From contig NZ_KV917372.1 of NCBI RefSeq assembly GCF_002019635.1, forward strand, positions 558,001-622,000: a DNA stretch of 64,000 nucleotides, read 5' to 3'. This DNA is from Metabacillus halosaccharovorans (GTDB taxonomy: Bacteria; Bacillota; Bacilli; Bacillales; Bacillaceae). Below the pieces are notes generated by a model that was not told where the DNA came from, ran no database searches, and saw only the letters and a program-made list of their open reading frames with translations. This document shows positions 1 through 64,000 of this stretch, piece by piece. Within the stretch, counting starts at the first letter, position 1, and each line of letters starts with the position of its first letter. The position numbers and the translations under genes were made by a program.

Positions 1-403
1 TAGCACTTTCATCCATATAAACGACTTCCCAAATGTGACCGTCTAAGTCCTGGAAACCCCACCCATACATAAATCCATGATCTTGTGGGTCATTTGAGAT
101 TTTACCTCCTGAAGCTACAGCCTTATTTACCAACTCATCAACTTGCTCTCTACTATCAGCTGATAAACATAAAATTGCTTCAGCAGAAGTGGTAGAGTCC
201 ACGATTTCCTTCTTACTAAACTCTTTAAAACGATCCTCAGTCATGATCAAGGCAAAGATATTGTCACTGATAATCATACTTGCTGTGTTATCAGTGGTGA
301 ATTGGGCGTTGAATTCAAAACCTAACGAACGGAAGAAGCTAGTTGAATTTTTTACATCTTTCACTGGTAGATTGATAAAGATATTCTTGGACTGAAATGC
401 CAT
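1..403 (-). CDS. VOC (glyoxalase/bleomycin-resistance fold) family protein, C-terminus cut by window edge
   Basis: The reading frame starts at an ATG at 403, seven bases behind an AGGTGAT ribosome binding site, and runs off the left edge with about 134 residues visible. The N-terminus reads MAFQSKNIFINLPVKDVKNS, the typical first strand of a VOC module in which a small beta-alpha-beta unit follows 'NLPVKD'. Later it reads GFQDLDGHIWEVV, the usual C-terminal 'D.dGh.wev' strand that often carries the metal-binding glutamate. Members of this family are single-domain or paired-domain metalloenzymes or drug-binding proteins. The substrate cannot be told from sequence. Only the last few residues appear to be missing. 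Confidence 0.88.
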   Translation of the reverse strand, partial: MAFQSKNIFINLPVKDVKNSTSFFRSLGFEFNAQFTTDNTASMIISDNIFALIMTEDRFKEFSKKEIVDSTTSAEAILCLSADSREQVDELVNKAVASGGKISNDPQDHGFMYGWGFQDLDGHIWEVVYMDESA

Positions 404-683
404 TTTTATCACCTCAAGGTAAGATTAAGACGTGCAAAGTAATCTATCAAAAATAGTTTGATAGATTCATAGTAGGAAACTGAAAAGGATTAAGGATATA
501 GAAACGTTTTTAGATAAACTACCTTTAAAATCTCCGCTCCCTAAGCGCATATCTATATACAGTATTCGACTACCATAATTAAATTCCTTTAATTATTATT
601 CTCCATTACGATTCTTTTTTTGTAACTTCTATTTCATGATTTACCTTTATTAATAAAAAATCTATTTTTAGAAAAGTATCTAA

Positions 684-1127
684 TTAATGGATTAAAGACG
701 CTCTCATATTATTAATATCATTTTCAACATAGCATTTTAAACAGGAAAGCATATATACCCAGCCTTCTTTTTGTCCCATCATTTTATTAACTACTTCAGG
801 GTCTTCTTCTTTCAAACCGGATTCGCTAACCTCAATAATCGTACTTCCATTATCCGATTCTTTCAGTATTATTGTTACGAACGTTTCTTCGTTGTGTTCC
901 TCGCCCCATGAAAAAGCAATTTTCTTATTTTCTTTAAGCTCTAACACATTTATTACTCCTTCTGCATGATATTCATCATATTTTAATATAACCTCCTTGC
1001 CTCGTTCCCACCTTTGGGAACTTGATGAAAACCAAAAGTTGCCGATTTTCTCCGGATCTACTATTGCTTCAAATACCACATTAGTTGGTTTAAGTATTTT
1101 CATTTTTGCAGTAACTTCTGTATTCAT
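684..1127 (-). CDS. SRPBCC domain protein (AHSA1/START-like)
   Basis: A roughly 147-residue protein beginning MNTEVTAKMKILKPTNVVFE, the standard opening of AHSA1-like SRPBCC proteins ('i.a....vfea..dpe.i..w'). The middle and C-terminal strands 'KIAFSWGEE' and 'STIIEVSESG' and the closing long helix 'GWVYMLSCLKCYVEND' fit the helix-grip fold. The family binds hydrophobic ligands or acts as an Hsp90 co-chaperone; in bacteria the ligand is usually unknown. I chose the ATG at 1127 because AAAGGTG lies eight bases upstream; an ATG at 1133 and a GTG at 1136 are in frame but too close to that site. It stands alone, with no obvious operon partner. Confidence 0.85.
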   Translation of the reverse strand: MNTEVTAKMKILKPTNVVFEAIVDPEKIGNFWFSSSSQRWERGKEVILKYDEYHAEGVINVLELKENKKIAFSWGEEHNEETFVTIILKESDNGSTIIEVSESGLKEEDPEVVNKMMGQKEGWVYMLSCLKCYVENDINNMRASLIH

Positions 1128-1218
1128 TAACATCACACCTTTTCTTTATTTATGTTCTAGGGATCGGTCATCTAAAAATTCTTTTTATTTCTTTAAAATT
1201 CCTTTTTTGTATCTGATG

Positions 1219-2433
1219 TTAGTGATGAAAAAACACTGGCGCTGAATCAACATTGTTTAACCAAATATATTCCTTGCCATCAAGCCCGTTCTTTACAAAA
1301 ACATTTCCTTTAGATTCTTCATCTGTTTTTCGAATCCAAGTTAGGTAGGATTCAATCACCTGTGGATCCTTATCAAGTTCATTTTTCTTAGGACTAGTTA
1401 GTTGTTTTTGATCTTTTGTTTTTAGATCAATAAGGTAAAGTGATGTATACATTGTTGGAACTGGTCCTTCATTCCAATCTTTGTTCTCCTTTGCACGAGC
1501 CACAATTATTTTAGCTGAAGAAAACCATTCTAAGTCAAGATCTACATATCCATCTGGTGTATATTTCTTTTGTTGATTCGATACTGGCATGTCTTTAATT
1601 GTCGTGTTCTTGTTTTTCACAAAAAATCTTCCTTCACCAGAAATATAAGCCAGCTGATCAGTAGATGGTGACCACTTTACCCAATCCTCATATCCCAGCA
1701 TTTTTCCCACAGATTGAAATTCGTCCCCTTGTTGTGATAATACACACAAAGTATTACTATCCATTGACCAAGATGCTGTAGGGACTGCTATAAAACTAAG
1801 CCACTTTCCATCATAGCTCCATTTGAAATAGTCAGCATAAATGGAAAATAAGTCGGGTAGTTTAGTATCTATCGTATAAAAATGTTTCATTTTTTTATGA
1901 TCAAGATTTGCATCAACCGGTATTTTAAAAAGTTCAATAGGTCCCCATCCAGTCGGTAATAAATTGGCTTGTGAGGAAACAATAAAGTCTTTCCCATTCG
2001 GAAACCATTCAAACCCGCTAACACCTAATGAAACATTCTGAAATCCATGTGGACGATTCTTTTTAAACTCCGTGACATTTAACACACCATTTGAAGTGTA
2101 TGCTAACTGATTGGTAATCGGAGACCACTTAAAATCAGATGTTTCAATACCTTCATATGGTTGGTAGTTTTCTTTTTCTTTTGTATCATAGATAAACAAG
2201 TTTGATTTTTCTCCATGTTGATCACCGTCAAGATAGGCTATAAATCGTCCATCATACGACCATTTAGGGGAATAAACAAATCTTCCCTTTGTAAGTTGTA
2301 TTTCTTGTTCTCCGTCTATTATCCACAGTTGGTGATCGCGAATAAACGCAGCTCTAAGTGGTACTTCTGCATTCACTCCTGTAGAAAATAGACAAGATGT
2401 TAAGAATAACAGCAATAGAATCCTATGTCCCAC
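1219..2433 (-). CDS. secreted TolB-like beta-propeller (PD40 repeat) protein
   Basis: A 404-residue protein starting at GTG 2433 behind AGGAGGGG. Residues 1-22 form a Sec signal peptide (hydrophobic LLLLFLTSCLFSTGVNA, likely cleaved after the alanine). The mature part holds repeated WD40/PD40-like blades with the pattern 'SPKWSYDGRFIAYLDG', 'FKWSPITNQLAYTS', 'FEWFPNGKDFIVSS', 'FKWSYDGKWLSFIA' and 'VKWSPSTDQLAYIS', typical of TolB-type propellers. In Firmicutes such proteins are exported or surface-associated and probably bind proteins or peptides; no enzyme motif is visible. It is divergent from the germination gene at 2609, and the 175-bp gap between them should hold both promoters. Confidence 0.8.
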   Translation of the reverse strand: MGHRILLLLFLTSCLFSTGVNAEVPLRAAFIRDHQLWIIDGEQEIQLTKGRFVYSPKWSYDGRFIAYLDGDQHGEKSNLFIYDTKEKENYQPYEGIETSDFKWSPITNQLAYTSNGVLNVTEFKKNRPHGFQNVSLGVSGFEWFPNGKDFIVSSQANLLPTGWGPIELFKIPVDANLDHKKMKHFYTIDTKLPDLFSIYADYFKWSYDGKWLSFIAVPTASWSMDSNTLCVLSQQGDEFQSVGKMLGYEDWVKWSPSTDQLAYISGEGRFFVKNKNTTIKDMPVSNQQKKYTPDGYVDLDLEWFSSAKIIVARAKENKDWNEGPVPTMYTSLYLIDLKTKDQKQLTSPKKNELDKDPQVIESYLTWIRKTDEESKGNVFVKNGLDGKEYIWLNNVDSAPVFFHH

Positions 2434-2608
2434 GAAAAACCCCTCCTGCTTTTAGGTTGTCCTAAACATTTTTAGGGAATTCACCTATTGTAAGGGGTGG
2501 GTATCCTATGTAATTAAATAAAGAATGTAGCTGCATATTTAAATAACCATTCTTTGGCTATACTATTTTTAACGTCCTAAATTCTGATAGATAAAAAGGT
2601 TGAATGGA

Positions 2609-3691
2609 ATGGAACAAATCTCAAAAAGTCAGCTATTTTCTTTGATGTTATTATATGAAGTTGGTAGTACAACATTGTTTGCCTTAGGTATTGGAGCTAA
2701 ACAAGATGCTTGGATCGTGATCATCATTGCCACTGTTATTAGTTTGGGTTTGGTATGGATTTTCACTGAGCTTCAAAACCATTTTCCGAATCAAAATTTA
2801 GTAGAGATTTTACAGAGTCTATTAGGAAAGTGGCTCTCAGTGCCAATTATTCTCCTTTATGCGTTGTATTTCTTTTCAAGCGCAAGTTTTAATTTTTATG
2901 AATTTGGCGAAATTATTCGGACTACATTTCTTGTAAATACACCACAACTAGTAATTTTAGGTGTTTTTATGTTTACTACTATTTATATGATCACATTAGG
3001 ATTTGAGGTCATTGCGAGAACAGGTGAAATTTTAATGCCTGTTCTTATCATCTTTTTAATGACAACTTATTTTCTGGCTAGTATCTCAGGTACACTTGAT
3101 CTACAAGAGATATTGCCTGTTTTAGAAAATGGAATTAAACCTGTTTTAAAAGAAGTCTTGCCTGTCATTAACTTTCCATTCGGGGAAAGTGTTGTTTTCC
3201 TTATGTATTGGCATTTTATAAATAAGAAAGAGTCTGTACGTAAAATCGCTTTACTCGTTGTCTGTATAACAGGTGGAATTCTAATTCTAACGAACTTAAT
3301 GATCATTACGATGTTAGGACCAGAACTAGCGGCGAAAGCTGAGATTCCCTTATTAAGAGTTCTTTTTGATATAAATATCGCAGACATTATTACGAATTTG
3401 GATATTATCGGGGTTATCGTCATCTTTATTGGGGGCTTCTTCAAAACTGTTCTTAACTTTTATGCAGCCGTATTAACAGTTACAACCCTTTTTAAATTCA
3501 CGAATAAAAAATGGATGACAATAATAATGGGGTTAGCTTTAATTGTCTATTCAATTACTTATTTTGAAAATATTTCGTTTCATAGATGGGTGGGGTTCGA
3601 ATTTAATTCAACTTATATACATGGTATTTTTAGCTTTATGCCGATATTCATAGTACTTTTGAGTTGGCTTAAACATAAAACAAAAATCTAA
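2609..3691 (+). CDS. spore germination receptor B subunit (GerAB/GerKB family permease)
   Basis: An integral membrane protein of about 360 residues of the GerAB family (APC-superfamily spore germination permeases), with about ten hydrophobic segments. The start 'MEQISKSQLFSLMLLYEVGS' is diagnostic: B subunits begin with a polar stretch, 'I...Ql..l....e.Gs', then the first transmembrane helix. In germination receptors the B subunit binds the germinant (often an amino acid) in the spore inner membrane and works with the A and C subunits. I start at ATG 2609, behind AAAAGG; a TTG at 2600 is also in frame. The A and C subunit genes lie just downstream on the opposite strand, so the receptor genes are convergent rather than in the usual A-B-C operon. 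Confidence 0.92.
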   Translation: MEQISKSQLFSLMLLYEVGSTTLFALGIGAKQDAWIVIIIATVISLGLVWIFTELQNHFPNQNLVEILQSLLGKWLSVPIILLYALYFFSSASFNFYEFGEIIRTTFLVNTPQLVILGVFMFTTIYMITLGFEVIARTGEILMPVLIIFLMTTYFLASISGTLDLQEILPVLENGIKPVLKEVLPVINFPFGESVVFLMYWHFINKKESVRKIALLVVCITGGILILTNLMIITMLGPELAAKAEIPLLRVLFDINIADIITNLDIIGVIVIFIGGFFKTVLNFYAAVLTVTTLFKFTNKKWMTIIMGLALIVYSITYFENISFHRWVGFEFNSTYIHGIFSFMPIFIVLLSWLKHKTKI

Positions 3692-3709
3692 AATAAAAAG
3701 GTGAACTCT

Positions 3710-3862
3710 ATGTTGAATTTACAATCTCTTTATGAAGCTGGTATAGTACCGATCATTCTGATTATTGGAGGATCGCTATATATTGCAATCCTCATATTAT
3801 TAAACATTTATTATGTTATCTATTTTCTTATTAAACGTTTTTTTCACAAAACAACATCTTAA
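3710..3862 (+). CDS. 50-residue membrane peptide, possible germination receptor D-type subunit
   Basis: A small ORF 18 bp after the B-subunit gene, with a strong AAGGTGA ribosome binding site six bases before the ATG. The 50-residue product has a short polar N-terminus (MLNLQSLYEA), about 30 continuous hydrophobic residues, then a basic tail ending IKRFFHKTTS, so it is almost certainly a membrane peptide. Small two-helix membrane proteins encoded in ger operons ('D subunits', GerKD and GerUD) are known to modulate germination in Bacillus. Size, position and topology fit that role, but this one is shorter than those and the assignment is inference. Its stop overlaps the stop codon of the convergent C-subunit gene by a few bases. 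Confidence 0.7.
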   Translation: MLNLQSLYEAGIVPIILIIGGSLYIAILILLNIYYVIYFLIKRFFHKTTS

Positions 3863-5049
3863 TCTTCGGACTTTAATGGCTCTTTTAAAAGTTCGCGTGC
3901 CCCAATATCTGCTTGTACATTAACATTTACAGCAGCATTTTGAAATTCTCCTTCCAACCAGCTACCTTTTATTTCCTTCCACTTCTTGGGTTCTTTCTTA
4001 TTCAATGTTGTCCCAAATCCAAAAATATCTGAATTATATTCTTTTTGTGCTTTTTCAACAACATGAACAACTTCTTCTTCAATTAGGTTTTTCAATTCTT
4101 TTTCTAATTGATTTAAGTATTCGTACTGCTCTTTTCTCGTTGATAACGTTCCTGCACCTTGCTGTTCAACCAGTATGCCAGATGTTTTAATATCTATTGT
4201 AAAAGAAATTCTACCTCCTTTTATATCTGGTTTTATCTTCGTTTTTGTTTCTCTGATTTCAACCGACACAAGCTTATTTTCCTCCATTATAGAGGGAATT
4301 GTAAGAATGCCACTATTCACCTCGCCAATAATCCAATTATATCCACGTGCTTCTTTTTCATTAAGATATCCAACCACTTTGTCTTCTTTAATAACAGCTC
4401 CGCCCGTAAGCTTCACTTGTTGCGTATTCTCTGACAACGTTCCATTTGATGGGGATTTTTCTGACATTTCCAATACTCCAATAACTGGATTAGTACCTTT
4501 AGATAATGATTTTTTATAGAAATCATTTAATTGGATGACTGTTACATCAAAATTTAATTTTTGATTTTCATGCAGACTCTCCAGAGAGTTTGCTGGTACT
4601 TGTTCAATGCCCTGATTATTTATACTAAGGATTTGTCGGGCCTGCATATCTTTTGCTATACAAATCCATACATATCCCCGCGATTCTTTTCCTCTCGTTA
4701 TCGCATCTAGAACAGGTAGTATTTCCTCTTTTGCTAACTGTTCGCCGATAACAATGACTTTATTATGTGCATAAAAATTGTTACGATCAAATTTTTGATT
4801 CACATTTCTTATTGCTTTATAAACAGTATCCCCAGTCGAGGAAATGACTTTAATAGGAGGTGTAGTGCCCCCTCCTTCCGGCTTTAGTGCAGAAGGATTT
4901 GCAACTTGAGATGTAAAGAGTATTTCACCTGTTTCAGGATTTCTATCAATTCCAATTGCACTGACAATGCCTATCTCTTTCAATTCTCTTCGATCCCAAC
5001 AACCAACTAATAAAAACAAACAGCCTAAAATGAAAACAATACGCTTCAT
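3859..5049 (-). CDS. spore germination receptor C subunit lipoprotein (GerAC family)
   Basis: A 396-residue lipoprotein. The N-terminal signal ends in the lipobox LVGC (Cys17) followed by WDRRELKEIGIVSAIGID, the hallmark sequence of Ger(x)C proteins. C subunits are anchored to the outer face of the spore inner membrane and are needed for receptor function; diacylglyceryl modification of the cysteine by Lgt is important in the family. The gene is translationally coupled to the upstream A-subunit gene by an ATGA overlap at 5046-5049. Its 3' end meets the small membrane peptide gene head-on with a few bases of overlap, so no transcription terminator can fit between them. Confidence 0.93.
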   Translation of the reverse strand: MKRIVFILGCLFLLVGCWDRRELKEIGIVSAIGIDRNPETGEILFTSQVANPSALKPEGGGTTPPIKVISSTGDTVYKAIRNVNQKFDRNNFYAHNKVIVIGEQLAKEEILPVLDAITRGKESRGYVWICIAKDMQARQILSINNQGIEQVPANSLESLHENQKLNFDVTVIQLNDFYKKSLSKGTNPVIGVLEMSEKSPSNGTLSENTQQVKLTGGAVIKEDKVVGYLNEKEARGYNWIIGEVNSGILTIPSIMEENKLVSVEIRETKTKIKPDIKGGRISFTIDIKTSGILVEQQGAGTLSTRKEQYEYLNQLEKELKNLIEEEVVHVVEKAQKEYNSDIFGFGTTLNKKEPKKWKEIKGSWLEGEFQNAAVNVNVQADIGARELLKEPLKSED

Positions 5050-6653
5050 TTCTCTTCACTTCCATTTTCCCTTGTTGAAGCTTTGGGCTTTTGGTTCGTA
5101 CCCTGACGATTTGTCTCATGTTCCCATGTAATGGATTGTGGTCTTTGATTCATCTTCCAAAGCGGGGCTCTTATTAACGTATCTTTCCACTCCCGTAAGA
5201 TAATTGGAGCATGTGGTGCTAAATAGGGTGTACCGAATGAACGTAAAGAACACATATGAGCTAATATGATTAAAAATCCAATTAATACACCATATAAACC
5301 AAGAATTCCTGCAAGCAATACGAAAAATAACCTTGATAATACTACAGCATCATTGATGGCAGGGACAATAAAACTTGAGATACCTGTTAGGGCCATTGCT
5401 ATAACCATAGGGGCACTTACAAGACCAGCCTGTACTGCTCCTTCACCAATAATTAAAGCACCAACAATTGAGATGGCTGAACCTACAGGTCTTGGTAAAC
5501 GAACCCCGGCTTCTCTTAGAATTTCAAATGCAGTACCAATTAATAATGTTTCAATCAAAACAGGAAATGGAACGGTTTCCTCAGCAGCAGCCATAGATGT
5601 TAACAAAACTGTTGGAATCATGGCATGATGATAGCTAGTAAGTGCAACATAAAATGCAGGAATTGTGACGGTAAGGAACAATGCAAGCAGCCTTAATAAT
5701 CGAATCGCAGAGGCAAAATAAGGACGTGAGTAATAGTCTTCACTAATTTGAAAGTTTTCAACAAACATGTAAGGAACAGATAAAACAAATGGTGTACCGT
5801 CACATAATATAGCTACTTTCCCTTCCAATAACCTTGCAGCAATAATATCAGGTTTTTCACTATTCCCAACAGTAGGAAAAATGGATGTTGGATGGTCTTC
5901 AATGAGTTGTTCGATATATCCCGACTCTAAAATAGAATCAATATCAATTTTTTTTAATCTTGCTTTTACTTCTTGGACAACCTTTTTATTGACAATCCCC
6001 TCAATATAAGCAATACGTATTTTTGTATGAGTTTGTTTACCAATTGTAAACTTTTCAAAATAAAGCTTTGAATTAACAATTTTTCTTCGAATTAATCCTG
6101 TATTAACTTCAATATTTTCAGTAAAACCTTCTCTTGGTCCTCTTACAACTGACTCTGTATCAGGTTCTGAAACATTTCTCATTGCAAAACCTTGTGCTTC
6201 AATTATCAGGGCAGCATCTGAACCATCTATGAATAATGCAGCCTTGCCTGATAATATTTGGTTTACTACCATATCAATTGCTGAGTGTTCTGAAAGACTG
6301 CCAACATCTAATACATTATTTTTCACAATATCTAAGTTGCTTTTTTCTGAATAAGTCATCTGGTTATTGTTCAAGTTTAGTTCTTGTAATGGTTTTACAA
6401 CAAATTCGTTAATGTATTCATTACTAGATAAAGTTGAAAAATAACAAATGAACACTTTTACAGGTTTCTCAATAAAAACAACAATCTCTCTAAAAACAAT
6501 GTCATCATTTGTTTCAAGGAGTTCCTTTACCTTACTAATATTTCTATCAATATTTACTTCAAACTTTTCGTTATTTTCTAACACATGCTTGTTTTGAGAA
6601 TTCGTATACGTAGGTTTATTTTTTTTTCGATGGGAACGGAATTTTTTAAACAC
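5046..6653 (-). CDS. spore germination receptor A subunit (GerAA family)
   Basis: A 535-residue protein. The long hydrophilic N-terminal domain (about 1-300) contains the GerAA hallmarks 'VVRGPREGFTENIEVNTGLI' and 'RIAYIEGI', and is followed by a C-terminal membrane domain with several helices ('SVPYMFVENFQ.SEDYYSRP', 'TLLIGTAFEILREAGVRLPR'). A subunits form a large oligomeric complex in the spore inner membrane, proposed to act as the ion-release channel on germinant binding. The start is GTG at 6653; the nearest purine-rich site (GGTGG) is a little far, so the true start is less certain than for its neighbours. It is followed immediately by the C-subunit gene. Confidence 0.94.
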   Translation of the reverse strand: MFKKFRSHRKKNKPTYTNSQNKHVLENNEKFEVNIDRNISKVKELLETNDDIVFREIVVFIEKPVKVFICYFSTLSSNEYINEFVVKPLQELNLNNNQMTYSEKSNLDIVKNNVLDVGSLSEHSAIDMVVNQILSGKAALFIDGSDAALIIEAQGFAMRNVSEPDTESVVRGPREGFTENIEVNTGLIRRKIVNSKLYFEKFTIGKQTHTKIRIAYIEGIVNKKVVQEVKARLKKIDIDSILESGYIEQLIEDHPTSIFPTVGNSEKPDIIAARLLEGKVAILCDGTPFVLSVPYMFVENFQISEDYYSRPYFASAIRLLRLLALFLTVTIPAFYVALTSYHHAMIPTVLLTSMAAAEETVPFPVLIETLLIGTAFEILREAGVRLPRPVGSAISIVGALIIGEGAVQAGLVSAPMVIAMALTGISSFIVPAINDAVVLSRLFFVLLAGILGLYGVLIGFLIILAHMCSLRSFGTPYLAPHAPIILREWKDTLIRAPLWKMNQRPQSITWEHETNRQGTNQKPKASTRENGSEEK

Positions 6654-6778
6654 TTCGATACACCAGCCACCTTCAAAACTTTGAATTATATAGTATTATT
6701 TGCCATCATAAGAAAATTTATCAAAGATTGTATTTCCTTATATAGATGACTAAGAAATACAATCCATGAGATCAAGAA

Positions 6779-6821
6779 TAAAAAAACGCCTCAAATCCAT
6801 TTAAAATAAGGATTTAAGACG
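6779..6821 (-). terminator. rho-independent terminator downstream of the AlkD-like gene
   Basis: On the minus strand a 12-bp stem (CGTCTTAAATCC paired with GGATTTGAGGCG, two G-U pairs) with an 11-base loop is followed by seven T residues. It lies 67 bp past the stop of the gene at 6888-7595 and before the germination A-subunit gene, so it separates the two units. Confidence 0.85.
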
Positions 6822-6887
6822 TCTTAGTGCTTAGTAACTAATGATGAATCATCTATATATTACGTTTCTATAGGTGTTATTAAATTA

Positions 6888-7595
6888 CTAACATCTTACA
6901 TATTTACGTTTGAAACCAAGCTTCCCTCTATCTATTTCCTTTTGGATATTATCTGAAGCAAGGAGAATACTGCTTTTCTTCTTGTCCCGTTTGATCTCAA
7001 CTGGTCCAACTGCATTCGCGGTTTGGACTGCCTTTTCATGTAGAGGCAAGTAGGAAACTGCTACTGTATACATAAAATTATTCATAGCGGATTTTGTTCG
7101 ATCAGGAGAATGGTGAATTGTTTTTTCTATCTGGTCAAGCATACCGGCAATCTTGTCTGCGTTAAATTCAGCGTCTGACCGATTCCCTAAAAGCCAGCAG
7201 TAACAGCTCCAGCCTGCTGACATTCTAAGTTCCTCACCGCTTTCAATCCATTTATCTGCTACAGTTTGCGCTATATCGGTTTCAGACAAAGTAACTGCAA
7301 CAACATAATCAGACAACATATAGAAATACGCAGCATCAATCCAACGGTCAAAGTCTGCCTCAGTCATGATTGTTGGATCTGCAATAATACCGGCAAAATA
7401 CATAGCATCATAGTTACCTGTCTCGTATAGCTGCTCTGCTAAAGGCTGATTTTTTCCGATTTTCTTTGCGATCGGCTTCATCGCTCCTGTAGCTACGCCA
7501 AAAACCGGTTCATGTGCACCATTTCTTATATAAGTATTTTTTGTTCGTTCTTTTCCTAGAGCTTCCAGTTCCTGCATAACTGTAGTGAAATCCAT
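6888..7595 (-). CDS. DNA alkylation repair (AlkD-like HEAT-repeat) protein
   Basis: A protein of about 235 residues resembling the DNA alkylation repair family (AlkC/AlkD, PF08713). Visible hallmarks are 'GAHEPVFGVATGAMKPIAKKIG' near the N-terminus, the repeated short helices typical of HEAT-like repeats, and the central 'SDYVVAV' helix followed by 'MSAGWSCYCWLLGNRSDAEF'. AlkD proteins are glycosylases that release bulky or cationic alkylated bases without flipping them out; whether this one keeps the activity cannot be judged. ATG 7595 is preferred over the in-frame TTG at 7607, which directly abuts the purine-rich site. The gene begins 53 bp after argS and may be read through from the argS T-box transcript. 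Confidence 0.78.
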   Translation of the reverse strand: MDFTTVMQELEALGKERTKNTYIRNGAHEPVFGVATGAMKPIAKKIGKNQPLAEQLYETGNYDAMYFAGIIADPTIMTEADFDRWIDAAYFYMLSDYVVAVTLSETDIAQTVADKWIESGEELRMSAGWSCYCWLLGNRSDAEFNADKIAGMLDQIEKTIHHSPDRTKSAMNNFMYTVAVSYLPLHEKAVQTANAVGPVEIKRDKKKSSILLASDNIQKEIDRGKLGFKRKYVRC

Positions 7596-7648
7596 TAATT
7601 GGCACAACCCTTCATGATAAGCTTCTTATTGATTTTACCACGATCTCC

Positions 7649-9355
7649 TTACATTTGTTCAGGAGCTTTAATTCCTAATAAACGTAAACCTTCTTTTAGA
7701 ACGACCGTTACTGCCTCTACTAATTGTATTCTTGCATTTTGATTTTCGTCTTCCTCTAAAATTCGAACAGAACCATAGTATTTATTAAAAGCTTGTGCAA
7801 GATCAATCGTATATTTCGCAATTTGAGAAGGATCAAACTGGGCATGTGCCTTCATAATCACTTCTTCGAATTTCATTAATAAGGATATCACTGACCAAGC
7901 CTTCTCATCTTTATAAGCATCTATGGAAACAGAAGATTGATCTTTTCTTTTCGCCTTTCTTAAAATAGAGCATGCACGTGCATGCGTATATTGTACGTAA
8001 GGTCCAGTTTCTCCTTCAAAAGTTAACATTTCTTTTAGAGAGAATTCAACATCGTTTAAGCGGTAGTTTTTTAAGTCATGGAAAATAACCGCCCCAACCC
8101 CAACCATCTTTGCAACTGCCTCTTTCTCATCAAAATTCGGGTTACGTAATTCGATATTTTGTGCTGCAAGTTTAATAGCTTCTTGAAGCACTTCCTCTAA
8201 GAGGACAACCTTTCCTTTTCGTGTTGACATCTTTTTCCCATCCTTCAACATCATGCCGAATGGTATATGGTGCATATCTTTTGACCACTCATATCCAAGC
8301 TTGTTTAAGACGTGAAATACTTGTTTAAAATGAAGAGATTGCTCACCACCTACAACATATAATGCTTTAGAAAAATTATATTCTTTTTTTCTGTATAGAG
8401 CTGCAGCTAAATCTCTCGTAGCGTATAAAGTAGCTCCATCTGATTTTTTAATTAAGCAAGGCGGTAGATCATATTCATCTAATGAAACTACCATTGCTCC
8501 TTCTGATTCTGACAACAGGCTTTTTGTTTCAAGCTCTTTTACAACAGCATCCATCTTGTCATTGTAAAAAGCCTCTCCATTAAACGAATCAAATTCAATA
8601 TCCATAAGATTATAAATTCGTTCAAATTCATTTAATGAATCGTCACGAAACCATTTCCACAGCGATAATGCTTCTTTATCACCGTCTTCCAATCTTTTAA
8701 ACCAAGATCGAGCGTTATCTTCAAGCTCTGGAGTATCTTCAACTTCTTCGTGAAACCGAATATATAAAGAAAGTAACTCCTTAATCGGTTCCTGCTTAAC
8801 CCTATCTTCATCTCCCCATGTTTTATATGCTGTAATTAACTTTCCGAATTGTGTACCCCAGTCACCTAAATGATTAATTCTTATTGGGGTGTAGCCACAT
8901 TTCTCCATAATATTTGCTAAAGAGTTTCCGATTACAGTTGAACGTAAATGTCCCATTGAAAAAGGCTTTGCAATATTAGGAGATGATAAATCAATTGTAA
9001 CTTTTTTATGATTGCCAATCGATAATTTTCCGAAATTGTCTTTTTCGTTAAGTACTTTCATGACTACTTCATTTCCTGCCTTTTGCTTTTCTAAAAAGAA
9101 GTTCAAGTAGGGGCCAACAACATCTACTCTTTCGATATACTCATTGTTAATGAGAGAACTTATCTCTTGTGCAATTTGGGCTGGAGCTTTCTTTAACTCT
9201 TTTGCTAATACAAAACAGGGAAATGCATAATCACCCATTTCTTGTTTTGGAGGAACTTCTAACTTTTTGCCGACTTCATCTTTTGATAAAGAGCTAACTC
9301 CTATTTGAGTTAAGGTTTCATAAATTGTAGAAATAACGATCTGCTTATACTTCAT
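7649..9355 (-). CDS. argS: arginyl-tRNA synthetase
   Basis: A 568-residue class I aminoacyl-tRNA synthetase that charges tRNA-Arg. The N-terminal Arg-specific domain leads into the HIGH-type motif within PNIAKPFSMGHLRSTVIGN (about residues 128-146). The KMSKS-type loop is MSTRKGKVVLLEEV (about 375), and the C-terminal DALR anticodon-binding domain ends in LRLLGIKAPEQM, the canonical C-terminal sequence of ArgS. The length is normal. The gene is preceded by a T-box leader with a CGC (Arg) specifier, so it should be induced when tRNA-Arg is uncharged. In some Bacillus species a T-box-controlled argS is a second copy beside a constitutive one; that cannot be tested from this window. Confidence 0.97.
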   Translation of the reverse strand: MKYKQIVISTIYETLTQIGVSSLSKDEVGKKLEVPPKQEMGDYAFPCFVLAKELKKAPAQIAQEISSLINNEYIERVDVVGPYLNFFLEKQKAGNEVVMKVLNEKDNFGKLSIGNHKKVTIDLSSPNIAKPFSMGHLRSTVIGNSLANIMEKCGYTPIRINHLGDWGTQFGKLITAYKTWGDEDRVKQEPIKELLSLYIRFHEEVEDTPELEDNARSWFKRLEDGDKEALSLWKWFRDDSLNEFERIYNLMDIEFDSFNGEAFYNDKMDAVVKELETKSLLSESEGAMVVSLDEYDLPPCLIKKSDGATLYATRDLAAALYRKKEYNFSKALYVVGGEQSLHFKQVFHVLNKLGYEWSKDMHHIPFGMMLKDGKKMSTRKGKVVLLEEVLQEAIKLAAQNIELRNPNFDEKEAVAKMVGVGAVIFHDLKNYRLNDVEFSLKEMLTFEGETGPYVQYTHARACSILRKAKRKDQSSVSIDAYKDEKAWSVISLLMKFEEVIMKAHAQFDPSQIAKYTIDLAQAFNKYYGSVRILEEDENQNARIQLVEAVTVVLKEGLRLLGIKAPEQM

Positions 9356-9484
9356 TATTCATGCTCCTTTGTTTTCAGTTGTACTTCATTACATGAAAGA
9401 AATTAGAAAAACGCGGCTTGTCGAAAAGTCCTAATGGCGAAAGGCTTAGTTCTTCTGATACTATCATCCATAAAATGTATATAA

Positions 9485-9732
9485 AAAACCCCCGTCTCTA
9501 AATATATTAGAGACGAGGGTTAAACTCGCGGTACCACTCTATTTGCTAAAATAGCCTGCTTGAAATTGTAACGGTCATGACCGGACTTATCTACATGATG
9601 AGATTTCAATAAGCCTTCTCCGAGGTGCGCTTCATAATCAAGTTCGTACCAGGCTCCCACCATTCCCGGCTCTCTATATCGAATTGTGATTACTATTCTC
9701 CTCTTCTTAGAATTATCCTTTATTAAAATGTT
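9485..9732 (-). promoter_or_regulatory. T-box riboswitch leader of argS (specifier CGC, Arg)
   Basis: Read on the minus strand, a -10 box TATAAT (9745-9740) is followed by a stem I with the AGTA motif and the specifier-loop side GAAGCGCACC. The codon CGC (Arg) is at 9629-9627, followed by the usual purine. The conserved T-box sequence is AGAGTGGTACCGCG (about 9540-9527), whose TGGT would pair with the tRNA acceptor end. A long G+C stem (9522-9487, GTCTCTA paired with TAGAGAC) and a run of T residues form the terminator. Uncharged tRNA-Arg should stabilise the antiterminator and allow argS transcription. Confidence 0.95.
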
Positions 9733-9841
9733 ATTGCATATTATACATCATAGTTTACTTAAAAATCCAATTCTTTTTATTATTATTTGTTTATTTCTTT
9801 TCCTCAATTGTTCTTTTCGTTAAATGATCATTTAAAGTGTT

Positions 9842-9870
9842 TTGACACTAACATGATGATAAACTAGGAT
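9842..9870 (+). promoter_or_regulatory. sigma-A type promoter for the two-component genes
   Basis: A consensus -35 TTGACA (9842-9847), a 17-bp spacer and TAGGAT (9865-9870) as -10, 40 bp ahead of the response-regulator start. It is likely to drive the regulator-kinase pair constitutively. Confidence 0.7.
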
Positions 9871-9910
9871 TAGTCTAGTAAAACTTAACAAATGGTAGGG
9901 TGTTCTCAAT

Positions 9911-10600
9911 ATGAAAATTTTATTAGTTGAAGATGATAAAACGATTGCTTCAGGTTTGGAATATTCATTACAAGCGGATGGATATGAAACAGTTACATGT
10001 CATAATGCTGAATCAGCAAAAGCAGTCGTCAGGGAAAGATTAGCAGAAATAGATTTATGCTTGTTAGATTTATCCTTACCAGATGGCAGCGGTTATGAGT
10101 TGTGTGAAATGGTAAAAAACCGGAGTGATAAACCCGTTATCTTTCTAACAGCATTAGATGATGAAGTAAATGTTGTGATGGGATTAGATATGGGAGCAGA
10201 TGATTATATTACGAAGCCCTTTCGTATTCGCGAGCTTATCTCGCGGATTAAGTCTGTTTTCAGAAGATATGACAAACAAATACAAACAAAACCAAAAACA
10301 ATAATAGAACTTGAAAATGTCCAAATTAATACGTTGGAAGGGAAAGTTTATAAAAACGGTGAAGAAATATTGCTTACTGCACTAGAATATCGGCTTTTTT
10401 TGATTTTTGCCAATCATATTGGACAAGTATTAACAAGAAACCAGCTTTTAGAACGGATATGGGACGTTGCTGGTGAATTTGTTAATGATAATACACTCAC
10501 AGTCTACATTAAAAGACTGCGAGAAAAGCTTGAGGATAACCCCCGTAATCCTATGATTATTAAAACAGTCCGTGGTATGGGTTACAAGGTTGGTGATTAA
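9911..10600 (+). CDS. OmpR-family response regulator
   Basis: A 229-residue protein with an N-terminal receiver domain (acidic pocket E7-D8-D9, phosphorylation site D53 in LCLLDLSLPDG, switch lysine in YITKPF near 104) and a C-terminal winged-helix DNA-binding domain ending TVYIKRLREKLEDNPRNPMI.TVRGMGYKVG, typical of OmpR/PhoB regulators. It is followed after 2 bp by the histidine kinase and then by an ABC transporter. The kinase-regulator-ATPase-permease layout is that of Bce-type antibiotic-peptide sensing modules, where the regulator activates the transporter promoter. Likely binding sites are the 11-bp-spaced repeats at 11640-11667. Confidence 0.95.
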   Translation: MKILLVEDDKTIASGLEYSLQADGYETVTCHNAESAKAVVRERLAEIDLCLLDLSLPDGSGYELCEMVKNRSDKPVIFLTALDDEVNVVMGLDMGADDYITKPFRIRELISRIKSVFRRYDKQIQTKPKTIIELENVQINTLEGKVYKNGEEILLTALEYRLFLIFANHIGQVLTRNQLLERIWDVAGEFVNDNTLTVYIKRLREKLEDNPRNPMIIKTVRGMGYKVGD

Positions 10601-10602
10601 GA

Positions 10603-11604
10603 ATGCTGCGTAATCGTGAAATACAAGTCTTATTGATTATTCTGACAAGTATTTGTTTGACTTCAACAGTCCTGGCAATTTTCTTTTTTTCTTTGCCTGT
10701 GGCGTTATACATATTTTTAACAACAACGATCTTCGTGATTGTTTTTTTCTTTTTTACCAAATGGCGGTATCGGGAGATTGAGAAGCTTTCAAACTATTTG
10801 CGTAAAATAACAAACGGAGATTATAACCTGGATATCCGTGATAATGCTGAAGGTGAATTAAGCATTTTAAAAAATGACATTTATAAAGTTACATTAATGC
10901 TTTCTGAACAAAGCTCATATTTGCAACAAGACAAAGTACGGTTAACGAATGCGATCTCAGACATCTCTCACCAGCTAAAAACTCCATTAACATCGATGAT
11001 GATGATGGCTGATTTATTAAGTCATCCAACTCTTGACGTTGCTAAACGGAAAGAGTTTACTCACAACATCCAAGCACAATTGGAAAGAATTGAATGGCTC
11101 GTCTCTTCACTATTAAAGTTAGCCAAAATTGATGCAGACATTGTTCAATTTAAAAAAGACACTGTTCCCGCTAACGTTTTAGTACAAAAAGCTGTACAAT
11201 CTGTCCTTATCCCAATGGATATCAAACAGGTCTCTTTAAAGGTAAGTGGTGATGATGTTTCATTTCTAGTTGACTTGAATTGGACCTCAGAAGCCCTTAT
11301 CAATATTCTGAAAAATTGTATTGAACATACTGGTGAAGGCGGATCCATATCAATATCTTTTGTTGAAAATACTTTATACACAGAATTAAAGATTCAAGAT
11401 TCAGGAAAAGGAATTTTAAAAGAAGACCTTCCATATATTTTCAAACGATTTTATAAAGGCAAAAATGCCGGAGAAGAAAGTGTCGGAATCGGTCTGGCTT
11501 TGTCATATAGCATTATAAAGAGTCAACATGGGGACATTGAAGTGAAAAGTGAGATTGGAAAAGGAACAACTTTCTTAATCAAGTTTTATAAACAGATCAT
11601 ATAG
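10603..11604 (+). CDS. sensor histidine kinase with minimal extracellular loop (intramembrane-sensing type)
   Basis: A 333-residue kinase. Two transmembrane helices (about 8-29 and 31-51) are joined with almost no extracellular loop, followed by a HAMP-like linker (52-105). The phosphoacceptor motif is AISDISHQLKTPLTSMM (His123), and the ATP-binding domain shows N box EALINILKNCIEHT, G1 DSGKGI, F box FKRFYKGK and G2 GVGIGLALSY-type residues. Kinases lacking a sensory loop, such as BceS, do not bind the signal themselves but read the state of the partner ABC transporter. That fits the genes immediately downstream, although the ligand cannot be inferred. Confidence 0.93.
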   Translation: MLRNREIQVLLIILTSICLTSTVLAIFFFSLPVALYIFLTTTIFVIVFFFFTKWRYREIEKLSNYLRKITNGDYNLDIRDNAEGELSILKNDIYKVTLMLSEQSSYLQQDKVRLTNAISDISHQLKTPLTSMMMMADLLSHPTLDVAKRKEFTHNIQAQLERIEWLVSSLLKLAKIDADIVQFKKDTVPANVLVQKAVQSVLIPMDIKQVSLKVSGDDVSFLVDLNWTSEALINILKNCIEHTGEGGSISISFVENTLYTELKIQDSGKGILKEDLPYIFKRFYKGKNAGEESVGIGLALSYSIIKSQHGDIEVKSEIGKGTTFLIKFYKQII

Positions 11605-11627
11605 AACTTGAACGAAAAATCTCTCTA

Positions 11628-11682
11628 AGTGACTAAAATGTCACTAAAGAGTCACTCAATCGTCATTTTAGGCAGATATACT
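11628..11682 (+). promoter_or_regulatory. candidate response-regulator operator and -10 box ahead of the ABC genes
   Basis: The gap holds a perfect inverted repeat AGTGAC-6-GTCACT (11628-11645) and three direct repeats GTCACT (11640), GTCACT (11651) and GTCATT (11662) spaced exactly 11 bp, one helical turn apart. OmpR-family regulators bind such same-face repeats. A -10 like TATACT follows at 11677, with no good -35, as expected for an activated promoter. Confidence 0.55.
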
Positions 11683-11714
11683 AAAATCACAAATGAACTG
11701 GAGGTAATATAATA

Positions 11715-12398
11715 ATGAGTATTCTACAAATAGAAAATCTGTCTAAAGTGTACGGTAAAGGTGAAACCGCTGTAACAGCATTAGATAATGTGTCATTCTC
11801 AGTAAACAAAGGTGAATTTGTCGTCATTATCGGCCCATCCGGATCTGGAAAATCAACTTTGCTTCATTTACTTGGTGGAGTAGATCAACCTACAAGCGGT
11901 AAAGTGTATATTGATGGTACCGATTTATACAATTTAAATGAAACACAGCTAGCCATCTTTAGAAGAAGACAAATTGGATTGATCTATCAATTTTATAACC
12001 TTATCCCTATTTTAACGGTTGAAGAAAATATCACATTACCATTGCTATTGGATGAGCATAAGGTCGACAAAAAGCAATTTGATGAAATTGTTGAAAAACT
12101 GGGTTTGAATCTTCGTCTAGGTCATTTACCTAATCAGCTATCAGGTGGTCAGCAGCAACGTGTATCAATAGGTCGAGCATTAATAAGCAATCCTGCGATC
12201 ATGCTGGCTGACGAACCTACAGGTAACTTAGACAGTAAAAATAGTGAAGAAATCATGGAACTTTTAAAAATGTTTAACAAAACATTTAATCAAACACTTA
12301 TTGTCATCACACATGATGAACGGATAGCCCTGCAAGCCGATCGCATTATTTCCATTGAAGACGGAAGAATTGCCAAGGATGAGGTGATTCGTTCATGA
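11715..12398 (+). CDS. ABC transporter ATP-binding protein (BceA/MacB/LolD type)
   Basis: A 227-residue nucleotide-binding protein of the MacB/LolD/FtsE class, which powers FtsX-type permeases. Visible motifs are Walker A GPSGSGKST (about 38-46), the Q loop in GLIYQFYNLIPILTVEENI (this 'fYNLiP.lt..eN' sequence is class-specific), signature LSGGQQQRVSIGRAL, Walker B IMLADEPTGNLD and the H-loop ITHDERIA. The start ATG has GGAGGT eight bases upstream, and the gene overlaps the permease by 4 bp (ATGA), so the two are translationally coupled. Probable role: detoxification or sensing of antimicrobial peptides or lipid-cycle inhibitors together with the upstream kinase pair. Confidence 0.95.
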   Translation: MSILQIENLSKVYGKGETAVTALDNVSFSVNKGEFVVIIGPSGSGKSTLLHLLGGVDQPTSGKVYIDGTDLYNLNETQLAIFRRRQIGLIYQFYNLIPILTVEENITLPLLLDEHKVDKKQFDEIVEKLGLNLRLGHLPNQLSGGQQQRVSIGRALISNPAIMLADEPTGNLDSKNSEEIMELLKMFNKTFNQTLIVITHDERIALQADRIISIEDGRIAKDEVIRS

Positions 12399-14986
12399 AT
12401 ATAGTAAATAAGTTAACAGTTAGACATTTAAAAAAGAATAAAAGAAGAACACTTATAACGATTATTGGCGTGATTATATCAGTTGCCATGATTACGGCTG
12501 TTGCAACCTTAGGAGTTTCGTTTCTTGATTTTATGAAAAGACAAACCATTGCCTCCTCTGGTGAATGGCATGTGCAATATAAGGATATAACCAAGAAACA
12601 GCTGGAATCGATTGCAGCTGATGAAACAACAAGTAAACTAGTCATTGCGAATGAACTTGGTTATTCTCCTTTAGAAAACTCACAAAATAGGAACAAACCC
12701 TACTTATTTATTCAAGAATACAATGAACAAGGCTATAACCAATTTCCGATTGAGGTCAGCGAAGGGCGTCTTCCTAAAACTGCAAATGAGGTCATTATTT
12801 CTGATGAGATTATTCAAGATGCTAAAGTCGACTACAAAATTGGTGACAAAATCACGCTGGAAATTGGACAAAGGCTCGTACCGGGAGCTGAATCTCCGTT
12901 AAAACAAAATGATCCGCTCCAACAAGATGAGGAGATCGGAAAAGAAACTCTACAAATCGAAAAAACGGAAACCTTCACCATTGTAGGAATGATGAAACGA
13001 CCTATATTGGAACCGACATGGTCTCCTGGATACACAGTGATAAACTATACAAATTCTACATTATTAACTCAAGATGATTTACTAGATGCCTTTGTTGTTA
13101 TGAATAAGGTGGATGGATCACTGTATAACAAGGTAGAAAAGATCAAAAAGGAAAATAAAATCGACAAAGTGGAATATAATGATGCACTACTGCGCTATTA
13201 TGGTGTTACAGATAATGATAATTTAAGAACAACCTTATTTTCTCTAGCAACAATTATTATGGTCGTCATTATTATAGGCTCTGTAGCATTGATATATAAT
13301 GCTTTTGCCATTAGTGTTTCTGAACGGGCAAGACATTTGGGAATGCTTTCAAGTGTAGGTGCAACGAAAAAACAAAAGCGTAACTCTGTATTTTTTGAAG
13401 GCAGCCTTATTGGTTCAATTAGTATTCCAATTGGACTGATTGCTGGACTTGGTGGGATTGCCGCTACCTTTTGGTATATTAACACATACCTTAAAGGTGC
13501 TATAGGAGATGGTGCTGAAAATCTGGAAGTTGTTGTGACACCCTATTCTTTCCTTATTGCTTGCTTTGTTTCGATCATTACGATTTTTATCTCAACTTAT
13601 TTACCTGCACGAAAAGCATCAAAAATCTCTGCCATTGACGCCATTCGTCAAACACAGGATATTAAATTAACAGGTAATACGGTTAAAACATCTAAACTCG
13701 TCCGAAAAATGTTCGGGATGGAAGCCGAAATTGGCTTGAAAAACGTAAAGCGTAATAAAAAAAGGTATCGGGTAACTGTTTTCTCACTGATCATAAGTAT
13801 TGTTCTCTACTTATCTGTCTCTTATTTCACAGATAGCATAAGTAAATCTGCAGAGCTATCACAAGATGGAATTAAATATGATATCCAAGTATCTGGAAGT
13901 AACATGACAATCGATGAACTAAGACCTTTCTCCCATTTCGATGCTGTCATCGATGCTAGTTTACAAACTAGAATTCAACTAAACGCAGACATCCAAGAAG
14001 AATTACTTCCTGATTTATTGATGGAGATGATTGAAAAAGATAACCTTCCACTCGATAATGGAAATTATGAGTATTACGTAAACTTGTATGGTTTGGATGA
14101 AGCAAATTTCCGGGAATATGCGGAATCAATTGGAACGGATGTAGCAAGTTTCACAGATTCAGATAAACCAGCAGCTATTGTTATCGATAAAATTTCTTAT
14201 CAAGATTTTACCACAGGTAATTACATTGAAACTAAATCGATTGAAGCAAAACCTGGTGAAAAGATTGATGTAGTATTAAAAAACTATGAAACAGAGGAGC
14301 ATGTATTATTACCTGAACTAAAAATTGGAGCATTAACTGATCAAGTTCCATTTGGGGTCATTTCATCTCGCCTGGGCGGTTTAGATATGATCGTACCGCA
14401 AAAAACGATGGACAAACTAACAAGTGGTAATGAACAAGTAAAACAGATGGTTGAAACTTATCTATTTTTAAATAGCTCTGATCCACTGACAACACAAAAA
14501 GAAATCGAAGATGCCACCACTTCGGATGTAAATATATACAATGTATACAAACAAAAACAAAATGAACAACAGCTTATCCTCTTTCTTTCTGTGTTTACGT
14601 ACGGCTTTATCGCTTTAATTTCGTTAATTTCAATCGCAAATATTTTTAATACGATCTCTACAAGTATTTCATTACGAAAAAGAGAATTTGCCATGTTAAA
14701 ATCTGTTGGGTTAACTCCAAAAGGATTTAATAAAATGATTTATTATGAAAGTATTTTTTACGGTGTAAAGGCATTATTATTCGGTCTCCCAATTAGTGGG
14801 GTTGTGATGTTCCTTATATATAAGTCAGTACAACGTACATTTGAATATGGTTTTCAGCTTCCATGGTTGAATATCTTATTCGTAATTGCAGCGATTTTTA
14901 TTATCGTTGGCTCTGCTATGCTTTACTCCATCCAAAAGATAAAAAAAGAAAATATAATTGATGGGTTAATACAGGAGAATATTTAA
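12395..14986 (+). CDS. FtsX-family ABC transporter permease, 863 residues
   Basis: A long permease with one N-terminal helix (about 20-48), a large extracellular domain (about 50-285), three helices ending in the FtsX signature STYLPARKASKISAIDAIRQ (about 408-427), a further helix (about 465), a second extracellular region and three C-terminal helices: eight in all. It therefore has two FtsX modules, like LolC or peptide-export permeases, and is much longer than the roughly 650-residue ten-helix BceB permeases. Two homologous segments 'A.HLGMLSSVGATKKQ' and 'REFAMLKSVGLTPKG' begin each FtsX module. Function with the upstream ATPase is likely; transport direction and substrate are not visible. 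Confidence 0.92.
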   Translation: MNIVNKLTVRHLKKNKRRTLITIIGVIISVAMITAVATLGVSFLDFMKRQTIASSGEWHVQYKDITKKQLESIAADETTSKLVIANELGYSPLENSQNRNKPYLFIQEYNEQGYNQFPIEVSEGRLPKTANEVIISDEIIQDAKVDYKIGDKITLEIGQRLVPGAESPLKQNDPLQQDEEIGKETLQIEKTETFTIVGMMKRPILEPTWSPGYTVINYTNSTLLTQDDLLDAFVVMNKVDGSLYNKVEKIKKENKIDKVEYNDALLRYYGVTDNDNLRTTLFSLATIIMVVIIIGSVALIYNAFAISVSERARHLGMLSSVGATKKQKRNSVFFEGSLIGSISIPIGLIAGLGGIAATFWYINTYLKGAIGDGAENLEVVVTPYSFLIACFVSIITIFISTYLPARKASKISAIDAIRQTQDIKLTGNTVKTSKLVRKMFGMEAEIGLKNVKRNKKRYRVTVFSLIISIVLYLSVSYFTDSISKSAELSQDGIKYDIQVSGSNMTIDELRPFSHFDAVIDASLQTRIQLNADIQEELLPDLLMEMIEKDNLPLDNGNYEYYVNLYGLDEANFREYAESIGTDVASFTDSDKPAAIVIDKISYQDFTTGNYIETKSIEAKPGEKIDVVLKNYETEEHVLLPELKIGALTDQVPFGVISSRLGGLDMIVPQKTMDKLTSGNEQVKQMVETYLFLNSSDPLTTQKEIEDATTSDVNIYNVYKQKQNEQQLILFLSVFTYGFIALISLISIANIFNTISTSISLRKREFAMLKSVGLTPKGFNKMIYYESIFYGVKALLFGLPISGVVMFLIYKSVQRTFEYGFQLPWLNILFVIAAIFIIVGSAMLYSIQKIKKENIIDGLIQENI

Positions 14987-14991
14987 TAGTT

Positions 14992-15027
14992 AACCAGGTG
15001 GTCATTAAATATCCACCTGGTTTTTTC
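14992..15027 (+). terminator. rho-independent terminator of the two-component/ABC operon
   Basis: A perfect 10-bp stem AACCAGGTGG/CCACCTGGTT (14992-15001 and 15013-15022) with an 11-base loop is followed by T residues, six bases past the permease stop. Confidence 0.92.
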
Positions 15028-15142
15028 CTACTGCCTCAACCTCGTCTAATTACATGAATCTCGGACTTTCATTCTTTAAACATAGTGGTTTTAAGTGCTA
15101 CTTTTTGAATGGAGTAATGAATGGAAACTCGATTATTTGATA

Positions 15143-15313
15143 TTAGTCTCTTCCGTGTGTGCCATTAGAATTGATACCATTTTGATTGATTACTTCCCCG
15201 AGCTTTTCATCTTGTATATTTTCATTTGGTGGAGACATTCCAGATTTTTTTTCAAAATAGATAGCTATAGCCCCTATTATTAAAACCGGCATTAGTATGA
15301 ATAACCAAATCAT
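15143..15313 (-). CDS. 56-residue single-pass membrane protein, unknown
   Basis: A small ORF starting at ATG 15313 with AGAGGTG seven bases upstream. The product begins MIWLFILMPVLIIGAIAIYF, one clear transmembrane helix with the N-terminus at the membrane, and continues with a polar tail rich in N, E, G and K ending NGTHGRD. No family is recognised. Good ribosome binding site, clean helix and sensible codon use argue that it is real. It stands alone between the ABC operon terminator and the histidine phosphatase gene. Confidence 0.6.
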   Translation of the reverse strand: MIWLFILMPVLIIGAIAIYFEKKSGMSPPNENIQDEKLGEVINQNGINSNGTHGRD

Positions 15314-15407
15314 CAAAACACCTCTTTTATAAAAATATATTTCTATTTATTTTTCTTACACCCTTATGCACAGAAACCTTTTTCGACCACAGTTTTCATA
15401 AACCATA

Positions 15408-15947
15408 TCACTTCCATAAACGCTTATAAGTTACTTTACGATTTTCAAGCTTTAATAAATACACATCAGGATTGGTTAGATTTTTCCAATCATCAAAACC
15501 AAAATTATTGTTATAATGCTTAAGAAGTAATGACATTAAATTACCATGAGTAACAATAATGGTATTATTAGCTTCATTTTCGAAAACTTCTTCCACAATC
15601 TCAAGTATTCTGTTCATTGCTTCTTGACTTGATTCTCCGCCTTCATATTTTATTTCCATATCATCAAAAGTTAATTTTAATTTATGTAACCAATCAGTAA
15701 GATTATTGCTGCTCAGTACACGCTCAGTCAAATTTTTATTTACTTCAACCTTCAAATTAAGCCTATTAGCCAAAGGTTGAATTGATTCAATTGCACGTTT
15801 ATAAGGACTAGAAATAATATGGTGTATATTTATTTGAGAAAAGTAACGGGATAGTTCCAAAGCTTGTTTATGACCAATTTCTGTAAGCGGTGATTCAGGA
15901 TGTTGCCCTTCTGCTTCACAATGCCTAACTAGATAGATATTTTTCAT
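15408..15947 (-). CDS. histidine phosphatase (phosphoglycerate mutase-like) family protein
   Basis: A 179-residue single-domain protein with the catalytic motif YLVRHCEAEG (phospho-accepting His9) at the N-terminus, the 'SPLTEIGHKQALEL' segment, the second arginine in ISSPYKRAIES, and the second catalytic histidine in TIIVTHGNLM near residue 136. The order and spacing match the branch-2-free, cofactor-dependent PGM-like phosphatases. In B. subtilis several such proteins act as broad phosphatases; the substrate here is unknown. The RHC variant replaces the usual RHG. The gene lies alone on the minus strand. Confidence 0.9.
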   Translation of the reverse strand: MKNIYLVRHCEAEGQHPESPLTEIGHKQALELSRYFSQINIHHIISSPYKRAIESIQPLANRLNLKVEVNKNLTERVLSSNNLTDWLHKLKLTFDDMEIKYEGGESSQEAMNRILEIVEEVFENEANNTIIVTHGNLMSLLLKHYNNNFGFDDWKNLTNPDVYLLKLENRKVTYKRLWK

Positions 15948-15976
15948 AATTTACACTCCCAATTATCTATAGTCCC

Positions 15977-16249
15977 CTAATTAGTTCCATACCTTTTAGC
16001 TGCTTTGATTCGAGCACGTTCTGCTTCAACCTCACGATTGCGTGGCTCTGCATTGGTTACAAGTGTATTTAGTAGATTCTTAGATACCATTGCAATCTCA
16101 TTAACTGCCTGATTAAAAACTTCTTCATTTGCCATTGATGGCTTGTTATATCCACTAATCTTTCTGACGTATTGAAGAGAAGCCGCATGAACCTCCTCAT
16201 CAGTAGCTGATGGGCTGAAATTAAATAGTGTCCGGATGTTTCTGCACAT
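15977..16249 (-). CDS. DUF2277 family protein
   Basis: A 90-residue protein starting MCRNIRTLFNFSPSATDEEV behind AAGGAG. The conserved opening 'MCRNI..L.nf.P.at.eEi.aAslQyVrKisG' defines the DUF2277 family, small soluble proteins found in many bacteria with no known function. The C-terminus is basic (EAERARIKAAKRYG), also typical. Nothing in the neighbourhood suggests a role; it has its own ribosome binding site. Confidence 0.9.
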   Translation of the reverse strand: MCRNIRTLFNFSPSATDEEVHAASLQYVRKISGYNKPSMANEEVFNQAVNEIAMVSKNLLNTLVTNAEPRNREVEAERARIKAAKRYGTN

Positions 16250-16353
16250 ACGTTATACACTCCTTATTGTAATGATTATTACATAATTGTTTTCCACAAA
16301 GAATGCCTAATAACCTTTAACTCTAATTAAAATAATATTTCTATGATTGATCA

Positions 16354-16950
16354 TTACATTTTCCAATCATACTCCATAAGATTTGCAGCTTGTATGGCTC
16401 GTTCGTTTCCTAATAATTTTTCAACCACATACAAAGACATATCAATACCAGCTGATACCCCTGCAGATAAAATAATTTTCCCATTATCGATATAACGAGC
16501 ATTCTCAACGATAACAGCAGATGTAGGAGCAACTTCTTTTAGCTCATTTAGCGCATTCTGATTCGTTGTAAGTCTTAATCCTTCTAACAAATTTGCTTTT
16601 GCTAATAATAATGCACCAGTACATACAGATAATACGAGTTCGGCTTCATTAGATTTTTCATTTATCCAGTTGGTGAGGTTCCGATTATGCATTTCTTTTC
16701 TTGAACCCCAACCTCCAGGAATAATCAGAATATCAGGAGTCGGGCAGTTATGAATGGAGTAGGTGGGGTTTATACTAAGGTTACCTAATGCATGAACAGG
16801 GCGTTTTTCCTCTGCTACTGTGTACACTGAAAAGTCATGTCCTCTATTGCTTCCTACTAGAAACACCTCATAAGGACCGGCAAAATCCAAAATTTCAACA
16901 TATTCATATATCAAAATCGCAACATTCTTTGGTCTTATAACACTATTCAT
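16354..16950 (-). CDS. DJ-1/PfpI (class I glutamine amidotransferase-like) family protein
   Basis: A 198-residue DJ-1/PfpI-fold protein starting at ATG 16950 (GAGGATG upstream). The nucleophile elbow reads LVLSVCTGALLLAKA (Cys near residue 107), preceded by ILIIPGGWGSRKEMHN with the conserved glycine loop, and followed by 'LTTNQNALNELKEV' and 'NGKIILSAGVSAGIDMSLYVV'. This closely resembles the amidotransferase-like half of AraC/FtrA-type regulators and isonitrile hydratase-like proteins, but no DNA-binding domain follows. Enzymatic role unknown. Confidence 0.88.
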   Translation of the reverse strand: MNSVIRPKNVAILIYEYVEILDFAGPYEVFLVGSNRGHDFSVYTVAEEKRPVHALGNLSINPTYSIHNCPTPDILIIPGGWGSRKEMHNRNLTNWINEKSNEAELVLSVCTGALLLAKANLLEGLRLTTNQNALNELKEVAPTSAVIVENARYIDNGKIILSAGVSAGIDMSLYVVEKLLGNERAIQAANLMEYDWKM

Positions 16951-16974
16951 TTCATCATCCTCATAAAGTAGTAA

Positions 16975-16999
16975 AGCATTTGGTAAAATTCCAAATGCT
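16975..16999 (-). terminator. hairpin between the VOC and DJ-1 genes, weak terminator
   Basis: A 9-bp perfect stem AGCATTTGG/CCAAATGCT with a short loop; on the minus strand it is followed by TTTACTACTTT, a poor T-run. It may end the transcript of the gene at 17088-17429. Confidence 0.4.
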
Positions 17000-17087
17000 C
17001 TCCATTTCTATTAAATAAAAACATATTTTATATTTCTTATTTAAAGCGCCAAATTGTTAAGGGTTAAAAATCATATGTTCAATGGGA

Positions 17088-17429
17088 TTATTTACAAACC
17101 ATGATTATATTTCCATCCAGATCTTCAAAGTTGAACCAATGTCCATTTTCGATTTCAGTCGTTATATGAACATTTTTTTGTTTCAAGTAATCATATGTTC
17201 TTTTAATATCATCTGTTAGAAGTTGAACAGCTGGAACTTTATGTATATGTTCTGGTGCAAATATTTTACTATCAAGTATAATATTTTGTCCGTTTAACGG
17301 TAGAACATATATATGCCCAAAGTGTATTTCTCCATCTTTTGGAAAGCATAATATATCGCAATACCAATTACTTGCTTGTTCAATGTTACTAACCGGAATA
17401 AAAACACCGCCAATTTTATCTAAGAACAA
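17088..17429 (-). CDS. VOC family protein (single-domain glyoxalase fold)
   Basis: A 113-residue protein starting at TTG 17429 with GAGGTG eight bases upstream. The sequence FIPVSNIEQASNWYCDILCF is the classic VOC opening (first strand and helix), and GHWFNFEDLDGNIIMVC is the closing 'f.DpdGN.i.v' strand. Residues at the metal positions are partly changed (no clear His in the first strand), so it may bind a ligand rather than catalyse. Substrate unknown. Confidence 0.87.
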   Translation of the reverse strand: MFLDKIGGVFIPVSNIEQASNWYCDILCFPKDGEIHFGHIYVLPLNGQNIILDSKIFAPEHIHKVPAVQLLTDDIKRTYDYLKQKNVHITTEIENGHWFNFEDLDGNIIMVCK

Positions 17430-17493
17430 ATTATTCTCACCTCAAATATTGTTATATAATGACAAATCATTCACTTCAAAAAATAGAGTAAAG

Positions 17494-18051
17494 TTAACTA
17501 AACTTTTTCCCAATCGGTGTTACGATTCCGTCCATACTGATAGAATTTTTCTTTTTCCAGTAGTTTTCTAAGTCTTCTTCACTTTTATTTTCAGCCCACT
17601 TTTGGAGAGTATCCCGCTCACCATGATATGAATAAAAAGGGACACTAAATCCGCATGACGTTTTTACTGTTTCAATTCTTGCGTGTACAATTTGACGTGA
17701 ACCAGGAAGTATTTCAAAATGTTTAGCCATATTATCCCATTCCGGCGATTCAGGCAATATTATCTTTCCTTTACCATATAGTCGTAGAATCATAGGAGGT
17801 CCTTCAAAGGCTAAGAACATAAACGTCACTCTACCGTTATCTATTAAATGGGCACTCGTTTCATTTCCACTACCCGTTAAATCTATATATGCTACTTCAT
17901 TTGGTGAAAATATCCTCAGAACATCATAGCCTTTTGGAGATATGTTAACATGTCCCTCTTCATTTAGAGGTGCTGAACCTACGAAAAAGATTCTTTGTTT
18001 TTTAATAAATTCTTCATGTTTTGGAAGTATAGATGAATATACAGTTCCCAA
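17494..18051 (-). CDS. pyridoxamine 5'-phosphate oxidase family (FMN-binding split barrel) protein
   Basis: About 185 residues. 'RIFFVGSAPLNEEGHVNISPKG' and 'VAYIDLTGSGNETSAHLIDN' are typical of the PNPOx-like flavin-binding split-barrel family, followed by 'RVTFMFLAFEGPPMILRLYG', the dimer-interface strand. These proteins bind FMN, F420 or haem; in Bacillus the role of this subfamily is unknown. A strong GAGGAGG lies just inside the longer in-frame ORF, so I place the start at TTG 18051, seven bases after it, rather than further upstream. Confidence 0.85.
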   Translation of the reverse strand: MGTVYSSILPKHEEFIKKQRIFFVGSAPLNEEGHVNISPKGYDVLRIFSPNEVAYIDLTGSGNETSAHLIDNGRVTFMFLAFEGPPMILRLYGKGKIILPESPEWDNMAKHFEILPGSRQIVHARIETVKTSCGFSVPFYSYHGERDTLQKWAENKSEEDLENYWKKKNSISMDGIVTPIGKKFS

Positions 18052-18243
18052 TGAAATTCCTCCTCGATACACAAATTTAATAACATTCCATTTAGAGAAG
18101 CGTTCGTCAGCGTATTATAAAATATGAAAGATGTTCTCCATACATACCTCTGATGTAAGAATGCAACTAATAATAGACCGTTGTTCTTTCCTCAAGTAAG
18201 GTGCTTAAAAAGGGACACCGCTTCTACGTTGCCCCATTTAGTA

Positions 18244-18948
18244 CTAACCTTTGTGTATTCTTAACATTGAGTTAGCGTTTAACTGAAATTCATAAGGAAC
18301 TTTAACTTCTTCAACTTTAAAACCATTACTCTCCAAATAACTAGTTACTTTTTCTAAATGTTCATATCTTTTTCCTTCTAAATCTACTAATGGAAAAATT
18401 CGAACCTCCTCTTTCGTCACCCTTACCAATTCATTTATTGAATCTATATGAAATTGGTAATCTAATCGATCTCCATACATAAATAGAAAATGGGCAGACA
18501 GAAGTATATCAAACTCTTCATTCCCAAAGGGTAAAGTTGGCAGTGTAGCGGGAATGTATTTTTTGTCGGAATCTTTCATATCCTTGGAACATTCTTGCAG
18601 AGCATTTAAACGATGATTCCTTAGCCCGTCAATATCCTTGAAATAATCCCATTTAAAATTCTTTTGGGCTTTATGCATATGTTCCATAGCATGGTCAATA
18701 TCCTGAATACCTTTTCTTCTTAGGTCTTCAGTAGAATGAAAGTAGGCAATGTCACAGGCTGTTACATCTAAACCTGATCTGTTACCTACTGCTGTAAATG
18801 AACAAGCCCCAGCTGGACAATCAAGTATTTTCTTTCCTTTCAAATCTTCAACTTTAAGCAGGAACATATTCAAGTATTCTTCATATGTTCTCCCAATAAA
18901 AATAATTCTCTCTAGATCTAACTTTGTACTCTGCTCAACTTCGCTCAT
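18244..18948 (-). CDS. class I SAM-dependent methyltransferase
   Basis: A 234-residue protein with the Rossmann-type motif I KILDCPAGACSFTAVGN (about 40-56), an acidic end of strand 2 (TACDIAYFHS), and motif post-I 'FDILLSAHFLFMYGD', where the substrate-binding loop begins. The later part 'ELVRVTKEEVRIFPLVDLEGKRYEHL' is a variant of the 'gGr..i' region. The methylated substrate is unknown. Start ATG 18948 has GAGGT upstream. It stands alone, preceded on the same strand by a terminator that ends the acetyltransferase transcript. Confidence 0.87.
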   Translation of the reverse strand: MSEVEQSTKLDLERIIFIGRTYEEYLNMFLLKVEDLKGKKILDCPAGACSFTAVGNRSGLDVTACDIAYFHSTEDLRRKGIQDIDHAMEHMHKAQKNFKWDYFKDIDGLRNHRLNALQECSKDMKDSDKKYIPATLPTLPFGNEEFDILLSAHFLFMYGDRLDYQFHIDSINELVRVTKEEVRIFPLVDLEGKRYEHLEKVTSYLESNGFKVEEVKVPYEFQLNANSMLRIHKG

Positions 18949-19034
18949 CTAACCTCACCTCATCTATAAGATTACAAACATTTTATCATAATTAAATGGT
19001 AACTTTAACCTTTTTTTAGTGAGTTTCCAATAAT

Positions 19035-19074
19035 AAAAAACGCATGACTTTTAAAATATTGTCATGCGTTTTTT
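19035..19074 (-). terminator. rho-independent terminator (bidirectional shape) after the acetyltransferase gene
   Basis: A perfect stem AAAACGCATGAC/GTCATGCGTTTT with runs of A and T on both sides, ending one base before the stop codon of the gene at 19076. On the minus strand it should end that transcript. Confidence 0.9.
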
Positions 19075-19075
19075 A

Positions 19076-19771
19076 TTAAAACAGGTATTCCAATTTTTCA
19101 ATTTTCATCTTCTTAAGGCAATGATTAAGGACATTTTTATCAATTTCATTCACTAGTGAGTATTTCTCTTTATAAATTGCATAAATAATTTCTGTTACTT
19201 CTTCCTTACTTAGTTTAGTTTTGTGTAAATTCTTAATAAAAAGATTAAGTGGTATTTCTTCCACCTCATCATGAAGTGCTGGTTGTAAATAGTTGATTTC
19301 GTCGTATATATCATAGTTATTTCTTAAAAAAAATCTATTTCTTTTAATGCAATCTTCCCTTTCTTTCTGGGTATGTACCATTTCTTGTGTTTCGGTTTCC
19401 AAGATAATAGCTCCGAGTGATGAGTTACCCGCTGAAATGGCATCTTTCTTAAGTAACTCTTCTATTTTCAATAGTGTTTTCGTACCTAACCCGTTACTTC
19501 GCACATGTGGGTTCGTTACAATGTATACAATGAATCCTGTATTCACATTAGCAAAATAGTGCCCTGTTGCAAATGATACCAGTTGATCACCATCTAACCC
19601 CATCAGGAAATGAAAATGATTGGGCTTATTTAATTTTGTCAATTGCAAACTTCTGAGAAAAACCTCTTGTGGTTCTCTCACTTCAATTGGAAATGCTTGA
19701 TCATATAATTTCATAGCTGTTTCAAAGTAAAATAAATGATTCTCTGTCATTTCGATCCATTTTATTGCCAT
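19076..19771 (-). CDS. GNAT-family N-acetyltransferase
   Basis: About 231 residues. The acetyl-CoA binding loop appears as NPHVRSNGLGTKTLLKIEEL (motif A 'R.nGlGt.ll'), preceded by the beta strand 'NTGFIVYIVTNP' and followed by motif B 'LGAIILETETQEM'. The C-terminal 60 residues (NLFIKNLHKTKLSKEEVTEI) form an extension beyond the normal GNAT domain. The substrate is unknown. I chose ATG 19771 (GAGATGG upstream); a start at 19792 is possible. The stop codon sits directly at the edge of a terminator. Confidence 0.85.
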   Translation of the reverse strand: MAIKWIEMTENHLFYFETAMKLYDQAFPIEVREPQEVFLRSLQLTKLNKPNHFHFLMGLDGDQLVSFATGHYFANVNTGFIVYIVTNPHVRSNGLGTKTLLKIEELLKKDAISAGNSSLGAIILETETQEMVHTQKEREDCIKRNRFFLRNNYDIYDEINYLQPALHDEVEEIPLNLFIKNLHKTKLSKEEVTEIIYAIYKEKYSLVNEIDKNVLNHCLKKMKIEKLEYLF

Positions 19772-19845
19772 GATATATCCATCTCGTTTCATCTATTTCA
19801 TGCTGGGAATTCAACTTGCTCTTTAAACGTTTAGACAAGTTACAA

Positions 19846-20673
19846 TTACAAGTCAGCCTGTACCTCTTGTACCGTCTCTTCTACTTCAATTCGACTGATT
19901 TTTTCACGACCGTCTTTTATTGCTTTCAATGTTTTATGAGCGATTGCTAGAGGTAAACGGCAGAACAATAGTATGGGCCTTTTATTGATACTCTTCATAT
20001 ATTCATTTGCCATGTTTAAATTTTCATTGGCATATGCCATTAACTCAATCTGACTCCAACCATTTGGAAGAAATCTTACCCCTCGCTGATCCAAATCTTC
20101 ATCCTGGTTGCGCAAAATATTAACTGCCTGTAATCCCCGTCCATATCCAATGGCTAAATTCCGATCTGTTTCAATTCCGTCATGCCATTTCCAAAGATCT
20201 GATAACATAACCCCTACAAGACCAGCAACATAATATGTATAGTCATCTAAATCTTCTCTTGTTTGGATTTTCCAATTAGCCTTTGCCCATTTCGCCATCC
20301 CTGCAGCCATTTCGCTTGTTGCTTCTTGTATATTCTTTTTCGCCCCGTCTGGAGCTAGCAATAGCCAATCTGCTAGACGCAATGTCACTTCTGGTAGTAC
20401 TTCAGCATATGGGCCGACTAAAGCACTATATTTTTGATGACTAAAATTATCTTCAAGTAATAACTGGCTAATCTCTGAAAGTAAATAAGCTTTCACATCA
20501 TTAGGCATTTCTTCGTGGTCTTCAATTTCATCAATAGCACGCATTGCTAAGTAAGCCACTGCTACTGCATCTTTCAATTCTTTCTTTAAAAACATAATCG
20601 GTATGTAAAATGTTCGACTTGTTACCTTTAGTACTTCCATTGCCTCTTTAATCAATACCTTTTGTTCATTCAT
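19846..20673 (-). CDS. yisP: squalene/phytoene synthase-family protein, YisP type
   Basis: A 275-residue all-helical prenyl synthase-family protein. The first acidic motif is AMRAIDEIEDHEE (D48...D52) and the second is NQDEDLDQRGVRFLP (near 190), which bind diphosphate-magnesium in the family. 'VLKVTSRTFYIPI' at the N-terminus is the usual start of these enzymes. B. subtilis YisP, of similar length and motif, hydrolyses farnesyl diphosphate to farnesol and affects membrane microdomains and biofilm formation. That this gene does the same, rather than condensing two prenyl groups, is inference. ATG 20673 follows a strong GGAGG, and the stop of a small membrane ORF overlaps it. Confidence 0.8.
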   Translation of the reverse strand: MNEQKVLIKEAMEVLKVTSRTFYIPIMFLKKELKDAVAVAYLAMRAIDEIEDHEEMPNDVKAYLLSEISQLLLEDNFSHQKYSALVGPYAEVLPEVTLRLADWLLLAPDGAKKNIQEATSEMAAGMAKWAKANWKIQTREDLDDYTYYVAGLVGVMLSDLWKWHDGIETDRNLAIGYGRGLQAVNILRNQDEDLDQRGVRFLPNGWSQIELMAYANENLNMANEYMKSINKRPILLFCRLPLAIAHKTLKAIKDGREKISRIEVEETVQEVQADL

Positions 20674-20851
20674 CAATAATCCTCCGTTTAGGTCTGAAAT
20701 TGGTGCATTCCTTACACAAGCATTTGTCTAGATGGTAGAAGGTGACGAAAAAAATGAACACCATAATTATCATAAGAATGTATATACTAACGAGTATATC
20801 TTTGGTAATATTTTGAAATATAATCCTACACATCTGATGTGGACTTTCCAA
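20666..20851 (-). CDS. small membrane ORF coupled to yisP (doubtful)
   Basis: An ORF of up to 61 residues that ends with an ATGA overlap into the yisP start. It has one strong hydrophobic helix (DILVSIYILMIIMVFIFFVT), then FYHLDKCLCKECTN with three cysteines and a basic end FRPKRRIIDE. The start is unclear: TTG 20851 or an ATG six codons inside, neither with a good ribosome binding site. The helix, cysteine cluster and tight coupling suggest a real small protein, but it could be chance. Confidence 0.4.
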   Translation of the reverse strand: MESPHQMCRIIFQNITKDILVSIYILMIIMVFIFFVTFYHLDKCLCKECTNFRPKRRIIDE

Positions 20852-21275
20852 TTACATTTCATTTGATTTTCAGAAAAAATATACCATTTTAATAACCAAT
20901 TTCCTCGACTATCTACTATTTCATCATACTAATTATTTCAAATAAATGAAACGAACTCAAATATTTTCTTTAATAAATAAACGAAACTTTTAAGTTTCCA
21001 ATTTTGTAATTAGATCGTTTAGTTTTTGATGTGCGTATTCCACTTAAGAAGAATTCGTTTTGCTCACATTATTTGAATAAAACAAGACTGTCATACAATT
21101 AATAACATGCTATGATTATTAAATCAGTGTGTAGAGATATTGGTCAAATAATATGTTCAAAAATATATGCCGCAAGATACATCTGCCATCTGAAATATTC
21201 ATTTCGGAGGGTTCAACTATGTATAAGGAAGATAGACTTCCTCAAAATTAGAAGGAAGATAAAAATTAGAGTGAC
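20852..21275. other. intergenic stretch upstream of yisP, no gene recognised
   Basis: A roughly 420-bp AT-rich gap between yisP and the katE terminator. The only coding-like feature is a ten-codon ORF (MYKEDRLPQN) on + at 21220-21252 behind a strong CGGAGGG; it may be a gene remnant or a leader. No clear promoter pair or repeat was recognised. Confidence 0.5.
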
Positions 21276-21314
21276 ATAAAATAGAGAAACCCAAGATTAA
21301 TTGGATTCCTCTAT
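21276..21314 (-). terminator. rho-independent terminator of katE
   Basis: On the minus strand a 12-bp stem (ATAGAGGAATCC paired with GGGTTTCTCTAT, two G-U pairs) is followed by TTTTATG, 14 bp past the katE stop. Confidence 0.8.
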
Positions 21315-21327
21315 CTAAAGATGATTA

Positions 21328-23382
21328 TTATTTAGCAACATCACGGTTCCAGTGACGATGACTAGAAATAGCTTGTACAAGGTCCTGAGCAAATTTATTC
21401 ATATTTTCATCTTCAAGTATTACTCCCGGATTGTCTCCCATCACACCCTTTGGTAGCCAGCTAATGCCTTCACTTGACGCCCCGATGGCTTTGAAATGAG
21501 AGAATGCTTCATTAATAAAATAGGCAGCTTGTTCTTTGAATTTTTGACTTACATCTTTTCCACCAGCAGCATAAATAGCATCAAACAGCACTGAATCGCT
21601 AGTTAAGAATGTATGATCAACAATTAGTTCTGTGCCATCAATCCCTTTCTGAATTCCAAGTTTATCACTGATCACTTCAACTATAATTCCTTCTGCTTTT
21701 AAAGCATGACAAACCTTTACTACATCTTCCCCATTAAAATTAGAGCCGATAATGACTCCAACTTTGCGAGTATTCGGCAATATTTTTGTATTTAACTGAC
21801 TTAAAGCAGGAGAGGTTTTTGTTATGTTTGATCCACCCTCTTTAGGTGGTGTAGCACCAATTGATAATGCAACGACAGAGGCTAACTCTACATTAACATT
21901 CGCAAACATATCAACTACCTGCTGCTGAACAGATTTGCTTTTCACTTTTCCCAGCTCAAAGGAAAACGCATCAATAATATGTTCTTTCTCAGGTTCGCTC
22001 ATGCTGTTCCAAAACATTGTAGCTTGTGAGAAATGATCTTTAAAACTATTACTTCTACTTTGAACCTTGCGCCCCTCTACTTTTTCCTGATAATGCACAT
22101 AACCTCCTTCCTCTTTACTTGCAGGATCCGGAGTATTCGCTGCTAGAGAATTTTTATGATAGCTTACCTGTCCAACGTTAATGGTTTGACGTCCGTAGCC
22201 ATCCCGTTGATTATTATGAAATGGACAAACTGGACGGTTTATTGGCAGCTCATGAAAATTCGGCCCTCCAAGACGAAGTAATTGTGTATCTGTATAGGAA
22301 AATAATCGCCCTTGCAGCAATGGATCATTTGTAAAATCAATACCTGGTACGACATGACCTGGATGAAATGCTACTTGCTCCGTTTCTGCAAACACATTAT
22401 CTACATTCCGATTTAATGTCATCTTTCCAATGATTTTGACTGGTATATCTTCTTCAGGCCAAATTTTTGTTGGATCAAGTACATCAAAATCGAATGTAAA
22501 TTCATCTTCTTCAGCAATTAACTGTACACCTAGTTCATACACCGGATAATTTCCGGCTTCTATTGAATCCCACAAATCTCTGCGATGAAAATCAGGGTCT
22601 TTACCGGCAATTTTTTGTGCTTCATCCCACACTAGTGAATGAACACCTAAAACAGGCTTCCAGTGAAACTTTACAAAATGTGCTTTCCCTTCATCATTCA
22701 CAAACCTAAATGTATGGACACCAAACCCTTCCATCATTCTAAAACTTCGCGGAATGGCACGATCTGATAAATGCCACATGATCATATGGGCTGATTCTTG
22801 ATTATTTGCTACAAAATCCCAGAATGTATCATGAGCACTTGCTGCTTGAGGAATCTCATTATGGGGTTCCGGCTTGACGGCATGGATTAGGTCCGGAAAC
22901 TTAATGGCATCTTGAATGAAAAAGACGGGTATGTTATTTCCAACTAGATCATAATTTCCTTCTTCCGTATAAAACTTTGTCGCAAATCCACGAACATCTC
23001 TTACTGTTTCAGCTGAACCACGTGACCCCGCTACTGTAGAAAACCGTACAAAAACTGGTGTCTTTACAGCTGGATCTTGTAAGAACTTCGCTTTTGTATA
23101 CTTTTTCATTGATTCGTATATTTCAAACTCTCCATGTGCTGCAAATCCACGAGCATGAACAATCCGCTCAGGAATCCGTTCATGATCAAAGTGAGTCATT
23201 TTTTCACGAAAATGAAAGTCCTCCATTAATGTTGGTCCGCGTTCACCAGCTTTTAAAGAAAACTCATCTTCTGACACTTTAAGTCCTTGATTTGTTGTTA
23301 GTTTTTTTTCTTCATCCCTAACTCGGAACTGTTCCAATTGTTCATTTTTATTGTTCTCATTCTTTTTTCCGTTGCTATTCAT
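21328..23382 (-). CDS. katE: large-subunit monofunctional catalase (KatE)
   Basis: A 684-residue haem catalase that converts hydrogen peroxide to water and oxygen. It is a clade-2, large-subunit enzyme: the catalytic His lies in RIVHARGFAAHGEFE (near residue 80), FVRFSTVAGSRGSAETVRDVRG contains the haem-pocket segment, and the proximal region is RLFSYTDTQLLRLGGPNF with the haem-ligand tyrosine. The extra C-terminal domain (about 510-684, 'KVGVIIGSNFNGEDVVKV') is the flavodoxin/amidotransferase-like fold of HPII-type enzymes. Length agrees with B. subtilis KatE, a sigma-B general-stress catalase, and a sigma-B-like promoter lies upstream. ATG follows GGGAGGAG. Confidence 0.96.
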   Translation of the reverse strand: MNSNGKKNENNKNEQLEQFRVRDEEKKLTTNQGLKVSEDEFSLKAGERGPTLMEDFHFREKMTHFDHERIPERIVHARGFAAHGEFEIYESMKKYTKAKFLQDPAVKTPVFVRFSTVAGSRGSAETVRDVRGFATKFYTEEGNYDLVGNNIPVFFIQDAIKFPDLIHAVKPEPHNEIPQAASAHDTFWDFVANNQESAHMIMWHLSDRAIPRSFRMMEGFGVHTFRFVNDEGKAHFVKFHWKPVLGVHSLVWDEAQKIAGKDPDFHRRDLWDSIEAGNYPVYELGVQLIAEEDEFTFDFDVLDPTKIWPEEDIPVKIIGKMTLNRNVDNVFAETEQVAFHPGHVVPGIDFTNDPLLQGRLFSYTDTQLLRLGGPNFHELPINRPVCPFHNNQRDGYGRQTINVGQVSYHKNSLAANTPDPASKEEGGYVHYQEKVEGRKVQSRSNSFKDHFSQATMFWNSMSEPEKEHIIDAFSFELGKVKSKSVQQQVVDMFANVNVELASVVALSIGATPPKEGGSNITKTSPALSQLNTKILPNTRKVGVIIGSNFNGEDVVKVCHALKAEGIIVEVISDKLGIQKGIDGTELIVDHTFLTSDSVLFDAIYAAGGKDVSQKFKEQAAYFINEAFSHFKAIGASSEGISWLPKGVMGDNPGVILEDENMNKFAQDLVQAISSHRHWNRDVAK

Positions 23383-23434
23383 AGAAACGCTCCTCCCATA
23401 TGTTCGTTATATGTAAAAAACATTACATTACTTC

Positions 23435-23460
23435 GTACCCTCATATGAGTAGGAGCAAAC
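23435..23460 (-). promoter_or_regulatory. sigma-B type promoter of katE
   Basis: On the minus strand GTTTGC, a 14-bp spacer and GGGTAC lie about 53 bp before the katE start. This matches the sigma-B consensus (GTTTaa, 13-15 bp, GGGtAt) and the known sigma-B control of katE in Bacillus. Confidence 0.75.
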
Positions 23461-23576
23461 GGGACTTTTGGAAAATCTCTATTTAATTATTCATAGTATC
23501 GTTTCTTTATAGTAATATATTAAAGTGCTAGTCATTTCTCTTAGTGGTTCAACTTATAAACATATTGTTTAGAGTG

Positions 23577-24377
23577 TTATTTAGATTCATAGCGAATCAT
23601 TGTCCAAAATCCAATATCGCTAAAGCCCAATCTCTTGTATATTTTTCCTGCAGCAGGATTATCGTAAAATAAACAAAGTGATTTCCCCTCCGATAATAAT
23701 TCATTGCAAAGCTTTTCCATACATTTTGTCGCATATCCCCTACGTTCATAGCCTGGTCTTGTCCCTACACCAACGATCATCGCAGATTGAGAGTTTTCCG
23801 CTGTCGAAGACGCTGAGGCCACCATTATTCCTTGTTCATTTCTGACAATATACGTTCTCCCTGTTTTATATGTTTCAGCACGTTCTCTTGCTTCAACACT
23901 AAAAGTACCTGTACTAAATTCAGGTATTGACCGTAACATCTCCACATTTTCTTCATAATTTAAAGGCTGTAATTTATCTACTTGTTTCATTTCAACTTCA
24001 GAAACCTCATAACTTAAACTTGTGCATTTAGCATAATATGTTTCACTATGTTTTCTAACCTTTCTATTTATTAATCGATGAAGAGGCTCAACTACATGCT
24101 TTAAACCACTTATTTCTATTTGATCATGGTTATTGTTAATAATTTCTGCAAAGCCTTTTATATCATAATTTTGTTCACTAAAAGGGATATAATTTTTGTC
24201 GTAACGTAATAAAACAGCAATCAATCTTTCGCTTTGAAATTGTCCCCAAATCTCTTGAATATCAGAATCATATCCAAATGCTTCAATATCACCTATAATA
24301 AATAAATTTTCTGCCGGCTTATGACCAATTAGCTCCATTACTACTTCATGGTCTTCTTTATTTAACTTACGAATCAT
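23577..24377 (-). CDS. GNAT-family N-acetyltransferase with N-terminal extension
   Basis: A 266-residue protein whose GNAT domain is in the C-terminal half: 'MIVGVGTRPGYERRGYATKCMEKLC' (acetyl-CoA loop) and the terminal 'LCLFYDNPAAGKIYKRLGFSDIGFW', a textbook GNAT end ('N.aa..iY.rlGF'). The N-terminal half resembles a second degenerate GNAT or FR47-like module ('HKPAENLFIIGDIEAFG'). Substrate unknown. ATG 24377 is chosen for its strong GGGGGAAG; the in-frame ATG at 24455 lies inside the upstream gene. It is cotranscribed with the DUF3267 gene upstream. Confidence 0.87.
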   Translation of the reverse strand: MIRKLNKEDHEVVMELIGHKPAENLFIIGDIEAFGYDSDIQEIWGQFQSERLIAVLLRYDKNYIPFSEQNYDIKGFAEIINNNHDQIEISGLKHVVEPLHRLINRKVRKHSETYYAKCTSLSYEVSEVEMKQVDKLQPLNYEENVEMLRSIPEFSTGTFSVEARERAETYKTGRTYIVRNEQGIMVASASSTAENSQSAMIVGVGTRPGYERRGYATKCMEKLCNELLSEGKSLCLFYDNPAAGKIYKRLGFSDIGFWTMIRYESK

Positions 24378-24436
24378 TTTACTTCCCCCAATTTTTTGCC
24401 ATTCTCTTGATAAAATTTCAAATTTACACTTTTTGT

Positions 24437-25048
24437 TCATTGTACCTGTTTCCAATAAGTATATGGTCCGTTACTTTTTAGAGTTGCATTTTTTGGTATC
24501 TGTTTAATGATCAATAGGAGATTAAGCATATCAACAGATGATGCCAATGAGTTTAGTAGAATTAAAAACTTCAATATTGGTGTTAACAATCCAAACACAC
24601 TTAATAATAATGGTAGAATGACTGAAATAATGATGAAAGGAGCAATTGTAATGAGAATATATCTTGATTTTGATATCTCTTCTTCTGTTATCACAAAACC
24701 ACCAAACATCGTTATCCCTACAAATGTTTTGTCTGATTTATTAAATTTCGGAATAAAAATCAAATGCAGCAACTCGTGAAGCACTAAAAGTAAAAATAGC
24801 CATAAAATAATACTTAAATTAATTGTTAATGATATTGAATCGGATGTCAGTCCAAAATCGCTCAAAGAAATATTGGAAAAAACATTTATTACTCCAATAG
24901 CGATAATTGCATTGACTATCATTAAAGGGACAGATAACAAAATTGAGCTAATTAGATTCTTTGGTTCTTTTATAGGTATCCACCCGTTACTAATCAGGTC
25001 CAAATGTAAACTTTCTTTACTTTTTGGAAACTTATTAAGTATCTTCAT
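24437..25048 (-). CDS. DUF3267 integral membrane protein, putative zinc metalloprotease
   Basis: A 203-residue membrane protein with about four or five helices. The motif LLVLHELLHLIFIP gives HELLH at residues 91-95, the HExxH signature of zinc metallopeptidases, embedded in a helix as in site-2-protease-like families; DUF3267 members share this. No second ligand of certain identity was identified. Start ATG 25048 follows AAGGGGGAG. The function in Bacillus is unknown. The following acetyltransferase gene starts 60 bp later. Confidence 0.82.
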   Translation of the reverse strand: MKILNKFPKSKESLHLDLISNGWIPIKEPKNLISSILLSVPLMIVNAIIAIGVINVFSNISLSDFGLTSDSISLTINLSIILWLFLLLVLHELLHLIFIPKFNKSDKTFVGITMFGGFVITEEEISKSRYILITIAPFIIISVILPLLLSVFGLLTPILKFLILLNSLASSVDMLNLLLIIKQIPKNATLKSNGPYTYWKQVQ

Positions 25049-25274
25049 TAAACTCCCCCTTTAAGTATCTTCCAAACCACTTATCCATTTTAACATAAAT
25101 ATCCAATTTCCTTGAAGAAGTTATTCTAGAAAATAGCTCAAAAATATCCCTTTATAATGACAGATACTTGATAGTGAAGATCAAAATTTAGTTAAGAATT
25201 TCCTATCTTGGCAGGATTAAAATTCTTTTTGTTGAATACATTTGCATTATAGATGAATAAAGAGGAGACAAAAA

Positions 25275-25718
25275 ATGGATAAAAATTATGATAAATATAT
25301 TAACAATGCAATTGATTGGGCTAAAGGTCATTTGAATTCTAGAGAATATTGTTATATTTGCCTGGCTTTTGTAGAGGATGCATTAGAGAGAAGTAATAAC
25401 ATTGAAATCTTTGGTGGAGATACTGCAAAAGAATCTGCTGACTTATATGAAGCTAATATGCATACTAGTATGCCTCCTAAGGGAACCTTTGTTTTTTATG
25501 ATTGCTTAGGAGTAATTAATGGTGAGAGAAAAAATTGGGGCCATGTAGGCTTGTCTATAGGTAATGGAGAGATTATACATGCTTGGGATAAGGTGAAAAT
25601 TAATAACTACCTTGATGTAGAAAAATTAACTACTGCTCCAGGTTGGGAAAAACCAAAGTTCATTGGATGGGTAGCACTTGAGCGTATTATGGTTGGATAT
25701 CAAAGCAAAATTTATTAA
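25275..25718 (+). CDS. NlpC/P60- or CHAP-like cysteine peptidase-fold protein without signal peptide
   Basis: A 147-residue protein. AIDWAKGHLNSREYCYICLAFVEDALE resembles the start of NlpC/P60 domains, with the nucleophile probably Cys30 or Cys33, and WGHVGLSIGNGEIIHAWDKVKI is the matching 'ghVGiyiGnG.iIHa' block with the catalytic His. A third polar position should follow. Unusually there is no signal peptide or cell-wall binding repeat, so it may act inside the cell or be released by lysis. ATG 25275 follows AGAGGAG. The neighbouring genes run the other way, so it is a stand-alone unit. Confidence 0.65.
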   Translation: MDKNYDKYINNAIDWAKGHLNSREYCYICLAFVEDALERSNNIEIFGGDTAKESADLYEANMHTSMPPKGTFVFYDCLGVINGERKNWGHVGLSIGNGEIIHAWDKVKINNYLDVEKLTTAPGWEKPKFIGWVALERIMVGYQSKIY

Positions 25719-25809
25719 TGAAAAAGCGAATGTGTAAAAATGTACTTGAACAAACATGAACGTTTAACAAGACAATATAGAAGCTTGGACTATTAAATTA
25801 AAATATATG

Positions 25810-26067
25810 TTAGGACACCAACTTTTTATAGACTAAAATAATGCATCCACAAATAAACGTTACTGCAATAAACGTTATTATGTATAGAAAAGGAGAACTA
25901 CTCTTTCCAAAGGAAACTTCATTCTGAAGTGTATCAACCCTATCCCACGCACCCGCTATATCTGGTTTGTAATTCCTTGTTTTTATATAACCGACTACCA
26001 TCATAGTAACCATATAGGCGACATGAATGACAACTGAACACATAATTGCTTGAATGACTGTTTTCAT
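25810..26067 (-). CDS. 85-residue membrane protein, unknown
   Basis: A small protein with two transmembrane helices (about 5-28 and 60-80) separated by a soluble loop (NYKPDIAGAWDRVDTLQNEVSF). It starts at ATG 26067 with AAAGGGGA. It is not recognised as a named family. The ribosome binding site, plausible topology and lone position on the minus strand argue for a real gene. Confidence 0.6.
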   Translation of the reverse strand: MKTVIQAIMCSVVIHVAYMVTMMVVGYIKTRNYKPDIAGAWDRVDTLQNEVSFGKSSSPFLYIITFIAVTFICGCIILVYKKLVS

Positions 26068-26161
26068 TTTAGATTCCCCTTTCTCAAATATTTCAATTTT
26101 TTCTTACTACTTAGATTATTCCTCAATAAAACTATGTATCAATTAGCTATAAAGTTTCAAC

Positions 26162-26830
26162 TTAATATTCACTTAAATTTTTTATGATTAATACTAGTTC
26201 AGCCAAATCATTTACTGTGAAATCTGCTTTAACATTTTCCCATTGAACATCTTTTTTCCAAATTCCTTTCATACCAACATTTTGAGCAGCTTTAACATCA
26301 TTTTTAGGATGGTCCCCCAAAAATATGCTTTGTTCAGGTGATGCATTAAGTTGCTCTAAGGCTCTAATAAATATTTTTGGGTCAGGTTTCTTTAATCCTT
26401 CCAATTCCGATACCAAAATCACTTCAAAATAATTCTCAATTCCTAACGCTTTAATATTATCCATTTGAAATTGTCCATATCCATTTGTTATGATACCTAA
26501 TTTAAGATTGCTGCTCTTTAATTCTTCCAACATTTGAATTAAGTTATCAAATGGGACACAGTAATCTTTAAATTCATTGATATAATCTTGAAGCAAGCCT
26601 TCCCATGTTATTCCTGATATTTGGAATTCTTGAGATAATTGTTGATATACTTTGTCTTTCCAAACATACCCACGATTGTCGAGTTCTATAAATCTTGAAA
26701 TGTATGTCTCTTTTGGAATATGATTTAGGCATTTATTTAAACGCTGGTACTGATTATGTATGAATCTTTTTATTGACTCATCTCGATTTAACAAAGTTCC
26801 ATCTAGATCAAACAAGACGGCCTTAATCAT
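26162..26830 (-). CDS. HAD-superfamily hydrolase (phosphatase)
   Basis: A 222-residue HAD phosphatase. Motif I is AVLFDLDGTLLNRDES (nucleophile Asp8, acid/base Asp10), motif II is LKLGIITNGYGQ (Thr), and motifs III and IV are LKKPDPKIF (Lys) and SIFLGDHPKNDVKAA (Asp pair). The cap domain between motifs I and II is helical, as in class C1 phosphoglycolate phosphatase-like enzymes. The substrate cannot be assigned. The start ATG has AGGGAG upstream. Confidence 0.92.
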   Translation of the reverse strand: MIKAVLFDLDGTLLNRDESIKRFIHNQYQRLNKCLNHIPKETYISRFIELDNRGYVWKDKVYQQLSQEFQISGITWEGLLQDYINEFKDYCVPFDNLIQMLEELKSSNLKLGIITNGYGQFQMDNIKALGIENYFEVILVSELEGLKKPDPKIFIRALEQLNASPEQSIFLGDHPKNDVKAAQNVGMKGIWKKDVQWENVKADFTVNDLAELVLIIKNLSEY

Positions 26831-26943
26831 TTAACCAACTCCCTTATTTAATAATTCTTTTTAAATCCTAAAGAGTAGTCAAATATGAAAAGCACGTTAA
26901 AAAATTAAAACGCACCTATCAAGATAAATTATTTAAGTTTATA

Positions 26944-27588
26944 TTACTTCATATATTTAGCAACCAACTCATAGCATCTTTCTCTTGTAAGAGTTGCTTG
27001 TGTTGCTACATATTCTAATGATTCTGTCGATCCACCTTCATATTTTAGTGAAGCTACTTTTGCGGCTTCATCTCTGTGTGTTACCCAGTCCCTTTGTTGT
27101 TTTCTTATCTCTCCCATTTGACCTGTGTCAAGCTGATCTTTTAACACTCCATAGATTTCGTTCAATTCCTTATCCCACTTTTTATATCTTTCCACCTCTT
27201 GTTCTTCCATCTCAACCATTGTTGTTTTAGCTTCTGTGTATCGGTCTGATTCTTCCATTTCATTTAGTTTCTTGAGATATACATCCTTTTTACTTTCCAT
27301 CACTTCATTGCTGGTATTATCGGATTTCAATGGCTCACCATCTTCATTACTTGTAGATGCCTTTTTTGACATACCTCCTTGTTCTTCTAGCTGATTTTTG
27401 CCGTTTTTCTCATCAAAGGAATTTTCAGTTTTCCTTTCATCTTTATTTGTTAAATCGCTGTCAGCATTAAGAGCGGAGTTATTATTCGAAGATTTAGCAT
27501 TTGATTCAACAGATGACTCTCCACATGCAGTCAATAAACCCAATCCAACTGTAATAGATACTATTAAATATATACGACTACTAATCAT
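26944..27588 (-). CDS. LprI-type (DUF1311) lipoprotein
   Basis: A 214-residue lipoprotein with lipobox LLTAC (Cys22) after a short signal. A low-complexity linker rich in S, N, K, D and E (25-110) is followed by a C-terminal domain beginning 'EVERYKKWDKELNEIYGVLKDQL' and containing 'QRDWVTHRDEAAK' and 'RERCYEL', the lysozyme-inhibitor LprI (DUF1311) fold with its 'W...r...C' pattern. In other bacteria such domains bind lysozyme or act in envelope stress. It is followed by a small membrane protein gene read from the same strand. Confidence 0.82.
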   Translation of the reverse strand: MISSRIYLIVSITVGLGLLTACGESSVESNAKSSNNNSALNADSDLTNKDERKTENSFDEKNGKNQLEEQGGMSKKASTSNEDGEPLKSDNTSNEVMESKKDVYLKKLNEMEESDRYTEAKTTMVEMEEQEVERYKKWDKELNEIYGVLKDQLDTGQMGEIRKQQRDWVTHRDEAAKVASLKYEGGSTESLEYVATQATLTRERCYELVAKYMK

Positions 27589-27612
27589 TTAAATTCTCCT
27601 TGTATACAATAA

Positions 27613-27894
27613 TTAATTCATAAATATTAACGGTGGATATCCAGCCTCCCCTAAAAAATATGTAACTAGTGTAAACATTAACATAAGGAACCCTGTTAAA
27701 ATTATAGGCAATGATGACAATTTATTTGTATGATATTTTAATATTAATACTCCTACCATAAGGCTTGTTGAACTTAGGAATAAACACAAGATAGCACCTA
27801 TTGCATTATTCATTTTAGATAAAATCGCACTAAAATACAAAATTAGGAACGTGGATTGTAGGATTATTCCTATTGTAAATAAACTTCTCACCAT
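27613..27894 (-). CDS. 93-residue multi-pass membrane protein, unknown
   Basis: A small integral membrane protein with three helices beginning MVRSLFTIGIILQSTFLILY. I use ATG 27894, which follows GGTGAGG; an ATG 18 bp upstream in frame is less well placed. No family was recognised. It lies 24 bp upstream of the lipoprotein gene on the same strand, so the two are probably cotranscribed. Confidence 0.6.
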   Translation of the reverse strand: MVRSLFTIGIILQSTFLILYFSAILSKMNNAIGAILCLFLSSTSLMVGVLILKYHTNKLSSLPIILTGFLMLMFTLVTYFLGEAGYPPLIFMN

Positions 27895-27994
27895 GACATC
27901 CTCACCACCCATAAGTCAATAATTCATCCCTTAACCTTAATAACTATTGTTTCAAATTTCCTGACGCTGCTCAACTGTTTAATCCAAAGATAAC

Positions 27995-28027
27995 TAAAAA
28001 AGCACTAACCTTATATAAGGAAAGCGC
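27995..28027 (-). terminator. terminator downstream of the methyltransferase gene
   Basis: On the minus strand a long imperfect stem (GCGCT..CCTTAT paired with ATAAGG..AGTGC, with two mismatches) is followed by TTTTTT. It lies 14 bp past the stop of the gene at 28042. Confidence 0.6.
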
Positions 28028-28041
28028 CCGATTATAGTTTT

Positions 28042-28752
28042 TTAGTGTTTCTTAATAGCCTTTATAATCAAAAAATTAGGTTGTTTTATTAGCCGCTCAT
28101 AACTCTCGGGATTTAGTGATTTGAACTCTATTGTAGGCTTAGGTTCGACTATTCCTTCAATCGAAAAATAATCCAGTGTTTTATTTATTATTTCATTCAA
28201 TGGCCTTCGGTAAAAAGGAACATCTATTAATTTCCCTTGCCTTTCCCACTGGTCAACAATTAGCTCTTTAGAAAAATACTCTTGATTTTTGGAGAATTTA
28301 ATATCCATAAATGGATGGTGTATGGAAAATTGTAATATTCCTCCTGGTTTGATCATCCTTTGAAATTCACTAAAGGTTTTATCCCAATCTTTAATATAGT
28401 GAATGACAAGTGAACTGATTATGTAATCAAAAGATTCATTTTCAAAGGGTAATTCTTTTTCTAAGTCTAAATTTAAAACTTTCGCTCTGTTTCCAACACG
28501 CCGTTGAGTGGCTGCTACCATTTCCTTACTTATGTCTGTGGCAGTTACTTCTGCACCAAGTTCTAGTAACTTGGCTGTATACCAACCTGCAGCACAGCCT
28601 GCATCTAACACTTTCATGTTTGTTAAATTTTTTGGGAGAAGATTTACCATTGCAGGTCTTTCGTAATGAGCATTAAATGCATTTTTTGTATCAACATTAT
28701 GTTCATAATCGCTTGCAAGCTGGTCGTAAGCTGCTTTTACGCTTATTTCCAT
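28042..28752 (-). CDS. class I SAM-dependent methyltransferase (UbiE/TylM-like)
   Basis: A 236-residue protein with motif I MKVLDAGCAAGWYTAKLLE (about 46-64; note AGCAAGW in place of GxGxG), motif II 'EVTATDISKEMVAAT', motif post-I 'FDYIISSLVIHYIKDWD' and motif III 'IKPGGILQFSIHHPF'. The pattern is the general small-molecule methyltransferase type, close to UbiE or BioC-like enzymes. The substrate is unknown. It is followed by its own terminator and preceded by a HIT gene 33 bp upstream; the pair may be one transcript. Confidence 0.92.
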   Translation of the reverse strand: MEISVKAAYDQLASDYEHNVDTKNAFNAHYERPAMVNLLPKNLTNMKVLDAGCAAGWYTAKLLELGAEVTATDISKEMVAATQRRVGNRAKVLNLDLEKELPFENESFDYIISSLVIHYIKDWDKTFSEFQRMIKPGGILQFSIHHPFMDIKFSKNQEYFSKELIVDQWERQGKLIDVPFYRRPLNEIINKTLDYFSIEGIVEPKPTIEFKSLNPESYERLIKQPNFLIIKAIKKH

Positions 28753-28785
28753 ATCTATCCCTCTTCTCTATATCTATCAAATTTT

Positions 28786-29145
28786 TCAACACCAAGTCCC
28801 ATCTTTATACTTTATACGGTTTCCATAATGCACATGCCAATGTAGATGCTTATTACTCTGATACTCTCCGATATTAGTCGATACCGTACAAGCGCCATAT
28901 TGATCATTTACTTGCTTTGACACGATTTGAATAACTTGAAATAAATCTTCAACGATACTTCTCTCATTAATATTAAAGTCTACTAAAGATGTGATGTGTT
29001 TTTTAGGGATTACAACGATATGTACATCATAAAAAGGACGGGTATGATAAAAGGCTAAAGTTTGATCGGTCTCTAAAACTTTTTCCACAGTCGTCTTACC
29101 GCTTAACACCTTGTCACAATAAAAATCTTCAACACCATTCGCCAT
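28786..29145 (-). CDS. HIT-domain protein (histidine triad nucleotide hydrolase/transferase)
   Basis: A 119-residue HIT protein. The catalytic motif HLHWHVH (H-phi-H-phi-H) is near residues 96-102, preceded by FYDVHIVVIPKKHITSLVDF, the conserved strand-helix entry. HIT enzymes hydrolyse nucleotidyl conjugates such as AMP-lysine or dinucleoside polyphosphates. ATG 29145 is used because GGGAG precedes it; TTG 29154 is in frame but lies inside that site. The short gap to the methyltransferase suggests cotranscription. Confidence 0.9.
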   Translation of the reverse strand: MANGVEDFYCDKVLSGKTTVEKVLETDQTLAFYHTRPFYDVHIVVIPKKHITSLVDFNINERSIVEDLFQVIQIVSKQVNDQYGACTVSTNIGEYQSNKHLHWHVHYGNRIKYKDGTWC

Positions 29146-29344
29146 ATAAACCAACTCCCATTTTTTCTTTCTACTATGATATACGGTGAATTTGTTCTTT
29201 CTCCTTCGTATTTAAAGATATATATGCATATTATTTCATTAATTATTGTTACATTTTTAAATTACAGGTTAGAAGTAAGATACTTGAGACCCTAGTTCTC
29301 TATTATACAATATTAGACATTCAAGCTCTCTTGACCAGCCCTAA

Positions 29345-29376
29345 TGAAAAGAGCACAGGCTACTGCGCTCTTTTTA
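29345..29376 (-). terminator. rho-independent terminator of the subtilisin gene
   Basis: An 8-bp stem AAAAGAGC/GCTCTTTT extended by CAG/CTG, with T-rich sequence after it on the minus strand, about 40 bp past the protease stop. Confidence 0.8.
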
Positions 29377-29416
29377 TAATTTCCTTATCTTATTATAACT
29401 TACACAATGTGTTTCT

Positions 29417-30385
29417 TTACTCGTTAGCTGCTGTTTGTACTGTTTCGGTCTTGGAATCAACACCTAAACCCAAATCCAGCAATCCGTTCCCCTGGTGGCG
29501 CCTACTGTAATTTAATGAGATGGTTCTTTTAATTAGTTGAGCGTACACTTCAGCTTCAGTAAGAGAACGGTCAAATTCTTTTTCACATTGTTCAATAATA
29601 AGAGCAACAGCTCCTGATACATGTGGGGTCGCCATAGATGTTCCAGATAAGACGGCAAATTCGTTATTGAGATATGTTGAAATAATTTCTTCACCAGGTG
29701 CAACAAGATCGATCACCTTATTGGTATTGCTGAATGTTGAAATCTCCTTCTGTAAATTAACCGATCCTACTTGTATAACTTCAGGATATGCTCCCGGATA
29801 GGCAAACTCATCTGTTTCATGATTTCCATCCCCTTCATTACCGGCAGCACATACGACAAGAATTTCTTGGCTAATTGCTTCTTGAATTGCCTTATGAAGA
29901 TCTGGATGATCATCTTTTCCTCCTAATGACATCGAGATTACTCTCACACGCTCACCATTTGGTCCTCGCCATTTTGTTGCATATCGAATGCCCTCTGTCA
30001 CCCATTTTGTTTCTCCATAACCTTGACCTGAGAGCACCTTCAAAACAAGAAGTTTTGCTTTAGGTGCAACACCTACTACACCTTTATCATTTTCTTCAGC
30101 ACAAATCGTCCCACATACATGGGTACCATGCCCATTATAATCTTTTATGTTTTTTGGATCTCCCATATCATCTGTTGTAAAATTATACACATCAATAATT
30201 TGATTTTGAAGCTCGAAATGACTGGAATCACATCCTGTATCAAGAACAGCAATAACATTTCCATTACCAAAATAACCTTGCTCCCATGAATTAGGTGCAC
30301 CGACTAATTTAATACCTGGTGGAATAATTTTTGTATCTTTTAATACAGTTTGAATAGTAAAAGGAATTAATCCAACTTTACTCAT
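29417..30385 (-). CDS. intracellular subtilisin-type serine protease (IspA-like)
   Basis: A 322-residue S8 protease with all three catalytic residues: Asp49 in VIAVLDTGCD, His86 in YNGHGTHVCGT, and Ser250 in LSGTSMATPHVSGA, plus the oxyanion asparagine in AAGNEGDGNH. There is no signal peptide; the short N-terminal stretch SKVGLIPFTIQTVLK is like the inhibitory propeptide of intracellular subtilisins, which lack a Sec signal. IspA is the main intracellular protease of sporulating Bacillus. ATG 30385 follows a strong AAAGGAGG. Length matches IspA (about 320). Confidence 0.9.
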   Translation of the reverse strand: MSKVGLIPFTIQTVLKDTKIIPPGIKLVGAPNSWEQGYFGNGNVIAVLDTGCDSSHFELQNQIIDVYNFTTDDMGDPKNIKDYNGHGTHVCGTICAEENDKGVVGVAPKAKLLVLKVLSGQGYGETKWVTEGIRYATKWRGPNGERVRVISMSLGGKDDHPDLHKAIQEAISQEILVVCAAGNEGDGNHETDEFAYPGAYPEVIQVGSVNLQKEISTFSNTNKVIDLVAPGEEIISTYLNNEFAVLSGTSMATPHVSGAVALIIEQCEKEFDRSLTEAEVYAQLIKRTISLNYSRRHQGNGLLDLGLGVDSKTETVQTAANE

Positions 30386-30515
30386 TGTGATTCCTCCTTT
30401 ATTAAAAGTGACATAATTCCATATATCCTTATTATCCAATAAAACTTCTGATAATTTTATTTTTTTCGCACCTTTTGTTATAATTTGTATTATAATTTAC
30501 TTGTAAGCACTGTTT

Positions 30516-30551
30516 ATTGACGTCTTCCTTATAGGAGGCGTCTTTTCTTTT
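30516..30551 (+). terminator. plus-strand terminator-like hairpin antisense to a small toxin-like ORF
   Basis: GACGTCTTCC/GGAGGCGTC can pair around a short loop and is followed on the plus strand by TTTTCTTTTTT, a full rho-independent terminator. No plus-strand gene ends here. TATAAT-like boxes lie at 30477 and 30489, so a very short plus-strand RNA of roughly 50 nt is conceivable. It would be antisense to the 3' side of the small minus-strand ORF at 30580-30660. Confidence 0.55.
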
Positions 30552-30579
30552 TTGACTTTCTTTTTAAATCATCTATGTT

Positions 30580-30660
30580 TTTTAACCCAATTGTGATGGA
30601 AGAGAAAAGTGTGGCAGCAGCAACTAACAATTTGACAAGAAGCTCTAACCACTCCAACAC
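30580..30660 (-). CDS. 26-residue hydrophobic ORF, apparently a frameshifted small toxin-like gene
   Basis: A GTG start at 30660 is preceded by a near-perfect AAAGGAGGTGG, and the N-terminus MLEWLELLVKLLVAAATLFS is a membrane-inserting amphipathic helix. The frame then runs to a stop at residue 27. Reading across the TCTCTCTT repeat (30597-30609) with a two-base deletion would instead join a 43-residue form whose second half is IGLKNIDDLKRKSKKKRR, a lysine-rich tail. Hydrophobic helix plus basic tail in 30-50 residues is the pattern of type I toxin or holin-like peptides. The frameshift could be an inactivating mutation. Confidence 0.4.
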
Positions 30661-30685
30661 GAATACCACCTCCTTTTTACACAAA

Positions 30686-31032
30686 TAGCCCTACACAGTA
30701 ACAGGATGACTGGTAAGGCTGGTTTTCTAAATGAAGAAGACTCTCACTTGGAAATAAGGATATTTATGGAATATATGTCAATTTTAATTGTATCATGACC
30801 AAGCTTATTTAGCATTACTATTATGAATTTTCATACAATTATACTGTATACTTGATATGAAATCCCTTACTTAATACCTACAACCACTAATTAAGTATAT
30901 TTCTTTATAATTAAAATACATATAATTTGCTTGGAGAGAATTTCCTAGTACCAATTAATTTACGTTTATGACATTAAAGCAACCCGTAACAAAAACAACG
31001 AATCCCTTCTAGTGATTACCAAATCTTCCAAA
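30686..31032. other. intergenic stretch, no gene recognised
   Basis: About 350 bp of AT-rich sequence between the small ORF and the nik-like operon. A TTGACA at about 30783-30778 on the minus strand could be the -35 of a promoter for the small ORF, but the -10 is poor. No other gene, repeat or terminator was recognised. Confidence 0.4.
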
Positions 31033-31794
31033 TTAAAAAATAGACACCAGCTCTTTTGTATAGGGATGACGATCATCACTAAATAGATGCTCTTGATTAA
31101 ATTGATCCACAATCTCGCCTGAATTCATGACTATTATCCGTTGACTCATCTGGCTAACTGCCGCAAGATCATGAGAAATAAATAAATAAGAGAGATTTAA
31201 TGTTTCACGAAGTTCAGTGAGTAAAGTTAAGATAGCCTTTTGTGAGATAACATCAAGACTTGCAGTCGGCTCATCTAATACAATGAGTTCTGGTTCTATA
31301 CTTATAGCACGGGCAATCGTTACACGCTGCTTTTGTCCTCCACTTAATTCATGAGGATATCGATTAGCCAATTCTGATGGCAATCCAACCGCATCAAGAA
31401 GCTGTGAAACAAACTGCTCCTTAGAGGTATAGAAGAAATGATTTAGATTCAGCGAATGGTGGTATTGTTCATAAGGGTCAATCAGTGAATCCTTTATTTT
31501 TAGTTTAGGATTTAAAGCAGCTGAAGGATTTTGAAACACAATTTGGATTTTATTTCGATAAGGATGCAGTCGACGTTCGTCCAATTTCTCAATCGCTTCA
31601 CCATGAAATAAAATGGATCCGCTATCTATTTTTTCTACCCGTAATAAGCAACGTGCCAGCGTACTTTTTCCACATCCGCTTTCTCCAACAAGTCCGAGAC
31701 ATTCACCCTTATTTAAGTGAAATGAAACATTCTTCAGTGCTTCCTTTCCTGATTTAAATGTCTTTTTTACCTCTTTAATCTTAAGCAGACTCAT
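31033..31794 (-). CDS. nikE: nickel/peptide-type ABC transporter ATPase 2 (NikE-like)
   Basis: A 253-residue ABC ATPase, last gene of the five-gene metal importer operon. Walker A is GESGCGKST (about 38-46), signature HELSGGQKQRVTIARAI, Walker B LIVLDEPTASLD. The family 'peptide/nickel importer' typically carries two such ATPases with a C-terminal oligopeptide-type extension ('DDRHPYTKELVS' is the usual ending). It overlaps the upstream ATPase by 4 bp. With two Zur boxes ahead of the operon it probably imports zinc, or a nickel/zinc-ligand complex; the Nik name is by family resemblance only. Confidence 0.85.
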   Translation of the reverse strand: MSLLKIKEVKKTFKSGKEALKNVSFHLNKGECLGLVGESGCGKSTLARCLLRVEKIDSGSILFHGEAIEKLDERRLHPYRNKIQIVFQNPSAALNPKLKIKDSLIDPYEQYHHSLNLNHFFYTSKEQFVSQLLDAVGLPSELANRYPHELSGGQKQRVTIARAISIEPELIVLDEPTASLDVISQKAILTLLTELRETLNLSYLFISHDLAAVSQMSQRIIVMNSGEIVDQFNQEHLFSDDRHPYTKELVSIF

Positions 31795-32591
31795 ACATGC
31801 TCCACCTCCTCTAATCCTGATCGCAGACCACTACCTAAAATAGGTGCAGCAGAGATAAGCTGCTTTGTATAAGGGTGACCTGGATGATCAAGGATACGAT
31901 GCTTATGCCCTTTTTCAACAATTTGTCCATCCTTCATGATGGCAAGTCGGTCAGCATACCGCCTCACATGACGCCAATCATGGGTGATAAATAAAATCGT
32001 ACAACCTGTTTCTTTTTGCCTCTTTGCCAACAGCTCCAGGATTCTATGACCTGAAACACTATCAAGTGCAGTTGTCATTTCGTCAGCTATGATTAAGTCT
32101 GGTGATAACAAAAGAGCGATTGCAATGGAAACCCTTTGCAACTGGCCTCCACTCAATTGAAATGGATAACGTTTGTATAATGTTTCATCTAACCCGACAG
32201 ATTCCAGAGCGTCAATGGAATGTTGTTTTCTTTCTATTTTATCCTTTATGCCATGTGTTTTCTGGTACTCGTCAAGATGCTGGCCAATTGTTCGAAAAGG
32301 GGTGAATGAGCCCTGATAATCCTGGAAAATATACGATACTTTACGTCCACGAATGTTTCTCATGTCTTTTTGTGTGTAGGTCAGCAGATCCTCACCTCTA
32401 AAAAGAATTCTTCCGGTTACCTTTAAATTCGGCGACAGCATTTGCCCGATTGCCTGAGAAAGTAAGCTTTTACCGCTACCACTTTGGCCAACAAGCGCAA
32501 ACCATTCCCCTTCTTTAATCGAAAGAGATACAGTATCTACAATATTCTTTTCTTTACTCGCAATTGATAGTTGTTCAATCGATAATATCAC
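31791..32591 (-). CDS. nikD: nickel/peptide-type ABC transporter ATPase 1 (NikD-like)
   Basis: A 266-residue ATPase starting at GTG 32591 with AGGTG upstream, adjoining the stop of the permease gene. Walker A GQSGSGKS, signature QLSGGQLQRVSIAIAL, Walker B LIIADEMTTALD, H-loop FITHDWRHVRRY. As in NikD/OppD, the C-terminus holds the extra region ('ILDHPGHPYTKQLISAAPI') for interaction with permeases. In this transporter type NikD and NikE form the heterodimeric motor that drives import. Confidence 0.88.
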   Translation of the reverse strand: MILSIEQLSIASKEKNIVDTVSLSIKEGEWFALVGQSGSGKSLLSQAIGQMLSPNLKVTGRILFRGEDLLTYTQKDMRNIRGRKVSYIFQDYQGSFTPFRTIGQHLDEYQKTHGIKDKIERKQHSIDALESVGLDETLYKRYPFQLSGGQLQRVSIAIALLLSPDLIIADEMTTALDSVSGHRILELLAKRQKETGCTILFITHDWRHVRRYADRLAIMKDGQIVEKGHKHRILDHPGHPYTKQLISAAPILGSGLRSGLEEVEHV

Positions 32592-33437
32592 TTACCGCAC
32601 CTCTTTCTTCACATCAAAAATATCTCGCAAATAATCTCCGAGCATATTCGTTAACAGCACAACAAGTACAATAGCCAAACCAGGATAGACCATTAACTCA
32701 GGTCTTGATTGAAAATAAGAACGAGAATCGTTTAACATCGCACCCCACTCAGGAGTTGGCGGCTGTACACCAAGTCCAATATAAGAAAACGCAGAAATAA
32801 GCAAAATAATCTTTCCTAAATCAAGGCTGGCCAGAACCAAAACATGACCAACTATATGAGGAAACAAATGCTTGCGCATAATTTTCCATGAGGAAAGTCC
32901 ATTGATTTTTGCGATTAAAATATATTCCTTTTGAGATTCTGATAATACTGTACTTCTTACTAACCGAGCATAACTAACCCATTTAACAAATACAATCGCA
33001 AGGACCAGATTACCAATTCCCGGGCCCATAAGACCGCTTAATACAATTGCGACAATTGTATCAGGAAATGATAGAAATCCATCAGCAATACGCATAAAAA
33101 TCTTATCAACTAACCCACGTTTATAACCGGAAATAAGACCAAAAGGGACACCAATAATGAGAGCAGCAACTAGTGCCAGTAAACTATATCCAATGGTCTG
33201 CTGTCCACCCAGCAATAATCTTGTCAATACATCCCGGCCAAGTTGATCCGTACCAAACGGATGCAGAAGACTCATTCCTAGAAGCCGTCCATCCAGATTG
33301 GTCAAAAATGGATCATGCTTTAAGTATAAGAAAGTATAGATTGTAACCCACAGAAACATGATAATGGCCAAAAGGAGCACAATCATTTTCCAACTGGATT
33401 GTTTACCTTTCAGTACCTGTAACGACATTGCTTTCAT
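32592..33437 (-). CDS. nikC: nickel/peptide-type ABC transporter permease 2 (NikC-like)
   Basis: A 281-residue BPD-type permease with an N-terminal extension helix, then the 'DQLGRDVLTRLLLGGQQTI' motif characteristic of NikC/OppC/DppC, five or more helices and the EAA loop 'YILIAKINGLSSWKIMRKHLFPHI' that contacts the ATPase. The C-terminal signature 'VLLTNMLGDYLRDIFD' ('l.nllGD.lrd.lDP'-like) is also conserved. The start overlaps the NikB stop (TGATG). Confidence 0.92.
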   Translation of the reverse strand: MKAMSLQVLKGKQSSWKMIVLLLAIIMFLWVTIYTFLYLKHDPFLTNLDGRLLGMSLLHPFGTDQLGRDVLTRLLLGGQQTIGYSLLALVAALIIGVPFGLISGYKRGLVDKIFMRIADGFLSFPDTIVAIVLSGLMGPGIGNLVLAIVFVKWVSYARLVRSTVLSESQKEYILIAKINGLSSWKIMRKHLFPHIVGHVLVLASLDLGKIILLISAFSYIGLGVQPPTPEWGAMLNDSRSYFQSRPELMVYPGLAIVLVVLLTNMLGDYLRDIFDVKKEVR

Positions 33438-34381
33438 CAGTTGGTCTCCATTTCTTTTAGCTTCAATTCAGGATTTAGATAGCGATACGATAAATCTACA
33501 CATGTATTCACAACAAAAACGATCATTGCCATAATTAAAATATATCCTTGGATAATCGGATAATCTCGTTGACGAATGGCATCGATCACCAGCTTCCCAA
33601 TTCCCGGATACGCGAATAATACCTCAATAACGACTACCCCGCCGATTAGACTTCCTAAACTAACCCCAAACACTGTAATTACAGGTGGGAGACTATGGCG
33701 AAAAGCATGCAGCACAAAAATACGTCTTTCTGACAATCCACGTGCTCTCGCTGATCGAACAAATTCCTGACTTAATGAATCTAGTAAACTTGAACGTAGT
33801 AAACGAACATAAACACTTGAAATAGCTAATCCAAGTGTAAACGAAGGTAAAATTATCGACGAGAATCCGTCCCGTCCCATTGTTGGGAACAAGCTAAATC
33901 GTACACCAAATAGATCAATTAAAATTAAACCTAACCAAAAACTTGGTACAGCAGCACCAAGTATTGATAATGTACGACTTACTTGATCAATCCAGCTATT
34001 GAGATAAAGAGCAGAGAGCGAGCCTAGTGGAATCGCCACTGCCAGCATGACAAATAACGAACCTAACGATAATTCGATTGTGGCTGGGAGACTTTGCAGA
34101 AACATTTCCATGACAGGTTGACCTGTAACATAGGATGTACCTAAATCCAACTGGATGAATTTCATTAACCAGTGTCCATATTGAGCAAGCAAGGGCTTAT
34201 TAAAGCCCATATCCTCTCTCAATTCCTCTACCTGCTCCTGACTAACTGATAACTCATCGACATTTAGAATTGTTAAGACAGGATCTCCAGGAGCTAATCT
34301 TACAAATAAGAAACTAACAAATGTAAGAAATAACATAAAAAGGAGAACTTCAATGAATTTTCCTGTAATAATACGAAGCAT
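33437..34381 (-). CDS. nikB: nickel/peptide-type ABC transporter permease 1 (NikB-like)
   Basis: A 314-residue permease of the NikB/OppB/DppB type. It starts MLRIITGKFIEVLLFMLFLT, carries the periplasmic conserved 'RLAPGDPVLTIL' and 'LDLGTSYVTGQPV', and the EAA loop 'EFVRSARARGLSERRIFVLHAFRHSLPPV'. The final domain 'VIEVLFAYPGIGKLVIDAIRQRDYP' is the usual OppB-type signature. It directly follows the binding-protein gene (one-base gap), so the two are cotranscribed. Confidence 0.93.
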   Translation of the reverse strand: MLRIITGKFIEVLLFMLFLTFVSFLFVRLAPGDPVLTILNVDELSVSQEQVEELREDMGFNKPLLAQYGHWLMKFIQLDLGTSYVTGQPVMEMFLQSLPATIELSLGSLFVMLAVAIPLGSLSALYLNSWIDQVSRTLSILGAAVPSFWLGLILIDLFGVRFSLFPTMGRDGFSSIILPSFTLGLAISSVYVRLLRSSLLDSLSQEFVRSARARGLSERRIFVLHAFRHSLPPVITVFGVSLGSLIGGVVVIEVLFAYPGIGKLVIDAIRQRDYPIIQGYILIMAMIVFVVNTCVDLSYRYLNPELKLKEMETN

Positions 34382-34382
34382 A

Positions 34383-35942
34383 TTACTTCACATCCAGTTT
34401 ATTGGTAATCATGTAATATTCACTACGTGTGGTTACCCACTTTTCCACTTTGTTTTCGTTATAAGCAACAATTGTAGAAGGATGTAAAACAAACGAGTTA
34501 ATCACATTTTCATGAACATAATCTGCTGCCTGCTCTGCAAGCACAGCACGGTCTTCTTGGTTTACTGTTTGGTTCAGCTTGTCAATAATTTCCGTTAACT
34601 CCGGCTCATGGGCACCACTAAAATTAAGTGCACCAGTTGGATGATATGTGGCATTTAAATAATAGCCCGCATCTCCACGAGGAGCTGTTAAATTACTATA
34701 GGTAGCCAAGTCCCAATCACGATTTGACGCCATATATTCTTCCGGAATATCAATCTGACGGATTTCTACATCAATTCCAATTTGTTTTGCATCAGATTGA
34801 AAGACTTGAGCAATTAAAGGTAAATCTGCTCTAGCACTATAGGTTAATAGAGTAAAAGAAAGTTCCTCTCCGTCTTTTTGCATTTTGCCATCCTCAAGTG
34901 TGTAGCCAGCTTCCTTCAAATACTTAATTGCTGCTTCTTTACCTGTTTCACTTTGTTTATATGATGGAGCAAACGGTAATGATGGAGCAAATGGACCAAC
35001 CGCAGGCTCTGCATAACCTAATAAAATCGTATCCACAATCTTTTGGCGATCGATCAGTGCATCAACAGCACGGCGAACATTTACATCCTGTAAGCTTTTT
35101 CGCTCCATATTCATGGTCATCTGATGAACGCGGAATGTCTCTGTTGCTTCCACCTTCATGCCTTCTTGTTTGCTTAATGAATCTAAGCTTTCAACCTCTG
35201 GACGATACACAATATCCACTTCTCCAGACTTAAGAGCAAGAGTTCTGGCATTTGCATCCTCATTAAAGGCAAACGTAACAGAATCAAGATTCGATGGTCC
35301 GTCCCAATAATCATCATATCGTTCAAGCTTAAGATTGCTTCCCGGCTCAAATGAGGTTAAAGCGAAGGGTCCTGTCCCAATAGGATGATTTATAATGTCT
35401 TCTTCTGTAACATCTATAATAGATACATTTGGGTTTACAAGTTCAGAAATAAATTCAGGGAAAGGCTGCTTTGTTTTGATATGTAATGTATATCCATTTG
35501 CCTCAATCGTATCAATTTTCAATGCATTTTGTATCGCAACACTTTCTTTAAGGGCACGTTCAAGTGATGCCTTTACAGCATTAGCATCCATCTCTTTTCC
35601 ATTGTGAAAAGTAATTCCTTCTCGAAGATTAATTGACCAATTGACTCCGTCCTCACCGCTCCAATCCTTTGCAAGCCAAGGGGCAATCGTTAAGTTTTCC
35701 TCATCTAATTTTACTAGCGTTTCTGTTATCCCTGCTCTTAGTGGGACATAACTTGTATCAACATGGGGATCAAGAGAATTTGTCGAAAAATTATATAGAA
35801 AGCTGATATGCTTACTGTCTTCTTTTTGGCTGCTATTGCTCGCGTCTGTACAAGCTGTTAAGATGCTTGCAATAATCAATAAGATACTGAGTTTCATCAT
35901 AATTCCACTGTTATACTGTTTTTTACTTCTAATTAATTTCAT
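34383..35942 (-). CDS. nikA: metal/peptide ABC transporter substrate-binding lipoprotein (NikA-like), Zur-box controlled
   Basis: About 519 residues. I start at ATG 35942, which follows AAAGGGAG; the longer frame would run through the operator. The signal peptide ends in lipobox LTAC (Cys31). The mature part is SBP family 5 (OppA/NikA): 'YNFSTNSLDPHVDTSYVPLRAGITETLVKL', 'TFHNGKEMDANAVKASLERAL' and 'PIGTGPFALTSFEPGSNLKLERY'. It resembles the staphylococcal NikA group, which binds Ni-histidine chelates, more than E. coli NikA. Two Zur operators within 60 bp of the start indicate induction under zinc starvation, so the ligand may be zinc or a zinc-amino-acid complex. Confidence 0.83.
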   Translation of the reverse strand: MKLIRSKKQYNSGIMMKLSILLIIASILTACTDASNSSQKEDSKHISFLYNFSTNSLDPHVDTSYVPLRAGITETLVKLDEENLTIAPWLAKDWSGEDGVNWSINLREGITFHNGKEMDANAVKASLERALKESVAIQNALKIDTIEANGYTLHIKTKQPFPEFISELVNPNVSIIDVTEEDIINHPIGTGPFALTSFEPGSNLKLERYDDYWDGPSNLDSVTFAFNEDANARTLALKSGEVDIVYRPEVESLDSLSKQEGMKVEATETFRVHQMTMNMERKSLQDVNVRRAVDALIDRQKIVDTILLGYAEPAVGPFAPSLPFAPSYKQSETGKEAAIKYLKEAGYTLEDGKMQKDGEELSFTLLTYSARADLPLIAQVFQSDAKQIGIDVEIRQIDIPEEYMASNRDWDLATYSNLTAPRGDAGYYLNATYHPTGALNFSGAHEPELTEIIDKLNQTVNQEDRAVLAEQAADYVHENVINSFVLHPSTIVAYNENKVEKWVTTRSEYYMITNKLDVK

Positions 35943-35961
35943 TATTATACTCCCTTTACAA

Positions 35962-36002
35962 CCGTAATCATTCCGTTTTAAATAATATCGTAATAATTTC
36001 GA
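35962..36002 (-). promoter_or_regulatory. two tandem Zur operators in front of the nik-like operon
   Basis: CCGTAATCATTCCGT (35962-35976) and TCGTAATAATTTCGA (35988-36002), compared with the Bacillus Zur consensus TCGTAATnATTACGA: 11 and 13 of 14 arm positions match. They lie 20 and 46 bp upstream of the binding-protein start, where repression by zinc-loaded Zur is expected. Confidence 0.8.
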
Positions 36003-36210
36003 TTTATCAAGAGCTTTATATTTTAATAGAAATTTATTCAAACAACTTTAGGAAAAGCTGGTTTTCAACGATATGATTCATTCTAATGAAACTTTTCAAT
36101 CAGCTAAGGTTTTAACAAGAAGCGACCTACGTCTCCAAGCCTTGTCGCTAAAAATCAAATATCGAATGAGGACTATACAATTATTAAGAATACGAAAACT
36201 GAAACAATTA

Positions 36211-36240
36211 GAAAGCCTCTAAGTAAACTTAGAGACTTCT
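36211..36240 (-). terminator. hairpin after the PhyH gene, weak terminator
   Basis: A 10-bp stem AGTCTCTAAG/CTTAGAGGCT with a TTTA loop; the following T-run on the minus strand (TTCT) is weak. It would end the dioxygenase transcript and isolate it from the nik-like operon. Confidence 0.5.
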
Positions 36241-36328
36241 TACTAACCTTTAAATTAGCCTTATAGCTTACATTAATTACTCTACCTACAAAAATTCTCC
36301 ATTTATTAGCTGGTAATCTAATTTAGGA

Positions 36329-37120
36329 TTATGATCCTATTTTTAACTTATCTACGATTTTATTAGGATCATATTCTTGAAACACAGGATTCTCTCCGCA
36401 AACCATTAAACCTTGACCCCAATCAACATGGACATTTTTCACAGGCAAATCTGAGGGATCACGATATTGAAAGAGAACATTTCTTCTAGTCCGATTACTT
36501 TTGTTACTTTGTGATCCGTGAACTGTTAAATAGTTAAAAAATAACACATCCCCCGCTTCCGCCGGACATGGTGTACCTAGTTCAATCGGATATTCCTTAT
36601 GATTTAAATAATGCTGTCCCCTATGTTCAAGAGGTCCACTTTGATGGGATTTAGGTATAACATGTAAACATCCATTTTCAATGTCAGCATTGTCCAAATG
36701 TACACTAGCAGCCAACATAGTATGTTTCTCATGAGGAAAATATGGAAAGTCTTGATGCATAGGAAAGGCTGCCCCTTTTTCTGGCGGCTTTACTAACATT
36801 TTAGAGTGATGTAGTTGAACATTCGGACCGATTAGTTTTGATAAGATCTCTATCATATTCTCATGTAAAATTGCCTTGATAAAAGAAGAATCGTGGTATT
36901 CAAGATTATGAAATCCCTTTAATACAAGCTTATGAATTTCTCTTTCCGAAACAAAATCCCCTTGCCATGCATGGTTACTGTCAAGTTTTGCTTCTGCAGC
37001 TTTTTTAATAATATTGTCAACTGATTTGCGCATTTCTTCTACTTCATGACTATTAAAAACTCCTTTAACAAGCAAATAACCATTTTCATGATAATATTCA
37101 ACATCATTTCTTGTTATCAT
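36329..37120 (-). CDS. phytanoyl-CoA dioxygenase (PhyH)-family Fe(II)/2-oxoglutarate oxygenase
   Basis: A 263-residue non-haem iron oxygenase. The metal triad is visible as HxD in FPMHQDFPYFP and the distal His in FFNYLTVHGSQSNKS, with the 2-oxoglutarate-binding Arg just after (RTRRNVLFQYR). The N-terminus 'DVEYYHENGYLLVKGVFN' is the standard PhyH start. These enzymes hydroxylate small molecules such as fatty acyls, ectoine or amino-acid derivatives; the substrate is unknown here. It sits among Zur-controlled genes but no convincing Zur box precedes it. ATG 37120 follows GGGAGAG. Confidence 0.85.
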   Translation of the reverse strand: MITRNDVEYYHENGYLLVKGVFNSHEVEEMRKSVDNIIKKAAEAKLDSNHAWQGDFVSEREIHKLVLKGFHNLEYHDSSFIKAILHENMIEILSKLIGPNVQLHHSKMLVKPPEKGAAFPMHQDFPYFPHEKHTMLAASVHLDNADIENGCLHVIPKSHQSGPLEHRGQHYLNHKEYPIELGTPCPAEAGDVLFFNYLTVHGSQSNKSNRTRRNVLFQYRDPSDLPVKNVHVDWGQGLMVCGENPVFQEYDPNKIVDKLKIGS

Positions 37121-37141
37121 TTTCTCTCCCACTTCCATCAA

Positions 37142-37983
37142 ATAAATTTGTTTACAGCTAGTTGTAATCCCTAACGTTAAATGTCTTTCACATGGATCGA
37201 TTGAGAATGCTAAAGTTTAGTCCTGATTAAGAGAATTCTCTATGTGCTTCTTCAATATGTTACATTCTAATATTTTCTTAATCTTCTTACTTAAGAACTT
37301 CATTCTGTTTTCTGATTTGCTCTTTTGATAAGCCTTTGATGTGTCACCAAAATATGCTTCTGCTTTCTATTCTAAGTTTTAGTGGACTGAAAATTTTCCG
37401 ATCTATTTCTTGTAGAACCACCTCCTCCATCTCCCCAGCCAATCGTTATGAGAAACTCACAAAACTATCTTTTCTTATGTATCCTACATTCTATTGATGC
37501 TTTTTGGTGTGAATATGCATTAGACATCTTAATATAAAGATTAGCCAGTGTCTTCCACAAAATAAACCGCTTACATTCCGAGAGTTATGAACGTTTTAGT
37601 GATGTCATGTTGTTTATTATCTAATCTAACCTAATAAAAAGTCAATAATTTTCTGTGAAATTCACAAAATACCACTAAAAAACACATAAGAAACTTCATA
37701 AACCTTAAAATGGATTATCCACACCTATCCAGTTTAATTTAAACGTCATTTACATGAAATGCCTTTCTTTGCTCAACTCTATTTTTTATAATGAGTAATA
37801 TGATATCTCTCCATTTCAAGATTGAAACATTTCGCACCTGGCATATATTCAATTAGCATTTTAAATAAAGATTCTCTAAAGCATTTAAAGCATTTGTTGA
37901 ATGTAACTACTAATACTTTTTTTCTTGTAAGGATTAGGAAACACTTATTAGCTAATCTATTTTTTTACAATAACTCTTATGAT
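37142..37983. other. 840-bp gap, no gene recognised
   Basis: AT-rich, with several short open frames on both strands but none with a ribosome binding site and protein-like composition. On the minus strand around 37420 a short Gly-rich stretch (GWGDGGGGS) looks coding-like but has no start. A weak Zur-like sequence at 37164-37178 was considered and rejected. The stretch may be a decayed gene. Confidence 0.35.
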
Positions 37984-38022
37984 AAAAAAAGAGACCAAAT
38001 GTTTAAATATGGTCTCTTTTTT
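37984..38022 (-). terminator. rho-independent terminator after zagA (bidirectional shape)
   Basis: AAAAAAGAGACCA paired with TGGTCTCTTTTTT around a 12-base loop, with T-runs on both strands, about 80 bp past the zagA stop. Confidence 0.85.
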
Positions 38023-38101
38023 AATATAAAATAAAGATTTATATTCCAGACAATTATGAAGAATTACAGTTGACATATACCTCTTCTAATTCCAAATTTC
38101 A

Positions 38102-39301
38102 TTAAGCTCTTTCCGGAATATCCCAATGAAACGGATCCTTAAACAATGTCCAATCTACATCAAATTCATCACTACTTAATAGACAAGCATCTAATTGTTT
38201 CGATACCTCTTTTTCATTCATATCTGTCCCAATAAAAACCAACTGAGTCATGCGATCACCAAATTCCGGATCCCATACAGCTTTAATATGAGGATTTTCA
38301 TTTAAAATAAGCTCTTGCTCACCAGCTGGCATAGCGGCTACCCAATAAGCCACAGGTTCTATTCCGATAGACGGACCTGCTTGTGAGACAGAAAGAGCAA
38401 ATTCATTTCTCGTTGCACACCAGGCAATTCCTTTTACCCTCACAATATTTTCAGAAAGTGAATGCATGAGTTGATAAAACCTTTCACTATGAAAAGGCAG
38501 CTTTCTTTTATAAACAAACGATGTAATGCCATACTCTTCTGTTTCCGGCTGATGCTCCTTATGGCCGATTGTCAGCTCTTTTATCCACCCTGCAGATTCA
38601 CTTGCTTTCTCAAAATCAAAAAGATTTGTATGAAGAATATCTGCTGGTTGAATTTTGCCTTTGCTTGTTCTGATTATTCTTGCTTCAGGTTGAAGTTTGC
38701 GTAGCACCCTTTCTAAATGCGCCAACTCTTCTTCACTTACAAGATCACATTTATTGATAATCAGAACATCACAAAATTCAATTTGATCGAGTAATAAATC
38801 TGCGATTTCACGATCATCTGCCTCGCTTAGGGCTTCTTTTCGGTCAAGCAGACTTTCTCCCGATCTAAAATCCTGCCAAAATCGGTTCGCATCAACTACA
38901 GTGACCATTGTATCCAGCTTACAAAAACGGGTAAGATCAATCCCCAACTCCTCGTCTATGTATGAAAAGGTTTGAGCAACAGGAACTGGCTCACTAATTC
39001 CTGTAGACTCTATGACGATATAATCAATGTTCCCTTCAGACGCAAGTTTTTCAACCTCGATCAGCAAGTCTTCTCTTAAGGTACAGCAGATACAACCGTT
39101 TGACATTTCGACCAATTTTTCTTCTGTTCTTTTTAATCCCCCGCCTTGCTTGATGGTTTCTGCATCTATGTTTACTTCACTCATGTCATTCACGATGACA
39201 GCTACCTTTAAACCCTCACGATTTTGAAGGATGTGATTTAAAATCGTTGTTTTTCCCGCTCCTAGATAACCACTTAACACTGTTACAGGAATTTTTTTCA
39301 T
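38102..39301 (-). CDS. zagA: CobW/COG0523 GTPase metallochaperone (ZagA/YciC-like)
   Basis: A 399-residue G3E GTPase. P-loop GYLGAGKTT (11-19), the metal-binding CxCC motif NGCICC (70, 72, 73), and the base-recognition NKCD (near 190) are all present, and the C-terminal CobW_C domain ('[19 protein letters not shown]') follows. Length and sequence match B. subtilis YciC (ZagA), a Zur-regulated GTPase that delivers zinc to client enzymes during zinc limitation. ATG follows GGAGGT. No Zur box is visible directly upstream; it may be cotranscribed with the MBL-fold gene 186 bp upstream. Confidence 0.9.
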
Positions 39302-39487
39302 ATCTAGAACCTCCTATTAATTTTTAAAATTGCTTAAGTCAATTTTTCACAAGTTATGAATATAGGTATTTATATAAGAGGAAGACAACCTAGCTTCAAA
39401 TCTATTTTGATAGATCATGTAGAGACCTTTTTTTCACATCCTTTGCCGAAAACCAATGCCAGCCAATTTCTCTCTTCTCCACATAAC

Positions 39488-40228
39488 CTAAACCTGAAAT
39501 GGATAATGGCAGACAAATAGCAGGACATTCTGTCTGGATACTTCTTCTAAAAAAGAGAATCTTGTTTGCATCCCAATAACTGGAGCTACCTCTGCTGCTA
39601 TGTGGGATGCAAGATGTTGAAGTGTACAGGGATCATTAAGAATATCTGAAGAAACTAACAACCTTTCTCCTTCTGACTGAATTGAGACAGTCAAATGACC
39701 ATCTGTGTGACCGGGCGCATGCTGAAGGAAAATTCCGGGATAAATCTCGAAATCTGAAGAAACAAACATCAATTGGTCTTTAATGGTCTTTAACTTCCCA
39801 AATTCCATTGATAGCGGTTTGTTCATCCAGTAAGCCCATTCTTCCTCTCGTATCACATAATTAGCTTTTGGAAATACTGGAACACCTTGATGAGACACCC
39901 CACCAATATGATCAATGTGAGCATGGGTAATGATAACTGTATCAATATCCTCAGGAGATATCCCTTCATGTTGAAGGCATAGTAGTAATCTTCCTCTCGT
40001 TGGGAGATAATCTTCTCCGAATCCAGCATCCACCATTACTTTCTTCTCTCCTGTATCAATTAAAAGAAAATTAAGAGGTGCATCAAATTTATCCGGGATA
40101 TGGGCAATGAGATCTGCTGGTGTATCAGCAAAAAAGAACTCTTTAGATACCGGGAATGCTCCGTCCGATAATACGGTAATTTTGAATGCTCCGAATTGAA
40201 AACTCCAGTTTTCTACTTCTTTTTTCAT
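39488..40228 (-). CDS. metallo-beta-lactamase-fold hydrolase
   Basis: A 246-residue MBL-fold protein. The metal motif is THAHIDHIGG (His102, His104, Asp106, His107), with the further ligands His in APGHTDGHL and Asp in VSSDI. Its opening ('FQFGAFKITVLSDGAFPVSKEFFF') is like lactonase/YtnP-type members, which include AHL lactonases. Start ATG 40228 follows AGGCGGTG; the longer in-frame ORF overlaps nothing useful. The gene precedes zagA on the same strand, and the Zur box at 40426 lies about 200 bp upstream. A zinc enzyme under zinc-starvation control would be unexpected. Confidence 0.87.
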   Translation of the reverse strand: MKKEVENWSFQFGAFKITVLSDGAFPVSKEFFFADTPADLIAHIPDKFDAPLNFLLIDTGEKKVMVDAGFGEDYLPTRGRLLLCLQHEGISPEDIDTVIITHAHIDHIGGVSHQGVPVFPKANYVIREEEWAYWMNKPLSMEFGKLKTIKDQLMFVSSDFEIYPGIFLQHAPGHTDGHLTVSIQSEGERLLVSSDILNDPCTLQHLASHIAAEVAPVIGMQTRFSFLEEVSRQNVLLFVCHYPFQV

Positions 40229-40425
40229 ATAGCACCGCCTATAGAAAGAATGATGTGATGATTTTGCTACGTCTTCAAGAATCAAAACAGCCTCTATTGC
40301 AACATGATAGATGGCGCTTTGTTTCACTTTCCTCCTTCCGAGAGATATTTGTGGCAGAACAAATTTTTTTTGAAGATCTTGTTGGAATCTAAAATTAATG
40401 TTAGATTATATGTACATATTATAAA

Positions 40426-40440
40426 TCGTAACGATTACGT
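40426..40440. promoter_or_regulatory. Zur operator between the MBL-fold and dcd-like genes
   Basis: TCGTAACGATTACGT matches the Zur consensus at 12 of 14 arm positions. It lies 54 bp before the dCTP deaminase-like gene and about 200 bp before the divergent MBL-fold gene, so it most likely controls the former and perhaps both. Confidence 0.82.
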
Positions 40441-40493
40441 TTTGCAAGAGGTAGTATTAGACTCTATCAAATTATCTACGGAGGTACTTATAA

Positions 40494-41066
40494 ATGATTC
40501 TTTCCAATCAATCTATTAAAAGAAAATTATTAGATCAGGAGTTGAAAATTGCCCCTATTTCTAAAACACAATTTCAACCTGCTTCTGTTGACTTGCGTTT
40601 AGGCAACCACTTTTTAGCTATCGATGAAACGTCAGTACCCTATCTTTCATTAGATAAATCTTTTGATTATAGAGAGTTTTACGAAGATAAAATCCTAATT
40701 CCTCCCCATGGTTTTATCCTTGGCACTACTCTTGAGTGGATTAAGCTCCCAAACAACTTAACAGCATTTGTGGATGGAAGAAGTTCAATTGGAAGACTTG
40801 GACTTTTCATTCAAAATGCAGGCTGGGTTGATCCCGGATTTGAAGGGAACATCACACTGGAATTGTACAATGCAAATCAGGTCCCAATTGAGTTAACTTC
40901 CCGCAGAAGAATTTGCCAACTAGTCTTTGCTGAGCTTGATCAGGAGGGCCCTGCTTATTGCGGTAAATATATAGGGCAGGACAGAGCCATTCAAAGTCGA
41001 ATCGATTTGGATGAAGAATGCAGAAATCAGTATCATCCTGAAAACTTATTTAAGGAGTTTGATTAA
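40494..41066 (+). CDS. dCTP deaminase/dUTPase-like protein, Zur-box controlled
   Basis: A 190-residue trimeric-type DCD/dUTPase fold. It has the nucleotide-binding GRSSIGRLG (95-103), the segment VDPGFEGNITLELYN containing the family's catalytic glutamate (Glu123 in LELYN), and the C-terminal RIDLDEE region. DCD makes dUTP (or dUMP in the bifunctional form) from dCTP without any metal ligand other than magnesium. The alternative Bacillus route uses zinc-dependent dCMP deaminase (ComEB). Zur control of a zinc-free deaminase would parallel FolE2 and the S14 paralogue. Deaminase and dUTPase activities cannot be separated by eye. A terminator follows. Confidence 0.82.
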   Translation: MILSNQSIKRKLLDQELKIAPISKTQFQPASVDLRLGNHFLAIDETSVPYLSLDKSFDYREFYEDKILIPPHGFILGTTLEWIKLPNNLTAFVDGRSSIGRLGLFIQNAGWVDPGFEGNITLELYNANQVPIELTSRRRICQLVFAELDQEGPAYCGKYIGQDRAIQSRIDLDEECRNQYHPENLFKEFD

Positions 41067-41100
41067 ATCAAAAATTCGATTAAACGGTTATCACAAGAAA

Positions 41101-41137
41101 AAGCATGAGAATAAATCACTAATTCTCATGCTTTTTT
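41101..41137 (+). terminator. rho-independent terminator of the dcd-like gene
   Basis: A perfect 12-bp stem AAGCATGAGAAT/ATTCTCATGCTT with a short loop is followed by TTTTTT on the plus strand. Confidence 0.93.
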
Positions 41138-41204
41138 GGTTGTTTCTATTCATTTTCCAGAGTAACCTCTATATTCCTGACTTTGGACTCTTAACTTCCA
41201 TTTC

Positions 41205-42383
41205 TTAACTCACAAATATTTTTCTACGATCATATGCAAAGAAAATCATTATCACACCTAATCCTGCACAAATCATATACATAGATGAATACGAGTAAGT
41301 ATCAGCTATGGGCCCCATTATGACACTACCTAGTGATACGCCTAAATCCGCCATAGCTATAAATAATCCCAATAAAACATTTCGATTATCATGAGGTAAT
41401 ACAAAGCTTAAATACGTGGTTAACGTAGGATACAACAAAGCCTGAGCTATTCCCATTAAACAGGCACCTACATAAAAGAGAATCGCTCCCCCATTTAGAG
41501 CAAAGCTAACACACAGTGCTGCTATTGCTAGTAGAAGCATATTTCCCATCATAAAAGATGAATGCCATTTCCCGTCAGAGGGAATTTTTTTTCTTAAAGT
41601 AAAACGGGAAATCACAACAGTCCCCGCCATAAGCATTAAAAAAATACCAGCGTTACTGCTTGTTAGTTGTTCAGCATATAGAGGTATGAAGGTAGTTATC
41701 GCACCAAATACAATAGAACCACTTAACATAAGAACACTACATTTTAATAAATACGGATTTTTTACTAACTGACCAAATGAACTGAACCTATTTACGCCTT
41801 GAAAAGAGTTTTCCCTTATCGTTTCTGTCTCCGCTTTATCTATTTGAGCACTATAGCCCACCAGCCCAGTAATGACAGCAATTGATATCATTACTAGTGC
41901 AAAGTATTCCCTTCCTCCCTGCCATATCCCTAATGCAAGTAATGGACCAATAATTCCTGGTATATATGAAAATAAAGAATAAAGAGAAATTCCCTGAGAG
42001 CGATCTTCTTCTGGCAGTGCATCAATAATTCCTAACTGTAATGCCATTGAAAAAAAGGCAGTCGAAACGCCTTGTAACATGCGAGCAACCAGGTAGCCAC
42101 CTAGTCCAGTAATCGTATATAAAATCAAGGCCATACCATTAATAATTAGAATAATTCTCAATACTTTTATCGGTCCATGCTTTTGAATAATATGACCTGA
42201 CCATGGTCTAAAAAACATGGTCGTAAACATATAAGCCCCCATAATCAGTCCGATTGTTGTATTAGTAGCTCCTAATGATTCTCCTTTTAAAGGAATAAGG
42301 ACATTTAATAGAGAATTTGCACTAAAATAAAGAAGCACCAAAACATACAACCGTATAAAGGGCCAAGACAAAGCTCCATTCAA
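41205..42383 (-). CDS. cntE: staphylopine-type metallophore exporter, MFS (CntE-like)
   Basis: A 392-residue MFS protein with about 12 helices. It begins MNGALSWPFIRLYVLVLLYF and carries 'SLGATNTTIGLIMGAYMFTTMFFRPWSGHI', 'GVSTAFFSMALQLGIIDALPEEDRSQGISLYSLFS' and 'YPTLTTYLSFVLPHDNRNVLLGLFIA'. By recall these match Staphylococcus aureus CntE (staphylopine exporter) very closely. TTG 42383 follows GGGGGAG; the longer frame upstream is less likely. It is the last gene of a cntABCDFE-ordered operon. CntE pumps the apo-metallophore out of the cell; no cntKLM synthesis genes are seen in this window. Confidence 0.88.
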   Translation of the reverse strand: MNGALSWPFIRLYVLVLLYFSANSLLNVLIPLKGESLGATNTTIGLIMGAYMFTTMFFRPWSGHIIQKHGPIKVLRIILIINGMALILYTITGLGGYLVARMLQGVSTAFFSMALQLGIIDALPEEDRSQGISLYSLFSYIPGIIGPLLALGIWQGGREYFALVMISIAVITGLVGYSAQIDKAETETIRENSFQGVNRFSSFGQLVKNPYLLKCSVLMLSGSIVFGAITTFIPLYAEQLTSSNAGIFLMLMAGTVVISRFTLRKKIPSDGKWHSSFMMGNMLLLAIAALCVSFALNGGAILFYVGACLMGIAQALLYPTLTTYLSFVLPHDNRNVLLGLFIAMADLGVSLGSVIMGPIADTYSYSSMYMICAGLGVIMIFFAYDRRKIFVS

Positions 42384-42434
42384 GATCGATTCTCCCCCAG
42401 TTCTATACCAAATCAAACTAGATAGTTGACATCA

Positions 42435-43181
42435 TTAAATCGTTATGATCGAATGTAATAATCTTCTTGCATACGCTGACTTAACATCCTTTAAGTGTTC
42501 GATTTTAATTATTTCTTCAATCTGACCTTCCTTAAAAATAATGACTCTATCACAAATATAGGCAGCAGCTTGTATATCATGCGTAATAAATATATAACTC
42601 ATGTTATACATTCTTTTTAATTCCTTAAGTAAATCAAGGACTTGTGTTTGAACTGACACATCTAGAGAACTGATTGCCTCATCTAATAAAATACAAGTTG
42701 GTTCTGTTGAGATTGCTCTTGCAATACATACTCTTTGAACCTCTCCTCCTGATAATTCATGGGGGTATTTGTTTCGATAAGATGCAGGCAATCCAACTTG
42801 ATTTAATAGATTCTTACTCTTTTCTCTCATCGCTTGTTTACTATTCTTTTGAATTTTCATAGGCTCCATTATTGCCTCTTCAACGGTAAAGAACGGATTA
42901 ATAGAAGATTTATAATCTTGGAAGACAGCGCTTATATGACCTAACCTCACTTTTCTATCGACTACATTTCTTTCATTGAAAAAAACATGTCCACGATCAG
43001 GCTTTTCAATCCCCATGATCAAGCGGCCTAATGTTGATTTTCCGCTCCCACTTTCCCCGATAATACCAAGACATTCTCCACTGTCACACTCAAAGCTGAC
43101 ATTCTTTAAAACATTCTGCCTTTTTACAGAAAACAAACCGCCTTTTTTATAGGCTTTCTCAACAGAATCAACCCTTAGCAA
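42435..43181 (-). CDS. cntF: ABC transporter ATPase of metallophore importer (CntF-like)
   Basis: A 248-residue ATPase. Walker A GESGSGKST, signature HELSGGEVQRVCIARAI, Walker B CILLDEAISSLD, with the C-terminal OppF-type tail shortened. I use TTG 43181, with GGGGAGGGG in good distance; TTG 43187 is possible. It overlaps the preceding cntD gene by 14 bp, so they are coupled. Position and partner genes follow the S. aureus order cntA-B-C-D-F-E. Confidence 0.87.
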   Translation of the reverse strand: MLRVDSVEKAYKKGGLFSVKRQNVLKNVSFECDSGECLGIIGESGSGKSTLGRLIMGIEKPDRGHVFFNERNVVDRKVRLGHISAVFQDYKSSINPFFTVEEAIMEPMKIQKNSKQAMREKSKNLLNQVGLPASYRNKYPHELSGGEVQRVCIARAISTEPTCILLDEAISSLDVSVQTQVLDLLKELKRMYNMSYIFITHDIQAAAYICDRVIIFKEGQIEEIIKIEHLKDVKSAYARRLLHSIITI

Positions 43182-43992
43182 CGACAACCCCTCCCCCTAT
43201 TAACCTCTTAAAATGACTACTTAAAGCCACTCTAGTAGAAATCAAATATTTCGTATATTCATGTTTGGGTTGTACAAATATAGCTTCAGTATTACCTCTT
43301 TCAACAATTTCTCCATTCTTCATGACTAAAATATCATCCGCGATTTTTCTTACAACACCCAAATCATGTGAAATAAATATCATCGAGCATCCCATTCTTT
43401 CCCGCAATTTCATAAATTGGTCGACTACTTCAAATTGTGAAATCGTATCTAGAGCTGTTGTCGGTTCATCAGCAATAATAATATACGGCTCCAGGACAAA
43501 AGCTAATGCAATCATGATTCGTTGCAACATTCCACCTGATAATTGATGTGGATATTTGTTCATAATTTCAGTGGGGTTTTTCAACATAACGCTCTTCATA
43601 GCTACAGTCATGCTTTCTTCTATTTCTTTTTTACTCCAATTGAAATGTTCTGTTAAGGTTTCTCTTAGATGAACACCAACCACACAGGATGGGTCAAATG
43701 CACTCATCCCATTTTGTAAGATCATACAAAAATTTTTCCCCCTTTTCTTTCTCATCTCTCTTTCAGAAAGCTGGTTGATGTTTTCACCTTTAAACAGGAT
43801 GTCTCCAGTTTGTTGCAGAGATGGTCCATTTAATCTCATAATAGCTCGACAAGTCACAGACTTTCCGCTCCCACTTTCTCCTACGATTGCCAGGCAACTC
43901 CCACCCTTTAAGTGGAATGAACTATCTTGAATAATCTTTTTACCAGAATGAGCGTCCCATACTTTTAAGTTGTTTACCTCTAAAATATTCAT
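43168..43992 (-). CDS. cntD: ABC transporter ATPase of metallophore importer (CntD-like)
   Basis: A 274-residue ATPase with Walker A GESGSGKSV, signature QLSGGMLQRIMIALAF, Walker B IIIADEPTTALD and H-loop FISHDLGVV. The C-terminus 'FVQPKHEYTKYLIS' is the usual OppD-type extension that docks on the permease. With CntF it forms the motor for uptake of the metal-loaded nicotianamine-like opine. The ATG has AAGGTGG upstream and lies 3 bp after the cntC stop. Confidence 0.88.
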   Translation of the reverse strand: MNILEVNNLKVWDAHSGKKIIQDSSFHLKGGSCLAIVGESGSGKSVTCRAIMRLNGPSLQQTGDILFKGENINQLSEREMRKKRGKNFCMILQNGMSAFDPSCVVGVHLRETLTEHFNWSKKEIEESMTVAMKSVMLKNPTEIMNKYPHQLSGGMLQRIMIALAFVLEPYIIIADEPTTALDTISQFEVVDQFMKLRERMGCSMIFISHDLGVVRKIADDILVMKNGEIVERGNTEAIFVQPKHEYTKYLISTRVALSSHFKRLIGGGVVVAKG

Positions 43993-43995
43993 GAT

Positions 43996-44892
43996 CTAAT
44001 TAGCCACCTTTTTTTCTTGAACATTCGTCTTAGAAAACCCTAATTTATGTTTATTGGTGTTTTTAGAGTTTACTAATTTTGGATCTAAAGCAACTTGAAG
44101 TGAATCAGAAAAAAAATTAAACACCGATACAATAATCACGATAGCAAGCCCTGGAGCTACCATTAATTCGGGTCTAGTAAACATCACTTCCCTTGCTTCA
44201 TTTAACATCATTCCCCATTCAGCATGAGGTGCTTGAATTCCTAATCCTAAGAATGAAAAACCAGAAATTTGCAAAATCATCGACCCAATCGATGCACTAG
44301 AAATCACGGCGATGTCAGAAAAGGTAACCGGAATAATATGCCTGCAAATGATGTTGATTTCACTTAAACCGGAGGCTTTGGCGAATTTAATGTAATTCAA
44401 TTCAGTATACTGCATAACAGATGTTCTAATAATGCGAGCAAACCATGACCATTTGATTAAAGCAAATGCAATAAGGATGTTTTCAAGGCCCACGCCTAAA
44501 ATACCAATAACCGCTAACGCCATCACATATCCCGGAAAAGAAAGCATGATGTCACATATTCTCATAATGACTGCATCTATTTTCCCTCTGAAATAGCCAG
44601 CCACAAAACCTAAGATTGCCCCGATTAATACCGATATAAAGAGAACAACCAAAACCCATAAGACACTTGGCCGAACACCATAGATCAATCTGGACAGGAC
44701 ACATCTTCCAAGGTGGTCGTTGCCTAACAAATACTTCCATGAGGGTGAGGCATAACGCAGACTCATCTTGATTTCATTAGGATCATGTGGTGAAAATACC
44801 GGTGCAAAAATGCCAACAATAATGGTGATCATGATAACGACCAAAGATATGAGAGCTAATCTATCTTTACATATGTTTTTCAATATTCTCAT
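43996..44892 (-). CDS. cntC: ABC permease of metallophore importer (CntC-like)
   Basis: A 298-residue permease with the OppC/NikC signature 'GNDHLGRCVLSRLIYGVRPSVLW' after its first helix and five further helices. The EAA loop is 'YIKFAKASGLSEINIICRHIIPVTF', and the C-terminal 'FNFFSDSLQVALDPKL' is characteristic of the family. It directly follows cntB (no gap). The membrane pair CntBC forms the translocation path for the metallophore complex. Confidence 0.9.
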   Translation of the reverse strand: MRILKNICKDRLALISLVVIMITIIVGIFAPVFSPHDPNEIKMSLRYASPSWKYLLGNDHLGRCVLSRLIYGVRPSVLWVLVVLFISVLIGAILGFVAGYFRGKIDAVIMRICDIMLSFPGYVMALAVIGILGVGLENILIAFALIKWSWFARIIRTSVMQYTELNYIKFAKASGLSEINIICRHIIPVTFSDIAVISSASIGSMILQISGFSFLGLGIQAPHAEWGMMLNEAREVMFTRPELMVAPGLAIVIIVSVFNFFSDSLQVALDPKLVNSKNTNKHKLGFSKTNVQEKKVAN

Positions 44893-45825
44893 TTATAGAT
44901 CATTCCTTAGCTTAGGATTCATCGCAACATTGATAATGTCAGAAAGTGTATTAAACAAAACAAACGATGCTGCAAGTATAAGAACATATGCCTGGATAAT
45001 AGGGAAGTCTCTGCTTAGAATGGCATTAACACTCAACGTTCCTAATCCCGGCCAGGCAAAAACATTTTCTACTACGACAGTACTTCCCAATATGATAGGG
45101 ATTGCCATACCAAATATTGAAATGGTTACTTGCAATGAATTTCTAAGAATATGCAGGATGATTTTCTTCTCTGATAACCCTGATGCCCTCCCATACAAAA
45201 CATAATCCTCATTTAAATTGCTCAACATAGAGGTTCTCACATTTCTAAAATAAATACCTGCATAGCTGATAGTGATGACAAACACTGGTAAAATATAACT
45301 TTTATATGAATCCATTCCGTTTGTTGGCAGTAGATCTAATTGAACTGAAACATACCAAATCAAAATGGATGCTAACAAATACGACGGCATTGCCGTTAAT
45401 AAAAATGATAATCCTCTGATCGATTTATCAATCATTTTTCCTTCTTTCAGTGCACATATAACACCTAGTAGAATAGACATGAAGATAATAAAAACAGATG
45501 ATACGACTGTTAACTTTAACGTGTTTATAAATGCAGGACCTATTAATGACCACACTTGTTCTCCATTAATATATGAATCTCCAAAATCTAACTGTAAGGA
45601 GGCGAAAAGCCAATCAAAATATTGAAGGAGAAATGGCTTATTCATCCCTAACTCTTCTCTCGTTTGTTCTAATAATTCATCTGTTATCTGTGGAACACCT
45701 TGAGCTTGTAATACGACTTCAGCAGGATCTAATGGAGAAAGATTCATTAAGACAAACGTCAAAAACGAGATGATCAATAGTAAAGGTACAGAAATGAGTA
45801 CCCTCTTGATAATGTAACTTCCCAT
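44893..45825 (-). CDS. cntB: ABC permease of metallophore importer (CntB-like)
   Basis: A 310-residue OppB/NikB-type permease. It begins MGSYIIKRVLISVPLLLIIS, carries the conserved 'NLSPLDPAEVVLQAQGVP' after the first helix, and shows the EAA loop 'DYVLYGRASGLSEKKIILHILRNSLQVT'. The final domain 'VENVFAWPGLGTLSVNAILSRDFP' is the usual one. ATG 45825 follows AAGGGG. It lies 75 bp downstream of cntA, with a hairpin between them that should lower expression of the membrane genes relative to the binding protein. Confidence 0.9.
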   Translation of the reverse strand: MGSYIIKRVLISVPLLLIISFLTFVLMNLSPLDPAEVVLQAQGVPQITDELLEQTREELGMNKPFLLQYFDWLFASLQLDFGDSYINGEQVWSLIGPAFINTLKLTVVSSVFIIFMSILLGVICALKEGKMIDKSIRGLSFLLTAMPSYLLASILIWYVSVQLDLLPTNGMDSYKSYILPVFVITISYAGIYFRNVRTSMLSNLNEDYVLYGRASGLSEKKIILHILRNSLQVTISIFGMAIPIILGSTVVVENVFAWPGLGTLSVNAILSRDFPIIQAYVLILAASFVLFNTLSDIINVAMNPKLRNDL

Positions 45826-45874
45826 AGACAAACCCCTTTTTTATCAAAACTAATAAAATATTTACAATTCTAAA

Positions 45875-45899
45875 ATAAAAAAGGAGGAAATTCCCCCTC
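45875..45899 (-). terminator. attenuator-like hairpin between cntA and cntB
   Basis: On the minus strand GGGGG-5-CCTCC (with a G-U pair) is followed by TTTTTT within a few bases of the cntA stop. A leaky terminator after a binding-protein gene is a common way to make more binding protein than permease. Confidence 0.6.
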
Positions 45900-45900
45900 T

Positions 45901-47523
45901 CTATTTAAACTCCATTAACTCAAACGGCAGCTCAAATTGTGTTTGCTTGAATGAAAGCCCATTTAGGCTAGATGGGGCTACTACTGTCACACTTCCATTT
46001 GAAATAGGGATAAACACTGCTTCCTCATGAACCATTGTCAATATATCTGCATATAATGATTTTCTTGTTTCCTCATCCGTTGACACCATAACTTCATCAA
46101 TCTTCTTGTACAATTCGTCTGCATTTTCCATGCCTTTGGTGGTATGTAAATATGAAGCATCTGATGTAAAAGCAGAGATAGTACTTTGTGGGTCGTAAGC
46201 TAGCCCCCAAGTTTGGTTGAATAACAAATCATAGTCACCCGTTGACCTTCTGTTCGCAATAGAGGTTGACTCCTCACCTATGATCTCCAACTCAACTCCA
46301 ATTTCTTTTAATGAAGCTTGGATAAATTCAGCCTGAGTTTTTTGAGAAGAAGAATTGCTATCATAATAGAGGTTCATAACTAACTTTTTGCCGTTTTTCG
46401 TTCTAACATCACTTCCATTCTCTAAATCCCAACCAGCTTCTTCCAGTATCATCTTCGCTTTTTCTAAATCATAGCTTCGTTTCTTTAAATCAACATCACC
46501 ATAATTGACGTTCTGAGAAAATAGTGTATTGGCTACTATTTCAGTACCATTCAATATATCTTTTGTAATGGTTTCCCTATCAATTGAATACCAAATCGCT
46601 TCACGAACAGCTTTTTCCGTAACTGGATAATCCGTTTTACTACTATTTGCCACAATCATTTTTGTATTCATTGGTTCACTTCTAACAAGTTGGTAATCAC
46701 CTGAATCAACTAATTGATTCATCGCTTCAACATCAAGGCTATCTGCACCCCGATCATCCGTAAAGACAAAGTTGACTTCTCCTTTTTTCATGGCTAAGAA
46801 CGTCGTTTCCCCTGCTGGAAGAACTTTAGAGGTAATGGTCTTTATTTTAGGTACACCACCCCAATATTGATCATTTGCTTTAAACGTCGCATACTCTTCT
46901 GTTTTATGTTCGGCCAAAATGTATGGTCCAGTACCGTTAAAACCACTTACCCCATCTTTTGTTCCATTATTAATGAAATCTTTAGGGGAAATAAATACAT
47001 ACGGCCTGGTCATCGATAATTCAACCAATGTAGGGTAATAAGGTTCTGATAGAATGATTTTAACTGTATATTCATCTACAACATCCACACTATCAATTTT
47101 TGTAGATAACTTAATCCAAGCATGTTTTTCTGCATTTTCTTGTACAGCATCGATATTTTTCTTTACTGCATCTGCGTTAAAAGGTTCGCCGTCATGAAAT
47201 TTCACATCTTGTCTTAGTTGGAACGTGTAAACTTTTCCATCATCTGAAATCTCCCAAGATTCAGCAAGCAATGGTTTGATTCCATCTTCCGTATTTTCAA
47301 CTAATGATTCGTAGACTTTCCCTTGAGCAGGCATTGAACCCGTATACATATGTGGATTCATATCGTTAATATCTTTAGCAGAAGCATAGATTAAATCTGT
47401 TACACTATTATTTTTTTTAGTATCCCCATTTTTCTCACTACTAGAATTTTCTGCAGAGCAGGCAACTAGAATAGAAAAAAACAATACGATTATGGATGCT
47501 AACTTACACTTTTTAACGATCAC
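45901..47523 (-). CDS. cntA: metallophore-binding lipoprotein (staphylopine CntA-like), Zur-box controlled
   Basis: A 540-residue SBP family 5 lipoprotein starting at GTG 47523; the lipobox is LVAC (Cys22). The mature sequence closely follows S. aureus CntA by recall, for example DINDMNPHMYTGSMPAQG, DGIKPLLAESWEISDDGKVY, KFHDGEPFNADAVKKNIDAV, PAGETTFLAMKKGE, VFTDDRGADSLD, NRRSTGDYDLLFNQTWG and the C-terminal FELPFELMEF. CntA binds staphylopine loaded with Ni, Co, Zn or Fe outside the cell and passes it to CntBCDF. Two Zur operators precede the gene, so zinc starvation should induce it. Confidence 0.9.
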   Translation of the reverse strand: MIVKKCKLASIIVLFFSILVACSAENSSSEKNGDTKKNNSVTDLIYASAKDINDMNPHMYTGSMPAQGKVYESLVENTEDGIKPLLAESWEISDDGKVYTFQLRQDVKFHDGEPFNADAVKKNIDAVQENAEKHAWIKLSTKIDSVDVVDEYTVKIILSEPYYPTLVELSMTRPYVFISPKDFINNGTKDGVSGFNGTGPYILAEHKTEEYATFKANDQYWGGVPKIKTITSKVLPAGETTFLAMKKGEVNFVFTDDRGADSLDVEAMNQLVDSGDYQLVRSEPMNTKMIVANSSKTDYPVTEKAVREAIWYSIDRETITKDILNGTEIVANTLFSQNVNYGDVDLKKRSYDLEKAKMILEEAGWDLENGSDVRTKNGKKLVMNLYYDSNSSSQKTQAEFIQASLKEIGVELEIIGEESTSIANRRSTGDYDLLFNQTWGLAYDPQSTISAFTSDASYLHTTKGMENADELYKKIDEVMVSTDEETRKSLYADILTMVHEEAVFIPISNGSVTVVAPSSLNGLSFKQTQFELPFELMEFK

Positions 47524-47701
47524 TGTACTTCTCTCCCTTAACGTTATAAGCTTAAAAACTGGTAACTAAAAAAATTTACATGTATAGGAACCTCTCCTTC
47601 CTTTAATTTGTAGCTATTCTTATTTGAAACTTCCTTCACATACCTTTTCAAGAATCTAGCTTTTCACATTTCCTCCTTTTTACTTAATCCTCCACATTAA
47701 A

Positions 47702-47778
47702 ACGTAAATATTACGATTTATCGAATAAAAAATAGATACTATTACATTTATCCAACACACAAACCGTAATGGTTACTA
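47702..47778 (-). promoter_or_regulatory. two Zur operators upstream of cntA
   Basis: ACGTAAATATTACGA (47702-47716) and CCGTAATGGTTACTA (47764-47778) match the Zur consensus at 12 and 11 of 14 arm positions. The spacing is about 62 bp, one nearer the cntA start (about 180 bp upstream) and one further. Both lie between cntA and the flavoprotein gene on the same strand. Confidence 0.75.
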
Positions 47779-47881
47779 TTTAAGATAGTACTATGTAAAT
47801 AAAATACTCGTCAACTACATTTTTGGATATTTTTACCGTTTTATAGATGTACCTCGATACATTTCCATAACTAACTCATTT

Positions 47882-49039
47882 TTACACAATAAACTCATTT
47901 ACAATTCGTTCTGCTGCTTTTCTTGCTCCTGAAATATTTCTAGAGACTGGACCAATTTCCAGTTCCGCTAATGCTCCTGAGACAAATAGATGTGGACACC
48001 ATTCGAGTTTTTGATTGATAATTGGATATCCACAACTTGCACATTTCAAATTTTCGGTATCAATTAATGCTTTTAACCAGGATTCTTCTGGAAGATTCGA
48101 GTTGAATCCTGTAGCCAACAATACAGTTTTAGTAGCGAGGCTATTGCCACTTTTAAGATGTAAAACATTTGACTGATCTTGAGAACTGGTCGTTACCACT
48201 TCATCACACTTCACTTTTAATGAGCCTTCTCTTTCTAGCTTTCTAATTTTTTGATAAATATCATTCGGCATGGAGCCTCTGTTTCGAGCAAGCTTAATTT
48301 GTTCTCTGCGCAAATCATAGTCAGTTATCTTTGAGAATGATTTCATAAACTTCGGACCTAACCATCCTGGGTCACTATCAAATCCGTGGACACGTAGCTT
48401 ATGCCTGGTAAGAAGTGTCACTTCTCCTGGAAAAATTCTACATAGATTGATCACAGTGTGTGCTGCTGTAATCCCTCCGCCAACTACCACAATGGAAGGT
48501 GTTAGTTCACTTAGGTTCGAAAGTTTTTCACTAAAAATATGTTTTACGTCATTCGAGGATTCCTTTACCCACTCAGGAATATGTAGTTTTTCATTAACGC
48601 TCACACTAAGAACAAGATTTTTGGTGATAAATGATTGACCATCATCTGTTTGAACGATCCATTTATCAAAATCCCGATATACATGAATCACTCTTCCTTT
48701 CTTCCAACATTTTTTTAACTGAGCTTGCTGAAGAACCTTGTCACAATGTTCATTAAATACTTGAAGAGAAGGGCGTTTATATTGACCATAAAAAGCCGTA
48801 TAATCAGTTGTGTTTTTAAAATTTTGCAGACTAAATACTGGAACATCAATATGATGAACAGACGGAGAACGCAGATACTCCATACCAATCTTATCAGTAT
48901 ATGTCCTCCATTTTTCCATCGGTTCATGATGAGGGTCAATGATTATAAGGTTTTCAATCGTTGTTTTTTCATTCTTAATTAAGTAATTGCCAATAGTACA
49001 ACCATGAATCCCTCCACCTATTATTATCCATTCATACAT
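47882..49039 (-). CDS. FAD/NAD(P)-binding oxidoreductase (N-hydroxylase-like), Zur-box controlled
   Basis: A 385-residue flavoprotein. GGGIHGCTIG (residues 8-17) is the FAD-binding glycine motif and VVVGGGITAAHTVINL (near 188) the NAD(P)H motif. 'LLATGFNSN' is the ATG-type motif seen in FAD-dependent amine N-hydroxylases (SidA/IucD/COG4529 group). Near the end are 'CASCG' and 'CPHLF'. ATG 49039 follows GGAGGAG, and a Zur operator lies 23 bp further upstream. The partner substrate is unknown; a role in the metallophore system is inferred only from position and shared regulation. Confidence 0.75.
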   Translation of the reverse strand: MYEWIIIGGGIHGCTIGNYLIKNEKTTIENLIIIDPHHEPMEKWRTYTDKIGMEYLRSPSVHHIDVPVFSLQNFKNTTDYTAFYGQYKRPSLQVFNEHCDKVLQQAQLKKCWKKGRVIHVYRDFDKWIVQTDDGQSFITKNLVLSVSVNEKLHIPEWVKESSNDVKHIFSEKLSNLSELTPSIVVVGGGITAAHTVINLCRIFPGEVTLLTRHKLRVHGFDSDPGWLGPKFMKSFSKITDYDLRREQIKLARNRGSMPNDIYQKIRKLEREGSLKVKCDEVVTTSSQDQSNVLHLKSGNSLATKTVLLATGFNSNLPEESWLKALIDTENLKCASCGYPIINQKLEWCPHLFVSGALAELEIGPVSRNISGARKAAERIVNEFIV

Positions 49040-49061
49040 AAAAGCTCTCCTCCAAGACAAA

Positions 49062-49076
49062 TCGTAATAGTTACGT
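49062..49076 (-). promoter_or_regulatory. Zur operator of the flavoprotein gene
   Basis: TCGTAATAGTTACGT matches the Zur consensus at 12 of 14 arm positions and lies 23 bp before the ATG, in the position expected for repression. Confidence 0.85.
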
Positions 49077-49243
49077 TTTGAATTGTACTATACTCCCTTA
49101 GATAAGAGCAAATGTTAATCGATTATCTCTTTACAGATAGCTATGAAAAAATCTTCAACTTCATGTAAAATACATGTGATCACTTCTAGAAAAAAATAGT
49201 CTATTTGCATTTCATTGAAAAAAAAGATAAAATAACTTTTAAA

Positions 49244-49258
49244 TCGTAATCATTACGT
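49244..49258 (+). promoter_or_regulatory. Zur operator of the rpsN-sufU pair
   Basis: TCGTAATCATTACGT matches the consensus at 13 of 14 arm positions, the best in the window, 42 bp before the ribosomal protein start. Confidence 0.9.
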
Positions 49259-49300
49259 TTTATTCCTATTCATAAATATTTAAATAAGGAGTTGTTTATA

Positions 49301-49570
49301 GTGGCGAAAAAATCAAAAATTGTAAAAGAAAGAAAACGACAAGAAATGGTGAAAAAATACGCAGAGATAAGGAATGAGTTAAAGGCAAAGGGTGATTATG
49401 AAGCATTAAGAAAATTACCAAGAGATTCTGCACCTACCCGATTGCATAACAGGTGTGAAATTACCGGAAGACCTAGAGGATATCTCCGTAAGTTTAAAAT
49501 GTCAAGAATCGCTTTTCGGGAATTAGCTCATAAAGGTCAGCTTCCTGGCGTGAAAAAGTCAAGCTGGTAA
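49301..49570 (+). CDS. rpsN: zinc-independent 30S ribosomal protein S14 paralogue
   Basis: An 89-residue S14 of the long, cysteine-poor form (B. subtilis YhzA has the same length). It contains only one cysteine (Cys52) instead of the CxxC...CxxC zinc ribbon of the housekeeping S14. '[36 protein letters not shown]' is the conserved S14 core. During zinc starvation this paralogue replaces the zinc-containing protein and spares zinc; Zur represses it in B. subtilis, and a Zur box precedes it here. GTG 49301 follows AAGGAG. Confidence 0.96.
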
Positions 49571-49612
49571 CAGCGCCTAAAATTGTTATCAGGAAGAAGG
49601 TGTTGAATTGTC

Positions 49613-50038
49613 ATGCTCGACCATATGTATCGTCAGGCTATTATAGATCATTACCGTCATAAGCGTAATTTCAAGGAATTATCAGGTGAAAATGTCCTTA
49701 AAGTGCATTACAAAAATCCAACTTGCGGAGATGTAATCATCCTGTTTATTGAAGTTGAACATGACTTAATAAAAAATGTAGCCTTCCTTGGTGAAGGGTG
49801 CAGCATAAGTATGGCATCCTCTTCTATGATGACAGTGCTCATTCAAAATAAAACACTAAGAGAGGTTACTTTATTGAGAAAAGCGTTTGAAGAATTAATT
49901 CGTACTGGAGAGATAACAAACGAACATATTGATTTAGGAGATAGTATCTCGCTGCAGGGTGTTCATCAATTTAAACCAAGACATAATTGTGCTTTAATGC
50001 CTTGGCAAGCATTAGATAAAATGTTTAGAGTGAAGTAA
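49613..50038 (+). CDS. SufU-type iron-sulfur scaffold/sulfur-transfer paralogue, cotranscribed with rpsN
   Basis: A 141-residue protein of the IscU/SufU family. The ligand residues are present: Cys38 and Asp40 in NPTCGD, Cys63 in GEGCSIS and Cys126 in RHNCALMP; the wide 63-residue gap between the last two is the SufU type. In SufU these residues bind zinc, and the protein accepts sulfur from SufS. The ATG (ribosome binding site AGGAAGAAGG) lies 43 bp after the S14 gene with no terminator between, so both should follow the same Zur box. Placing a zinc-binding SufU in a zinc-starvation transcript is unexpected. Confidence 0.88.
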   Translation: MLDHMYRQAIIDHYRHKRNFKELSGENVLKVHYKNPTCGDVIILFIEVEHDLIKNVAFLGEGCSISMASSSMMTVLIQNKTLREVTLLRKAFEELIRTGEITNEHIDLGDSISLQGVHQFKPRHNCALMPWQALDKMFRVK

Positions 50039-50065
50039 CATACCATCCACTCCAATTAATACTAA

Positions 50066-50107
50066 AAAAGGGCAGTTCCACATCTATTTTTTGGACTGTC
50101 CCTTTTT
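50066..50107 (+). terminator. terminator between the convergent sufU-like and ycgQ-like genes
   Basis: A stem with a bulge (AAAAAAGGG.CAGT.CC against GGACTG.CCCTTTTTT) has T-runs on both strands and lies between two convergent genes, so it likely serves both. Confidence 0.75.
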
Positions 50108-50114
50108 TGAAAAT

Positions 50115-50897
50115 CTATGAAAAAATATAAGGATTTTTTGGTGTATCAATGGTCTCAACACTATTTACATGAATAACAGGTATATAATTTTGGCTCTCTT
50201 CCTTTACTTTTAACGTCCCCTTCATCCGAACCCACGTATTCTTGGTTAAGTGAAACTCATTACTATTCTCAAGCTTAAATCCACTTGCATGTGCATCAGC
50301 TACACAGTGGGTAACTTGAAATCTAGCAATCACTTTTTGTGTTTTGGTCATAAATTGATCTTCTGCAATAAACCCTTCTATTTCAATTATTTTCCCTTCA
50401 AAAACCTCTGGATATTCCGATAGAATCCCCATATAATTAGCAAAACCTATATCATCGAAACGAATAACAGGAAGACTCATCATACTTTTTATGTCACTAT
50501 CCCCTAGTTTCTTTTGATCTAGACCAGCATATTGGATGCCCCGCTTCACTGCTTCCTCAGCCCCAAAGGTTTTATAAGGCATCATGAGCCCTGTTAAAAG
50601 CGGAACTGTAATTATTCCAATAGACAATATAGACTTTATTGAAAGCCCCTCTTCTTCATGATGACATCCCCAAGGACTGCAATGAGTATGATCAGGCTCT
50701 GCATCAAGTGGTCTAAAAATTCGGGGAACTTGAAAGAAAAAAAGAATCAAAAAAAGGACGGAAGCGAATTGACTAAAATGAAGATAATTAGGGTGGATAA
50801 AGTTTGTCATCTCTCCCGATTGATGCAAAATAAAAATAAAACTGGCAAATACCAATAAAATAAGAGCTTTTATTGCTTGTCTCTTTTGTAAGGTCAT
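50115..50897 (-). CDS. ycgQ: TIGR03943-family permease subunit (YcgQ-like)
   Basis: A 260-residue protein with two N-terminal helices (about 10-55), then a soluble domain. Between helices 2 and 3 it has the unusual DHTHCSPWGCHHEEEG (two Cys, four His), a likely metal-binding loop on one face of the membrane. The C-terminal part 'YEVVFEGKIIEIEGFI', 'KVIARFQVTHCVADA' resembles an OB-like fold. The family always accompanies a YraQ/YcgR permease, as here (15 bp apart). B. subtilis ycgQ-ycgR is the known pair. Function is unproven; a metal-export or uptake role fits the zinc-related neighbours. Confidence 0.83.
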   Translation of the reverse strand: MTLQKRQAIKALILLVFASFIFILHQSGEMTNFIHPNYLHFSQFASVLFLILFFFQVPRIFRPLDAEPDHTHCSPWGCHHEEEGLSIKSILSIGIITVPLLTGLMMPYKTFGAEEAVKRGIQYAGLDQKKLGDSDIKSMMSLPVIRFDDIGFANYMGILSEYPEVFEGKIIEIEGFIAEDQFMTKTQKVIARFQVTHCVADAHASGFKLENSNEFHLTKNTWVRMKGTLKVKEESQNYIPVIHVNSVETIDTPKNPYIFS

Positions 50898-50912
50898 TGA
50901 TGTGTCTCTCCT

Positions 50913-51911
50913 TTATATCATGGGGTGAGCTAGTAATAAAACGGCAAGAACAGTAACCGTTATAAGTATCGTTAGCGTCATAACAAAACGAAATTTGAAG
51001 ACAGACAGTAACATGATCGTATTCTTTAAATCTAGCATTGGGCCATAAATTAAAAAGCCAAGTAACGAAGTTTTCGGAAGAAGGTGATCAAAAGATGCTG
51101 CAATAAATGCATCCGCTTCTGAACAAAGAGATAATAGATAAGCTAGCCCCATCATGACAAGTGTTGATCCTACTAAACCATTGCCTAGATCTAAAATAGA
51201 CTTTGTTGCGATAAACGTCTGAACGAAAGCTGCTAGAACTGCTCCAATAATTAAAAATTTTCCCATATCAAAAAATTCATCAATAGCATGTTCGATCATA
51301 GCCCGTAATCTCGTTGGCAATGGTTGCTTCACTTGTTGTTCCGGACCATTAGAATTAAAAGAATTCTTCGTTAGTTTCAATTGATTTTGTTGGAATAGAG
51401 CACAGATCATGGCTGTTATCATCATAGCAATGATCAACCCTAAAACCATTCGTAATAACGCTATTTTCGTATCCTCACCAAAAGCCATATAGGTAGAAAA
51501 AATAACTAACGGATTAATTAATGGTCCTGTTAGCAAAAAACCAACACCTGCAAAAAGAGGCATTCCTTTTCCAACCAACCGGCGAACAATTGGAACTATT
51601 CCACATTCACATGCCGGAAATAGTGCACCAACAAGACAACTCATGATAATCGCTAGAAACTTGTTGCGGGGAATGAATTTGCTCAATTGTTCTTCTGACA
51701 CAAAAACTTGAATAATTCCTGAGATCATAACCCCAAGTAAAACAAAGGGTAACGCTTCTAACAAAATACTAATAAACACCATATTGAAGGTTAAGAAAGA
51801 ATCTGAAAAAAAAGATTCATTAAGCCTTATCCCCTTATGAAAGTAGAAGAGCAATAAGCAAGAGCCAAGAAAAGCAAAACCAATTAATTCGCTATTGGCT
51901 CTTGTCCTCAT
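50913..51911 (-). CDS. ycgR: YraQ/DUF318-family permease (YcgR-like)
   Basis: A 332-residue permease with about nine helices, PF03773-like. The family signature is 'GALFPACECGIVPIVRRLVGKGMPLFAGVGFLLTGPLINPLV' ('PaCeCgivP..rrl...G'), and a second motif is 'SLCSEADAFIAASF'. The cysteine pair in PACECG is shared with ArsP-type arsenic exporters. With its TIGR03943 partner it may form a metal-linked transporter. I choose ATG 51911 because it overlaps the stop (ATGA) of a 10-codon leader ORF with a strong ribosome binding site; ATG 51920 is too close to the upstream purines. Confidence 0.87.
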   Translation of the reverse strand: MRTRANSELIGFAFLGSCLLLFYFHKGIRLNESFFSDSFLTFNMVFISILLEALPFVLLGVMISGIIQVFVSEEQLSKFIPRNKFLAIIMSCLVGALFPACECGIVPIVRRLVGKGMPLFAGVGFLLTGPLINPLVIFSTYMAFGEDTKIALLRMVLGLIIAMMITAMICALFQQNQLKLTKNSFNSNGPEQQVKQPLPTRLRAMIEHAIDEFFDMGKFLIIGAVLAAFVQTFIATKSILDLGNGLVGSTLVMMGLAYLLSLCSEADAFIAASFDHLLPKTSLLGFLIYGPMLDLKNTIMLLSVFKFRFVMTLTILITVTVLAVLLLAHPMI

Positions 51912-51940
51912 TCTATACATCCTTTACTTTTCATTTGCAT
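51908..51940 (-). CDS. 10-codon leader ORF coupled to ycgR
   Basis: ATG 51940 has GGGAGGT seven bases upstream; the frame encodes MQMKSKGCIE and its TGA overlaps the ycgR ATG. The strong site followed by overlap suggests translational coupling or a leader peptide. It is short, so this is tentative. Confidence 0.4.
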   Translation of the reverse strand: MQMKSKGCIE

Positions 51941-51984
51941 AAATAGTACCTCCCGAAGTACATGCGCTTTTCTGTTTGCTGTCT

Positions 51985-52130
51985 GATTCAACCACTTTTT
52001 CTCACGGATTCAACCACTTTTCTCGCAAATTCAACCACTTTTTCACTCTTTCCAACCAACTTTTCTCTTTTTCCGACCATTTGGCTTGTTCTCATCCCTC
52101 CATACGTCAACTTGCTCTCGGATTCAACCA
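51985..52130. repeat. degenerate 21-nt tandem repeat (ATTCAACCACTTTTctc)
   Basis: The unit ATTCAACCACTTTT recurs at 51986, 52008 and 52029 and in decaying form at 52050 and 52071, spaced 21-22 bp, with a further copy at 52122. On the minus strand, in one frame, it encodes heptads of the type KVVEFAR. I see no mobile-element ends. It sits between cobW2 and the ycgR leader. Confidence 0.65.
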
Positions 52131-52232
52131 CATCTTTATCAATCATTCTTCCATCCCACACCCTAAAAAAGAGAGCCAACAATGTTATGGACGCTCCTTT
52201 TGAAGTTTTATAGCCCCCATTTCCTTCTATAT

Positions 52233-53201
52233 TTATTTTTCAGTGTATATTGGCTCCTTAAATGTTCTTTCCCAATCTTGTTTTATTTCATTCGTATCCA
52301 GATTGACACCAATCATGACTAAATAATATTCACCCTTAAATGTTGACGGTTCCCAATTCACACGATTCATGACACATTGCATTGAATATGTACCTTCTTT
52401 TATATGAAGATATCCCTTTGCCCGGAGCAAATGACTTTTCCATCTCTTTAAAAACTTCTCAATTTGTTTTGTTGTTGTTTGTGTTGTTAGGGGAAGAGAG
52501 ATGCTTTTTATTCGAGAAAAGGATGTCCGCTTTTCATTTGGTATTTCGTCACTTCTTTTCATGTTCAGCCTCATTACACTCGAACTTTTGCTGAAGAAAA
52601 TGTCGTTTACATCTACTGCACTGAATGTTGTGAAGATAATTGGTGATAATGCATTTTCTTTTCTTAAAAGCTTTTCTACCTTTTTCTTCTTACCCTCTGA
52701 TACTAAGTCTGTTTTATTGACGATAAGATAATCAGCCACATTTATTTGTTTTTTTGTTGTTCTAACCAGATCACGGTCTGATTCAAACAAATTATGATAA
52801 GAGAGAATATTTTCTGCATCCACAATCGTTACAACCTTTTCTAAGTGAAGAAGGTGAAGTAGGTCAGGTTCTGTTATCGAGTCAACAACCTCCTCTGGAT
52901 CTGCCACCCCTGTTAGCTCAATAAATAGCACATCCGGTTTACGTCTCAGAAGCGTTAGGAGACATTCCGTAACTTCACTTTTCTTATTACAGCACATACA
53001 CCCGTCTAGTAATTTTTCTAAATGACTATTTTTTAACATTCCAGAAATACTTTCTCCATCTGTATCTGTCTTTCCAATTTCATTCATTAAAACTGATGGG
53101 TTTATATTTTTTTCATTACATATATGTAATAAATTCTTTAATAGTGTTGTTTTTCCACTTCCTAGGAATCCGCTTAAGATATAGACTGGTATTTTGCTCA
53201 T
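52233..53201 (-). CDS. second CobW/COG0523 GTPase
   Basis: A 322-residue G3E GTPase. P-loop GFLGSGKTT (11-19), CxCC motif DGCMCC (68, 70, 71), and NKTD (near 170) are present, while the C-terminal CobW_C domain is short. It is only distantly similar to the ZagA copy at 38102. ATG 53201 follows AAAGGAGGG. It heads a minus-strand unit with the ycgRQ-like pair, suggesting a joint metal-related role. A weak Zur-like sequence lies at 53248. Confidence 0.88.
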   Translation of the reverse strand: MSKIPVYILSGFLGSGKTTLLKNLLHICNEKNINPSVLMNEIGKTDTDGESISGMLKNSHLEKLLDGCMCCNKKSEVTECLLTLLRRKPDVLFIELTGVADPEEVVDSITEPDLLHLLHLEKVVTIVDAENILSYHNLFESDRDLVRTTKKQINVADYLIVNKTDLVSEGKKKKVEKLLRKENALSPIIFTTFSAVDVNDIFFSKSSSVMRLNMKRSDEIPNEKRTSFSRIKSISLPLTTQTTTKQIEKFLKRWKSHLLRAKGYLHIKEGTYSMQCVMNRVNWEPSTFKGEYYLVMIGVNLDTNEIKQDWERTFKEPIYTEK

Positions 53202-53247
53202 TACTTTCCCTCCTTTACTATTACAATACATATATACCTAACACAAA

Positions 53248-53262
53248 TCGAAACTATTCCTA
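53248..53262 (-). promoter_or_regulatory. weak Zur-like sequence before cobW2
   Basis: TCGAAACTATTCCTA matches only about 10 of 14 arm positions of the Zur consensus, so it may be chance. Confidence 0.25.
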
Positions 53263-53313
53263 TTAAAAATAATTTGTTTCTTCTTGACTTATTGAGTAAT
53301 ACAATAAAGGTAG

Positions 53314-53358
53314 AAAAAATAAAAGAAGCTGATTCAAATGGGTAAGAATCAGCTTCTT
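53314..53358 (-). terminator. rho-independent terminator of leuA
   Basis: A 12-bp perfect stem AGAAGCTGATTC/GAATCAGCTTCT followed on the minus strand by TTTATTTTTT, about 40 bp past the leuA stop. Confidence 0.92.
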
Positions 53359-53395
53359 GCATTTCATCTATATGAAATTAAAATGTTCTCTTTCC

Positions 53396-55096
53396 TTATT
53401 CTTTTACAATAATTAATTCTTTTTCAACTGAAAGTAAGTTTGAAACCATTTTGTTAATCGCACTAAATAAAGCTTTTACCGATGAAGTCATAATATCTAC
53501 GTCAATACCGCAGCCCCAGTATATCGTACCATCTTCTGCAGTTATCCCTACATATGAAACAGCTTTTGAACCAGATCCAATTTCTAGAGCATGCTCTTTA
53601 TAGACTAAATCTTTATAATCAATATTTAAATGATTTTGAATGGCGTTACTAATCGCATCAAGTCTTCCATTTCCCTCACCAACCAACTCATGTATTTCAT
53701 TATCCATCCGAACGGAAACAATCGTCTCATATTCTCCATTTGAGATAAAATTATAATGAATAAATTCAACTGGTGTATTAATATTCACATATTCATCGAT
53801 AAAAATATCATAAATTTCATTTGGCATAAGCTCTTTGTGCTTACGGTCTGATACATTTTTCACGCTATATCCAAAGCTTTCACGCATTTCAACAGGCAAG
53901 TCAAGACCATAAGATTGTTGAAGGATATAACCGATACCACCCTTCCCTGATTGGCTATTAATGCGGATAATATCTCCTTCATATTCTCTGCCAATATCCA
54001 TTGGGTCAATTAATAGATAAGGAACATTCCAATGCTGACATTCTTTTTCTTCTCGCCATTTCATCCCTTTCGCAATAGCATCTTGATGGGAGCCTGAGAA
54101 TGCAGTAAATACGAGTTCACCACCGTATGGGTGTCTTTCATGAACAGTCATTCTCGTCAATTTTTCATATATAGAAATAATTTTTGGGATATTATCAAAG
54201 TTCAGTTTTGCATCTATTCCATGTGAAAACATATTTAAGGCAAGTGTAACAATATCAACGTTTCCAGTTCTTTCTCCATTTCCAAACAGTGTTCCTTCAA
54301 CTCTCTGCGCACCTGCAAGCATCCCTAGCTCTGAGTCTGCCACACCAGTTCCTCTATCATTATGAGGGTGGATGGAAAGGATCACATTGTCTCTGAAATG
54401 AAGATGATCACTCATGTACTCAATTTGACTAGCGTAAACGTGCGGCATGGACATGGATACCGTTGCTGGCAGGTTAATGATGACCTTATTTTCAGCGGTA
54501 GGCTTCCAAATATTTAGAACTGCATTACAAATCTCAAGTGCAAATTCCATTTCTGTACCTGTGAAGCTCTCTGGGGAATATTGAAATTGAAATTGCCCTT
54601 CTGTTTCAGCAGCATACTTTTTAAGCAATTTTGCACCATTTACTGCTATATCAATAATTTGTTCTTCAGATTTCCTGAATACTTGCTCACGTTGTGCAAC
54701 AGATGTGGAATTGTAAAGATGAACAACTGCTTTTTTTGCACCTCTTAACGCTTCAAATGTTTTACTTATAATGTGTTCTCTTGATTGTGTTAACACTTGA
54801 ATGGTTACATCATCTGGAATAAGATCTTGTTCAATTAACGTACGTAAAAAAGCATATTCTGTTTCCGATGCGGCAGGAAACCCTACTTCTATCTCCTTAA
54901 ATCCTACTTCCAATAGCAATTGAAAATATTCTAATTTTTCCTCCAGACTCATCGGAACGACCAAAGCCTGATTTCCATCACGTAAATCGACACTGCACCA
55001 AGTCGGAGCTTCTGTAATATACTCCTTTTCAGTCCATTTCAAGCTTGTTACTGGGGGCATAAAGTATCCTCTAGCATACTTATTTGTATTTTCCAT
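53396..55096 (-). CDS. leuA: 2-isopropylmalate synthase, long (type 2) form
   Basis: A 566-residue enzyme making 2-isopropylmalate from 2-oxoisovalerate and acetyl-CoA, the first committed step of leucine synthesis. The metal and active-site strand reads WCSVDLRDGNQAL (about 33-45); 'EVGFPAASETEYAFLR', 'SIHPHNDRGTGVADSELGMLAGAQRVEGTLFGNGERTGN' (metal His pair and glycine loop) and the C-terminal LeuA dimer/regulatory domain ('LVGEGNGRLDAISNAI') follow. This is the longer LeuA clade rather than the short B. subtilis type. ATG 55096 follows AAGGTGG. It is led by a leucine T-box. Confidence 0.95.
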   Translation of the reverse strand: MENTNKYARGYFMPPVTSLKWTEKEYITEAPTWCSVDLRDGNQALVVPMSLEEKLEYFQLLLEVGFKEIEVGFPAASETEYAFLRTLIEQDLIPDDVTIQVLTQSREHIISKTFEALRGAKKAVVHLYNSTSVAQREQVFRKSEEQIIDIAVNGAKLLKKYAAETEGQFQFQYSPESFTGTEMEFALEICNAVLNIWKPTAENKVIINLPATVSMSMPHVYASQIEYMSDHLHFRDNVILSIHPHNDRGTGVADSELGMLAGAQRVEGTLFGNGERTGNVDIVTLALNMFSHGIDAKLNFDNIPKIISIYEKLTRMTVHERHPYGGELVFTAFSGSHQDAIAKGMKWREEKECQHWNVPYLLIDPMDIGREYEGDIIRINSQSGKGGIGYILQQSYGLDLPVEMRESFGYSVKNVSDRKHKELMPNEIYDIFIDEYVNINTPVEFIHYNFISNGEYETIVSVRMDNEIHELVGEGNGRLDAISNAIQNHLNIDYKDLVYKEHALEIGSGSKAVSYVGITAEDGTIYWGCGIDVDIMTSSVKALFSAINKMVSNLLSVEKELIIVKE

Positions 55097-55136
55097 GATA
55101 ACTTCCACCTTTTTTTAAATTAATTTTCAATAAAAA

Positions 55137-55400
55137 TAAAAAAGCCTGTCATCTCATAAGAGACGACAGGCTTAGCCTACGTGGTACCACTCTTTTTGGT
55201 TCATATAATAAATAAAATGAACCCGCTTAATGACTTTATTACGGTCGTCATCCGTTAAGACCTACCTATATCAGTCTTACCGCTCCCGGGCGAGTTGGGG
55301 AATGAATTGACTGTCTTGCACCAGCCGACAGCTCTCTGAACAATTGTGAATCCTTAATACTCCCGATCAAAGCGTTTCATTATTAGATTTATCTGATTTT
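55137..55400 (-). promoter_or_regulatory. T-box riboswitch leader of leuA (specifier CUC, Leu)
   Basis: On the minus strand a TATAAG -10 (55412-55407) precedes the transcript. Stem I shows AGTA and an AGAGAGCTGTCGG segment; the specifier loop has CCCCAACTCGCC with the Leu codon CTC at 55294-55292. The T-box sequence AGTGGTACCACG (about 55192-55181) precedes a terminator stem AGCCTGTCGTCTC/GAGATGACAGGCT and a T-run (55137-55172). Uncharged tRNA-Leu should permit leuA transcription. Confidence 0.93.
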
Positions 55401-55500
55401 TCTAATCTTATAATGAATTTAGAAAATATTCAAGACCTTATTGATATTTTTTTGGGAAAATAATTTCACTCTCTACATTCTTATCATTAGTCTTCATATA

Positions 55501-55536
55501 AAAAACACCTACAGATTAAAGTTCTGCAGGTGTTTT
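55501..55536 (-). terminator. rho-independent terminator of the opuA operon
   Basis: On the minus strand AAAACACCTGCAG pairs with CTGTAGGTGTTT and is followed by a T-run, 5 bp past the opuAC stop. Confidence 0.92.
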
Positions 55537-55541
55537 AACTA

Positions 55542-56447
55542 TTATTCTTTTAAATCTTCAATAGAATCAATGTCCATATATGCAGGAACAACTAGACCTG
55601 TTTTTGCTCCTTCAAGGTTTTCACCTAGATCTTCGAAGTCACCTTCATACTTTTCATATTGATCAGCATGTGTTAATGGTAACCATCCAGCTATATGTGC
55701 ATCGACACTACCATCAGCTACACCAGCCCACATTGGACCAGCTTCAACTTGACTTAGTGTTACTTCATATCCTAAGTCAGTTAATATTTTTGCCACAACA
55801 TTTGTGCTAGCAATTTCACTATCCCAAGCAACATATGCTAGTTTAACCTCTTCACCATTTCCTTTTTCAGCACCTTCTGTCCATTCCGCCACTTTGTCCG
55901 CATTGTCTTCCACCCATGCAGCTGCAGCTTCTTCAGGTGAAGTACCATCTTGAATTGCACTCATTACTACACCCATTTCATCAGGTGTCCAGAAGAATTG
56001 ATCTAAGACTTTGTGTACACCAGGCAGGTCTTCTGCTAAGCCGTTACGTGCAATAGAATGAATATTTTCTGCTTCCCCATAAACACCCTTAGGATCTTCT
56101 AAGTATTTTAAATCAAACTTAGAAAACATCCAGTGTGGTGTCCAGCCTGTCACAATAATAGGTTCTTCTTTCTTATAAGCCTTTTGAAGAGCAGCAGTCA
56201 TCGCAGCACCTGACCCTTCTACTAATTCCCAGTCAGTTAATTCATACTCTTCAAGAGCAGATGAAGTTGCCTTCATGATACCGGCACCTGGATCAATACC
56301 AGTGATTTTGTATTCTACGCTTTCTCCAACAGATGCTGTGCTTCCTTCTGAGTTTGATGAATCGTTTGATGTTTCTTCACCACCACATGCAGCCAGACCA
56401 AATGTAAGACCCAATGCTAATGTTGCTTTTGATAATTTTGTAAACAT
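55542..56447 (-). CDS. opuAC: glycine betaine-binding lipoprotein
   Basis: A 301-residue substrate-binding lipoprotein. The signal ends in lipobox LAAC (Cys21), and the mature part reads 'GIDPGAGIMKATSSALEEYELTDWELVEGSGAAMTAAL' and 'EEPIIVTGWTPHWMFSKFDLKYLEDPKG', typical of OpuAC-type ligand-binding clefts where three tryptophans cage the betaine (WTPHWM supplies two). It delivers osmoprotectants to OpuAA/OpuAB during salt stress. It has its own ribosome binding site AAGGGGGA and follows opuAB after 82 bp; a hairpin lies between. Confidence 0.95.
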   Translation of the reverse strand: MFTKLSKATLALGLTFGLAACGGEETSNDSSNSEGSTASVGESVEYKITGIDPGAGIMKATSSALEEYELTDWELVEGSGAAMTAALQKAYKKEEPIIVTGWTPHWMFSKFDLKYLEDPKGVYGEAENIHSIARNGLAEDLPGVHKVLDQFFWTPDEMGVVMSAIQDGTSPEEAAAAWVEDNADKVAEWTEGAEKGNGEEVKLAYVAWDSEIASTNVVAKILTDLGYEVTLSQVEAGPMWAGVADGSVDAHIAGWLPLTHADQYEKYEGDFEDLGENLEGAKTGLVVPAYMDIDSIEDLKE

Positions 56448-56493
56448 TCTATTGTCCCCCTTTAAGTTTTTACATCCTATTTGGATGAATCTA

Positions 56494-56531
56494 TTAAAAA
56501 CTTACACGTACAAAACGTACGGAAGTTTTTT
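56494..56531 (-). terminator. attenuator-like hairpin between opuAB and opuAC
   Basis: On the minus strand CGTAC-5-GTACG extended by ACTT/AAGT pairs is followed by TTTTT, starting at the opuAB stop codon. It could partly end transcription; note that it precedes, rather than follows, the binding-protein gene. Confidence 0.5.
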
Positions 56532-57363
56532 ATGCTTTTTTCCCAATATTCTGCGTAATTCGATCAAGTATAATGGCTATAATAACAATCGCTAATCCAG
56601 CTTCAAATCCCGTACCTGTTTGTAACTGTGTCACTGCCCGATAAACATCTGCTCCAAGTCCGGGAGCACCAACCATTGAAGCAATAACAACCATCGATAA
56701 AGCGAGCATGATGCTTTGATTTATACCAGCCATAATAGTCGGCATCGCTAACGGAAGCTGAACCTTTATTAATTTTTGACGAGTGGTTGACCCAAACGCT
56801 TGTGTTGCTTCAATCAAGTCTTCTGGGACTTGTTTTATTCCGAGAATTGTTAGACGTATAGTGGGAGGCATCGCAAAAATAACAGATGCTACAACTCCAG
56901 GTACAACACCAATATTAAAGAAAAAGATTGCAGGTAATAAGTAAACAAACGCAGGCATTGTTTGCATGAAGTCGAGAAGTGGTGTCACAATTTTACTGAC
57001 TAACTCACTTTGCGAAGCCCAAATTCCGATCGGAATACCAAGAATAATAGATATACCAACTGATGTTAAGACAAGGGCAATCGTATCGAGCATATTTTCC
57101 CAATATCCTAAGTTATCTATCAGTAATAACCCTATAAATGTAAATAACGCAATCTTCCAATTACATACTTTCCACGCGAGTACACCAACAAGAACAGCTA
57201 AAATAATCGACGGAATGAAACCGAGACCCAACACAATTCCTTCGACAAATGATTCCAAACCAATTGCAATTCCTTCAAAAAATGGTTCAAAATGATCAAC
57301 TAACCACTCGATGAAAAAATCAATCCATGCTCCTATTGGTAGTTTAGGCAATAAATTTTCCAT
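56530..57363 (-). CDS. opuAB: glycine betaine ABC transporter permease
   Basis: A 277-residue permease with an N-terminal amphipathic region, then six or seven helices. The EAA-type loop is 'GIKQVPEDLIEATQAFGSTTRQKLIKVQLPLAMPTIMAGINQSIML', typical of OpuAB/ProW proteins. 'PIGIWASQSELVSKIVTPLLDFMQTMPAFVYLLPAIFFF' is the other diagnostic part. It follows opuAA with a 1-bp overlap, so transcription and probably translation are coupled. Confidence 0.95.
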   Translation of the reverse strand: MENLLPKLPIGAWIDFFIEWLVDHFEPFFEGIAIGLESFVEGIVLGLGFIPSIILAVLVGVLAWKVCNWKIALFTFIGLLLIDNLGYWENMLDTIALVLTSVGISIILGIPIGIWASQSELVSKIVTPLLDFMQTMPAFVYLLPAIFFFNIGVVPGVVASVIFAMPPTIRLTILGIKQVPEDLIEATQAFGSTTRQKLIKVQLPLAMPTIMAGINQSIMLALSMVVIASMVGAPGLGADVYRAVTQLQTGTGFEAGLAIVIIAIILDRITQNIGKKA

Positions 57364-58616
57364 TATAAAACCTCCCTTTCTTCAGTAACAGGGAGCTCTA
57401 CTTTTTCCGTATCGTTTATATACGTATCATTGCCTGCTAGTGCACCAATGACTGCACCTCTGATCACAATTCCTTTTAACCTGTTGTTTTCATCAATTAC
57501 TGTTACTGGAATTACAGCATCTGAGACATCATCAAAGAGATCAACTAATAAAGTATCAGGTGACACAGTTTTTACGTCTTTTATAATAACTTCATTTAAC
57601 GAAAGTCCCTTTTCAATTGCTTGTTTTGCATCTTGTGCAGAAACAGCTCCAATTAGTCTTTTTTGCTTATCTACTACATACACAGTAGAGATGGCATGGT
57701 CCTGCATCAGTTTTAATGCGACTCGCGGACCTTTTTCTAGCTGAACTGTTTCGGGACGTTTCATCACATGTGCAGCCGTGAGTACTTTCGATAAATCCAC
57801 ATCTTCTACGAATCTTTCAACATATTCATTTGAAGGGTTCATAAGAATTTCTTCAGGAGAACCAATTTGAACGATGTTTCCATCTTTCATTAACGCAATG
57901 CGATCACCTATTCGTAATGCTTCATCCAAATCGTGTGTAATAAAAATAATTGTTTTCTCCATTGTCGATTGGAGCTCAAGTAATTCATCTTGCATATCCT
58001 TACGGATGAGCGGATCTAATGCACTAAAGGCTTCATCCATTAACAATATGTCAGGATCATTTGCTAAAGCTCTCGCAAGACCGACACGCTGCTGCATACC
58101 GCCACTTAGCTGGCTTGGAAATTGTTGTTCATATCCCTCAAGTCCTACAAGTTTCAAAGCTTCCAATGCTCTTTTCTTACGGTCTGATTTTTCAACACCT
58201 TGAATTTCAAGACCATATTCTGTATTTTCAAGTACTGATCGATGTGGAAACAAAGCAAATTTCTGGAAGACCATACTTAATTTTTTTCTTCGTACATTTC
58301 GTAGCTCTTCTTTGTTCATTGATACAATATCTTCTCCATCGATCAACACTTGACCACTTGTAGGCTCTATTAGTCTGTTGAACATACGAACAAGTGTAGA
58401 TTTCCCACTTCCCGAGAGACCCATAATCACAAAAATTTCTCCAGGATACACTTCAAAATTCGCACGGTTCACACCAACTGTTGAACCTGTTTCTTTTAAA
58501 ATCTCCTGTTTTGATTTTCCTTGTTTTAAAAGTTGTGCTGCTTTTTTGGTATTCTTCCCAAATATTTTCGACACATCTTTTACGGAGATTTTTACCGTTT
58601 TTTCTTCCATATTCAT
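57363..58616 (-). CDS. opuAA: glycine betaine ABC transporter ATPase with CBS domains
   Basis: A 417-residue ATPase. Walker A GLSGSGKST (near 70), signature QLSGGMQQRVGLARAL, Walker B ILLMDEAFSALDP. The C-terminal third (about 285-405) is a tandem CBS pair that in OpuA senses ionic strength at the membrane. The N-terminal segment 'VKDVSKIFGKNTKKAAQLLKQG' is specific to OpuAA/ProV. It is the first gene of the operon; ATG follows GAGGTG. It imports glycine betaine or other compatible solutes under high osmolarity. Confidence 0.95.
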   Translation of the reverse strand: MNMEEKTVKISVKDVSKIFGKNTKKAAQLLKQGKSKQEILKETGSTVGVNRANFEVYPGEIFVIMGLSGSGKSTLVRMFNRLIEPTSGQVLIDGEDIVSMNKEELRNVRRKKLSMVFQKFALFPHRSVLENTEYGLEIQGVEKSDRKKRALEALKLVGLEGYEQQFPSQLSGGMQQRVGLARALANDPDILLMDEAFSALDPLIRKDMQDELLELQSTMEKTIIFITHDLDEALRIGDRIALMKDGNIVQIGSPEEILMNPSNEYVERFVEDVDLSKVLTAAHVMKRPETVQLEKGPRVALKLMQDHAISTVYVVDKQKRLIGAVSAQDAKQAIEKGLSLNEVIIKDVKTVSPDTLLVDLFDDVSDAVIPVTVIDENNRLKGIVIRGAVIGALAGNDTYINDTEKVELPVTEEREVL

Positions 58617-58722
58617 TTTTTCACCTCTATATATTCACTAGATAAAACGTGACAACCATCAATTTTATTCTGTTTAGCCCTCCATTCAAATGAATTGTCC
58701 GTCTCATGTAACTCGCTCTTCT

Positions 58723-58751
58723 ATTATAGAAATATTACAAAAAGATTACAA
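58723..58751 (-). promoter_or_regulatory. sigma-A type promoter of opuA
   Basis: On the minus strand TTGTAA (58751-58746), a 17-bp spacer and TATAAT (58728-58723), about 105 bp before the opuAA start. The -10 is consensus and the -35 close. Confidence 0.65.
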
Positions 58752-58785
58752 AGCCCATATATGCTCATATTCGCTCGTAAACTTT

Positions 58786-58803
58786 GTACAGAAAAAACTG
58801 TAC
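58786..58803. promoter_or_regulatory. 18-bp palindrome upstream of the opuA promoter, candidate operator
   Basis: GTACAG-6-CTGTAC, perfect inverted repeat around an A-tract, located about 35 bp upstream of the opuA -35 and between opuA and the GbsR-type gene. It is a candidate binding site for that regulator. Confidence 0.45.
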
Positions 58804-58900
58804 GTACTTTACATACTTGATTCTTATAAATCCTTCCATATGCTTCACTTTCTTTATCTTTACTTTCAGATTAGAAATGGGTAGTCTATACATATAAAGT

Positions 58901-59053
58901 GAGACTTCCATCAGTGGAGGTTTACTTCATCTCCACTGATGGTTAGCGAAACTTATCGGATCTTTACGGGCAATTATCAGTTATTTCCCAATATCTTCTT
59001 CGCTACTCTCGAATCTTGTAGTAGAAGACTTACTGCCCGTTAAGAATGGGATA
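58901..59053. other. structured element (two pairings) between opuA and the regulator gene
   Basis: CCATCAGTGGAG and CTCCACTGATGG (58908-58919, 58931-58942) form a perfect 12-bp hairpin. Further on, ACGGGCA (58966-58972) can pair with TGCCCGT (59034-59040) to enclose about 60 nt. The two elements together look like a folded RNA or a dispersed repeat element; which strand is transcribed is unknown. Confidence 0.5.
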
Positions 59054-59078
59054 ACAGGTTTATAGGATGTGAAAGAGT

Positions 59079-59630
59079 TTGCAGGAAGGTAAAGACGAAC
59101 TTGAGAGAGCTCGCGAACGTGTAATTGAAGCAATATCACAAAACATGAACTTATATGGTGTTACTCCTTCGATAGGAAGGCTTTGGGGTCTTCTCTATTT
59201 TCAAAATGAACCTATGACATTAGATGAAATGAAGAATGAATTAGGGATGAGTAAAACGAGTATGAGTACATCTGTAAGAACCTTGATGGATCTCCATATG
59301 GTCGATAAAGTGTGGAAAAAAGGAATTAGAAAAGATCTTTATGAGGTGGAAGAAGACTGGTACCAAACGTTTATTGATTTTTTCACCATTAAGTGGAGAA
59401 GCGGTGTCATGATAAATGTTAACGCAATTGAAAAGTCTCTTCAGGAACTAAACAAACTTCTTGAACGTCCTGGCATTTCTGCGGATGATAAAGAAACGGT
59501 AAGACGTGATATTGGGAAATTACATGACGCATTAGATTACTATAATTGGTTAAATAGATTGGTTGATACGTTTGAAACACATGAAATTTTCAAATACATC
59601 CCCAAACAGAAAGAAGACACATCGCAATAA
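59079..59630 (+). CDS. opuAR: GbsR/OpcR-type (MarR-related) transcriptional regulator, OpuAR-like
   Basis: A 183-residue winged-helix regulator with the conserved 'ARERVIEAISQNMNLYGVTPSIGRLWGLLYF' opening of the GbsR family, a helix-turn-helix 'TLDEMKNELGMSKTSMSTSVRTL', and a wing. GbsR-type proteins repress compatible-solute genes: OpcR and GbsR in B. subtilis, and a divergent OpuAR next to opuA in B. infantis. Its position divergent to opuA suggests the same job. It starts at TTG 59079, the only in-frame start with any purine-rich site, since a stop lies nine bases upstream. Confidence 0.88.
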   Translation: MQEGKDELERARERVIEAISQNMNLYGVTPSIGRLWGLLYFQNEPMTLDEMKNELGMSKTSMSTSVRTLMDLHMVDKVWKKGIRKDLYEVEEDWYQTFIDFFTIKWRSGVMINVNAIEKSLQELNKLLERPGISADDKETVRRDIGKLHDALDYYNWLNRLVDTFETHEIFKYIPKQKEDTSQ

Positions 59631-59653
59631 TTATGGGTCTTCTTTCTTATTTT
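59608..59653 (+). terminator. rho-independent terminator of the regulator gene
   Basis: AGAAAGAAGAC/GTCTTCTTTCT pairs around a loop that contains the stop codon and is followed by TATTTT. It also lies at the end of the convergent epimerase gene. Confidence 0.8.
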
Positions 59654-60542
59654 AAGCGATTAAAATATCTTGTAAAGTTTTATTAAGCGTATCATATGTA
59701 AAATTGAATCCTTCTTTTTGAAGTCTTTCCGGTATGACCCAACGACTTTTCAAAACAAGCTCAGTTTCCGTTCGAATGAGGATTGATCCTAACTCGAGCA
59801 TCCATTTAGGTGCAGGGAAACCAAAAGGAACGTTCATCATACTTCGAAGATTTTGCATCAGTTCTTGGTTTGTCACAGGGTTAGGAGCAGAGCAATTAAA
59901 TACACCTTCAAGATCTTTTCTATTTTGTAAAAAGAGGACAACCCTGAACAAATCTTCTACATGGATCCAGCTGAATTTTTGATGACCTGATCCTTGATTA
60001 CCTCCTAGGCCAAACTTGACTAAGTTTTGGTATGGGACCATAACTCCTCCATTTTTTCCCAAGACGATTGCAATTCGCAGAGCTACTTGCCTTGTGTTTG
60101 GCAGATTGAATGAAAAAAAGGCTTCTTCCCAAGCAGTCGCTACGTCTACGGAAAAACCGGATCCAACCTCACCATCAGTTTCTGTCATTGGACGATCCTC
60201 AGCATGACGGTAGATTGTAGCTGTACTGGAATTGATCCATAATTTAGGTGGAGCTGTACAACGTTTCATTGCTTGTCCTAATTGGTTCGTTGTCATTAAT
60301 CTTGAATTCATAATTTCTTGTCTGTTTTTCTCATTATATCGGCAATTCACTGATTTTCCTGCCAGGTTTATGAGTAACTCAGCATGATTCAACGCCTCCA
60401 CAATAGCTTCTTCATTTTCCCACGAAACATGCTGTGGACGTCTTGATATTATGGTTACATCATAACCGAGTTTGATAAATTCCCGCTCAAAAAATTGTCC
60501 AATAAAACCCGTTCCCCCGGCTATTACGACTTTTTTGTTCAT
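59652..60542 (-). CDS. yfhF: TIGR01777-family NAD-dependent epimerase-like protein (YfhF-like)
   Basis: A 296-residue protein of the extended-SDR epimerase family. The dinucleotide loop is VVIAGGTGFIGQFFEREF (GGTGFIG), followed by 'LINLAGKSVNCRYNEKNRQEIMNSR' with the conserved 'NLAG' and 'R' segments, and the C-terminal 'WVIPERLQKEGFNFTY'. This is the YfhF/TIGR01777 group (cell-division or chromosome-associated SDRs such as SulA-like); no catalytic substrate is known. ATG 60542 follows GAGGG; ATG 60551 abuts it. Confidence 0.9.
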   Translation of the reverse strand: MNKKVVIAGGTGFIGQFFEREFIKLGYDVTIISRRPQHVSWENEEAIVEALNHAELLINLAGKSVNCRYNEKNRQEIMNSRLMTTNQLGQAMKRCTAPPKLWINSSTATIYRHAEDRPMTETDGEVGSGFSVDVATAWEEAFFSFNLPNTRQVALRIAIVLGKNGGVMVPYQNLVKFGLGGNQGSGHQKFSWIHVEDLFRVVLFLQNRKDLEGVFNCSAPNPVTNQELMQNLRSMMNVPFGFPAPKWMLELGSILIRTETELVLKSRWVIPERLQKEGFNFTYDTLNKTLQDILIA

Positions 60543-60620
60543 TTTCACCATCCCTCACATACCATTAATACCTAAAGCTTACCATATGTTTAGTCTGTTA
60601 AGGAATGTTAATTGGCGACC

Positions 60621-61424
60621 TTATCCTTTTAAAGAGTAAGAAGTCTTTTTGTGAATGTCCAGCTTTCTCCCTCTAACATGATACCATTGAAGACAAAGGA
60701 CATAGATTATTCCCAAATCAATAAGATCCCCACCATAGTACATAACCATCGCACCTATTTCAGCATCATTCCGGGAAACACCTAAAGGTGGATGCACATA
60801 TATTATTTTTGAAAGTATTCCATGTGCTGCTATAGCTAAAATTAAGATCGTAGCCCGGTATGTAAACGACTTTTTATGTGCTGTTGGATCAATACATAGA
60901 ATTGAAAAAGTGAATGCATAACCTGCCAAAAACATATGGAGATGAATCAGATTAGCTACAATGACATTTTCATGCATGAGCGAAAAGAGGTCTGTTGAAT
61001 AAAGGAGCCATAAACCTCCCACATTTAAGATCGTTGTTACGATTGGATCTGAAAGTATCTTAAATGGCCAACATTTTAGTATGGCTGCCACCTTCCTAGC
61101 ATATTTCACAGGCAACATTTTAAGAAGTAAGGTTATTGGAGCTGACAAAACTAGAAGAAACGGACCCAACATTCCTACCAGGATATGTCCAATCATATGA
61201 AACATAAAATGGTGGTGGGCTTGACTTGCTACAGGTCCAACAACTCCCAACCCTATACATACGATTCCGAATACCCAACAATAAAATTTGATGATCGGCC
61301 ACTTCTTCTTTTGATAATACAAGTATATAGTTGCTGCTAAATAACCTACTCCTAGTATGAAAAGAAATAGTAAAAATAGCTCACTATAAGGAATTGCACT
61401 TTCATGGTGAAGATTCTTGATCAT
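60621..61424 (-). CDS. cytochrome c oxidase assembly protein CtaG-like (caa3_CtaG)
   Basis: A 267-residue membrane protein with about seven helices. The conserved 'ASQAHHHFMFHMIGHILVGMLGPFLLVLSAPITLLL' with the HHHF-MFHM-GHI histidine pattern is the hallmark of the caa3_CtaG family, and 'HLHMFLAGYAFTFSI' is the second. These proteins support copper insertion into cytochrome c oxidase, and members with only weak similarity are common in Bacillus. It overlaps the upstream DUF2243 gene by 23 bp, so the two are translationally linked. Confidence 0.85.
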   Translation of the reverse strand: MIKNLHHESAIPYSELFLLFLFILGVGYLAATIYLYYQKKKWPIIKFYCWVFGIVCIGLGVVGPVASQAHHHFMFHMIGHILVGMLGPFLLVLSAPITLLLKMLPVKYARKVAAILKCWPFKILSDPIVTTILNVGGLWLLYSTDLFSLMHENVIVANLIHLHMFLAGYAFTFSILCIDPTAHKKSFTYRATILILAIAAHGILSKIIYVHPPLGVSRNDAEIGAMVMYYGGDLIDLGIIYVLCLQWYHVRGRKLDIHKKTSYSLKG

Positions 61425-61878
61425 ATTTCATTTTCCCTCTATTCGCCTTTTCTCGATCTCTAGTCTTATACACCAGTATTATTCCCAATATGATCATGAT
61501 GATCGCAATACCATTCCAAATCAAATCATAGACGATCACTGTGTCGACATAACGTATTTGGTGAATTCTCATTAATTTGTGTTGAATTGTCCCATCATAT
61601 AACTGAAAGCCGCCTGACCCAATCAAAGAACCTCCCCACCATCTTTTCAAAGAGAAAATCCCTTTACGGCGTAGATCTGCGAACATAAATAATCCCATCA
61701 CTGTAGCAAACCAGCTAAAAGCATGAAAAAGTCCATCAGATATTAATCCAATTTCCGTTGTTGATTGATCATAGAAATGATGCCAATGTAATAATTGATG
61801 AAATAAAGTTTCATCGATAAAAGCTACAAATCCTATTCCGAAGAAGATTCCAGCCCAAAGGTTTCTTTTACTATCCAA
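61402..61878 (-). CDS. DUF2243 membrane protein
   Basis: A 158-residue membrane protein with four helices. The segment 'AFIDETLFHQLLHWHHFYDQST' (His-rich) and 'GSLIGSGGFQLYDGTIQHKLMRIHQIRY' are the family hallmarks. Its function is unknown; it commonly lies beside CtaG-like genes, as here. The start is unclear: AAAGGGGG is followed at a normal distance by ATT and then TTG 61878, so I report TTG 61878. Confidence 0.82.
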   Translation of the reverse strand: MDSKRNLWAGIFFGIGFVAFIDETLFHQLLHWHHFYDQSTTEIGLISDGLFHAFSWFATVMGLFMFADLRRKGIFSLKRWWGGSLIGSGGFQLYDGTIQHKLMRIHQIRYVDTVIVYDLIWNGIAIIMIILGIILVYKTRDREKANRGKMKYDQESSP

Positions 61879-61965
61879 AATGTGAGAACCCCCTTTATAT
61901 TGTAATGACAATATTAAAGTATTGACTTTACAATCACATTCCTATACCAGTGTCTAAGCGAAAGA

Positions 61966-62004
61966 AAAAAGGCTAAACTCATTATGATAGAGCTTAGCCT
62001 TTTT
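61966..62004 (-). terminator. rho-independent terminator after the ABC1 kinase gene
   Basis: AAAAAGGCTAAGCTC paired with GAGTTTAGCCTTTTT (one G-U) around a 9-base loop, 6 bp past the kinase stop. Confidence 0.88.
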
Positions 62005-62009
62005 CATAT

Positions 62010-63632
62010 TTAGCGTCCTTCTTGCATATATTTCATCCACTTTTTTAATCTAATACCACAAATACCATACCCAACTGCTGAAAGAATAGTTAAACCACCA
62101 GATAACTGCCATAACAAATCCTGTGAAGAAACTATACTATAACCAACCCCAATAAGACCAATTAAAGCAAGTTGAAAGCATCGTTTCTTATTATTTTCAA
62201 TAATGGTAAATTGAAAAAGTCTCCTTTGTTCCGTTTCTTTTACCATTTCGTACTTTTTAGGAGCTTGGAGGAAATCAGTAACAGAATGAATGATTTTAAA
62301 TAGTGGTTGAGATTTTGCCCATTGCCATAAAAAAGACCATTTATTATTTCCTTGTGACTGTAACCATTTCATAAAAACGGGTTTACCTAGCTCTAGCAAT
62401 TCTTGATCCGGAACTAAGTTGCGTAAATTACCTTCAATAGTGACAACAGCTCGCCCTAAAAATACAAACCTAGTTGGAACTTGAATCGGTAATGCTTGTA
62501 TGAGATCATTCATTTCAAGTTTTAATTTGAGTAGGTCTGCTTCCATTAGCTGTGATGGATCAAAGGATACAAGCTCTTCCATCAATTTCTCCATCGTTCG
62601 GGAATTATCCTGGGAATGTAAAAATTCTAAATGATATAAACATTCTACTGCTTTCGTATAATCTTTTGCTAGTACACTACCGATTAAAGTTTGGAAGTAA
62701 GTAGCATCCTTTTTTGAAATCTCCCCGACCATCCCTAAATCTAACATAATAACTTTTCCTTCTGATGAAAAAAGGATGTTCCCTGGGTGAGGATCAGCAT
62801 GAAACAAACCAGGTTCTAACCATTGTGGAAGAAAAGCACTAATTAACCGTTTAGCCAGCTCTTCCCTGCTAAATGGTAACTGATTAATTTGCTGTTCATC
62901 CGAAAGTCTTATTCCCTCAACCCATTCCATGACAAGGATTTTTGATGTACAAAGATCTTTATAAACAGATGGGATTTGCACGATATCAGAGGACGACTTA
63001 TAGCGCTCCTTAAAATATATAAGTGATTTCATTTCCAATTGAAAATCAAGTTCTTGTTCAATCACCTGCTTTAATTCATTGAACAACACGTTAAAATGAA
63101 TAAATCCCTTTGGAACTGGCACAAAGTGATCAGCAAACCAAATGATGATTCTTAAAGTACGAAAGTCAGTTTGAATAATGGATTGAATGTGAGGTCGCTG
63201 TACTTTAATCGCAACCGTTGTTCCATTCTTCAATACTCCTTTATATACCTCTCCAATTGACGCGGAAGCGATCGAATGTTGATCAATTGATTGTAAATGG
63301 TAGTCAAGACTTTCACCCCATTCATTTTCCAATTGTTTTTTAATCTCATCCCAGTTTGAAGGAGGGACCTTATCGGTTAAATCTTGAATTTGACTGATAA
63401 AAGCATGTGGAAGCAAATCTGAACGAATACTCAATATTTGCCCAATTTTGATTAGTAGGCCCTCTAACTCAAATAATGTTTTTCGAAACTTCTTACCAAT
63501 CTCAAGCCATAATTTTTCCCAATCAGAATCAGATTTTTTCCTTAATTTATACCAGTAGATTTTGAGAAAAATCGAGAAAAATAATGTTAAAACTTTGTAG
63601 ATTCTTTTCCATTTACTTTTCACTGCCATCAT
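62010..63632 (-). CDS. ABC1/UbiB/AarF-family atypical kinase
   Basis: A 540-residue membrane-associated protein of the ABC1 (ADCK/UbiB) family. The KxGQ motif is 'LLIKIGQILSIRSDLLP' (near 60); 'ASIGEVYKGVLKNGTTVAIKVQRPHI' holds the modified ATP loop and the lysine; 'HADPHPGNIL' and 'VIMLDLGMVG' are the catalytic and metal loops. The C-terminus has two hydrophobic helices. UbiB-type proteins act in quinone or lipid metabolism; the Bacillus function is unclear. The start is ATG 63632 or the next ATG, with AGAGGT upstream. Confidence 0.92.
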   Translation of the reverse strand: MMAVKSKWKRIYKVLTLFFSIFLKIYWYKLRKKSDSDWEKLWLEIGKKFRKTLFELEGLLIKIGQILSIRSDLLPHAFISQIQDLTDKVPPSNWDEIKKQLENEWGESLDYHLQSIDQHSIASASIGEVYKGVLKNGTTVAIKVQRPHIQSIIQTDFRTLRIIIWFADHFVPVPKGFIHFNVLFNELKQVIEQELDFQLEMKSLIYFKERYKSSSDIVQIPSVYKDLCTSKILVMEWVEGIRLSDEQQINQLPFSREELAKRLISAFLPQWLEPGLFHADPHPGNILFSSEGKVIMLDLGMVGEISKKDATYFQTLIGSVLAKDYTKAVECLYHLEFLHSQDNSRTMEKLMEELVSFDPSQLMEADLLKLKLEMNDLIQALPIQVPTRFVFLGRAVVTIEGNLRNLVPDQELLELGKPVFMKWLQSQGNNKWSFLWQWAKSQPLFKIIHSVTDFLQAPKKYEMVKETEQRRLFQFTIIENNKKRCFQLALIGLIGVGYSIVSSQDLLWQLSGGLTILSAVGYGICGIRLKKWMKYMQEGR

Positions 63633-63849
63633 AATACCTCTTTTAGATTTAATGACAAACTGCTAGGTAACTCATTATCAATTATTATTCAAATTATACC
63701 ATTTTTTACTAATCCGTACCCTTAGTTTATCTTTTAAAGGATGATAACCTTTTCAAAAGAAATTAACATTTGAATTCAAAACAAATGTCTTTTCAAATTG
63801 CTGAAAAAGGATTAAGATAGGTCTATGAATTGGCAAAGGGGTGAGATCA

Positions 63850-64000
63850 TTGAGACATCGTTTGCTATTTAAATCATTCTTTTTGTTATTGATCTTCATA
63901 ACTAGCATACATCTCGTTTCAATGTCGCAAGTACATCATCCTATTAGTCTAGGCAAAGTCATAGCCGTAGAAAATGAAGCAGCAACTGGATATACTTTAC
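63850..64000 (+). CDS. secreted protein, N-terminus only (cut by window edge)
   Basis: TTG 63850 is preceded by AAAGGGGTGAG at a normal distance and opens a frame to the window end (50 residues). The start RHRLLFKSFFLLLIFITSIHLVSM is a Sec signal peptide with a basic head and hydrophobic core; the following sequence (HHPISLGKVIAVENEAATG) shows no recognised family. Only the N-terminus is present. Confidence 0.7.
   Translation, partial: MRHRLLFKSFFLLLIFITSIHLVSMSQVHHPISLGKVIAVENEAATGYTL

Follow-up and report, generated by a model that had tools for sequence, protein, structure and literature searches.

Retention of the CntE exporter in a staphylopine-type cnt operon without cntKLM in Metabacillus halosaccharovorans

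Why would a cell keep the exporter of a metallophore for which it carries no recognisable synthesis genes? We analysed a window of 64,000 nucleotides from Metabacillus halosaccharovorans (contig NZ_KV917372.1, positions 558,001 to 622,000), in which a sequence-only reading had described a complete cntABCDFE set in Staphylococcus aureus order, orthologous CntA and CntE, no cntKLM, and an upstream flavoprotein with its own Zur box. That reading left three options, synthesis genes elsewhere in the genome, a ligand made by others, or a replacement enzyme, and took an exporter without synthesis as an argument against simple piracy. From the sequence comparisons below we favour a ligand made by others.

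Six open, collinear genes in the order A-B-C-D-F-E occupy positions 41205-47523 of the minus strand, forming an intact cntABCDFE, and the box-bearing flavoprotein lies upstream as described (Table 1). Assignments of CntA, CntC, CntD, CntE and the first permease (Opp1B) are based on NCBIfam curated cut-offs, and the CntA and CntE scores bear out the proposed orthology. CntA aligned over 505 residues, at 638 bits, to PDB chains 5yh8, 5yhe and 5yh5, which we take to be S. aureus CntA. The second ATPase passes no NCBIfam cut-off, its best match being NikE, and the CntF model favours the D-position ATPase; we therefore call it CntF by position and by similarity, since it is 73-90% identical to the protein at the F position in the 11 other operons that gave a full-length F match (that of G016 containing a stop). 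With CntA above its cut-off, followed by a pair of permeases and then a pair of ATPases, CntABCDF is a predicted importer of staphylopine-metal complexes, and we conclude that by sequence the locus is orthologous to the S. aureus-type cntABCDFE. It shares with the S. aureus cntKLM-ABCDFE operon the gene order given in a review (PMC9598555), NCBIfam orthology and Zur-like boxes; it differs in that the genome lacks cntKLM and that two Zur-like boxes lie directly upstream of cntA.

Table 1. Features of the cnt locus and its upstream region, in window coordinates
Feature	Position	Strand	Evidence
CntE, MFS exporter of staphylopine-type metallophores	41205..42416	-	NF047574 686 bits, cut-off 235
Second ABC ATPase, CntF position (NikE-like)	42435..43187	-	NikE model 249 bits of 332; CntF model 145
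First ABC ATPase, CntD	43168..43992	-	NF047578 478 bits, cut-off 380
Permease CntC	43996..44892	-	NF047573 494.8 bits, cut-off 440
First permease, CntB	44893..45831	-	Opp1B NF045469 497 bits, cut-off 380
CntA, substrate-binding lipoprotein	45901..47523	-	NF047575 972.2 bits, cut-off 800
Spacer, probable former KLM site, without recognisable KLM remnant	47539..47696	-	similar spacer in G010, G016
Promoter region, two Zur-like boxes (47702-47716, 47764-47778)	47696..47817	-	best long match is the possible former cntK promoter
Flavoprotein, N-hydroxylating-monooxygenase-like fold	47882..49060	-	Pfam Pyr_redox_2 and Lys_Orn_oxgnase above cut-off
Zur-like box of flavoprotein	49062..49076	-	2 mismatches

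The absence of cntKLM extends from the window to the genome. Seven complete operons used as tblastn queries against the window matched it only weakly, in methyltransferase-like sequence at 28.2-28.6 kb (E 0.008 or worse). Searches of the whole 5.4 Mb genome with PF10100 and a CntK profile returned no match to CntK or CntM, and for CntL no credible gene, only a methyltransferase-like fragment of 48 positions and 22 bits; the same searches reached 437-696 bits in congeneric genomes carrying the genes. Recognisable homologues elsewhere in the genome are thus excluded, and staphylopine biosynthesis by CntKLM is not encoded in recognisable form.

This absence most likely reflects loss, because the full KLM-ABCDFE operon is found in 4 of the 21 genomes of the genus (the window genome counted among them) and because the window genome (G000) and two relatives (G010, which is M. 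niabensis, and G016) share one scar. Complete operons are present in Metabacillus, Paenibacillus and Brevibacillus. The three scar-sharing genomes have a common flavoprotein-to-cntA arrangement with spacer identities of 137/159, 91/139 and 83/130 (the G000-G016 match count is reached by 0 of 100 shuffles), and CntM is also missing from both relatives. Remnants of KLM are not recognisable in the window spacer, where 116 of 200 shuffles reach the best match, or in those of G010, G016 and G018, where 51, 101 and 176 of 200 do as well; in P. harenae, fragments of cntL and of cntM, the latter with an internal stop, lie immediately before cntA. On a CntA plus CntE tree of 90 rows, 18 of them KLM-less (quick method, LG+G4, with long end branches for G134 and G160), the KLM-less state requires 14 changes, at least 10 of them forced by starred branches, and 5 without the nine KLM-less rows that CntE searches contributed, counts that cannot separate loss of KLM from gain. 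The label is somewhat clustered (14 changes against a shuffled mean of 16.6, with 22 of 500 shuffles as low). Loss appears to be uneven, since all 33 CntA genomes first found in our class sample have a CntM match.

Zur-like boxes are retained at the locus. Scored against a Zur consensus, the window holds five boxes with at most 2 mismatches against 0.29 expected (0 of 100 shuffles reach five), and a predicted Zur box upstream of the operon would place it in the Zur regulon. The box at 47702 has 2 mismatches; that at 47764 has 3 and is not significant alone, because the window holds 12 such boxes against 4.4 expected. The two-box region aligns over 127 nt, at 71.7% identity, with the sequence in front of cntK in G002 (M. 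crassostreae), and its upstream box also resembles the cntM-cntA interval of G001 (86.7% over 30 nt); it may descend from a cntK promoter, though not certainly. The other long match of the promoter region, 76 nt in G079, consists largely of sequence coding for CntA.

CntE accompanies CntA whether or not the ligand can be made. All 58 genomes with CntA above cut-off have CntE, including 9/9 without CntM, which indicates that the exporter goes with the importer and leaves the argument against piracy drawn from its presence without support. In the set found through CntA, every synthesis loss has left the exporter in place (9 genomes, 5 tree changes), suggesting that uptake of a foreign metallophore creates a need for its disposal; the other half of the 18 KLM-less rows came from searches with CntE and so is uninformative on its retention. 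CntE dN/dS is 0.110, 0.134 and 0.153 in three pairs of the KLM-less clade, 0.166 in the KLM-less pair G084-G194, and 0.119-0.123 in four KLM-carrying pairs, and we conclude from these sequence comparisons that CntE is under purifying selection after KLM loss. The window CntE departs at 1 of 139 columns conserved in KLM-carrying genomes, and the window CntA at 1 of 172. CntE departures are higher in KLM-less than in KLM-carrying genomes (means 1.56 and 0.93, p 0.034) but not higher than in 19 isolated KLM-carrying rows (mean 1.89, p 0.80). CntE is also present in two genomes that lack cntABCDF (G005 and G197) and in one whose operon is broken (G019), so that a need tied to import is inadequate alone unless these losses are recent; cntE dN/dS is 0.19 for the pair G197-G134. 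In G012, of the same genus, the importer binding protein scores 636 of 800 bits, below the CntA cut-off, and no CntE lies beside the importer.

We think it rather likely that the KLM genes were deleted and the operon kept as a Zur-controlled scavenging system in which CntE would re-export the imported ligand. This proposal builds on orthology, KLM absence, the shared arrangement and spacer, and constraint on all six genes, which the sequence comparisons establish. A deletion between the flavoprotein and cntA would have removed the synthesis genes, leaving the remaining operon under Zur control. During zinc starvation, CntABCDF would import metal complexes of a staphylopine-like opine from neighbouring cells, the metal would be set free in the cytoplasm, and CntE would pump the emptied ligand back out. 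Such re-export would avert toxicity of the kind reported for S. aureus without CntE, in which staphylopine accumulates harmfully (PMC9598555), and would let the stolen ligand serve again; for both reasons, a cell with only the importer would still need the exporter.

Another ligand is an unlikely alternative, in which the importer would take plant nicotianamine or an amino-acid-metal complex, with CntE exporting the ligand or a product. Nicotianamine is chemically close to staphylopine, and the window has A in the column equivalent to S. aureus CntA N448, a position named in PMC12709192. That column, however, varies in KLM-carrying genomes (47 of 72 have S and 20 have A), and CntA departures at columns conserved in KLM-carrying genomes are not higher in KLM-less genomes (mean 1.0, against 1.33 with KLM), so nothing points to a changed pocket; comparing columns between KLM-less and KLM-carrying genomes, we saw no shift in CntA specificity. 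The CntA column labelled R418 is R in all 90 rows. A presumed CntA contact residue, R140, does not fit the alignment with the PDB chains and was set aside.

Replacement synthesis, by an enzyme set including the flavoprotein, is very improbable. The flavoprotein carries a separate Zur-like box and stands where other genomes have KLM, its model (pLDDT 72) has as best Foldseek matches DesB, putrescine N-hydroxylase, DfoA, PvdA and SidA (TM-score about 0.7), several of them siderophore N-hydroxylases, and four of the 18 KLM-less loci have an intact copy before cntA. Against this, G001 has it next to a complete KLM set, KLM-less G010 has lost an internal part of it while keeping its cnt genes intact, and the window genome has neither a CntM-like gene nor a credible CntL. 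Among up to 8 genes before cntA in each of the 18 KLM-less loci, no family is found in more than five (CobW/ZigA in five, rpsN and the intact flavoprotein in four each), and the families most often shared are zinc-related. From the raw enrichment of the flavoprotein in KLM-less loci we draw nothing, as the KLM-carrying loci reach less far upstream. A substitute for KLM finds little support here, and the flavoprotein is probably a neighbour and not part of the transport function.

Still less probable is that the operon is a slowly decaying relic with CntE kept by chance alone. The G016 cntF is interrupted by a stop at codon 70, which may mean that at least one importer among the relatives is failing, and the loci of G005, G019 and G197 are eroded; yet all six cnt genes have dN/dS of 0.08-0.18 in three pairs of the KLM-less clade (dS 0.3-0.6), the Zur-like boxes are retained and CntE persists in every KLM-less genome found with CntA. 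Least credible is a KLM set on a replicon or in a strain outside the assembly: relocation does happen, as in Lysinibacillus macroides (L153), where KLM follows cntE, and strain variation is reported for Staphylococcus (PMC12709192), but the assembly is rated 100% complete in 4 contigs and CntM is missing from both scar-sharing relatives.

Scavenging with re-export has partial precedents. Staphylopine 'cheating' is already published for Staphylococcus (PMC12709192): 'cheater' species such as S. lugdunensis resemble the window genome in having CntA without synthesis genes. That study groups cntE with the synthesis genes; the window cntE is kept and constrained. Our literature searches found no report of exporter retention in work on zincophore cheating and siderophore recycling, and none on staphylopine in Metabacillus. 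Imperi, in 2009, reportedly described pyoverdine recycling in Pseudomonas aeruginosa, in which, as proposed for CntE, the ligand is returned outside after metal release; producers there make their own ligand, and the transporter, PvdRT-OpmQ, belongs to a different family. Metallophore cheating is usually inferred from receptors without synthesis genes; by our results cntE is unsafe as a marker of metallophore production, and Bacillus relatives, which include clean species for comparison, offer a way to test whether an imported zincophore is recycled or detoxified. Extending the argument, we tentatively suggest, as a possibility we do not hold firmly, that opine-zincophore importers always depend on their exporter, which is therefore the last component to disappear, that importer-only cells run a closed loop of import, stripping and re-export by CntE, and that Bacillales and Paenibacillaceae have lost synthesis repeatedly, leaving many exporter-keeping scavengers. 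Related MFS exporters lie beside other importers in four genomes without CntM (G245, G390, G409 and G378), and would extend the rule that the exporter is lost last.

Genes for an ABC importer, made up of a solute-binding lipoprotein with two permeases and two ATPases, lie together with one for an MFS transporter in the window (see table). Five of the six score above NCBIfam cut-offs and CntF was assigned by position and identity, bearing out the complete cntABCDFE set named in the sequence-only reading. The window's CntA can be aligned across 505 residues to PDB chains 5yh8, 5yhe and 5yh5, which we take to be S. aureus CntA. The NCBIfam CntF model NF047576 (cut-off 385) gives the D-position ATPase 473 bits and the F-position ATPase 145 (42435-43992), so annotation with this model may swap the two labels.

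Transport genes and other features with Zur-like boxes in the window
Feature	Coordinates	Strand	Evidence
cntABCDFE	47523-41205	minus
CntA		minus	NCBIfam 972 bits, cut-off 800
CntB		minus	NCBIfam Opp1B 497 bits, cut-off 380
CntC		minus	NCBIfam 494.8 bits, cut-off 440
CntD		minus	NCBIfam 478 bits, cut-off 380
CntF (second ATPase)		minus	above no NCBIfam cut-off; position and 73-90% identity to counterparts
CntE		minus	NCBIfam 686 bits, cut-off 235
Flavoprotein	47882-49060		Zur-like box
Second importer, nikABCDE-like	31033-36041		Opp5A-type binding protein 742 bits, cut-off 600; Zur-like box at 35988
dCTP deaminase	40494-41066		183 bits, cut-off 92.8; Zur-like box at 40426

The synthesis genes cntKLM, already reported missing from the window, are missing genome-wide. 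The CntM family profile PF10100 had zero matches in the 5.4 Mb, 4-contig genome (positive control: four genomes of the genus scored 672-696 bits); the CntK profile had none, and the CntL profile nothing beyond a 48-position fragment at 22 bits, two positive-control genomes giving 549 and 579 bits for CntK and 437 and 453 for CntL. The spacer between the window's flavoprotein gene and cntA holds no recognisable cntKLM remnant.

Of 21 genus members, one being the window's genome, CntE was above cut-off in 11 and CntM was found in four, every time within a complete cntKLM-ABCDFE operon. The seven with CntE and no CntM differ in what they retain: all six transport genes are intact in the window's genome (G000), M. 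niabensis (G010), G018 and G020; G016 has the six, codon 70 of its cntF being a stop; G019 has cntK, cntD and cntE, a cntL merged with the end of cntC and a frameshifted cntF, and lacks cntM, cntA and cntB; and M. litoralis (G005) keeps cntE with scraps of cntM, cntA and cntF. The G019 fusion arose by a deletion and reads in frame from cntL into the 3' part of cntC as one open frame of 339 aa (L037:10465-11484). Because the arrangement from flavoprotein to cntA recurs in G000, G010 and G016, with similar spacers (identical at 137/159, 91/139 and 83/130 positions; the G000-G016 count was attained by 0 of 100 shuffles), a single loss of cntKLM probably predates their divergence.

A scan with a CntE alignment turned up 191 relatives; among the best 80, which were kept, 11 loci have cntABCDFE and no intact cntKLM in the fetched flank. 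Two are those of G010 and G018; CntM is absent from the genomes of eight of the other nine, and all that P. harenae keeps of it is a remnant bearing a stop. In L153 (Lysinibacillus macroides), matches to cntKLM lie on the downstream side of cntE, and the one to cntM contains a stop. On a CntA plus CntE tree of 90 rows, 18 of them cntKLM-less, the cntKLM label has to change 14 times, 10 or more of these required by starred branches, and 5 times without the nine rows found through CntE; the tree by itself does not separate gain from loss. Remnants and scars, like the common operon order, speak for loss, and cntKLM was most likely lost.

Opine-zincophore clusters are described as mapped outward from CntM in one published account (PMC7438024), an approach that cannot see cntKLM-less loci. 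CntA was above cut-off in 9 of the 21 genus genomes (the window's being one), 17 of 397 genomes of the order and 35 of 324 of the class, two of these already counted; with overlaps counted once, the union is 9 + 16 + 33 = 58 genomes. The nine loci reached through CntE are for that reason excluded. CntE was above cut-off in all 58, the G622 match being restricted to profile positions 86-388, and CntM was missing from nine (G000, G010, G016, G018, G020, G084, G194, G134 and G417). All 33 further class genomes have an adjacent CntM match, with a stop within that of G659, and CntK was not detected in G699. The converse fails: CntE reaches at least 590 bits without CntA in G005, G019, G197, G245, G263, G409 and G511, and six more genomes have nothing but a 350-400-bit CntE-like match (G122, G378, G390, G554, G598 and G671). 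CntE scored at least 600 bits in 21 genomes of the order sample, 12 with CntM nearby. CntE-like MFS proteins (41-43% to CntE) also lie beside importers whose binding protein is only 36-40% like CntA (L070, L072, L076, L077) or which are Opp5A-type (L074); CntM had no match in G245, G409, G390 or G378. In G499:C10, G588:C11 and other group f50 genomes, cntE is immediately followed by another CntE-like gene scoring about 400 bits.

Within the cntKLM-less clade cntE dN/dS was 0.110, 0.134 and 0.153 (dS 0.32-0.48), and in four cntKLM-bearing pairs 0.119-0.123; the cntKLM-less pair G084-G194 gave 0.166 for cntE and 0.107 for cntA. Values for G197, left with cntE alone (0.19 against its relative G134; 28 synonymous and 17 other differences), and for G005 (0.16 against M. 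crassostreae, G002) may include divergence from before importer loss. Judged by these ratios, cntE is under selection in cntKLM-less genomes. At columns conserved in cntKLM-bearing genomes the window departs at 1 of 172 in CntA and 1 of 139 in CntE. The 18 cntKLM-less rows show no excess of departures in CntA; in CntE they show a small excess against all 72 cntKLM-bearing rows (p 0.034) and none against 19 isolated ones (p 0.80).

In S. aureus, failure of staphylopine export is reported to cause accumulation and harm to the cell, not strictly through metal chelation (PMC9598555), and S. lugdunensis is described as taking up staphylopine without synthesis (PMC12709192). We infer, as the likeliest mode of action, that the cell takes in a foreign opine and that CntE pumps it back out. 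Zinc shortage would lead Zur to free the operon, as its boxes suggest; CntABCDF would bring in a metal-bound staphylopine-type opine that other cells produce; an importer-only cell could meet the same build-up as S. aureus lacking export; and CntE would ease it and send the ligand out for another round. Our search of the open-licence literature found no publication on CntE retention after synthesis loss.

The window contains five Zur-like boxes having no more than two mismatches, against 0.29 expected. A pair of boxes precedes cntA, one of them with three mismatches and thus outside that count, and another box accompanies the flavoprotein gene upstream. The two-box region finds its closest counterpart in the cntK promoter of G002 (71.7% across 127 nt), so a former cntK promoter may now drive cntA; a shorter, competing match is to the interval between cntM and cntA of M. 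bambusae (G001).

The predicted flavoprotein model (pLDDT 72) is closest to N-hydroxylating monooxygenases of siderophore pathways, and a CAxCGYPI motif is invariant in six aligned sequences. The gene adjoins complete cntKLM in G001, has suffered an internal deletion in G010 and lies close to zinc-related genes in G076 and G409; upstream of cntA in the 18 cntKLM-less loci, every gene family occurs in at most five. The flavoprotein is a neighbour within a Zur-boxed island and probably no member of the cnt system. The second importer's binding-protein cluster also adjoins CntL and CntM in six genomes of the family (L049-L054), together with an EamA-like protein (named by eye from sequence), so this may be another opine importer that the window's genome carries without the matching synthesis genes. 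The dCTP deaminase is perhaps a zinc-sparing stand-in for a zinc-dependent dCMP deaminase.
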